From the NCBI GenBank assembly GCA_015486845.1, contig WFQU01000141.1, positions 1 to 37,228 of the forward strand: DNA of 37,228 nt. Direction: 5' to 3'. The DNA comes from Anaerolineae bacterium (GTDB lineage: Bacteria; Chloroflexota; Anaerolineae; JAADDB01). This document shows positions 1 through 37,228 of this stretch, one piece after another (within the stretch, counting starts at the first letter, position 1; every line of letters begins with the position of its first letter). The notes under the pieces are model-generated. The model did no database searches. It saw nothing but the letters and a program-made list of their open reading frames with translations, and was not told the origin of the DNA. Both the position numbers and the translations under genes were made by a program.

Positions 1-505
1 CAACAAGGAGTGCGTGAACACCCACACCACCGACAATTCATCGTCATGAATTGTACCGTATTTCTGGGGCGTACCCTATTGTAACCAACGATTTTGAATG
101 TGCTTTTACAAATGTATTTACGAATGTATCTTATACGAGGAGGAATTTTCGTATTGCTGGCGTAATATATTTAAGATCAGCGTTCCATAATGATTTTTGG
201 TGCTGGACATAGCTATGGGTTGTGTTATGAGTATAGTCATACAGATTTTCTTTGTTTCCACGGATAATAAGTGTGGGTAGGTATCATGGTTAGTTCCTGT
301 TGTGTGTGATGGTGTATCCTTGGCTAGCAAGAATGGCCGAAGCTCGCGTGTTTAGTGACTGAGGGTCACATCTACGACCTATCAAATCTGTTAGAATGGA
401 CGTTTCGGATTTGCCGGCGAGCGGCTTACGGTCACTGGCTTTAGTCGGGGCATTTTTGGTAGCGTCGTGCACATGGCGTCGGATAGAAAGTCGCAGGCAG
501 TATTG
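1..505. other. Intergenic stretch, no gene recognised
   Basis: This is AT-leaning DNA upstream of the stress-protein gene. The only open frames are short ones on the minus strand (for example 118-330 and 290-472). They have no family resemblance and no convincing ribosome binding site. I see no tRNA, no strong promoter and no intrinsic terminator. Confidence 0.5.
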
Positions 506-1039
506 ATGTATAATAATATTTTAGTTCCTTTGGATGGCTCTCACTGTGCTGAAGGCGCTTTGCATTATGCTGTAGAAATGGCGAAAATGCGCCAAAGTGT
601 CATTCATCTAATGACTGTCATGCCTGTAATCCCCGGCCACAAAGCTGCCATTGTGCAATTGTACCCGCTGCAAGTCGAGTGCCGGGATTTGAGCAATCAT
701 ATGGTGCGTCACCTTAAACAGGAAATGCTTAGTTATTTGGATATGACAGCCTGGGATATTGAAGAGGAAGGCATTACAACGGTCACGGATGTCTCTGCCG
801 GTGATCCCGCTGAGCAGATTCTGCAATATATTGTTGATTATGATATTGATCTCCTGGTACTTTCTGCACATGGTTTGGGTGGTAGCAAGCAGTGGGCTTA
901 TGGTGGGGTGGCCTCCAAGGTTTTGCAACGCGCTTCTGTTCCGGTCTTATTGATTAAGCAGGCTAAGCAAGAGGATGATTTGTCCATGGAAGCGGATACT
1001 GAGGAGGTAATTCATGACCTCATACAAAGTTCGGTTTGA
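506..1039 (+). CDS. Universal stress protein (UspA family)
   Basis: This encodes a 177-residue cytoplasmic UspA-fold protein, a family of small nucleotide-binding proteins linked to stress and starvation responses. The N-terminus MYNNILVPLDGS is the canonical first strand and loop of the fold. Near the C-terminus, LLVLSAHGLGG followed by GGVASKVLQRASVPVLLIK matches the ATP-binding G-x2-G-x9-G[ST] region, although a Gly sits where Ser/Thr is usual, so ATP binding is uncertain. I chose ATG 506 because the family starts here. An upstream in-frame GTG at 467 would add 13 unconserved residues. The gene's 3' end overlaps the next gene by 26 bases, so the two are probably co-translated. The Usp may serve the adjacent channel, but its specific role cannot be read from sequence. 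Confidence 0.88.
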   Translation: MYNNILVPLDGSHCAEGALHYAVEMAKMRQSVIHLMTVMPVIPGHKAAIVQLYPLQVECRDLSNHMVRHLKQEMLSYLDMTAWDIEEEGITTVTDVSAGDPAEQILQYIVDYDIDLLVLSAHGLGGSKQWAYGGVASKVLQRASVPVLLIKQAKQEDDLSMEADTEEVIHDLIQSSV

Positions 1040-1862
1040 CGCATTTTTACCCCCGGAGATGGCCCAAAGAGCTGAACACGTCGGCATTGCTAAAACGGAG
1101 CTGGCCGTTGGTGAGACTATCGCATTAGGTATTTTAGCGGGTGCTTTTATCGCGATGGGCGCAATTTTTGCTACAACCGTCACGGCCGGTGGGGCCTCCC
1201 TCCCGTTTGGCGTGAAGAAATTGTTGGCTGGTCTCGTCTTTTCTTTAGGGCTCATCCTGGTTGTCGTGGCCGGTGCTGAGCTTTTTACCGGCAATAACTT
1301 GATTATCATGGCTTGGGCCGACCGGCGCATTAGCACCTTTCGCCTGTTACGGAATTGGGCGCTGGTTTACACGGGTAATTTCATAGGCTCTGTTGCCACG
1401 GTCATTGGTATTTACTTGGCTGCCCAGTACAAATTCGGCCAGGGTACTATTGGGGTAAACGCCTTGGCCATCGCCGACGCCAAAATTCACTATAGCTTTT
1501 TGCAAGCCGTGATGTTGGGTGTTTTTTGTAATGCTTTGGTCTGTTTGGCTGTTTGGCTCTGTTTGAGTGCGCGCAGCACTGCCGATAAAGTGCTTTCCAT
1601 TATTTTCCCTATTACGGCTTTTGTTGCTGCCGGCTTTGAGCACAGCGTGGCCAACATGTTCTTTATCCCGATGGGTTTGTTCATTAAAATGGATCACGCG
1701 TTCATGTTGCAAGTCGGGGCTACCTATGCCGATCTTACTTGGGGAAACTTTCTCTGGCGCAACTTGTTGCCGGTGACCATCGGCAATATCATCGGCGGAG
1801 CTGTATTCGTGGGACTGGTGTATTGGTATATTTACCTTCGCCCGAAAGCCGAGGTGCTTTAA
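1014..1862 (+). CDS. Formate/nitrite transporter (FNT) family channel
   Basis: This encodes a 282-residue integral membrane protein of the FNT family, pentameric channels for formate, nitrite or hydrosulfide. Family signatures are visible: AGAFIAMGAIF in the first helix, GAELFTGNNLIIM, the WALVYTGNFIGS segment, LGVFCNALVCLAVWLC, and GFEHSVANMFFIP, whose His matches the central pore histidine of FocA-type channels. The length and roughly six membrane segments are normal. Start ATG 1014 is supported by the strong ribosome binding site GAGGAGG at about 1000. It lies inside the 3' end of the universal stress gene, which indicates an operon. Substrate choice (FocA-like versus NirC-like) cannot be settled here, and no formate or nitrite enzyme gene is nearby. 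Confidence 0.93.
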   Translation: MTSYKVRFDAFLPPEMAQRAEHVGIAKTELAVGETIALGILAGAFIAMGAIFATTVTAGGASLPFGVKKLLAGLVFSLGLILVVVAGAELFTGNNLIIMAWADRRISTFRLLRNWALVYTGNFIGSVATVIGIYLAAQYKFGQGTIGVNALAIADAKIHYSFLQAVMLGVFCNALVCLAVWLCLSARSTADKVLSIIFPITAFVAAGFEHSVANMFFIPMGLFIKMDHAFMLQVGATYADLTWGNFLWRNLLPVTIGNIIGGAVFVGLVYWYIYLRPKAEVL

Positions 1863-2247
1863 GAGATTTACAGCCATTGTGATCTTGTTATCTCCAGAGT
1901 GACGTTGCTACATAGTGCTGGCAGAACCCGGCTGAACTGCACTAATATGGGTAAAGGTCGCGACATGCCAGCACTGTCAATACTAATACTGATGTAGCCA
2001 AAGCCCTTTTTCAGGGAGACTGGGGGTGAAACGTCCTCAGTGGTGTGCCCCTCTTTTTGGGTACGGGGGTTTGGGGGCTTGTTCCCAAGAAAGAGAAGTA
2101 AATAACTGGTCTACCGCCATCGACTAATGCTATTTCCATCCCCCGTAGCCTGACCTCTCAAGCCTGCGATTTCCAACCTTGTCCAGAGATTTTCATCCGC
2201 TGTACGCCTATGATTACTTTCCTACTACCATTAATGGTTCTCTCGAT
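1863..2247. other. Intergenic stretch with a long-range inverted repeat
   Basis: There is no gene between the FNT channel and the Fur-family promoter. The region contains a perfect 10-bp inverted repeat, AGTGCTGGCA at 1914-1923 and TGCCAGCACT at 1966-1975, separated by 42 bases. It also has a G-rich run around 2063-2082. No T-tract follows the repeat, so it is not a standard intrinsic terminator. Confidence 0.5.
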
Positions 2248-2275
2248 TTGACGAGCATTCTACATGATGTATAAT
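2248..2275 (+). promoter_or_regulatory. Sigma-70-type promoter of the Fur-family regulator and metal ATPase
   Basis: The -35 element TTGACG (2248-2253) is separated by 16 bases from a perfect -10 TATAAT (2270-2275). Transcription would start near 2282, inside the first operator described next, with a leader of about 75 bases before the regulator's ATG at 2356. Confidence 0.75.
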
Positions 2276-2306
2276 TAGATTCATTCTAAAATTAGATTCG
2301 TTCTAA
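2275..2306 (+). promoter_or_regulatory. Two tandem Fur/PerR-type 7-1-7 operators
   Basis: TTAGATTCATTCTAA (2275-2289) and TTAGATTCGTTCTAA (2292-2306) are imperfect 7-1-7 inverted repeats of the kind bound by Fur-family dimers; the PerR box is TTATAATNATTATAA. They repeat with a 17-bp period. They overlap the end of the -10 element and the predicted start site, the expected place for repression. The next gene encodes a Fur-family protein, so autoregulation is the simplest reading. Confidence 0.75.
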
Positions 2307-2355
2307 TAATAGTTAGAGCGCGTCAGTTTGTATGTGAAGGTTAAGGAGCAGTGAG

Positions 2356-2811
2356 ATGGTAGCGCAGAAGGAAGAAATGTGGCGGAAGGCGTTACAAGCG
2401 CACGGGCTACGGCTCACGCCACAAAGGGAAGCCATTTTGTCGTATTTGGCCCACACGCGGGTGCATCCTACGGTAGAGGAGGTCTACACCACCGTGCGGG
2501 AGACTTTTCCGCATATGGCACGGGCTACGGTGTACAACACCCTGAACCGCATGGTGGATTTGGGTTTGTTAGTGGAATTGAAGCGGAACGATGGCGCGGT
2601 GCGTTATGAAACGGACGATTCGCCGCATGCTAACGCTATCTGTTTGCGTTGCGGGCAGGTTTGGGATGTTCCACTGCTTTCCGTACCGGCAGTGGACTTG
2701 AGTAATTTACCTGATTTTGAAGTGCGGGTGACGCACGTGGAATTATACGGTTATTGCGCCCGTTGCCGGCAAGCTATGCGGCGGGAAAAGGAGGAGTTTG
2801 AAGATGCCTGA
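2356..2811 (+). CDS. Fur-family metalloregulator, PerR-like
   Basis: This encodes a 151-residue Fur-superfamily repressor. The winged-helix part includes GLRLTPQREAILSYL and the recognition helix ARATVYNTLNRM. Two CxxC pairs (C96/C99 and C134/C137) form the usual structural zinc site. Numbering runs almost in register with Bacillus subtilis PerR. At the five regulatory metal ligand positions (PerR H37, D85, H91, H93, D104) this protein has H37, E85, H91, N93 and D104. Both histidines oxidised in PerR and the Asp104 linked to peroxide sensing are therefore kept, while one ligand position changes to Asn. The gene follows a promoter with two PerR-like boxes and overlaps the metal ATPase gene by 8 bases. 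A Zur- or Fur-like role remains possible. Confidence 0.9.
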   Translation: MVAQKEEMWRKALQAHGLRLTPQREAILSYLAHTRVHPTVEEVYTTVRETFPHMARATVYNTLNRMVDLGLLVELKRNDGAVRYETDDSPHANAICLRCGQVWDVPLLSVPAVDLSNLPDFEVRVTHVELYGYCARCRQAMRREKEEFEDA

Positions 2812-5209
2812 GCATGTGGAAAGATTGATGCTAAATATTGACCTGGATCGTGCCGAGATGCGACGTAATTTGCATACTTTTCTGGCCGCGTTGCTCGCGT
2901 TGCCCGGCGTTCAGCAGGCTGTCTGGGATGCTGAGCGCAAATGTGTGGACTTGCGCTATGATCCGCGCCGCGCACCGCTTCCGCAAATGCACGGCATGGC
3001 CCGTGATTTGGGGCTTGAGGTGTTGAATACGCATAGATGGAGCACATTGCGTTTTAGTGGTGCGTGTGCTCTGTGTGATGGGCGTTTAGAAGAGGCATTA
3101 ATGGGTTTGCCGGGGGTGGTGCAAGCCTCGGTAAACGTTTCATCGCACCTTGTGACGGTGGAATACGAGCCGGATAGCGACGTCACGCCAGCGCGTTTGG
3201 CGGCCTTTTTGCAGCGCCACGGGCTCCGGGCAGAAACAGAAAACACTTTCTGGCGACGGGTGGTCGAAACGACAACGGTGTGGTGGCAAGTGCCGGAGCT
3301 AGTGATGGTGACCTTCTCCTTGATTTTCTTGTTAGCGGGCTTGGGCACGGAGCATTTTTGGCATGGGCCGCGTCTTTTAGCAGTTGGGTTTTACATTTTG
3401 TCGTATTTGGCCGGCGGTTACGAAGGCGCGTTGACCGCTTTCAGTGCTTTGCGGCAAGGGATTCTGGATATTGACTTCTTGATGATCGTGGCGGCTTTAG
3501 GCGCCGCGTATTTGGGGCATTGGTCAGAAGGCGCAACGTTGCTTTTCCTCTTCTCCATTAGCGCTGCGTTGGAAGAATTTGCCATGGATCGCACGCGGCA
3601 AGCTATCGAGAAATTGGCTGCGCTGCGTCCGCTGCAAGCGTCCGTCCGTCGTAACGGGCGTGAAATCGTTGTGCCGGTGGAAGAAGTCGCCATTGGTGAT
3701 TTAGTGATTGTCCGCCCGGGTGAGGCGTTGCCGGTGGATGGTGTCGTGCGGGAAGGAATCTCGGATTTGGATCAATCGTCCATCACCGGGGAATCGGTAC
3801 CGGTGACCCGGCGGCCGGGAGATAAAGTGTTTGCCGGCTCTTTGAATGGCGACGGCAGTTTGTTGGTGGAAGCAACTAAACGGGTCGAAGATTCGACTTT
3901 GGCGCGTATTATCCAGATGGTGGAAGAGGCGCAAAGTGGCCGGGCGCCAACGCAGCGCTTCATTGACCGTTTTAGCCAGCCTTACGCGACCGGTGTTGTG
4001 GCGGCGGTGCTGCTTTACTTGGCCGGAATCGTCTTGTTGGGACAACAACCGTTTCACGCGGCTTTTTACCGGGCGATGACTTTGTTGGTCGTAGCTTCAC
4101 CGTGTGCGCTGGTGATTTCCACGCCGGCTTCGTTCCTCTCTGCCATTGCCGCCGCAGCCCGGGAGGGCGCGTTGTTCAAAGGTGGTGTTTATTTAGAGAA
4201 CCTGGCCCGGGTCAAGGTTGTTGCTTTTGACAAAACAGGTACACTGACTTACGGCCGGCCGCAAGTCACGACGGTCTTACCGGCGGACGGTATTGCGGCG
4301 GAAGAACTCTTGCGGATGGCGGCTTCGGCCGAGCAGCGCTCCGAGCATCCTTTGGCGCAAGCCATTGTGCGGCAGGCGCGGGAAGACGGGCTTTCCCTAA
4401 CCGAACCGACGGCTTTTCAAGCGTTGGTCGGCAAAGGCGCTCGGTCGACGGTGGATGGCCGGGAAGTTTTCATCGGTAACCAGCGGCTGATGGCAGAAAA
4501 CGGATGGAACGTCCCGTCACAATTGGTGACAAAAGCAATCCAATTGCGCCAGCGGGGCGAGAGCACAGTGTTCGTCGGTACCGGTGAGGGCGTGTTGGGC
4601 CTGGTTGCCTTGGCGGATGTCGTGCGCCCTCAGGCGGCCGAGACAGTTCGCCGGCTGAAACAGACTGGCATCCAGAAAGTGGTGATGTTGACCGGTGACA
4701 GTGAAGCGGTGGCGCATGCTATTGCTCGCCAAGTCGGGGTGGATGAAGTCTTTGCCGGGCTGCTCCCGGAAGAAAAAGTACAGCGCGTGCGGGCATTAGA
4801 AGCAGAAACTCCCATCGCCATGGTGGGTGACGGCATTAACGACGCACCCGCTTTAGCTTTGGCAACGGTGGGCCTGGCCATGGGCGCAGCCGGCACCGAT
4901 GTGGCTATGGAAACTGCCGATGTCGTGTTAATGGCCGATGATTTAAGCAAGCTGCCGTTTGTGTTGGACTTGAGCCGCAAAGCACAGCGCATCGTCCGGC
5001 AAAATCTCATCATTAGCGTGGGGGTGATGTTGCTACTGGTGGTGACGACACTGCGTGTCGGTTTGGCGTTACCCATCGGCGTGGTGGGACACGAAGGCAG
5101 CACGTTGGTGGTGGTGTTGAACGGGTTGCGTCTTTTGCAGCGGCAGACTTTGCCGCCCATGGATCGTCGTGACCGGTTGCAGACGGTGTCGGCCGCGCCG
5201 GCGCATTGA
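2804..5209 (+). CDS. P1B-4-type heavy-metal-transporting P-type ATPase
   Basis: This encodes an 801-residue metal efflux pump of the inner membrane. The N-terminus holds a degenerate HMA-like region (about 8-75, no CxxC) and a second HMA domain with CALC at 88-91. Membrane helices follow, then the actuator TGES (328-331), the membrane motif SPC (432-434), the phosphorylated DKTGT (476-480), GDGINDAP (675-682) and HEGST (763-767) in the last helices. SPC together with HEG[GS]T marks the P1B-4 class (CoaT, CtpD, PfeT, FrvA), which exports Co2+ or Fe2+, rather than the CPC zinc/cadmium class. ATG 2804 is chosen because AAAAGGAGGAG ends 7 bases upstream; a TTG at 2798 would lie against it. The overlap with the PerR-like gene recalls PerR control of the iron exporter PfeT in Bacillus. 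The metal remains an inference. Confidence 0.9.
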   Translation: MPEHVERLMLNIDLDRAEMRRNLHTFLAALLALPGVQQAVWDAERKCVDLRYDPRRAPLPQMHGMARDLGLEVLNTHRWSTLRFSGACALCDGRLEEALMGLPGVVQASVNVSSHLVTVEYEPDSDVTPARLAAFLQRHGLRAETENTFWRRVVETTTVWWQVPELVMVTFSLIFLLAGLGTEHFWHGPRLLAVGFYILSYLAGGYEGALTAFSALRQGILDIDFLMIVAALGAAYLGHWSEGATLLFLFSISAALEEFAMDRTRQAIEKLAALRPLQASVRRNGREIVVPVEEVAIGDLVIVRPGEALPVDGVVREGISDLDQSSITGESVPVTRRPGDKVFAGSLNGDGSLLVEATKRVEDSTLARIIQMVEEAQSGRAPTQRFIDRFSQPYATGVVAAVLLYLAGIVLLGQQPFHAAFYRAMTLLVVASPCALVISTPASFLSAIAAAAREGALFKGGVYLENLARVKVVAFDKTGTLTYGRPQVTTVLPADGIAAEELLRMAASAEQRSEHPLAQAIVRQAREDGLSLTEPTAFQALVGKGARSTVDGREVFIGNQRLMAENGWNVPSQLVTKAIQLRQRGESTVFVGTGEGVLGLVALADVVRPQAAETVRRLKQTGIQKVVMLTGDSEAVAHAIARQVGVDEVFAGLLPEEKVQRVRALEAETPIAMVGDGINDAPALALATVGLAMGAAGTDVAMETADVVLMADDLSKLPFVLDLSRKAQRIVRQNLIISVGVMLLLVVTTLRVGLALPIGVVGHEGSTLVVVLNGLRLLQRQTLPPMDRRDRLQTVSAAPAH

Positions 5210-5540
5210 TCACAGCCCGGCGGTTAAGGGGGGTCACCGAAAAACTAGCTGCAAACGATTGCCTGGCTGAACCAGGTCACGCATTGAACCTTTTCCCGCT
5301 ATGTGTGGTAAAATATGGATCGGAGCTTTTTCTGCTCGAAACGCTTTAGAACATGTCTTGGCAGGATTCGATTTTGTGAGGAAAGTTGGCGTGGGGTGCC
5401 CCGCAGCGGGTGAGAAAGTCCCCTATCCCCTAACCTTGGGGGGGCAAAAGGAAGAAAGGAAGGAAGAAGGGGGAAGGGAGAAACAGACCTTCCTATCGTC
5501 CCGACTATCCATTTTCCACCTTCCATCCTCCCCTTGCCGG
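5210..5540. other. Intergenic stretch with a polypurine tract
   Basis: No convincing gene is present. The open frame at 5301-5660 runs through the purine tract and the tandem repeat and has low-complexity content. A 38-base uninterrupted purine run lies at 5446-5483, followed by a pyrimidine-rich stretch up to about 5535. Confidence 0.5.
5284..5314 (+). promoter_or_regulatory. Possible promoter of the thioesterase operon
   Basis: TTGAAC (5284-5289) lies 19 bases before TAAAAT (5309-5314). TG at 5306-5307 makes this an extended -10 element (TGG-TAAAAT). The spacing is longer than ideal, and the start of the thioesterase gene is about 470 bases downstream. Confidence 0.4.
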
Positions 5541-5781
5541 CGCAGCGGCGGGGCGCGTCAAGGTAGCGCCTGCTGCAAAGAGGCTCTGCAAAGAGGCTCT
5601 GCAAAGAGGCTCTGCAAAGAGGCTCTGCAAAGAGGCTGCTTAACACCAGCCCCTTTCTAAGGGGCTTATCATTTACGTAGCACGGGGATTTGACCCCCGT
5701 GCGCTCGGGCGGAGAACGCCAGCGAATAGAAGTTCAACTTCTCACAGAAGTTGAACTTCTTAAAGAGATTTTCAATGGAGG
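5541..5781 (+). repeat. Repeat element copy 1, upstream of the thioesterase
   Basis: This segment matches 11009-11195 over most of its length. Shared blocks in order are GTCAAGGT, a CAAAGAGGCT-type unit, a hairpin AGCCCCTT/AAGGGGCT (5648-5655/5659-5666), the hairpin GCACGGGG/CCCCGTGC (5680-5687/5695-5702), GGAGAACGCC, and paired AGAAGTTCAACTTCT/AGAAGTTGAACTTCT (5728-5742/5746-5760). The similarity ends at the ribosome binding site of the downstream gene in both copies. Confidence 0.8.
5573..5637 (+). repeat. Five perfect tandem copies of a 13-bp unit
   Basis: The unit CTGCAAAGAGGCT is repeated five times without a mismatch. The related element at 11009-11195 has a single diverged unit at this place, so the array looks like a local expansion inside copy 1. 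Confidence 0.95.
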
Positions 5782-5789
5782 TTTTTTCT

Positions 5790-6296
5790 TTGCATTTACA
5801 CGTCACAGGTAAGCAGCCCAATTCGAAAATGTGTTTCGTGTGCGGCTTGAAGAATGTGGCCGGGCTACGTGCTTTTTTCTACGAGCTGGAGAATGGCGAG
5901 ATCATGGGACTGTTCCGCCCCGGTGAGGAATACCAAAGTTACCCAGGACGACTACACGGCGGCATTGCTACCGCGATTTTGGACGAGACTATCGGCCGGG
6001 CAATTATGATTCAGTACGGCGAGGATGTGTGGGGTGTTACGGTAGAGTTCACCATCCGTTTTCGCAAGCCGATCCCATTGAATGTGGATTTGCGTGTGAT
6101 AGGACGCGTGACTCGCGATACCAGCCGCTTTTTCCAGGGCTCCGGGGAAATCTTACTGCCGGATGGAACGGTGGCCGCCGAGGGGCAGGGTAAATATATC
6201 AAACTATCGTTAGAGAATATTGCCGATTTCGACGCCGAGGAACAGGAATGGCGTGTCGTGCCGGCACCGGTTGATCCCCAGGAAGTCGAGCTGTGA
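5790..6296 (+). CDS. PaaI-type hotdog-fold thioesterase
   Basis: This encodes a hotdog-fold protein of about 168 residues, a family that hydrolyses acyl-CoA thioesters in the cytoplasm. Visible features are KMCFVCGLKN near the N-terminus, common in this bacterial subgroup, then the core helix with GRLHGGIATAILDETIGRA, where Gly-Gly and the acidic residue fit the catalytic region, and a C-terminal strand set with AEGQGKYIKL. I prefer TTG 5790 because GGAGG (5777-5781) lies 8 bases before it. An in-frame ATG at 5775 would overlap that ribosome binding site and add five residues, and a TTG at 5751 is inside the repeat hairpin. The stop overlaps the GTG of the methylmalonyl-CoA epimerase gene by 4 bases, suggesting a shared role in acyl-CoA metabolism. 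The substrate is unknown. Confidence 0.82.
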   Translation: MHLHVTGKQPNSKMCFVCGLKNVAGLRAFFYELENGEIMGLFRPGEEYQSYPGRLHGGIATAILDETIGRAIMIQYGEDVWGVTVEFTIRFRKPIPLNVDLRVIGRVTRDTSRFFQGSGEILLPDGTVAAEGQGKYIKLSLENIADFDAEEQEWRVVPAPVDPQEVEL

Positions 6297-6730
6297 GAAA
6301 GCTCGATCATGTTGCCGTCGTCGTGAATGATTTGGAGGAGGCACTATCGTTTTACCGCGATCAGTTGCGAATGGAAGTCACCCAGCGGCGTTTGCTCCCG
6401 GAGGAAGGCGTGCGTGTGGCTTTTTTGGCGGCGGGGGAAAGCCATATCGAGCTCTTGCAGCCGGTGGATCCGGAAAGCGGCGTGGCCAGGTTCCTGCGCA
6501 AAAAGGGGGAAGGGCTGCACCACATCTGTCTGCAAGTGGAAGATATCGACGCTGTCGTGCGGCAATTGGTCGCCTCGGGAGCGGGAATAACAGGGCCGGT
6601 GCGGGAAGGCGCCCACGGTAAAGTCGTTTTCGTGCATCCCCGTTCCGCCCACGGCGTGCTCATCGAACTGTTGCAGCCGGTTGAGGAAGCAGCGTCAGCG
6701 GGCAATATGGACAAAGCTCAAACCAAGTAA
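6293..6730 (+). CDS. mce: Methylmalonyl-CoA epimerase
   Basis: This encodes a 145-residue protein of the vicinal-oxygen-chelate (glyoxalase) superfamily with the pattern of methylmalonyl-CoA epimerase, which interconverts the (R) and (S) forms of methylmalonyl-CoA in propionate metabolism. Two betaalphabetabetabeta modules are visible. Metal ligand candidates are H6 in KLDHVAVVV, a residue near E52 in HIELLQPV, a His in GLHHICLQVEDID (75-76) and E124 in GVLIELLQP. The start is GTG 6293, overlapping the thioesterase stop in a GTGA arrangement that implies translational coupling. The B12-dependent methylmalonyl-CoA mutase is not in this window, but its use would fit the organism's investment in B12 import. 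A generic lactoylglutathione-lyase relative is the alternative. Confidence 0.85.
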   Translation: MRKLDHVAVVVNDLEEALSFYRDQLRMEVTQRRLLPEEGVRVAFLAAGESHIELLQPVDPESGVARFLRKKGEGLHHICLQVEDIDAVVRQLVASGAGITGPVREGAHGKVVFVHPRSAHGVLIELLQPVEEAASAGNMDKAQTK

Positions 6731-6782
6731 CGCTCAGTATATCCGTAGTGGTTACAGGGTGTTGGTGCAAAAAGGAGAAAAA

Positions 6783-8219
<1,437 letters not shown>

Positions 8220-8252
8220 GGCAGTTCTTTCAATGGATGAAAGGAGCATCAA

Positions 8253-10811
8253 GTGGCTAAAGGGAAGAAACGACAACGTAAGTTGGTGAAAATGATATCC
8301 TTGTCCGAGCTGACCGCGGAACAATTGCGCCGGCGTTGCACTGGTCAAGGTATCAATGCAGCATCCACGGCGGAGATGCCGGAGTTAGAAGGGATTATCG
8401 GTCAGGAAAGGGCGACCCGCTCTATCGAATTTGGACTGGATATCGGTGCTTTCGGCTACAATATTTACGCCATGGGGCCGGCCGGCGCCGGCAAGACAAC
8501 GACCATTATGCGCTATTTGCAACAGAAAGCGAAAGGGCGACCCTTACCGGACGATTGGGCGTATGTCTACAATTTCCAGGATCCGGATAGTCCCCACGCG
8601 TTGCGTTTGCCTCCGGGCCGTGGCAACGAAGTTAAAGAGGACGTTCAGAAATTGTTGCATTCCATCTCCGAAGAGCTGCCTCAAGCCTATGAGGGCGATC
8701 AGTATAGCGAATCACGCGACCGAATTGTGAAGGACTTGGAGGTGGAGCGTAAGAAATTAGTCGGCGAGATGGAGAATTATGCCAAGGAACGCAATTTTGC
8801 GCTGGCTTCGACGCCGATGGGGATCGTCATCGCACCCGTGAAAGACGGCAAGCCGATGAAAGCGGAGGAATACAACGCTTTGCCGGAAGAAGTGCGCAAA
8901 AAGTACGAAACAGCCCAATCCGACGTGCAGGAAAAACTCGACCGCACTATGCGTCGCATCAATGAGCTAGGACAGATTGCTCGGGACAGGCTGCAGGAGC
9001 TAGATCAGCAAATCGCTGGTAACACGGTGCAGCATCTATTTCGGACGCTGACGGAGAAATACGCGCCATGGCCGGCCATTACCGAGTGGCTGGAAGAAGT
9101 CCGGCAGGATATGGTGAAGAATATCACTTTACTGCGCAAAGTTCTGGCTTCCAGGGAGAAAGATGACGACAACAAGCCGGTGCCGGCGGTTATGCCATTG
9201 CGCGGGGCAGCGCTTTCCCCTTTGCAGCGCTATTCGTTGAATGTCATTGTGTCCCACGACGGCGAAGAAGGGGTGCCGGTGTTGCTGGAGAGCAACCCGA
9301 CTTACCAAAACCTGCTGGGCCGGCAGGAACACATGGCGCAAATGGGCATGTTGATGACGAATTTCACGCTGCTCCGTGGGGGTGCTTTGCATCGGGTTAA
9401 CGGCGGCTACTTGGTGTTGGATGTGCAATCAGTCTTGCGACAGCCTTATGCTTGGGACGCACTGAAACGTGCCTTGCGCTTGCAAAAAATCCGCATGGAG
9501 CCGCTGGAACAGATGTTGGGATTGCTTTCTATTTCTGGATTGACGCCGGAACCCATTCCGTTGGATGTCAAAGTGGTCCTCATCGGCAATCCGCAGCTTT
9601 ACTATTTGCTCTATGCGTACGATGAGGATTTCCAGAAATTGTTCAAGGTGCGCGCTGATTTCGTGCCAGAGATGGATTGGAATACTGAGAATGTCAAGCA
9701 GATTGCCAGTTACATTCGCATGCGCTGCGAAGAAGAAAAGTTGCCCCATTTTGCGTTAGAAGCGGTCGCCGAAGTTATCGAATATAGTAGCAAGCAGGTT
9801 GGTGATCAACAGAAGCTGACTACACGCTTTGCCCATGTTTTGGATCTGGTGCGTGAGGCTGCCTATTGGGCCCAAAAGCGGGGCAGCGATTTAGTCTTTG
9901 CCGAGGACGTGCAAAAAGCCATCGCTGAGCGCATTCACCGGGCTGATTATATTGAGGAACGCTTGCTGGAAATGACGGAACGGGACATTTTCAAGATTGA
10001 CATTACCGGTTCGAAACTGGGACAGGTCAACGGGCTGGCTGTGCTGGAATTGGGCGATTACATGTTTGGTCGGCCGAGCCGCATCACGGCCCGTACTTAT
10101 TTAGGCCAACAAGGCGTAATCAATATCGAGCGGGAAGCGCATTTGAGCGGACATATCCACGATAAGGGTGTGCTCATTTTGGGTGGCTATTTGGGCGGCA
10201 AATACGCGCAAGACCAACCTCTTTCGCTGGCGGCGACGTTGACTTTCGAGCAGTCCTATCAAGGCGTGGACGGCGATAGTGCCAGCTCGACGGAGTTGTA
10301 CGCGATTCTCTCCAGTTTGAGCAACTTGCCGTTGAAACAGAGTATCGCTGTTACCGGTTCCGTGAATCAACATGGCGAGATTCAGGCTATTGGTGGTGTC
10401 ACGGAGAAGATCGAAGGCTTTTTCAAGCTGTGCCAGAAGAAAGGGCTGACCGGCGACCAGGGCGTTATGATCCCGGAGAGCAATGTGCAACATCTGATGC
10501 TGAATCAGGAGATTATTGATGCGGTGGCAAAAGGTCTTTTCCATATCTACCCGGTGCGCACGGTGGACGAGGGTATTGCTATCCTGACCGGGGTGGAGGC
10601 CGGCGAACGGCTGGCAAGCGGTCGTTTCCCGGCGGGAACGGTCAACGCACTGGTGGAAAGCCGGTTGCGGCAGATGGCTTTGCGGTTGCGTTCCTTTGGC
10701 CGGCCCACGCAGCGGACAAAAGAAAAAGAGGTGCTGGTGGCACCCCAGGAACCGGAAAATCCGCCGCCGGAGCCGCCGAAAACGCCCCCGGACGAGCGCG
10801 GTGATATTTAG
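8253..10811 (+). CDS. Lon-like ATP-dependent protease (AAA_32 type)
   Basis: This encodes an 852-residue protease with an N-terminal ATPase part and a C-terminal Lon (S16) peptidase domain, lacking the classical Lon N-domain. The Walker A motif is GPAGAGKT (75-82). A long helical insert (about 140-260) follows, then HRVNGGYLVLD and a lid-type helical region. The Lon dyad is complete: Ser676 in DGDSASS and Lys719 in TEKIEGFF, spaced 43 residues apart as in Escherichia coli Lon. A Pro-rich tail (PENPPPEPPKTPPDE) ends the protein. Start GTG 8253 has AAAGGAG (8240-8246) at good distance. It lies 33 bases after the phosphohexomutase gene. It resembles the LonB/LonH-like AAA_32 group rather than housekeeping Lon; substrates are unknown. 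Confidence 0.9.
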   Translation: MAKGKKRQRKLVKMISLSELTAEQLRRRCTGQGINAASTAEMPELEGIIGQERATRSIEFGLDIGAFGYNIYAMGPAGAGKTTTIMRYLQQKAKGRPLPDDWAYVYNFQDPDSPHALRLPPGRGNEVKEDVQKLLHSISEELPQAYEGDQYSESRDRIVKDLEVERKKLVGEMENYAKERNFALASTPMGIVIAPVKDGKPMKAEEYNALPEEVRKKYETAQSDVQEKLDRTMRRINELGQIARDRLQELDQQIAGNTVQHLFRTLTEKYAPWPAITEWLEEVRQDMVKNITLLRKVLASREKDDDNKPVPAVMPLRGAALSPLQRYSLNVIVSHDGEEGVPVLLESNPTYQNLLGRQEHMAQMGMLMTNFTLLRGGALHRVNGGYLVLDVQSVLRQPYAWDALKRALRLQKIRMEPLEQMLGLLSISGLTPEPIPLDVKVVLIGNPQLYYLLYAYDEDFQKLFKVRADFVPEMDWNTENVKQIASYIRMRCEEEKLPHFALEAVAEVIEYSSKQVGDQQKLTTRFAHVLDLVREAAYWAQKRGSDLVFAEDVQKAIAERIHRADYIEERLLEMTERDIFKIDITGSKLGQVNGLAVLELGDYMFGRPSRITARTYLGQQGVINIEREAHLSGHIHDKGVLILGGYLGGKYAQDQPLSLAATLTFEQSYQGVDGDSASSTELYAILSSLSNLPLKQSIAVTGSVNQHGEIQAIGGVTEKIEGFFKLCQKKGLTGDQGVMIPESNVQHLMLNQEIIDAVAKGLFHIYPVRTVDEGIAILTGVEAGERLASGRFPAGTVNALVESRLRQMALRLRSFGRPTQRTKEKEVLVAPQEPENPPPEPPKTPPDERGDI

Positions 10812-11008
10812 GAGCTGTTAGCCGCTGGCTGGTGGTCGTTAGCTTGCGGGTGGAAAAGATGTTGTGCGTGTGCCGGTGATTGCAGCGGATAAAGAAAGAA
10901 ATCAGCGCATATCAGCGTTGATCGAAGCAGCTGAAAGTGAAGCGGCTGGCGGCCAGCCTTTAGGCAGGTTGGTGGGTGGGGCTATCACCGGCTAAAGCCT
11001 CGACTCCA
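10812..11008. other. Intergenic stretch after the Lon-like gene
   Basis: No gene is seen. A 15-base palindrome, GGCTGGC-G-GCCAGCC (10944-10958), is followed by only a short TTT, so it is at best a weak terminator. Confidence 0.4.
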
Positions 11009-11195
11009 GCGCTGCGGCGGGATACGTCAAGGTGACGTCCGCTGCCAAGAGGCTGCTCAACACAAGCCCCCTTTCAGGGGGCTTCTTGGCGACGTAGCAC
11101 GGGGATTTGACCCCCGTGCGCTCGGACGGAGAACGCCGTCGTTTAGAAGTTCAACTTCTTCAAGAAGTTGAACTTCTAAACGATTCTCAAGGGAG
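11009..11195 (+). repeat. Repeat element copy 2, upstream of rsfS
   Basis: This is the second copy of the element at 5541-5781. It contains the hairpin AAGCCCCCT/AGGGGGCTT (11064-11072/11076-11084), the same GCACGGGG/CCCCGTGC hairpin with identical loop, the GGAGAACGCC block and the terminal inverted repeat. It stops at the GGGAGG ribosome binding site of rsfS. Confidence 0.8.
11141..11181 (+). repeat. Perfect 20-bp inverted repeat before rsfS
   Basis: GTTTAGAAGTTCAACTTCTT (11141-11160) and its exact reverse complement (11162-11181) are separated by one base. Each arm is itself nearly palindromic around AGTT(C/G)AACT. It ends about 9 bases before the ribosome binding site. Confidence 0.95.
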
Positions 11196-11209
11196 GAATA
11201 ATCGCTTTA

Positions 11210-11575
11210 ATGAGTGATGTAACTGTAGCAAATGAAGATTTAGCATTGGCGCACCGCATTGTGGATCTGTTGGCAGAGAAACAAGCGGTGGATATTTTGT
11301 TATTGGATGTGGACAAACTGACCAGTTTAGGCCGTTATTTTCTGATTTGTACGTCTGAATCGGATCGTCAGACGAAAGCGTTGCGCGATACTGTGGCTGA
11401 GTCCTTGAAAAAGGAAGGGATGCAGCCCTACTTACGTGAAGGAGAACCGGGCGACGGGTGGTTGATTTTGGATTACGGCAGCGTGATCGTGCACATTTTC
11501 AGCCCGTCGCAGCGCATGTATTACCGGCTTGAGGATTTCTGGAGTGCTGGGCGGGTTGTGCTGCGCGTGCAGTGA
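11210..11575 (+). CDS. rsfS: Ribosomal silencing factor RsfS
   Basis: This encodes a 121-residue RsfS/Iojap protein, which binds ribosomal protein uL14 on the large subunit and blocks subunit joining when nutrients are scarce. The family pattern is clear: IVDLLAEKQAVDILLLDVDKL, then YFLICTSESDRQTKALRDTV, GEPGDGWLILDYGSVIVHIFSPSQRMYYRLEDFW, the last being the typical C-terminal block. Length is normal. ATG 11210 is preceded by GGGAGG at about 11191. The gene is isolated: repeat DNA lies upstream, and a new promoter starts two bases after its stop codon. The usual partners nadD and obg are not adjacent. Confidence 0.95.
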   Translation: MSDVTVANEDLALAHRIVDLLAEKQAVDILLLDVDKLTSLGRYFLICTSESDRQTKALRDTVAESLKKEGMQPYLREGEPGDGWLILDYGSVIVHIFSPSQRMYYRLEDFWSAGRVVLRVQ

Positions 11576-11576
11576 T

Positions 11577-11605
11577 TTGACAGGATAGTCTTGTTGTGCT
11601 ATATT
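11577..11605 (+). promoter_or_regulatory. Consensus promoter of the B12 uptake operon
   Basis: TTGACA (11577-11582) is followed after exactly 17 bases by TATATT (11600-11605). It sits directly after the rsfS stop and directly before the cobalamin riboswitch, with the start expected near 11612. Confidence 0.85.
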
Positions 11606-11624
11606 GTCGCTAACAATTGAATAG

Positions 11625-11770
11625 TGAGCCAAAGGTGTGCACAGGTTTTGCGATCTGTGGCGCGAACGGGGAAATCGGTGTGAATCCGGTGCTGACCCGC
11701 AACTGTGAGCCGCTGTGGCGGTGAGCCAGACACCCGGCCTTTGGTGCAATCCCACGTGCCTTCGTGGAGT
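11625..11770 (+). ncRNA. Cobalamin (B12) riboswitch
   Basis: The conserved core is present: GGGGAAATCGGTGTGAATC, CCGGTGCTGACCCGCAACTG and GAGCCAGACACCCGGCC. The closing helix pairs GCCAAAGG (11628-11635) with CCTTTGGT (11738-11745). A following hairpin CCACG/CGTGG (11752-11756/11763-11767) with a six-base loop may be the P13 element of the expression platform. The aptamer binds a cobalamin cofactor and would switch off the downstream genes when B12 is plentiful, using the terminator 37 bases further on. Confidence 0.92.
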
Positions 11771-11806
11771 GAGGCAGGGAAACGGAAAATTTTTGCGTAT
11801 TTCGTT

Positions 11807-11840
11807 AACCCTGAGCCGATTGCTCAGGGTTTTCTTTTTT
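11807..11840 (+). terminator. Intrinsic terminator of the riboswitch
   Basis: AACCCTGAGC (11807-11816) pairs perfectly with GCTCAGGGTT (11822-11831) around a five-base loop and runs into TTCTTTTTT. Its place just after the cobalamin aptamer makes it the likely transcriptional off-switch. The antiterminator partner was not identified. Confidence 0.9.
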
Positions 11841-12088
11841 CGGGACCTCATGTTTGCCTCGCTGCCCTGCCCATGGGCACAAAGCGGTACCTTTATTGGA
11901 TTGGCGAAATCTTTGTACGTCAGGTAAAAATTTGGCACAGAGACGCAGAGGGGAAAACATTAGCCGTGGGCCGTGTGTTGGGCAAGCGTTTTTCCTGTTG
12001 GCTGATTGCTCTGGCTAATTTCAAGATTGGTTTTCTCCGCGACTTTGCGTCATGCTTTACTGTTGACTGACTGGATGAGGAAGTATCG
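11841..12088. other. Leader between the riboswitch terminator and the first gene
   Basis: These 248 bases hold no recognisable gene. They contain imperfect inverted arms, 11942-11958 (GACGCAGAGGGGAAAAC) against 12030-12051, which may be a small dispersed repeat. GAGGAA near 12077 is the ribosome binding site of the next gene. Confidence 0.45.
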
Positions 12089-13102
12089 GTGCGAGTTATC
12101 TTTTCGATATGGTTGGCTGTGTTATGTTTGTTCGGCACGGGGAGTCTGCCGGTCCGGGCGACAACGCACACGCCTGCATCACTGCGGCACCGTTCCTGGC
12201 AGCGGGCGGCGGCCTGGCTACATGCCCAGCAGCAACCGGATGGTAGCTTAGGCTATGTTGGTGTGACGGCGGCTGTCGCTTACGATATCGCTTTAGCCGG
12301 CGAAGATCCGGCCGGCCCGACTTGGTCGATGAACGGGCATTCGCTGCTGGCCGCATTGGAAACAGCAACGCCGGCTTACGTGGATAGCGGCGACGCGGGG
12401 CAGATTGGCCGGGTGCTGCTGGCCGTGGCCGCAGCCGGCGCGGATCCGCGCCACTTTGCCGGCCGGGATTTGGTGGCGCTGCTGCAAGCGACTTATCAGC
12501 CGGCGACCGGCCTGTATAACCGTTATAACAATTTTCGTAATGCTTTGGCGTTGGAAGCGTTGGCCGTGGCGGGAAGGCCTGTTCCCGGGGCGGCCGTGAC
12601 CGCGCTGTTGGCGCAGCAACAAGTTAACGGCGGTTGGGGGTGGCAAGTCGGCGGCAGCGGCGTGGATGTGGACAGCACGGGTTTGATCATGGAAGCGTTG
12701 GCCGGGGCCGGCGTGCCGGGCACCCACCCGGCTATGCAGAAAGCGATTGCGTTTCTACACAGCCAGCAAAAAGCGGATGGCGGCTGGGGCACGATGTACT
12801 CGGCGGCCAGCAACAGCAATTCGACGGCGTTGGCTTTGCGGGGATTAATCGCTTGCGGCGTTGATCCGGAAGCTGCTTCCTGGCGCCAAGAGGTCGCCGA
12901 CACGGAAGTCACGCCGGTGGAGCGGCTGCTACGCTTTCAGGAAACGGATGGCGCTTACCGGTACAGCGACGCGTTGGCCGGCTCGCGGCTAATGGCGGCC
13001 GCCGATGTCCTGCCGGCGTTAAGCGCGTCCTATCCCGGCGACGTTGCTTTGCTGGAACATTTATATTTCCCTGTACTGCTGCGTAGATCTTTGACGCATT
13101 GA
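12089..13102 (+). CDS. Secreted alpha/alpha-barrel protein, transcobalamin alpha-domain-like
   Basis: This encodes a 337-residue exported protein. Residues 1-25 (MRVIFSIWLAVLCLFGTGSL then PVRA) form a signal peptide without a lipobox Cys. The mature part is built of helical repeats of the squalene-cyclase/prenyltransferase type: QQPDGSLG (48-55), QQQVNGGWGW (176-185), QQKADGGWGT (226-235) and QETDGAYRY (284-292), with VDSTGLIMEAL and NSTALALRGL helices between. Catalytic Asp motifs of true terpene cyclases are not evident. Intrinsic factor and transcobalamin alpha domains share this fold, and the gene is first after a cobalamin riboswitch and precedes beta-domain-like and ECF transporter genes. 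I infer an extracellular B12-binding half. GTG 12089 is the start, six bases after GAGGAA. No anchor is visible, so it may be held by its partners. Confidence 0.75.
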   Translation: MRVIFSIWLAVLCLFGTGSLPVRATTHTPASLRHRSWQRAAAWLHAQQQPDGSLGYVGVTAAVAYDIALAGEDPAGPTWSMNGHSLLAALETATPAYVDSGDAGQIGRVLLAVAAAGADPRHFAGRDLVALLQATYQPATGLYNRYNNFRNALALEALAVAGRPVPGAAVTALLAQQQVNGGWGWQVGGSGVDVDSTGLIMEALAGAGVPGTHPAMQKAIAFLHSQQKADGGWGTMYSAASNSNSTALALRGLIACGVDPEAASWRQEVADTEVTPVERLLRFQETDGAYRYSDALAGSRLMAAADVLPALSASYPGDVALLEHLYFPVLLRRSLTH

Positions 13103-13123
13103 GTTTGGTCCCAATATATTGGG
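13091..13123 (+). promoter_or_regulatory. Possible internal promoter with a perfect palindrome
   Basis: TTGACG (13091-13096) lies 18 bases before TATATT (13115-13120). The -10 is embedded in a perfect 14-bp palindrome CCCAATATATTGGG (13110-13123), which could be an operator. It lies between the alpha-domain and first beta-domain genes. Confidence 0.45.
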
Positions 13124-13155
13124 TTGAATCCAATTCTTTATAGGAGGTTTGTTTG

Positions 13156-13713
13156 ATGAAAAGAATGCGTTGGTTGGTTCCGGTGTTACTTTTGTTGGCT
13201 TTGCTTCTGTTCACGGCCATTGGCTATGCTGGCGGCAACAAAAGTGTTGGTTTGGTGGTGCAGTTTCCCGACGGCAGCGTCAAAAGTACGACGGTTACTG
13301 TGCCGGTGGATGCGACGACCGCGAATGTGTTAGCCGCTTCTTCTTTCAATGCCGCAATAGCCCAAGGCAGCTATGGCCCGGCGTTGTGTGGCATCGACAA
13401 TCAAGGGTGCAGCGCCGACAACTGCTTCTGTGATGCCAATCATTTTTGGGCTTACTACCACTTGGTCAATAAGAAATGGCAGGCCTCGTCGGCGGGTATT
13501 GGCGGCTACACGCCGGCCGGTCACACCGTGGAAGGATTTGCCTGGAGCGGATTCGACGCCAATTACGCGCCGACTGTGCAGCCGCCGGTCATGACCTACG
13601 ACCAGATCGTTGCGGCACAGCCGGTGCCGGTGCCGGAGCCCGCTACCGTTTTCCTGGTGGGGAGCGGCATCATTGGCTTGGCCGGTTATGCCTGGCGTCG
13701 CCGGGCTGCGTAG
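13156..13713 (+). CDS. Transcobalamin beta-domain-like (DUF4430-type) protein with PEP-CTERM-like tail
   Basis: This encodes a 185-residue exported protein. A signal peptide (about 1-25, ending in GYAGG) leads into one small beta domain. Key features are GLVVQFPDGS (32-41), a Cys cluster C78, C85, C90, C92 (CGID..GC....CFC), FWAYYHLVNKKWQ (97-109) and GIGGYTPAGHTVEGFAW, which resemble the DUF4430/transcobalamin C-terminal domain. The next gene's product has the same blocks. The C-terminus has VPEPAT (159-164), a hydrophobic helix and RRR (181-183), the classical layout of a PEP-CTERM signal processed by an exosortase; no exosortase gene is in the window. ATG 13156 follows TAGGAGG (13141-13147) by 8 bases. 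I infer a surface B12-binding partner of the alpha-domain protein. Confidence 0.72.
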   Translation: MKRMRWLVPVLLLLALLLFTAIGYAGGNKSVGLVVQFPDGSVKSTTVTVPVDATTANVLAASSFNAAIAQGSYGPALCGIDNQGCSADNCFCDANHFWAYYHLVNKKWQASSAGIGGYTPAGHTVEGFAWSGFDANYAPTVQPPVMTYDQIVAAQPVPVPEPATVFLVGSGIIGLAGYAWRRRAA

Positions 13714-14028
13714 AACAACGTTGCGGATGGCCTCTCCACCGGGGAATGGCCATCCGCTGGATTGTACGTCCGGGGCGCGCGGAACGATCTTTTTGACGTG
13801 GCCGTCTGAACTTTGTGCCGGCGGGGCGACTGCCTGTGCTTGGCTGTTTCTCTTATCGTCTTTATAATGAAGGGGGGCGTGGCCATGTGCGCTGTCCGGG
13901 TAGATTGAAAGGCTGTTGTCAGCCCGAATTGGCAACCTTTACGGGAGAGCGATGCGCTGCTTCGCCAATTCATTGATTTGATCAAGTTTCTTGGTTTTGG
14001 CTTGTCCAGGGTTGGAAAGGAAAGGCAG
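13714..14028. other. Gap between the two beta-domain genes
   Basis: No gene is present. A perfect 10-bp stem, GCGGATGGCC (13723-13732) with GGCCATCCGC (13748-13757), follows the first beta-domain gene by about 10 bases. It has no T-tract, so transcript processing or protection is more likely than full termination. A second promoter candidate follows at 13840-13868. Confidence 0.55.
13840..13868 (+). promoter_or_regulatory. Possible internal promoter before the anchored beta-domain gene
   Basis: TTGGCT (13840-13845) is followed after 17 bases by a perfect TATAAT (13863-13868). It would let the anchored beta-domain protein and the ECF genes be transcribed apart from the riboswitch. Confidence 0.5.
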
Positions 14029-15336
14029 ATGCGTAAAATAACATTCGGCTTGTTGCTGGTCATTGGTCTATTGCTTTGGCCGGGGACATTGTCGGCACAG
14101 TCCACGTCGGCGCACCACGCCGGACTGGTGGTGCGGTTTGGCAACGGTTCTGTGGTGACGCGCTGTGTGCCTTTCCAGGGTGACAAAATCAGCGGCATCG
14201 AGCTTTTGGGCCACTCGGGACTGGATGTTATCGCTTCGCCTAACGGTGGCATGGGGATGACGGTGTGCAAGATTGACCGGGAAGGGTGTGATTTCCCCTC
14301 CGAGCCCTGTTTTTGCCAATGCCAGGGCGGCGGTTCTTGTGTTTACTGGGCGTATTATCACCTGCAAAACGGTCAGTGGCTCTATTCGCAGAGTGGTGCC
14401 GGCAATAGCTATTTGCACGATGGCGATGTGGACGGCTGGGCCTGGGGGGCGGGGGAGCCGGGCAGCGGCGCCGAGCCGCCGCAACGCACTTTCGCCGATG
14501 TGTGTGCCCATGTCGTTGCGGCCACGGCGACAGCCACGGCAACTACGGTGCCTCCGACGGCAACGGCTACCTCAACCGCACTGCCGCCAACGGCGACGCC
14601 CACAGCGACGCCGGTCCCGACCCACACGCCGACTGCGGTGCCGCTAACGGCTACAGCCACGTCTACTGCTACGCCGTCGTCCACGTCGACTGTCTCCCCT
14701 ACACCGACGCACACGCCTACGGCGACCGCTTCGCCGACGGTCACGCCAACCCCCACGCCGACGTTCACCGCGGAGTTCGCCGTAGTGCCGGAAACGATCA
14801 GCACCGGTGGATGTGCTATTCTGCGCTGGGCGGTGGAAGGCGTGCAGGCGGTTTACCTGAGTGACGGCAGTCATGAGGTCGGGGTAACCGGCCACGAGCA
14901 GCGGCAGGTTTGCCCGACGACGAAAACCACCTATACCCTGCGCGTGGTGGCCAACAACGCGACGCATCTTTACCATGTGACATTGTTGGTGCAAACGCCG
15001 ACCCCCACGCCCACCGCGACGGTCACCCCGAAAGTTTCTCCCTCGCCGACGCCGACCCGAACGGCGACGCCCACGTTGACGCCGGTTCCCACGCAGACGC
15101 CGACGGTCGCTTTCACGCCGACTTTCACGTCCACGGCGGTTGCCGCGACGAAAACAGCGCTGCCGGCCACGATTGTGCCGACACAAAGCGCTCCTACGCC
15201 ATTGCCGGTGCAGCCAAAAAGTAAGCGATCTTCGTCCGCGCCTACGTTGAAGCAATTGCTGGCATATCTCGCTTTCCTCTTCATGTTGGGCGTGCTCCTG
15301 GCAGTTGCGGCGCTGTTCTTCTGGCGGAGGGATTGA
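14029..15336 (+). CDS. Membrane-anchored transcobalamin beta-domain-like protein with Thr/Pro stalks
   Basis: This encodes a 435-residue surface protein. In order: signal peptide (1-24, ending LSAQS); a beta domain (about 29-160) with GLVVRFGNGS, a Cys cluster at C80, C87, C94, C96 and C98, and VYWAYYHLQNGQW (105-117), paralogous to the preceding product; a Thr/Pro/Ala stalk (about 163-246); a small Ig-like domain (about 247-322) with C262 and C295; a second stalk (323-395); and one membrane helix (about 408-431) ending in WRRD. The protein thus stands on the cell surface with its beta domain held away from the membrane. Start ATG 14029 follows a GGAAAGGAAAGG purine stretch. The next gene's ATG overlaps its stop by one base. 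I infer it presents cobalamin to the ECF importer. Confidence 0.75.
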   Translation: MRKITFGLLLVIGLLLWPGTLSAQSTSAHHAGLVVRFGNGSVVTRCVPFQGDKISGIELLGHSGLDVIASPNGGMGMTVCKIDREGCDFPSEPCFCQCQGGGSCVYWAYYHLQNGQWLYSQSGAGNSYLHDGDVDGWAWGAGEPGSGAEPPQRTFADVCAHVVAATATATATTVPPTATATSTALPPTATPTATPVPTHTPTAVPLTATATSTATPSSTSTVSPTPTHTPTATASPTVTPTPTPTFTAEFAVVPETISTGGCAILRWAVEGVQAVYLSDGSHEVGVTGHEQRQVCPTTKTTYTLRVVANNATHLYHVTLLVQTPTPTPTATVTPKVSPSPTPTRTATPTLTPVPTQTPTVAFTPTFTSTAVAATKTALPATIVPTQSAPTPLPVQPKSKRSSSAPTLKQLLAYLAFLFMLGVLLAVAALFFWRRD

Positions 15337-16436
15337 TGTGTGATGGTGTGCACCCGTATGGCCGGCTGCTTTGGCTTTTGACCGCGGCGCTGCCAGCGCT
15401 CTTGACGCATAATCCACTTTACCTGACGCTGTTGTTGGCTTCCATCGGTGTTATGTTCCTGGCCCGTCGACGCGCGGCGCTGGCTGGCGGCTCCCCGGCG
15501 CCGGGCCAGATGGGATGGCGCACGTTTCTGACTCTGGCGCTCTGGATCGGCGGCTTCAGCATCGCATTTAACGGATTGACGACCCATTTCGGCCGGATAC
15601 TGCTCTTCCGCTTGCCGTCCGGCTGGCCGCTGCTCGGCGGCATCATCACCGGCGAAGCGTTCCTCTACGGCCTCGCCAACGCGTTGGCGCTGGTCACGCT
15701 CATCGCCGCTTTCGTCACTTTCAACAGCATCCTGCCCCGGGAAGAACTGTTGCGGCTGCTGCCCCGTTCGCTTTTCTACCTCGGGCTGATCGTTTCCATC
15801 GGCGTGGCGTTCGTCCCGGCGCTGGTGCAATCCTGGCAATCGATCCGCGAAGCGCAATTGTTGCGGGGCTATCGTTTCCGCCGCTGGCACGATTATCTGC
15901 CGTTGTTCGTGCCGCTACTGGCGGGAAGCTTCGAGAGTGCGCTGCAATTGGCCGCTTCCATGGAAAGCCGCGGCTTCGGCGGCCGCGTTGTGCCACAATC
16001 TGCCCGGGCCGTGCGTTATGCCCGGCTGACTTTTGCTCTGGCGTCGTGTCTCGTGATCATCGGTCTCTTGGCCCGCGGCTACTGGCCGCGCCGGCCGCTT
16101 TACGGTGTCTCTTTTCTGCTGATTGGCTTAGCGCTGTTGTTGCTCCTCTCCCACCGCCAGGGGCGGCTGGTGCAACGCACCAGGTACCGCCGCTGGCTCT
16201 GGCGGCGTGCTGACACCGTTTGGGCGATCCTGGCCGCGGGACAGCTTTTGGCGTTGCTGGCCCTCTGGTATGCCCGGCGGAGCGCATTGATCTACTATCC
16301 CTATCCGCCTTATGCTCCCTGGCCCGCTTTCGACCCGCTGGTGGGCGTGTTGATGATGTGGCCGGCACTGCCTGCGCTTCTTCCCGCGCGTGATCTTTTC
16401 GCTCGCCGGACGCTTTCGCCCGAGGAGGGACGATGA
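15336..16436 (+). CDS. ecfT: ECF transporter T component (EcfT/CbiQ family)
   Basis: This encodes a 366-residue membrane protein of the energy-coupling-factor transmembrane family, the scaffold that links ATPases to the substrate-binding S component. Several hydrophobic helices occur in the first 160 residues. Two coupling motifs follow: EAQLLRGYRF (LRG at 176-178) and AASMESRGFGG (SRG at 211-213), the x-Arg-Gly signatures whose helices dock on the ATPases. Further helices occur at the C-terminus, making the protein longer than the usual 250-270 residues. ATG 15336 overlaps the previous stop in TGATG, with GGAGG at 15326-15330; an in-frame TTG at 15333 is less likely. The stop overlaps the ATPase gene by 4 bases. 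It is under the same cobalamin riboswitch unless internal promoters dominate. Confidence 0.9.
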   Translation: MCDGVHPYGRLLWLLTAALPALLTHNPLYLTLLLASIGVMFLARRRAALAGGSPAPGQMGWRTFLTLALWIGGFSIAFNGLTTHFGRILLFRLPSGWPLLGGIITGEAFLYGLANALALVTLIAAFVTFNSILPREELLRLLPRSLFYLGLIVSIGVAFVPALVQSWQSIREAQLLRGYRFRRWHDYLPLFVPLLAGSFESALQLAASMESRGFGGRVVPQSARAVRYARLTFALASCLVIIGLLARGYWPRRPLYGVSFLLIGLALLLLLSHRQGRLVQRTRYRRWLWRRADTVWAILAAGQLLALLALWYARRSALIYYPYPPYAPWPAFDPLVGVLMMWPALPALLPARDLFARRTLSPEEGR

Positions 16437-18079
16437 CGCCGCTGATCACTTTCCGCCACTTTTCGTACAGCTATCCGGAAGGTGCCCGGCCGGTGCTGCG
16501 CGATTTGAGCCTTTCCGTCGAAGAAGGGGAATTTGTGTTGGTGATGGGGCGCTCCGGCGTGGGGAAATCCACTTTTCTGCGGGCGTTGAACGGCTTGGTG
16601 CCACATTTCTACGGCGGCGAAATCGCCGGCAGCGTTTCGGTAGCCGGCAAAGACCCGGTCGCCCTGGGTACCCGTGCCATGAGCGAACTGGTCGGCTTCG
16701 TGGATCAAAGCCCGGAGCGCACGTTTGTATCGGAACGGGTGGAGGAAGAGCTGGTTTTCGCGCTGGAAAACCTGGCCGTGCCGCCGCTGATCATGCGCAA
16801 ACGGGTGGAAGAAGTGCTGGACCAGTTAGGGATTGCGCCGTTGCGCAGCCGCGCCATCGCCACACTTTCCGGCGGGGAGAAACAGCGGGTGGCCATCGCC
16901 GCCGCGCTGACGATGCAGCCGCGCGTTTTGGTGTTGGACGAGCCGACTTCGCAGTTAGACCCGCAGTCGGCGGAGGATGTCTTGACCGCGCTGCGCCGGC
17001 TGAACGAGGATTTGGGGTTGACAGTGCTGGTGAGCGAGCACCGGCTGGAGCGGGTGCTGCCGTTTGCCGACCGGGTCATCGCTTTTACCGAGTCGGGTGC
17101 GCAGCCGCTCTGCGGCACGCCGGCCGACGTGGTGGCGCAGGTGGATTTGCTGCCGCCGGTGGTCGCTTTGGGGAAAGCGCTGGGCTGGCAGCCGTTGCCG
17201 TTGACGTTGAAAGCGGCGCGGCGTTTCGTGCCAGGGCTCTCTTTGCCGGCCGTCGGGAGCGCGATTGCGAGTACGACCGAATCGCCGCCGTTGATTGCCG
17301 CGGAGAAACTCTGGTTCCGTTACAACGGCCACGACGTGCTGCGCGACGCGTCGCTGCGGCTGCCTCGGGGCACGCTGCTGGCGCTGATGGGCCGCAACGG
17401 TGCCGGCAAAACGACATTGTTGAAGCAATTGGTAGGACTTTTGCGCCCGCGCGAGGGCCGGGTGCGGTTTTTCCCACTGCGCGGCACGACAGTGGACGTG
17501 GGCAAAACGGCGCTGCCCGATTTAATCCAGCATATCGGCATGGTGCCGCAAGACCCGGGCGCGTTCTTGTTCCAGGAGCGCGTGTTGGACGAATTGGCCG
17601 TCACCCGGCGCAATCACGGTTTGCCGGCCGATGAAGCGGCGGATAGGGCGCTGCTGACGCATTTGGGCGTAGACCACTTGGCGGCACAGAATCCTCGTGA
17701 TTTGAGCGGCGGCGAGCAGCAACGGGTGGCGTTGGCGTCGATCATGGTGGCGCAGCCGGAGCTTTTGCTGCTGGACGAGCCGACGCGCGGCCTGGATTAC
17801 GCCCAGAAAGAAGCATTGGTCGCGTTACTGCGTTCGTTGCAAGCGGACGGCGTGAGCATCATCATGGCGACGCACGACGTGGAACTGGTGGCGCAGGCGG
17901 CGGACGCGGTGGCGCTGATGGCGGAAGGAGAGGTGATTCTGTCCGGGCCGACCCGGGAAGTGATGACGGAATCGTTGCTTTTTGCACCGCAGCTGAACAA
18001 ATTGCTGCGCGATCCCCGCTTTTTGACGCTGGAGGATGTGCTATCAGCGCTTCCGGTCCGGCCGGAGAGCCCGGCATGA
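16433..18079 (+). CDS. ecfA: ECF transporter fused double ATPase (EcfA-EcfA')
   Basis: This encodes a 548-residue protein holding two complete ABC ATPase domains, the energising part of an ECF importer. Domain 1 has Walker A GRSGVGKS (39-46), signature LSGGEKQ (145-151) and Walker B VLVLDEPT (165-172). Domain 2 has Walker A GRNGAGKT (320-327), signature LSGGEQQ (424-430) and Walker B LLLLDEPT (444-451). A linker of about 60 residues joins them. In many ECF systems the two ATPases are separate proteins, so this is a fusion. ATG 16433 overlaps the T-component stop in an ATGA arrangement, and its own stop overlaps the S-component start in the same way, so stoichiometric production is likely. Confidence 0.95.
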   Translation: MTPLITFRHFSYSYPEGARPVLRDLSLSVEEGEFVLVMGRSGVGKSTFLRALNGLVPHFYGGEIAGSVSVAGKDPVALGTRAMSELVGFVDQSPERTFVSERVEEELVFALENLAVPPLIMRKRVEEVLDQLGIAPLRSRAIATLSGGEKQRVAIAAALTMQPRVLVLDEPTSQLDPQSAEDVLTALRRLNEDLGLTVLVSEHRLERVLPFADRVIAFTESGAQPLCGTPADVVAQVDLLPPVVALGKALGWQPLPLTLKAARRFVPGLSLPAVGSAIASTTESPPLIAAEKLWFRYNGHDVLRDASLRLPRGTLLALMGRNGAGKTTLLKQLVGLLRPREGRVRFFPLRGTTVDVGKTALPDLIQHIGMVPQDPGAFLFQERVLDELAVTRRNHGLPADEAADRALLTHLGVDHLAAQNPRDLSGGEQQRVALASIMVAQPELLLLDEPTRGLDYAQKEALVALLRSLQADGVSIIMATHDVELVAQAADAVALMAEGEVILSGPTREVMTESLLFAPQLNKLLRDPRFLTLEDVLSALPVRPESPA

Positions 18080-18897
18080 CTGAGGATTTATCGTCGGCCG
18101 GCCGGGGCAAGCGTTGTTGGGACGGCGTGATGCTGTTCTTGACGGGGCTGACCGGGGTCGTGGCGTTTCTCTACCCGTTTCTCTTCCCGCCGGCGGTGCA
18201 ACGGCCGGGAGGCGCCCAGGCGCATGCTCAGGACGCCCCACTTTTTCTTGGCGTGCTGCTTCTGCTCATGTTGACTTTTCTGTTGGCGAACCTGACCGGT
18301 GAGGGGATGGGCAGCAAAGATGTGGCGATGCTGGGCGTTTTGGCGGCGGCCGGCGCAGTGCTCCGTTTCTTGCCGCTGCCCGGCGGTGCCTCGGCGTTTT
18401 TCTTCCTGCCCATTTTGGCCGGCTATGTTTACGGACCGACTTTCGGCTTCCTGGCCGGAAGCAGCGCCCTGCTGGTTGCGGCGCTGTTCAGCGGGGGCAT
18501 CGGCCCGTGGCTGCCCTATCAGATGTTCGCCGCGGGGTGGGTGGGGGCTTTGCCTGGCTTTCTACCCCGCCGGGGCCGGGATGACCGGCTCGAGCTCGTT
18601 CTGCTGGCGTTCACCGGCTTCCTTTTGGGGTTGTTTTATGGCGCGGTCATGAATTTGTGGTTCTGGCCGTTCGTCTACCAGCCGCAACTGCCGGGGCAAT
18701 ACTGGCAGGCAGGGCTCGGCGTGACCGATACGTTGCGCCGCTATCTGCTTTTCTACCTCACCACTTCCCTTTGGTGGGACATCCTGCGCGGCGCAGGCAA
18801 TGCGCTCTTGCTGCTCTTTTTCGGCGTGCCTGTTTTGCGGCTCTTCCGGCGCTATCAGCGTCGTTTCTATTTTCGTGTGCGCCGGGAGTTGGAGTGA
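18076..18897 (+). CDS. ECF transporter S component, probable cobalamin-specific subunit
   Basis: This encodes a 273-residue polytopic membrane protein with about six or seven hydrophobic segments. The central block FLPLPGGASAFFFLPILAGYVYGPTFGFLAGSSALLVAALFSGGIGPWLPYQMFAAGWVG has the look of ECF substrate-binding (S) subunits, in which the GPW-Q-F-GW region is typical. It begins inside the stop codon of the ATPase gene (ATGA overlap) and ends the operon. The N-terminal MHIxDG metal-binding signature of CbiM/NikM subunits is absent, so cobalt or nickel import is unlikely. The cobalamin riboswitch and B12-binding-like neighbours point to cobalamin, as in the CbrT-type ECF systems. Similarity to CbrT itself could not be measured here. 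Confidence 0.82.
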   Translation: MTEDLSSAGRGKRCWDGVMLFLTGLTGVVAFLYPFLFPPAVQRPGGAQAHAQDAPLFLGVLLLLMLTFLLANLTGEGMGSKDVAMLGVLAAAGAVLRFLPLPGGASAFFFLPILAGYVYGPTFGFLAGSSALLVAALFSGGIGPWLPYQMFAAGWVGALPGFLPRRGRDDRLELVLLAFTGFLLGLFYGAVMNLWFWPFVYQPQLPGQYWQAGLGVTDTLRRYLLFYLTTSLWWDILRGAGNALLLLFFGVPVLRLFRRYQRRFYFRVRRELE

Positions 18898-18962
18898 TTG
18901 TCCCTTCGGTGTGGCTTCAGCCGCGGCTGATGGACGCGGCAAGCATCATTGTCCGCCGGCGG

Positions 18963-19015
18963 GCACGGAGCTCAAAGCTCCGTGCTACATTTTGGGAAGC
19001 CCCGTAAACGGGGCT
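18963..19015 (-). repeat. REP-like double hairpin after the ECF operon
   Basis: A perfect 10-bp stem GCACGGAGCT/AGCTCCGTGC (18963-18972/18976-18985) with a CAA loop is followed by AGCCCCGT/ACGGGGCT (18998-19005/19008-19015). The same pair recurs at 20090-20142. Read on the minus strand the first hairpin has the GTAGCACGG...TTTGA-like layout of the hairpin at 5677-5702. No T-tract follows. Confidence 0.85.
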
Positions 19016-19109
19016 ACGGTCGAGCTGAATGTTGCCTTGTTTTTTTGCGCCTCGGCGGCTCCACTTCGAGCTTTTAGTTCTCGCTCGTTCAGGTTATTCG
19101 CCGCTGAAT

Positions 19110-19532
19110 TTAGGCGGGAGGCGTTCCGCCGGGCGTTAGACGCTTCACGCCGGGCAGCCGGTCGAAATGTTTGTCGAAAGTGAAAATACCCTCGGTTCCT
19201 TCCCGACCCATGTGCACACTAACCAACGCGTCGACGAAATCCACATTCAGATTGGCAAAAAGCGTCAGCGCCAGCAGCGCACCGGTTTCATCGGCCATTT
19301 GAATGCCGTCATTAGCAATGAGCGCCTGCAGGACATCGCTGATGGAGTCCTTGTTGAACTTGTAGAAAGAGGACAAAACCCAGACCGTTTCCGCCAGAAC
19401 GATCTCATCCAGCACCAATGTCACTTTACCTTGTCCCGCCGCCACGAAAAGTGCTTTGACCTGTAAGGCCTGCTCTGTCGGCTGGCCGGTAATGAAACGC
19501 AGCACGACGTTAGTATCCAGATAAGCCCGCAT
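19110..19532 (-). CDS. PIN-domain protein, probable VapC-type toxin
   Basis: This encodes a 140-residue PIN-domain protein, a Mg2+-dependent RNase fold typical of VapC toxins. The acidic active-site set is visible: D6 in MRAYLDTNVVLRF, Glu in EIVLAETVWVL, Asp in NVDFVDALVSVHMG and Asp in GIFTFDKHFDRL. It reads leftward directly after the AbrB-type gene, with AAGGAG overlapping that gene's end. I chose ATG at 19532 because it sits 7 bases from AAGGAG; a GTG three bases upstream is possible. Target RNA is unknown. Confidence 0.9.
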   Translation of the reverse strand: MRAYLDTNVVLRFITGQPTEQALQVKALFVAAGQGKVTLVLDEIVLAETVWVLSSFYKFNKDSISDVLQALIANDGIQMADETGALLALTLFANLNVDFVDALVSVHMGREGTEGIFTFDKHFDRLPGVKRLTPGGTPPA

Positions 19533-19536
19533 CACA

Positions 19537-19797
19537 TCACTCCTTGCCCTCGGCGATGCGCCGTCCTAATTCCCAGCGCATCTGTTCACGGATGGTGTTC
19601 AGATCGGGGCCGCCTTCTTCAATGGGCAGCGCGCCGAACAGCTCTGCCAGCGGACGCATTCGGATTGGAATCATCACGATATGATCTCCCTGAACGGTGA
19701 CCAGCAAGCGGTCTTTCGCCCTCAATTTCAGCGTTTCCCGCACCTCTTTGGGAATGGTGACCTGGCTTTTTGACGTGATAGTAGTAACAGCGGTCAT
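19537..19797 (-). CDS. AbrB/MazE/SpoVT-type antitoxin
   Basis: This encodes an 86-residue protein with a swapped-hairpin AbrB DNA-binding domain at the N-terminus: TTITSKSQVTIPKEVRETLKLRAKDRLLVTVQGDHIVMIPI. The C-terminal 40 residues, with an RPLAELFGALP segment and a charged helix, would bind and block the PIN toxin. It is first in the pair, with its stop 4 bases before the toxin's start codon, the standard antitoxin-toxin order. It likely represses its own promoter, where short palindromes lie between the promoter and the start. Confidence 0.9.
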   Translation of the reverse strand: MTAVTTITSKSQVTIPKEVRETLKLRAKDRLLVTVQGDHIVMIPIRMRPLAELFGALPIEEGGPDLNTIREQMRWELGRRIAEGKE

Positions 19798-19810
19798 ATT
19801 CCTTACCTTT

Positions 19811-19872
19811 CCTGATCAGGGTATTAAACCGTATTCCTCCTTACATTCTATTATATTTTTTCCAATTGTCAA
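19811..19872 (-). promoter_or_regulatory. Promoter and possible operators of the toxin-antitoxin pair
   Basis: On the minus strand TTGACA (19872-19867) is followed after 16 bases by TAGAAT (19850-19845). Downstream lie the perfect palindrome CCTGATCAGG (19811-19820) and the near-palindrome GGTATTAAACC (19820-19830), plausible autoregulatory sites. Confidence 0.65.
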
Positions 19873-20371
19873 ATAGGCTGCATTGTTACTTAGCCTTCCC
19901 CTACGGTCTCTTTTCCTGACGTCGGCGCGCCCGAGCGCCGGGCACATTGTGGCGACTGGAAATCACGCCGCGCGGGGGCTGTGGCCGAGTATTGTTCCCC
20001 CTCTCCGCCTCGGAGAGGGGGCAAAGCGGAGCGCAGCGACGCTTGGGGGAGAGGTCTGACAATGCGCGGACTGCCTTATCCGCCGGCGGGCACGGAGCTC
20101 AAAGCTCCGTACTACGTTTTGGGAAGCCCCGTAAACGGGGCTGGCAGTGCGTAGCCCGCTTTAGCGGGCTTATTCCTGACGTAGCCCGAAGGCTTTGAGC
20201 CTCGGGCGGGGTGTCGTGCTGCGCGGCTCCGCGTCAGCTTTTTGCGCGATGCGCATCTCTTTGTCTGCCGTCCAAGGAACCTTCTGTTCTCTTTCGTCCT
20301 GCCCTTTTGTCGTGTACAATACCTTCATTGTGATGGTTCTATCGCGGAGCCCCCGGGGGAGGGAACTAGAT
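19873..20371. other. Intergenic stretch rich in hairpins
   Basis: There is no convincing gene before ATG 20372. Hairpins present are CCCCCTCTCCG/CGGAGAGGGGG (19997-20007/20011-20021), the repeat pair at 20090-20142, AGCCCGCT/AGCGGGCT (20153-20160/20163-20170) and GCCCGAAGGCT/AGCCTCGGGC (20184-20207). A weak -10-like TACAAT lies at 20315-20320. Confidence 0.6.
20090..20207. repeat. REP-like hairpin cluster before the ThiF-like gene
   Basis: GCACGGAGCT/AGCTCCGTaC (20090-20099/20103-20112) and AGCCCCGT/ACGGGGCT (20125-20132/20135-20142) repeat the pair at 18963-19015. Two more hairpins with different stems follow, the last with the ACGTAGC...TTTGA layout seen at 5677 and 11093. Confidence 0.85.
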
Positions 20372-21424
20372 ATGGATTTTGAGCGTTATCAACGGCAAAT
20401 GTTGGTGAAAGACTTTGGCCGGGCCGGCCAGGAAAAATTGGCGGCCTCCACCGCACTGGTCATCGGCTGCGGCGCTGTGGGCAGCACGATTGCCAATCTG
20501 TTGGTGCGAGCCGGCGTCGGCCGGGTGCGCTTAGTGGACCGCGACTTAGTCGAACTGAGCAATCTCCCCAGGCAGATCCTGTTCGACGAAGAAGATGTGC
20601 GGGAACGGAGGCCTAAAGCGATCGCTGCAGCCCGCCATTTGCGTCGCATCAATAGCGATGTGCAGGTGGAGCCAGTTGTTGCGAATGTCCGGCGTAACAA
20701 CATTCTCTCGCTGATGGGGGATGCCGACGTGGTGCTGGACGGCACGGACAACTTCCCGACGCGCTATCTCATCAACGATGCGGCGTTGAAGCTGGGCAAG
20801 CCGTGGATTTATAGCGGGGTTCTGGCCACTTACGGCATGACCGCGACCTTCGTGCTGGGGGAAACTGGCTGTCTGCGCTGTTTGTTCGGCCCGCTCGATC
20901 CCGAGGCCGAGGTCAACGCGCCGACTTGTGCGACGGTGGGCGTTTTTGGGCCGGTCGTTGGCGTTGTGGCCAGCCTTGCCGCCGGGGAGGCGCTCAAGCT
21001 GCTCACCGGGCTGGGCAAGCGCAACGACCATTTACTTCACATTGACCTGCGGGACCTGACTGTGGAGAAACTGCCTTTGGTTGCCAATCCGACCTGCCCG
21101 GCTTGCCACGGTCAATATGATTATCTGCAGCCTGGCAGGGGATATGACGCCGATGACGGGATGGAAGAGGACGAACCTGTCGATATTCTGTGTGGCGGCG
21201 GCACGGTCCAGATCAAGCCGATGGCATCGCCGGGGGAGATTGATTTAGTGCAGTTGAGCGCGGAAATGTCCGGTGTGGTTCTGGAAGTGGTCAGGCCGGA
21301 GTTGCTTCGTGTACGCATGGGCGACATGGAGATGACGCTTTTCCCGGATGGCCGGGCGCTCTTTCATGGCACGGAGGACGCAGCGCTCGCCCGGCGGTGG
21401 TACCGGCGTCTCGTCCAGCAGTAA
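20372..21424 (+). CDS. ThiF/MoeB/HesA-family E1-like adenylyltransferase
   Basis: This encodes a 350-residue enzyme that would adenylate the C-terminal Gly-Gly of a ubiquitin-like sulfur carrier (MoaD- or ThiS-type). Features: nucleotide loop GCGAVG (32-37), RLVDRDLVELSNLPRQ, DGTDNFPTRY, zinc pairs CLRC (167-170) and CPAC (242-245), and a candidate catalytic Cys186 in NAPTCATVG. About 100 residues follow the catalytic core. They are not a typical rhodanese domain and end in LFPDGRALFHGTEDAALARRWYRRLV, a form seen in E1-like proteins with a C-terminal carrier-handling extension. ATG 20372 has GGGAGGG about 9 bases upstream; the frame remains open back to 20195 through repeat DNA. No carrier protein or thiamine/molybdopterin gene is nearby, so the pathway is open. 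Confidence 0.88.
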   Translation: MDFERYQRQMLVKDFGRAGQEKLAASTALVIGCGAVGSTIANLLVRAGVGRVRLVDRDLVELSNLPRQILFDEEDVRERRPKAIAAARHLRRINSDVQVEPVVANVRRNNILSLMGDADVVLDGTDNFPTRYLINDAALKLGKPWIYSGVLATYGMTATFVLGETGCLRCLFGPLDPEAEVNAPTCATVGVFGPVVGVVASLAAGEALKLLTGLGKRNDHLLHIDLRDLTVEKLPLVANPTCPACHGQYDYLQPGRGYDADDGMEEDEPVDILCGGGTVQIKPMASPGEIDLVQLSAEMSGVVLEVVRPELLRVRMGDMEMTLFPDGRALFHGTEDAALARRWYRRLVQQ

Positions 21425-21476
21425 GCTGTCACGCTGGATCGCCTTAGCCGGTTGGTACACCACCCCGAACGAAAAA

Positions 21477-23969
21477 ATGAGCGTAGCGCGCATCAGTGTT
21501 CAATTTGTCGAGGAGATGGATCGTTTGCCGTTTAGAATTGTGCATACCTTACGCCGGGCGCGGCGGGGACTGCTCGGATTGCTGTTCCTCCTGCTGATGG
21601 CTTTTGCCGGCTGTGCTGGCGGTGCGAACCGAGCTTCCCCATCGCCGGGTGCAGTGGAAACCCGCTCTGCGACCCTGCGTCCGCGCCGGCCGGTGGCGAC
21701 TTTTTCGCCGACTCCCGATCTTTCGCGCCAGCCGGTCATTACACCTTGGCCGACGGCAACCCCGTCATCTTGGCCGGCGCTGCAAGCTGCCGATGCGCTT
21801 TTCGAGACGGGCGATCTATCTGGGGCGGAAGCCGCTTACAAAGCGTTGTTGGCTGATTTGCCACCTGATGTTACGGCCGGCGCGGTGCAATATCGGTTAG
21901 GCAAACTACTTTTTGTGGCTGGGCGTTGGGCCGAGGCAGCTGCGGCGTTGCAAGATGCCGCCGCAGACACAGACTTGCCGCCGGAACGCTATTTTTGGCT
22001 GGCGCGGACCTGGCAAGCGGCGGACCGGCCGGAGAAAGCAATAGCCGCGTATCGGGCTTACATGCAACTTTCTCCGGCGCTTCGGGACGCAGCCGCTAAG
22101 CGGCTGGCCGCGCTCTATGCCGGGCAAGGCGATCTACCCACCGCGTTTGCCTGGTACCAACGAGCGTTGGCCGCGGCGCCCACATTGAGCGAGAAATTGG
22201 CGCTGCGGGAGCAAATGGCCGCTTTTTGGTCCGCGCAAGGCATTGACTACCTCGCCGTTGATCAATACACCCAGATTCTGACGGCGGCACAGAAGCCTGC
22301 CTATCGGGCAAAAATCTTGCGCCTGCGGGGGAATGCGCAGGCCGCCGGGCGGAATCTGGACGGTGCGGCCGCAGACTGGCGGGCTGCTGTGCGTGAAGCG
22401 CCCCACAGCCGGGAAGCGTACTTAGCGTTGATCCAACTGGTAAACGACAAGCTGCCGGTGGACGACCTGCTGCGTGCCCGTATTGATAGCGAGCAAAACG
22501 CCTGGGTGCCGGCGCGGGCGGCGCTGGAGCACTATTTAGGCGGTAATCCGTCGGTGCAAAATCGCTTAGCCGCAGAGTGCCTGCTGGGGCAAGCGCTCTC
22601 CGCTTTGGGGGATCAGGCCGGCGCGGTCAAGGTCTGGACTCGTGTGGAAAAAGAGGCTGGCGCGGGTTCGGTGTGCTGGGGCAAAGCAGAGATTGCTTTA
22701 GCCGGGCTTGCCTGGCAAAGCGGCGCCAACAGTACCGCGCTCTCGCTGCTGCAAAATGCGGTGGCAGCGTACCCGGCAGCGGCCTGGGCCGGCGAAGCGT
22801 CCTGGCAATTGGCGGTGTGGCAGAAAGCGCGCGGGGAAATGCTACCCGCGATAGAAGCGTATATCGCCGCTGCCCGGACTTTGCCGGATGACCGGCGCTA
22901 CCGAGCTGCTGTCCTATCTGCCGCGAACGCCTGGGCGGCCCGCCGGCCGGCGTTGGTCATCCCGCTCCTGCAAGAGCAATTGGCGGAGGATGGCTTGCCG
23001 GATGCGTGGCGGGCGCCGTTCCGCTACTGGTTAGGCAAGCTGCAATTGTTGGCCGGCGAGCAGGGAGCTGCAAAAACGACCTGGGCGCAGTTGCAAGCTG
23101 AGGCGCCCGATTCCTATTACGCCTGGCGATTGGTGACAGCGGAACATTGGCCGCCACCCCGCACCTGTTCGATGGACTCGGTATCCGCTGAACGGGTGGA
23201 GCTCATTCACTGGTTGCGACACTGGCAGCCCGATTTGCAGCCGGCGGAATTAGCCGGCTTACCGATGACGTTGACCGGCTCGGCGGCCTGGCAGCGGGCC
23301 GAAGCATGGCGCGAGGCCGGGTTTGTGGCCAGTGCAGAAAGTGCTTACCGGCCAATCATCACGGAAACAAAAGATCCGGTGCTGCTTTACCGGCTGGCGA
23401 TCTATTTCCACCAATGCCACGCTTATGCGTTATCCATCGCTGCGGTGAATCAGTTAGCGATGTTCCAACCGGTGTTGCCTTGCGCACTCTGGCGATTGCG
23501 TTACCCGACGCCGTGGCAGGCGCAATTCCTCTCCGCGGCGGCGGCCGAAGCTGTTTCACCGTCGCTGTTATACGCTGTGGCGCACCAGGAAAGTCATTTC
23601 ACGGCCGCAGCTTACTCTTCTGTGGGTGCCATCGGTGTGATGCAGATTATGCCGGCCACCGCCCAGTGGTTGGCGCCGCGCATGGGTTGGCGAGATTTCT
23701 CGTTGGACTTGTTGCGCCGGCCGGGGAAAAGCGTGCAAATGGGCGCTTTTTACTTGCACTGGCTGGCCGGTTATCTGCCGGGGGATTTACCAGCCCAATT
23801 AGTAGGGTACAACGCCGGGCCTGGCAATGCCCGCCACTGGCGGGATCAATTTGGTCCCGACGACGACCTTTTCTTAGAGCAGATACCGGTACAGGAAAGT
23901 CGCCACTATTTGCGCCAAGTATTACGCAATATGGCTGCTTATAAAATGTTGTACGCGCCTTGGCCGTGA
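21477..23969 (+). CDS. Soluble-lytic-transglycosylase-like lipoprotein with TPR repeats
   Basis: This encodes an 830-residue cell-envelope protein. The N-terminus has a basic segment, a hydrophobic stretch and a lipobox-like FAGC, suggesting a lipoprotein, then a Pro/Thr/Ser-rich linker. From about residue 100 to 660 it is helical and repetitive, with TPR-like units such as YKALLADLPPD and AIAAYRAYMQLSP. The C-terminal SLT domain has the catalytic Glu705 in AVAHQESHF, then GAIGVMQIMPATA and LVGYNAGPGN, so it should cleave peptidoglycan glycan strands to anhydromuropeptides. The arrangement resembles Slt70. ATG 21477 is one candidate; ATG 21516 lies directly against GAGGAG. The gene follows the ThiF-like gene by 52 bases. 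Confidence 0.88.
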   Translation: MSVARISVQFVEEMDRLPFRIVHTLRRARRGLLGLLFLLLMAFAGCAGGANRASPSPGAVETRSATLRPRRPVATFSPTPDLSRQPVITPWPTATPSSWPALQAADALFETGDLSGAEAAYKALLADLPPDVTAGAVQYRLGKLLFVAGRWAEAAAALQDAAADTDLPPERYFWLARTWQAADRPEKAIAAYRAYMQLSPALRDAAAKRLAALYAGQGDLPTAFAWYQRALAAAPTLSEKLALREQMAAFWSAQGIDYLAVDQYTQILTAAQKPAYRAKILRLRGNAQAAGRNLDGAAADWRAAVREAPHSREAYLALIQLVNDKLPVDDLLRARIDSEQNAWVPARAALEHYLGGNPSVQNRLAAECLLGQALSALGDQAGAVKVWTRVEKEAGAGSVCWGKAEIALAGLAWQSGANSTALSLLQNAVAAYPAAAWAGEASWQLAVWQKARGEMLPAIEAYIAAARTLPDDRRYRAAVLSAANAWAARRPALVIPLLQEQLAEDGLPDAWRAPFRYWLGKLQLLAGEQGAAKTTWAQLQAEAPDSYYAWRLVTAEHWPPPRTCSMDSVSAERVELIHWLRHWQPDLQPAELAGLPMTLTGSAAWQRAEAWREAGFVASAESAYRPIITETKDPVLLYRLAIYFHQCHAYALSIAAVNQLAMFQPVLPCALWRLRYPTPWQAQFLSAAAAEAVSPSLLYAVAHQESHFTAAAYSSVGAIGVMQIMPATAQWLAPRMGWRDFSLDLLRRPGKSVQMGAFYLHWLAGYLPGDLPAQLVGYNAGPGNARHWRDQFGPDDDLFLEQIPVQESRHYLRQVLRNMAAYKMLYAPWP

Positions 23970-24382
23970 CATCTCTTTTGCTTACCGCACCGAACGGGTG
24001 CATGGGGAAAAAGGCCTTAGTACTAAACAGCATGTGTCTATTTTGACAATAGATTTAGCTATAGGATATAATGACCGCTTGCTGTCAACAGCGTTTTCTG
24101 TACAAATATAGAGATTAGGACGATTGTTTATTTGGTGAAAAGCCTGTTCAGAACAGAAACTCATTGCGTTACAAAATTATAGAACAGCATGAGACACGGG
24201 ATATATTATCGTCACGGGGATTGTTTTCTAATGGATTTTGGATCTCCAGGGTGATGATGTCGGCCGATTTTCAGCGTCTTGTTGTTCTATGTTTTTGCGC
24301 GCCCGGAGCATCGATACGGTTGTTCCCCACTTTCATCATATGTAAAACGCATGATAATGCGAATTAAGGAGTGTGTCAAGTT
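23970..24382. other. Intergenic stretch and rpoB leader
   Basis: No gene is seen. A short hairpin GCACC/GGTGC (23987-23991/23997-24001) has no T-tract. The rpoB promoter lies at 24043-24072, which leaves an untranslated leader of about 300 bases without an L10-type or other regulator that I can recognise. Confidence 0.5.
24043..24072 (+). promoter_or_regulatory. Promoter of rpoBC
   Basis: A perfect TTGACA (24043-24048) is followed after 18 bases by a perfect TATAAT (24067-24072). The match to the housekeeping sigma consensus fits a highly expressed operon. Confidence 0.85.
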
Positions 24383-27300
24383 ATGAGCCTGCGCCAAATT
24401 ATGCCTGTTATTCCTCGCAAGTCATACGCTCGAATTCCTGAGGTTGTGGATGTGCCTAACCTCATCAAGATTCAGTCGGATTCCTTCCATTGGTTTCAAA
24501 CGGAAGGATTGCGTGAGTTGTTCGACGAGATTTCTCCTATTATTGGGTTCAATAACAAATTGGAATTGAATTTCGGCAAGTTTTGGTTTGATGCGCCGAA
24601 GCGAAGCGAGGTGATTTGTCGGGAGAAACGGGATACTTATGCTGCATCTTTATGGGTAGAAGCTCGCTTGCTGAACCGGGAAACGGGGGAAATACAGACT
24701 CAGGAAGTTTTCATGGGCGATTTTCCTATCATGACGCCTAACGGCACGTTTATCATCAACGGTGCTGAGCGTGTGGTGGTGAATCAGCTTTTGCGTTCTG
24801 CCGGCGTGTATTTCACCGCGGCCCTGGATCGTTCTTCCGGGCGGGAGTTGGCCGGCGCTAAGTTGATTCCGAACAGGGGTTCCTGGCTGGAGTTCGAGAC
24901 CAGCAAAAAAGATGTTATTTCCGTAAAAATTGACCGCAAGCGCAAAATTCCTGTCACAGTTTTCCTGCGTGCTTTGGTTGCTATTGGCACGCGTAGTGAT
25001 AAGAAAGCGCAAGCAACCGCCGAACGGGAGTTCTTCCCGTTAGGGCGTGTGGTAAAAGAGGGTACTGACGACGAATTGCTGGCGCTTTTTGCCGATGTAG
25101 ATAACATGCCAGCGCACGCTTACATTGCATCCACCTTAGAAAAAGATGTCGTGAAAACGCCAACTGATGCACTCATCGACATTTACCAGAAATTGCGTCC
25201 CGGTGATCCGGCCACGGTGGAAAATGCCCGTTCCGCCTTGGAGAATATGCTCTTTTCTAATCGCCGTTACGATTTAGGGCGGGTAGGTCGTTACAAAATG
25301 AATGCTCGCCTGCATTTGGATATTCCTGCCGAAGTGCGAGTGCTGACGCAGCAGGAGTTAGTGCAAGTGGTCTCTCGCATTATTAAAATCAACAATGGCA
25401 TTGCGGGGCCGGACGATATCGATCACTTGGGGAATCGTCGTTTGAAGACTGTTGGGGAGTTGATTCAGAATCAATTGCGCATTGGCTTGTTGCGCATGGA
25501 ACGGGTGGTTCGGGAAAGGATGTCCATCCGGGAACCGGAACAACTCAGCCCTCTTTCCCTTGTGAACATTCGGCCGGTGGTGGCGGCGACTCGTGAGTTC
25601 TTCGGTGGCAGCCAGCTTAGCCAGTTCATGGATCAAACGAACCCGTTATCCGAGTTGACACACAAACGGCGTTTGAGCGCTTTGGGGCCGGGCGGTTTAC
25701 GCCGGGAACGGGCTGGCTTCGACGTGCGTGACGTGCATCATTCCCATTATGGCCGTATTTGTCCCATCGAGACGCCAGAAGGGCCGAATATCGGTCTCAT
25801 CGGTTCTCTGGCCACGTACGCTCGCGTGAATAGTTTCGGGTTTATCGAGACGCCGTACCGGCGCGTGGCGCGCGAAATCGAAAACGATGCGGCCAAACTG
25901 GTGGGCCGGACCATTGCGATGGATATTGCCGACCCCGCCGGCGGCGAGCCGATTGCACGGCGCAACGATATCCTCACCGCTGAGCAAGCGGAACGCATTG
26001 CTGCTTTGGCGGACACGTTCCCGCTGATCAAAGTACGAGCGTACGTGACCGGCGAAATTGTCTACATGACGGCGGACAAAGAAGATGAATACGTTATTGG
26101 GCAAGCCTCGGCAGAGGTAGATCAGTTGGGACAATTGATTTCCGATTCAGTCTCGGTGCGTCATCGCCAGACTTTCCGGGTGGATTCGCCGGAACGGATG
26201 GATTACATTGACGTTTCTCCCCGGCAGATTACATCGGTATCCGCAGCGATGATTCCCTTTTTGGAGCATGATGATGCCAACCGTGCTTTAATGGGTTCGA
26301 ACATGCAGCGGCAGGCTGTGCCCTTACTCCGGCCGACGGCGCCCATTGTGGGCACCGGCATGGAATGGTATGCGGCGGCGGACTCCGGCCAAGTGATTAT
26401 GGCGGAGGGCCCTGGCGAAGTGGTGCGCGCGGACAGCGCGGCCATCGTTGTACAAGATGATGACGGCGCACTTCACGAGTACGTGCTCAACAAATACCGT
26501 CGTACGAATCAGTCCACCGTGATCGACCAGCGCCCGTTGGTGCGTAAAGGGGATCGTGTCGGTCCGGGTACGCCGCTTACTTCTTCTTCTTCCACCGATC
26601 GTGGTGATTTAGCTTTGGGACAAAACGTGGTGGTAGCTTTTGCTAGCTGGTATGGCGGTAATTTCGAGGACGCCATTCTCATCAGCGAGCGGGTGGTACA
26701 AAATGACCTTTTCTCTTCGGTACACGTGGAGCAGCACGAAGTTGAAGCGCGAGAGGCGAAGTTGGGTGCCGAGGAAATTACCCGCGATATTCCTAATGTG
26801 GGCGAAGAGGCGCTACGCGATTTAGACGAAAATGGCATCATTCGCGTCGGTGCTGAGGTGGGGCCGGATGATATTTTGGTGGGCAAGATCACGCCTAAAG
26901 GGGAAACAGAGCTTTCGCCGGAGGAGAAATTGCTGCGCGCAATTTTCGGTGAAAAGTCGCGTGAGGTGAAAGATTCTTCTCTACGTATGCCGCACGGCGA
27001 ACATGGTGTGGTTGTGGACGTGAAGATCTTCTCCCGAGAGAACCGCAGCGATTTGCCGGCCGGTGTGAATAAGTTAGTGCGTGTTTCCGTGGCCGAACAG
27101 CGTAAGTTGATGATCGGTGACAAAATGGCCGGTCGACACGGTAACAAAGGGGTCATTTCTAAGATCGTGCCGGTAGAAGATATGCCGTTCTTGCCGGATG
27201 GGACGCCGGTAGACATCATTTTGAATCCCTTGGGGGTACCGGCACGCATGAATATCGGCCAGGTGTTAGAAACACATTTGGGCTGGGCGGCGTCCAAATT

Positions 27301-28312
27301 GGGCTTTGAAGTGCGCACGCCGGTGTTCGATGGCGCCGCGGAAATTGAGATTCAAGCCGAATTGGGCCGGGCCTGGCTCATGGACAACGCGTGGGGCGAG
27401 GTGACGCATGAGGCCTGGGAATGGGCGAAAAACGAAGCGGTAGATGTCACCGCTTTGCAGGATGATGACGAGTTACGTCGGCTCTACTTGCTGGAAAAGC
27501 TGGGCGAGCGGGGCTACGACATAGAGAAATTGTACGACGACGAGTACTATGCCCGCCGGGCGACATTACACGAATGGCTCGTCGATCACGGTTATGACCC
27601 TGATGATTTGCTAGATTATGGTGATCAGGACTTGACTTTGGCCGAGCGGGATAGGCGGGGGGAGAACGCCCGGCGTATCACGTTGATTGAGTGGCTCCGT
27701 ATGTATGCGGACACGATTCCTGACACCGATGATATGCGTGAACTGTATGCTTTTGCTCAACAGGTTAGTAAAGCTGTCGGTTGGCCGGTGCCATTGACGG
27801 GCAAGACGAAATTGTACAACGGTCGGACGGGAGAGTCGTTTGATCAGCCGGTGACGGTTGGTACGATTTACATGCTAAAATTGCATCATTTAGTGGAAGA
27901 TAAAGTGCACGCGCGTTCTACGGGCCCGTACTCTTTGGTGACGCAACAACCGTTAGGTGGCAAAGCACAATTCGGCGGCCAGCGTTTCGGCGAAATGGAA
28001 GTTTGGGCACTGGAAGCGTACGGCGCTGCATATATTTTGCAGGAAATGTTGACGGTGAAATCGGATGATGTGACCGGCCGGGTTAAAACTTACGAGGCGA
28101 TTGTGAAAGGTGATAAGATCGAAGCGCCCGGTGTGCCGGAGTCCTTTAAGGTTTTGGTGAAAGAGCTCCAATCTTTGGCTCTGAACGTGGAAATCGTGAA
28201 TGAGAAAGGGGAAATTATTCCCTTTGGCAAGGGCACAGCGGAAGAGCAGTTGCCGAAACTTGGCTTTAGTTTGACAATCCCCAGGAGCTTAGGACGTTCT
28301 CGCACTGAATAG
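24383..28312 (+). CDS. rpoB: DNA-directed RNA polymerase subunit beta
   Basis: This encodes a 1309-residue beta subunit of RNA polymerase. Typical blocks include the rifampicin pocket [32 protein letters not shown], with Asp, His and Ser at the usual sensitive positions, [20 protein letters not shown], the [15 protein letters not shown] catalytic-side loop and the C-terminal [41 protein letters not shown]. Between residues about 985 and 1137 there is an acidic, Tyr-rich segment (for example [27 protein letters not shown]) far longer than the short linker in Bacillus. ATG 24383 is 11 bases after AAGGAG; a GTG at 24371 is inside that site. It precedes rpoC by about 100 bases. Confidence 0.98.
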
Positions 28313-28320
28313 GCGTGTGT

Positions 28321-28368
28321 GGGGGGGGGCGGCTGTCTTCCGGCTCGGCCTTGAGGTCGGGAAGACAG
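28321..28368 (+). other. Hairpin between rpoB and rpoC
   Basis: A run of nine G (28321-28329) is followed by a stem CTGTCTTCC/GGAAGACAG (28333-28341/28360-28368) whose loop can pair further as CGGCC/GGTCG. No T-tract follows at once, so RNA processing or partial attenuation is more likely than termination. Confidence 0.6.
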
Positions 28369-28416
28369 AAGCAAGTTTCTTTCTCTAACAGGTGTTTTCG
28401 ATAAGAGAGGTTGACA

Positions 28417-31400
28417 GTGGAAGTTAAAAACTTTAGCGCTATCCGAATTAGGCTCGCTTCGCCGGAAGATATTCATTCCTGGTCCTATGGCGAGGTCTTG
28501 AAGCCGGAGACCATTAACTATCGCACATTACGACCGGAGCGGGATGGACTTTTCTGTGAACGCATTTTCGGTCCTACTAAGGATTACGAATGTGCGTGCG
28601 GGAAGTATAAACGGATACGTTACAAAGGTGTTATTTGTGAAAAATGTGGCGTCGAAGTCGCACCGTCTCGCGTGCGGCGTGAACGCATGGGCCATATTGA
28701 TCTGGCTACGCCGGTAAGTCATATTTGGTATGTGAAAGGGGTGCCCAGCCGTTTAGGGTTGCTCTTGGATCTCTCGCCGCGTAAATTGGAGCGGGTGATT
28801 TATTTTGCCCAGTATATTGTTACGAGCATAGACGAAGATGAACGACAAAAAAGCCTGAGCCGACAAGAACGGGACCTGGCATTGCGCTTGAGCCGCCAGG
28901 ATGGCGAACTTTCTAGCAAAATTGCGAATTTAGAGGCGCAGCGGGACGCGAATATCAAGTCGTTACGCGAAGTAGAAGAGGGAGAGTTAAGCCGGCTGGA
29001 AGACGCCATGGAGCAGCGAACCAATGAAACGATGCAATTGGGACGTTCCTTGACGGACCGGTTGGAGGCCGTGCTACACAAGTCGTTGCCGGAGGATATT
29101 GTGCTGCCGTGGCAAGAGGAGCCACTCATTGCGGCCGGCACAACGATAGAGGTGAAGCAGATCGAGACCTTGCGTGAGGCTTTGACGCATCGGTTGAACG
29201 ATGTCGAGCATGAAGTGCGTCGCGAACAAGAGGAAGCGCGGCAAGTGGTTCAAGCGCGCGTGGATCAAGTGCGTTCGGAGGCCGAAGCATCACTGCTGGC
29301 ACTGCAGGAAGCCACGGAAGAGGAAAAAGAGCGTTTGCGCAAAGAGTACGACGCTTTGGCGCAAGAGCTAAAGCAGTTGGCCGAGCGCATGTTACTCACG
29401 GAGCGTCAATATCGTGAGTATAGGCGCCGCTGGCCGACTGTATTCACCGCCGGTATGGGGGCTGAAGCGATCCGAGAACTGGTCGCGAAAATTGACTTGG
29501 ACAAAATGGCGGGAACGTTGCGCGCTGACATGAAACGGAGCCGTTCTAACCAATTCCGCAAGAAAGTGGCTAAGCGGCTGCGCGTGGTGGAAGCTTTCCG
29601 CCAGGCTAATAATCGTCCTGAGTGGATGGTGCTGACGGTGTTGCCCGTAATTCCACCTGATTTGCGGCCCATGGTGCAATTAGACGGCGGTAGGTTTGCC
29701 ACCAGCGATCTGAATGATTTGTATCGGCGGGTAATTAACCGCAATAATCGGCTGAAACGGTTGTTGGAACTGGGCGCGCCGGATGTAATTGTGCGTAATG
29801 AAAAACGGATGTTGCAAGAGGCGGTAGATTCGCTGATCGATAATGGGCGGCGCGGTCAGGCGGTCTCTCGCTCTGGCCGGCGCAAGCTCAAATCCCTTTC
29901 CGATATGCTGAAAGGCAAGCAGGGCCGTTTCCGACGCAACTTATTGGGGAAACGGGTGGATTACTCGGGCCGATCGGTGATTGTTGTCGGGCCTCAGTTG
30001 AAACTGGACGAGTGTGGTTTGCCCAAAAAGATGGCGCTGGAGCTGTTCAAGCCGTTCGTGATGCATGAATTGGTGGAGCAGAATTACGCGCATAATATCA
30101 AGAGCGCCAAACGTCTGGTCGATCGTGAAGCGCCGCCGGTATGGGATGTTTTGGAGACCGTGGCGGAAACCAGACCGGTCATGTTAAACCGAGCGCCAAC
30201 TTTGCATAGGTTGGGCATTCAAGCCTTCGAGGTACGGCTCATTGAGGGGAGTGCGATCCAGCTTCATCCTTTGGCCTGCGCTGCCTTCAACGCTGATTTC
30301 GATGGCGATCAGATGGCAGTACATGTGCCGCTTTCTGCCCGTGCTGTGCGGGAGGCGCGCGAGTTGATGCTTTCTACCCGCAATTTGCTCAAGCCGGCCA
30401 GTGGAGATCCCATCGTTGGTCCTTCCAAGGATATGGTGCTGGGAGGATATTACTTGACGGTGGTCGATAAAGACGCGAAGGGTGCTGGCAAATATTTCAG
30501 CGATTTGCAAGAAGTCACTTATGCTTACGAAATGGGTATCGTTGACCTGCGCGCACCGATTCACGTTTATTACACATCATGGCTTTCCGGCCTGGATATT
30601 TCTGAATTGAACCTGAGTAGCCGGGTGGAAAAGGCGTTGCGCGAAGAGGACTTGCAACGGGTGGAAGCTGTTGTGGCGCGCTTGCGTGAAGGGCAGAAGG
30701 CATTCATTACTATCTCTGGCATTGGTGCCGTCGCCTATGACGAAGTGCGTGAGCGATTGCTGTTGCACGGTATCGATCCTGAAAACGTGCGGTTGAGCGG
30801 CCTGCTGGAAACGACGCCGGGACGTATTCTGTTTAACTTGATCTTGCCGAAGGAAATGCGCTTTATTAATGAAGTCATGGATAAAAGCGCGTTGAACGGC
30901 GTTATCGCTAAAACTTATGAGCGCTTTGGCCAGGAGACAACAGCCGAGGTGGCGGATAATATCAAGAATTTGACCTTTAAGTTTGCGACGATTAGCGGCA
31001 CAACCATGGCGGTTAGCGATATTCGCGTGCCCAAGAAGAAAGAGGAAGTGCTAGAACGAACGGAACAAATGGTAACGGAAGTGGAACGGCAGTTCCGCCG
31101 TGGTTTGATTACCGAAGACGAAAAGTACGCTAAAACGGTAGAATTGTGGACGCGTGCGACCGACGAGGTGACAGAAGCGGTGAAAGAACTGCTGGACCCG
31201 CTGGATGGCTTGGGGGCGATGTCTCGTTCCGGGGCCACAAAAGGCGGCATTCAGCCAATTCGTCAGTTGGCCGGCATGCGTGGCTTAATGGCCGATCCGT
31301 CTGGGCGCATTATTCCGTTGCCTATTCGTTCTAATTTTAGTGAAGGATTGACCACACTGGAATATTTCTTGAGCACGCACGGTTCCCGTAAAGGGTTAGC

Positions 31401-33060
31401 CGATACCGCGTTGCGCACTGCCGATGCCGGTTATTTGACCCGGCGTTTGGTAGATGTAGCGCAAGATGTCATTATCATGGAAGAAGATTGTGGCACCGAG
31501 CACGGGATATGGATTACAACGGAAGATGCTAAAGTGATGGGAGAACCACTGGCGGACCGGATTATGGGCCGTGTTTTAGCCGCACCGGTGGTGAATCCGT
31601 TGACTGGCGAGGTGGTCATCGACAGCGGTGAAATGATTGATAAACCGGAAGTCGACTTGATCAATGATTTGGGAATCAAGAAAGTTTATGTACGTTCACC
31701 ATTGACTTGCGAATCCCGCTTTGGTCTTTGTCGTAAATGCTACGGTCAGGATCTAGGCCGCGGCGGCTTGGTGAATTTGGGCGAAGCGGTAGGTGTGATT
31801 GCGGCGCAGTCCATTGGTGAGCCGGGTACCCAGTTAACATTGCGTACTTTCCATACCGGTGGTGTGGCCGGCGGCGAGGATATCACACAAGGCCTGCCCC
31901 GTGTGGAGGAGATTTTTGAAGCACGTACTCCTAAAGGGGAAGCGCTCATTGCCGAGATTGATGGTGTCTTAGAGGACGATTACTGGGAAGGCGATCAGCG
32001 TAAATTGCGCCTTGCCGATACGAATTTGTTGCGTCACGAGGTGATGATTCCGGCAGCGGCCGAGCTTGTGGTCGAGGATGGTGACCGCGTGCAGCAGGAT
32101 ACCGTGGTTGCCCGTGACGGTGAAAAAGAGATCACAGCTGAGATGGATGGCCATGTTTTTATGGAAAAACAGGAAGATGGCTTTACGCTGGCAACGGTAC
32201 GACGGGAAGAGCGTCGCGAGGTAATCCTCGACATTGCGCCTTCGACGCGCTTGCGGATTGACGTCGGCAGTCGGGTCAAGGCTGGCGATCAAATTACAGA
32301 GGGATCCAAAAACCCGCGTGATGTCTTGCATATTCAAGGACGAGAAGCCGTACAGATGTATTTGCTGCAAGAGGTTCAGAAAGTATACCGGTCGCAAGGC
32401 GTGACGATTCACGATAAGCATATCGAAGTGGTCGTGCGCCAGATGACACGCCGGGTCAATGTAACGGATAGTGGCGACACGCATTTTCTGCCCGGCGAAC
32501 TGATAGACCGGTTTGATTTCGAAGCGGCTAACGCCCAGGTGGTGGCAGAAGGCGGCAAGCCGGCGAATGGTTATCCGGAATTGTTGGGTGTTACGAAAGC
32601 GTCTTTGAACACCGATAGCTTCCTTTCGGCGGCTGCTTTCCAGGAGACGACGAAAGTGTTGACGGAAGCCGCTGTGCGAGGCGCTCGGGATGAGTTGCGC
32701 GGCTTGAAAGAAAATGTGATCATTGGTAAATTGATTCCGGCTGGTACAGGCTATTTGGCTCGTATTGAACAGCAGAAAGAGAAAGAAGAAGTTGCTCGTG
32801 CTCTGCGTGAAGAACTTTCCGAGGTGGAAAAGAAGACGACCACGGAAGTATCACGGAAAGAGGCTGAAGCGTGGTTGACCGGAGGCCTGCCTTTTGGCGA
32901 AACGACCATACCGACCGGCGTTGGTCTTTCTGAAGCTGGGGACGATGTGGCCGAGGTCGAGACGCCGGCTGAAGCGCCGCACGATGGCGAGCAAGCTGCT
33001 GCAGAGCCAGCGGCCGAAGAGGTGTCTACCGACGAAACGATCCAGACGGATGCTGCCTGA
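28417..33060 (+). CDS. rpoC: DNA-directed RNA polymerase subunit beta'
   Basis: This encodes a 1547-residue beta' subunit. The zinc ribbon CACGKY...VICEKCG is near residue 60-80, the catalytic Mg2+ loop NADFDGD is at 625-631, and the second zinc site uses CGTEHG and [13 protein letters not shown]. Residues about 138-346 form a long charged coiled-coil-like insertion between the conserved [11 protein letters not shown] and [14 protein letters not shown] blocks; Escherichia coli has about 50 residues there. The C-terminal 60 residues are acidic and Ala/Glu-rich. I chose GTG 28417, six bases after AAGAGAGG; a TTG at 28411 touches that site. It is co-transcribed with rpoB. Confidence 0.97.
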
Positions 33061-33115
33061 CCGGGCGGGTTTTCTCTGCGGGTGCTGACGAGTCGTTATT
33101 CTTGCCGCAGAACAT

Positions 33116-33144
33116 TTGACCATGGTTTTGCTTTGTATTAAAAT
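33116..33144 (+). promoter_or_regulatory. Promoter before rpsL
   Basis: TTGACC (33116-33121) is separated by 17 bases from TAAAAT (33139-33144), 130 bases before the rpsL start, so the str operon can be transcribed independently of rpoBC. Confidence 0.7.
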
Positions 33145-33273
33145 AATGTTTCGTTAGCTTATGCTTTAGCCTGTACGGTGCCATGGAACAACGTTGTTGT
33201 GTTGGTAGACGCCAGACTTTAGTTGTATATTTCGGTACATGTTGTTATTTGAGACAAAGAGAGGAAGAATCTT

Positions 33274-33690
33274 TTGCCGACCATTAATCAGCTCGTTCGT
33301 AAAGGACGGAAGAAAGTTCACAAGAAGGAAAAAGCGCCGGCGTTGCGCTTTGTGCATAATGCATTGACCGGTAGGACGCACAAATTGAGCCAAGGTTCGC
33401 CGCAACGGCGTGGCGTTTGTACGCAAGTGCGGACCATGACGCCGAAAAAACCGAATTCGGCTTTGCGTAAAGTGGCCCGTGTTCGTTTGACGAACGGCGT
33501 TGAAGTGACGGCTTATATTCCGGGCGAAGGCCATAATTTACAGGAGCACTCGGTGGTCTTAGTGCGCGGTGGTCGTGTAAAAGACTTGCCGGGCGTGCGC
33601 TACCATATCGTGCGTGGTACATTGGATACTGCCGGTGTTGAAGATCGGCGCCGGGGTCGTTCTAAATACGGGAGCCGCCGTCCTAAGTAA
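33274..33690 (+). CDS. rpsL: Small-subunit ribosomal protein S12 (uS12)
   Basis: This encodes a 138-residue S12 protein, which shapes the decoding centre. [14 protein letters not shown], the conserved [20 protein letters not shown] loop (Lys at the streptomycin-sensitive position), [30 protein letters not shown] and the C-terminal basic tail are all present. A segment of about 15 residues ([16 protein letters not shown]) before the [11 protein letters not shown] block makes it the long, Gram-positive-type form. The start is TTG 33274, preceded by AGAGAGGAAG; there is no ATG at the conserved N-terminus. Confidence 0.98.
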
Positions 33691-33711
33691 GCATCGAGAA
33701 GTAGTCTTCCT

Positions 33712-33747
33712 TTAGAAATTCAGCTTCCGCGAGAAATTGAATTTCTC
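33712..33747 (+). repeat. Degenerate hairpin related to the terminal part of the 5541/11009 elements
   Basis: TTAGAAATTCAGCTTCC and GAGAAATTGAATTTCTC (33731-33747, a perfect odd palindrome) lie a few bases apart. This mimics the double AGAAGTT(C/G)AACTTCT arrangement at 5728-5760 and 11141-11181. It lies about 115 bases before rpsG. Confidence 0.55.
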
Positions 33748-33863
33748 AGATGGTCACTAAGTCGTAGGGGAGGATAACGTCCGAGCTATTTTTTGTGATG
33801 CGAAAGATTGATCATTGGCCGTGTGAGGCCGCGAAGTATTGATTCGAGGGTGAGGAGCAAGGC

Positions 33864-34334
33864 ATGCCGCGACGAAACCGTCCAGCGAAACGGGCTATTG
33901 TGCCCGATAGCAAGTACCAAAGTGAATTAGTTTCTCAGTTGATTAACAGGGTCATGACGAGGGGTAAGAAGAGTCTGGCGCAACGCATCGTTTATGATGC
34001 TATGGATATTGCAGCCGCACGTGCCAAGAAGCCTGCGTTGGATGTTCTGCAGGTAGCGGTGAGAAATGTGACGCCCATTGTGGAAGTAAAGCCGCGCCGT
34101 GTGGGAGGGGCTACGTACCAGGTGCCGGTGGAAGTGCGCAGTGACCGCCGTTTGAGTTTGGCTTTGCGCTGGCTGGTGGGATTCTCCCGGCAGCGCACCG
34201 GCAAGACGATGGCTGAGCGCCTGGCTTCGGAAGTGGTAGACGCCAGTAATGGCGTGGGTGCGACGATCAAAAAGCGTGAAGATACGCACCGCATGGCAGA
34301 AGCCAATAAAGCTTTCTCGCATTATCGTTGGTAG
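33864..34334 (+). CDS. rpsG: Small-subunit ribosomal protein S7 (uS7)
   Basis: This encodes a 156-residue S7 protein, which nucleates assembly of the 30S head by binding the 3' domain of 16S r[15 protein letters not shown], the block [42 protein letters not shown] and the C-terminal [21 protein letters not shown] match the family at normal length. ATG 33864 follows GAGGAG. It follows rpsL by 173 bases and precedes fusA by about 210 bases, the standard str order. Confidence 0.98.
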
Positions 34335-34545
34335 GCTGTTGTAAGTCGCACTTTTGAGATAAGCGGAGTTTTTCTCTGCGATTGTAACGGCTTTATAGTT
34401 CTAATGTATAGCTGTTTGGAGATTTTAGAGCCGCGCCTACTTTTCACGCTGAGCCTTCTGAAATTCACTTGACGATTAGGTCGAGTTGTAGGTTCAGGGT
34501 AAAAGGTGGACGTGGCTCTTTTGTGCCATGGAGAAGTGTTACGTG

Positions 34546-36621
34546 ATGGCGGAACCTAAAATGAATATCGATTTGAAAAAGCTTCGTAATATCGGAATTA
34601 TCGCGCATATCGATGCTGGCAAAACAACGACCACTGAGCGCATTCTTTTCTACGCCGGCAGGACGTATCGCTTGGGCAATGTTGATGAAGGCACGACGGT
34701 AACCGATTGGATGGAACAAGAGCGTGAACGGGGGATTACGATTACCTCGGCGGCGATTACCTGTGAATGGCGCGGCAATCGCATCAATATTATCGACACG
34801 CCCGGCCATATTGATTTTACGGCCGAAGTGCAGCGCAGTTTGCGCGTCTTAGACGGCGGCGTGGTCGTGTTCGACGCTGTGGCCGGCGTGGAGCCGCAAT
34901 CCGAAACAGTATGGCGACAGGCTAATCGCTATCACGTGCCGCGCATTAGCTTTGTGAACAAAATGGACCGCATGGGGGCCGATTTCTGGCGCACGGTGGA
35001 GATGATTCGTGTCCGGTTAGGCGCTAATCCACTACCGGTGCAATTACCCATCGGTGCGGAAGATAACTTTCGCGGCATTGTGGACCTCATTGAACGGAAG
35101 GCGTTAATTTTCACGGATGAATTAGGCGCTCACCCTGAACAGGTGGACGTACCGGCGGAAATGGCCGAGGAAGTCGCTCAGCATCGCGATGAGCTGGTGG
35201 CAGCTATTGCCGAGCATGATGATACGTTGATGATGCAATATTTGGAGGGCGAGGAGATTGCGCCGGAAGCGTTGCGCCGCGTGCTTCGCGAATTGACTAT
35301 TTCTGGCACCTATGTCCCCGTGCTCTGTGGCACCGCTTTACGCAATAAGGGGGTACAACCCCTTTTAGACGCTGTCGTGGATTATTTGCCTTCTCCTCTG
35401 GAGGTGCCGCCGGTTACCGGCATCGATCCTAATACGGATGAGACCATCAGTCGCACGCCCGATCCGGACGGGCCGCTGGCAGCGCTGATCTTCAAGATCG
35501 TTGCTGATCCTTATGTGGGGCGCCTGGCTTATGTGCGAGTCTACTCTGGGCGACTGATTAGTGGCTCCACGGTAGAAAACGTGAATAAAAACCGTAAGGA
35601 ACGCATTGGGCGGCTGATGCAGATTTATGCCGATAAACGGCAGGATATTCCCGAAATTGTGGCCGGTGATATTGGTGCCATTATTGGCTTGAAACAGACT
35701 TTTACCGGTGAAACGTTGGCCGATGCCCGCTTGCCCATCTTTTTGGAGAGTATTGATTTCCCAGAGCCGGTGATTTCTGTGGCTGTGGAGCCGAAAACGA
35801 AAGGGGATCAGGAGAAGATGGCCAATGCTTTGCGCCGCCTGGCTGAAGAGGATCCTACTTTCCGCGTGCATACTGATGATCAAACCGGGCAAACTATTAT
35901 TTCTGGCATGGGGGAGTTACACTTAGAAGTGCTGGTGGATCGCATGCGCCGGGAGTTTAATGTGCGTGCCAATGTCGGCCGGCCGCGAGTTTCGTATCGT
36001 GAAACGATTACGAAGCCGGCCCGGGGCGTGGGGCGCTATGTCCGCCAAACCGGTGGGCGCGGCCAATATGGCCATGTCGTGCTGGAGATGGAACCATTGC
36101 CGCCAGGAAGCAGTAACGCGTTCGAAACGCACATTGTCGGTGGCTCGGTGCCCTCCGAGTTCTTCAAAGCCATTGAAAATGGTGCCATGGAGGCGCTGGA
36201 AAGTGGTTTTATCGCCGGCTATCCCGCCGTGTCCATCAAAGCGACTTTGGTGGATGGCTCTTATCACGAAGTGGATTCCTCGGAAATGGCTTTCAAAATT
36301 GCTGCTTCCATGGCTGTGCGCGATGGTTTCAATAAAGGGAAGCCCGTTTTGTTGGAACCCGTAGTGAAGGTGCACATTATCGTGCCGGAACAGTTTTTGG
36401 GTGATGTGATTGGTGATGTCAACGCTCGGCGCGGCCAGGTAGAGGGTTTGGAACCTCAACCAGGTGGCGTTCAAGAGATCGTTGCGATGGTGCCTTTGTC
36501 CGAAATGTTTGGCTATGCGACGACTTTGCGTTCCATGACGCAAGGTCGCGGTACTTTTAGCATGGAGTTCGATCATTATCAGCCTGTTTCGGAAGAGTTG
36601 GCGAAGACGCTAAAATATTAG
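34546..36621 (+). CDS. fusA: Elongation factor G
   Basis: This encodes a 691-residue translational GTPase that drives tRNA-mRNA translocation. GTP-binding motifs are AHIDAGKT (20-27), DTPGH (D84) and NKMD (138-141), and the [20 protein letters not shown] switch region is intact. Domains II to V follow, including [14 protein letters not shown] and the C-terminal [21 protein letters not shown]. Length is typical. I chose ATG 34546 because GGAGAAG lies about 10 bases upstream; ATG 34528 would start at that purine site and add six unconserved residues. It is a single canonical EF-G in the str cluster. Confidence 0.97.
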
Positions 36622-37077
36622 TGGGCCAGGTAATTACTCGGCCTTTCCAACAATAGCGTGCCAATTTTCGTAAATTCTTTCCGGTTTGCTTGTCAGGCAT
36701 CGGCTGGGTAGTCAATGGGCAAACAGCTATTCAACTTAGCTCGTCTGGCGATTGGGAATTGCTGTGATCGTTGCAAAACTTACCTGCGCAGGTGGCAGGC
36801 CAATCTCCGAAGAGAAATTTGCAGACGTTGTTGTAACGTATAGTTGCTGAACTGAATAGTTACCAGGACAAGTTGCGCGCTGTATTCAGTCGGTCTAAAT
36901 TTGCCAAGAGCGTCTGAATGGGTATACTAAGAGGGTTTCTGTCTAAATTCGGACTTTCTGTACGGAATGTGTAGACATGATCATCCACAGTGACAGGGCG
37001 CTGCGGTGAGTAACCTGGAGCGTCTTTTCATTTGTCTGGATGAGGTTATTATGCTAACGAAAGGAGTGAGACGTTAG
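36622..37077. other. Gap between fusA and tuf
   Basis: No gene or tRNA is recognised. The stretch contains a perfect 12-bp palindrome ACCTGCGCAGGT (36782-36793) and the tuf promoter at 36901-36928. The leader between promoter and tuf is about 145 bases. Confidence 0.5.
36901..36928 (+). promoter_or_regulatory. Promoter before tuf
   Basis: TTGCCA (36901-36906) is followed after 16 bases by TATACT (36923-36928). It would give EF-Tu its own strong transcript in addition to read-through from fusA. Confidence 0.6.
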
Positions 37078-37228
37078 ATGGCCAAGAAAGTTTATCATCG
37101 GACGAAGCCCCATGTAAACGTGGGGACGATTGGGCACATCGATCACGGCAAGACGACGCTAACGGCGGCGATCACGAAAGTTTTGGCCTTGAAAGGGTGG
37201 GCGGATTTTGCGCCCTTTGAAGAGATTG
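37078..37228 (+). CDS. tuf: Elongation factor Tu, N-terminal part (cut by window end)
   Basis: The first 50 codons of EF-Tu are present: [20 protein letters not shown], then the G1 loop [10 protein letters not shown], then [13 protein letters not shown]-Tu carries aminoacyl-tRNA to the ribosome. ATG 37078 follows AAAGGAG (37060-37066) by 11 bases. The sequence runs off the window in frame, so nothing can be said about the rest. Confidence 0.95.

Follow-up and report, generated by a model that had tools for sequence, protein, structure and literature searches.

Can the two halves of a transcobalamin-like B12 receptor be made as separate bacterial proteins, and if so, to what would they deliver their ligand? 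This question is raised by a locus on a 37,228-nucleotide stretch of DNA (here, the window), contig C141 of a 3.28-Mb metagenome-type assembly. An initial annotation had described an alpha-barrel gene without a beta domain, two separate genes for beta-like domains, and an alpha protein that has a signal peptide yet no lipobox or membrane anchor and might depend on its partners to stay at the cell. Missing from that account were a cobalamin riboswitch, a promoter, a terminator, a PEP-CTERM signal on the first beta protein (beta1), a transmembrane (TM) anchor on the second (beta2), and an ECF importer downstream. The genes run in the order rsfS, riboswitch leader, alpha, beta1, beta2, and ECF T, A-A' and S, with the following features:

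11210-11572: rsfS, upstream of the promoter-like site
11577..11605, + strand: sigma-70-like promoter, TTGACA-17-TATATT with extended -10 (consensus match only)
11616..11756, + strand: cobalamin riboswitch aptamer (RF00174)
11807..11831, + strand: intrinsic terminator directly 3' of the aptamer, the riboswitch expression platform
12089..13102, + strand: alpha half, an alpha/alpha-barrel protein of 337 aa, predicted secreted, GTG start
13156..13713, + strand: beta1, a predicted secreted beta-grasp protein (transcobalamin-beta-like) with a C-terminal sorting signal
13627..13704, + strand: exosortase-type PEP-CTERM sorting signal in beta1 (PF07589, above cut-off at E=9.8e-7)
14029..15336, + strand: beta2, a predicted secreted beta-grasp protein with a TP-rich stalk and a C-terminal TM anchor
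14092..14520, + strand: beta domain of beta2 (HMM envelope, 182 bits, the window sequence being in the model's own seed set)
15247..15333, + strand: C-terminal TM anchor of beta2 (hydrophobic segment plus RR)
15333..16436, + strand: ECF T component, CbiQ-like (PF02361, E=5.7e-7)
16433..18079, + strand: ECF double ATPase A-A' (TIGR04520, 347 bits, above the cut-off of 315)
18076..18897, + strand: ECF S component, predicted B12-specific (PF12822, E=1.1e-14)

The leader ahead of alpha points to control by cobalamin. The aptamer scores 60.3 bits against a gathering score of 31.5 (E=1.1e-12), and the terminator that follows it consists of a 10-bp hairpin and a T-run (fold -18 kcal/mol, z=-5.3); an aptamer above its gathering score and an expression platform are thus both present. 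The putative promoter matches 11 of 12 consensus positions, and TG precedes its -10 element. Besides the window, a cobalamin riboswitch is found ahead of all 21 loci scanned in the same class and in 7 of 8 further loci, the exception (L079) having almost no leader. This regulation is strong evidence for B12 as the ligand. Separately, Mo-cofactor riboswitches (RF01055) lie less than 10 kb from the operon in two relatives (L066 11944-12063, - strand; L070 16250-16368, - strand).

The window aptamer is one of two cobalamin riboswitches in its own genome. The other adjoins a BtuF-like (Peripla_BP_2) gene (G000:C87:4261-5564), so the alpha-beta-ECF operon is not the only candidate B12 importer of this genome. 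CbiC was not found in the genome, which is consistent with B12 auxotrophy. The bacterium therefore seems to scavenge B12, with two candidate routes for doing so.

The ECF module is complete, with T, A, A' and S side by side downstream of beta2, and 4-bp gene overlaps run from beta2 through T and A to S. The order alpha-beta1-beta2-ECF (T-A-S) is repeated across most of the 40 loci retrieved from this class, and some genomes have only a single beta. A sequence search of the PDB found no relative of the S component, and it is the riboswitch and the operon that suggest B12 as its substrate. ECF S components normally bind their ligand themselves, without a soluble partner.

Searches with the alpha protein returned alpha/alpha-barrel families only (SQHop_cyclase PF13243, E=5e-11; SCO2321_fam, E=3e-20, the latter below its cut-off), and family HMM searches detected no beta domain in it. 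Its N terminus carries a hydrophobic segment resembling a signal peptide, and a regex scan detected no lipobox, C-terminal TM segment or LPxTG motif. The initial annotation was accurate on each of these points, as it was on the coordinates of the alpha gene (12089-13102) and the starts of the two beta genes (13156 and 14029). By the same kind of scan, 35 of 42 split alphas have no recognizable anchor; a lipobox-like match is present in four (L053, L067, L069 and L094) and a C-terminal TM segment in three (L093 and, together with LPxTG, L066 and L072). The alphas of some relatives contain two or three barrels in tandem. A short tail of Y/F-L/F-P-hydrophobic followed by R/K is common at alpha C termini (window 13061-13099, ..LYFPVLLRRSLTH); the strict pattern occurs in 20 of 65 alphas compared with 1.1% of internal windows, and alpha-type tails are also present on a few other proteins (L045 9301-13362, - strand; L083 13471-14193, - strand). 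This pattern is possibly an unrecognized sorting tail.

The two beta proteins share one domain family, as an HMM made from one recovers the other. Both match NCBIfam SCO2322_fam weakly and below its cut-off (beta1, E=2e-4; beta2, E=1.3e-9), and sequence searches of the PDB with beta gave no significant match. The TC-beta family of Pfam, DUF4430 (PF14478), had no match in this genome or in 150 genomes of the class, where two controls did match. The genome encodes an exosortase, EpsH (175 bits); with motif and exosortase both present, beta1 qualifies as a candidate PEP-CTERM/exosortase substrate, and its cleavage is predicted. Recognizable anchors in the window operon thus sit on the betas and not on alpha, in line with the earlier proposal that alpha relies on its partners for anchoring. 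Inside the TP-rich stalk of beta2 is a small extra segment (VVPETISTGGCAILRWAVEG...YTLRV, window about 14780-15010), which is conserved in L033 and has no convincing family match.

A tree of 101 beta domains, midpoint-rooted, printed without support values and relied on for its broad grouping alone, resolved three groups. Group A comprises betas fused N-terminally to alpha; group B, betas of the beta1 type that end in PEP-CTERM or LPxTG-like tails, the window beta1 among them; and group C, betas of the beta2 type, either stalked with a TM anchor or fused to S, among them the window beta2. Any orthology between group A and beta1 is uncertain. These lineages correlate with anchoring and with cysteine content. 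Eight Cys columns form co-varying pairs across the beta domains (window 14092-14520 and 13222-13620), with core pairs 1-3 and 2-4; the four core Cys are found in nearly all betas and two extra co-varying pairs mainly in beta2 types, an assignment to groups made by eye from the alignments. From this pattern, beta1 is expected to have two disulfides and beta2 four.

To what extent do these proteins resemble transcobalamin (TC)? By sequence, alpha is nearer to terpene cyclases than to TC, cyclases being what a PDB sequence search found. Structures were predicted for two relatives, L073 and L094, which represent the window proteins by homology. The model of L073, a natural beta-alpha fusion, reached a pLDDT of 88.9 and a pTM of 0.76; only its alpha part aligned in a fold search, to cyclases and to transcobalamin (4zrp at rank 8, E=8.9e-6), probably because its domain order is permuted relative to TC. 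In L094, a single in-frame TAG stands between alpha and beta2; it was read as Q so that a single chain with its natural spacer could be folded; this is a folding device and makes no claim of natural read-through, and five read-through rows bridge the two halves in the folding alignment. The resulting model (pLDDT 88.8, pTM 0.70) was compared with the PDB by Foldseek, and the top 15 matches are all TC, intrinsic factor (IF) or haptocorrin (HC) (E 3e-11 to 8e-9), aligned over 453-484 columns that cover both halves, with cyclases ranking after them at 5e-8. We read this model as both halves of a TC-type fold, a reading that extends to the window betas by homology. AlphaFold2 training probably included TC structures.

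Superposition of the full-length L094 model on TC is poor (rmsd 16-17 A, TM 0.40-0.50), the prediction being ligand-free and its domains packed otherwise than in holo-TC, and no alpha-beta interface is predicted in this ligand-free model. When the alpha and beta halves of human TC are expressed apart, they co-elute only with cobalamin, and intrinsic factor behaves likewise (PMC5599065). A ligand-free model without alpha-beta contact is thus to be expected and is no refutation of a joint binding site.

Among 249 genomes of the class, 111 (about 45%) encode both alpha and beta, 3 alpha only, 5 beta only, and 130 neither (Fisher p about 3e-60, calculated on draft assemblies and ignoring shared ancestry). 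Together with the recurring gene order, this genome-wide co-occurrence indicates that the split is no chance arrangement. Related loci in named records are nearly all from Chloroflexota, mostly Anaerolineae and Caldilineales/Caldilineaceae, which would place the uncultured bacterium of the window in that phylum. An actinomycete plasmid (L105, Embleya sp. NBC_00888, NZ_CP108785.1) also carries a split operon, with two cobalamin riboswitches, an alpha whose tail is LPxTG-like, a pair of betas and ECF T/A/S, in a region where the plasmid table lists no genes.

Genomes with fused halves, which the initial annotation had proposed to look for, do exist. Single-chain beta-alpha fusions occur in about 19 loci, of which two are truncated where their contigs stop; this count is biased upward by a search query that was itself a fusion. 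An alpha-alpha-beta2 fusion is present in L070, and beta2 is fused to the ECF S component in four genomes (L074, L075, L080 and L092). A frameshift behind the beta2-S fusions was considered and thought unlikely, as they lie in one frame in four separate genomes. Linkers between beta and alpha are short in either order. With alpha joined to group A betas in 19 loci and to the beta2 lineage in L070, the suggestion that two betas could share one type of alpha is supported. One beta-alpha fusion (L078, JSZA02000284.1) lies on a 4.6-kb contig labelled Candidatus Thiomargarita nelsonii, a label that may reflect contamination or transfer.

The opposite situation is seen in genus g64 (L047, L048, L058 and L106-L108), where alpha is part of a riboswitch-cobO-cobQ-alpha cluster (cobO and cobQ named from the sequences, not by HMM) and the pair beta1-beta2 sits on a different contig, preceded by a cobalamin riboswitch of its own. 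Linkage of alpha and beta is thus dispensable while the regulon is kept, and in g64 the split receptor comes from two unlinked operons of one regulon.

Taken together, these results make it probable that the window encodes a cobalamin-repressed operon for the uptake of B12 (cobamide), in which an alpha-B12-beta clamp delivers its ligand to the ECF importer. When B12 is low, transcription would read through the riboswitch terminator, and the cell would secrete the alpha half and two beta-grasp halves and make the importer. One B12 would be clamped between alpha and beta, so that the ligand itself joins the halves. Exosortase sorting of beta1 would retain the complexes in the envelope, and beta2, membrane-stalked or fused to S, would be the importer-side partner that presents the B12-alpha complex to S, which would then import B12 in an ATP-driven step. 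The roles suggested for beta1 and beta2 derive from their anchors and from the fusion partners of each beta, and the fusions of the halves to each other, or of a half to the importer, hint at how captured B12 might reach the membrane. We infer both the sandwich and the hand-over from beta1 to beta2 to S. A more specific version, in which alpha and envelope-bound beta1 capture B12 and beta1 is then swapped for an S-side beta2 (fused to S in some Caldilineales) to load ECF S, is tentative. Cobalamin as the ligand, which had been proposed earlier, agrees with a riboswitch ahead of every operon scanned with enough leader, but the term "receptor" was loose, the evidence fitting a capture module for an ECF importer.

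Another possibility is that the operon serves B12 uptake while alpha and beta bind separately or sequentially, without a transcobalamin-like sandwich; alpha might, for example, capture B12 and beta2 be merely a lid on the importer. Such an arrangement would suit models that lack an alpha-beta interface, alpha-only clusters with cobO-cobQ, the fusion of S to beta2 and not to alpha, and the single beta of some genomes. It is harder to reconcile with repeated fusions of the two halves by short linkers, with their near-perfect co-occurrence, and with best structural matches to proteins in which both halves touch one B12. We regard separate binding as unlikely. It is also rather improbable that the ligand is some other cobamide precursor, corrinoid or cobalt complex whose salvage is controlled by cobalamin. 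The riboswitch senses an end product and not the imported substrate, and alpha lies beside cobO and cobQ in g64, both of which would be compatible with such a ligand; however, the folds match B12 carriers, and with no CbiC found in the genome, the cell would seem to gain less from cobalt or from very early precursors. Finally, that alpha is a type II terpene-cyclase-like enzyme acting on a lipid or corrinoid, with the betas alone binding B12, is very hard to credit: squalene-hopene cyclases are its best sequence and Pfam matches, but all except one of 77 alpha domains lack the catalytic DxDD motif, on which ground a terpene cyclase was rejected (the aligned site is mostly D-x-D/N-S/T-T), and alpha is predicted to be secreted, is riboswitch-controlled and is fused to betas.

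The most likely reading of this locus is a module that captures B12 and passes it to an ECF importer. A transcobalamin-like module with a beta-S fusion in some genomes would break the picture of ECF importers as working without soluble binding proteins. Natural multi-protein TC halves would also open ligand-driven assembly to study without cutting a protein. Given its presence in 111 of 249 genomes, the system may be a main B12 uptake route for many uncultured relatives.

How does this system compare with those already known? By the L094 model, the animal proteins TC, IF and HC (4zrp, 2bb5, 3kq4 and 4kki) have the same two folds, alpha followed by beta. Unlike in these carriers, the halves lie on separate genes in the window, becoming one chain in fused relatives. 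The system further differs from TC in comprising three bacterial proteins, two of them beta paralogues, in its envelope anchors, in its control by a riboswitch, in its association with an ECF importer, and in showing no recognized match to TC by sequence. BtuFCD likewise imports B12 with an extracytoplasmic binding protein, as proposed here, but BtuF is a Peripla_BP_2 protein, unlike the window proteins, and this genome has a separate candidate for it elsewhere. The characterized ECF B12 importer, ECF-CbrT of Lactobacillus delbrueckii, resembles the window system in B12 import of the ECF type, and there CbrT acts as the binding protein (PMC5997447); the S component of the window, in contrast, has no detectable PDB sequence match and is accompanied by secreted partners.

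The actinomycete NCBIfam families SCO2321 and SCO2322 match alpha and beta weakly, short of their curated cut-offs (72.5 versus 300 bits and 38.5 versus 85 bits). The Embleya locus, with its alpha, beta, ECF T/A/S and riboswitch, encodes proteins that also fall well below these cut-offs, and the family entries give no function. A search of the open-access literature turned up no paper dealing with SCO2321 or SCO2322, or with a doubly anchored, split version.

The closest precedent comes from Burroughs et al. 2007 (PMC1796856), whose available text describes bacterial proteins in which alpha/alpha toroids lie to either side of an SLBB domain, as predicted B12 scavengers. According to that text, their operons include CbiO/CbiQ and in many cases another SLBB paralogue, genes for B12 synthesis are usually absent, and the proteins, fused or stand-alone, occur in low-GC Gram-positives, planctomycetes and euryarchaea. 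As described there, these systems share with the window a toroid and SLBB/beta paralogues beside CbiO/CbiQ-type genes, but the same text makes no mention of an alpha fully separate from two betas, anchoring by PEP-CTERM, a beta-S fusion, cobalamin riboswitches or Chloroflexota. This type of system was therefore already predicted in 2007, and what is new here is that the split is complete, that the two betas are anchored differently, and that beta is fused to S in some relatives.
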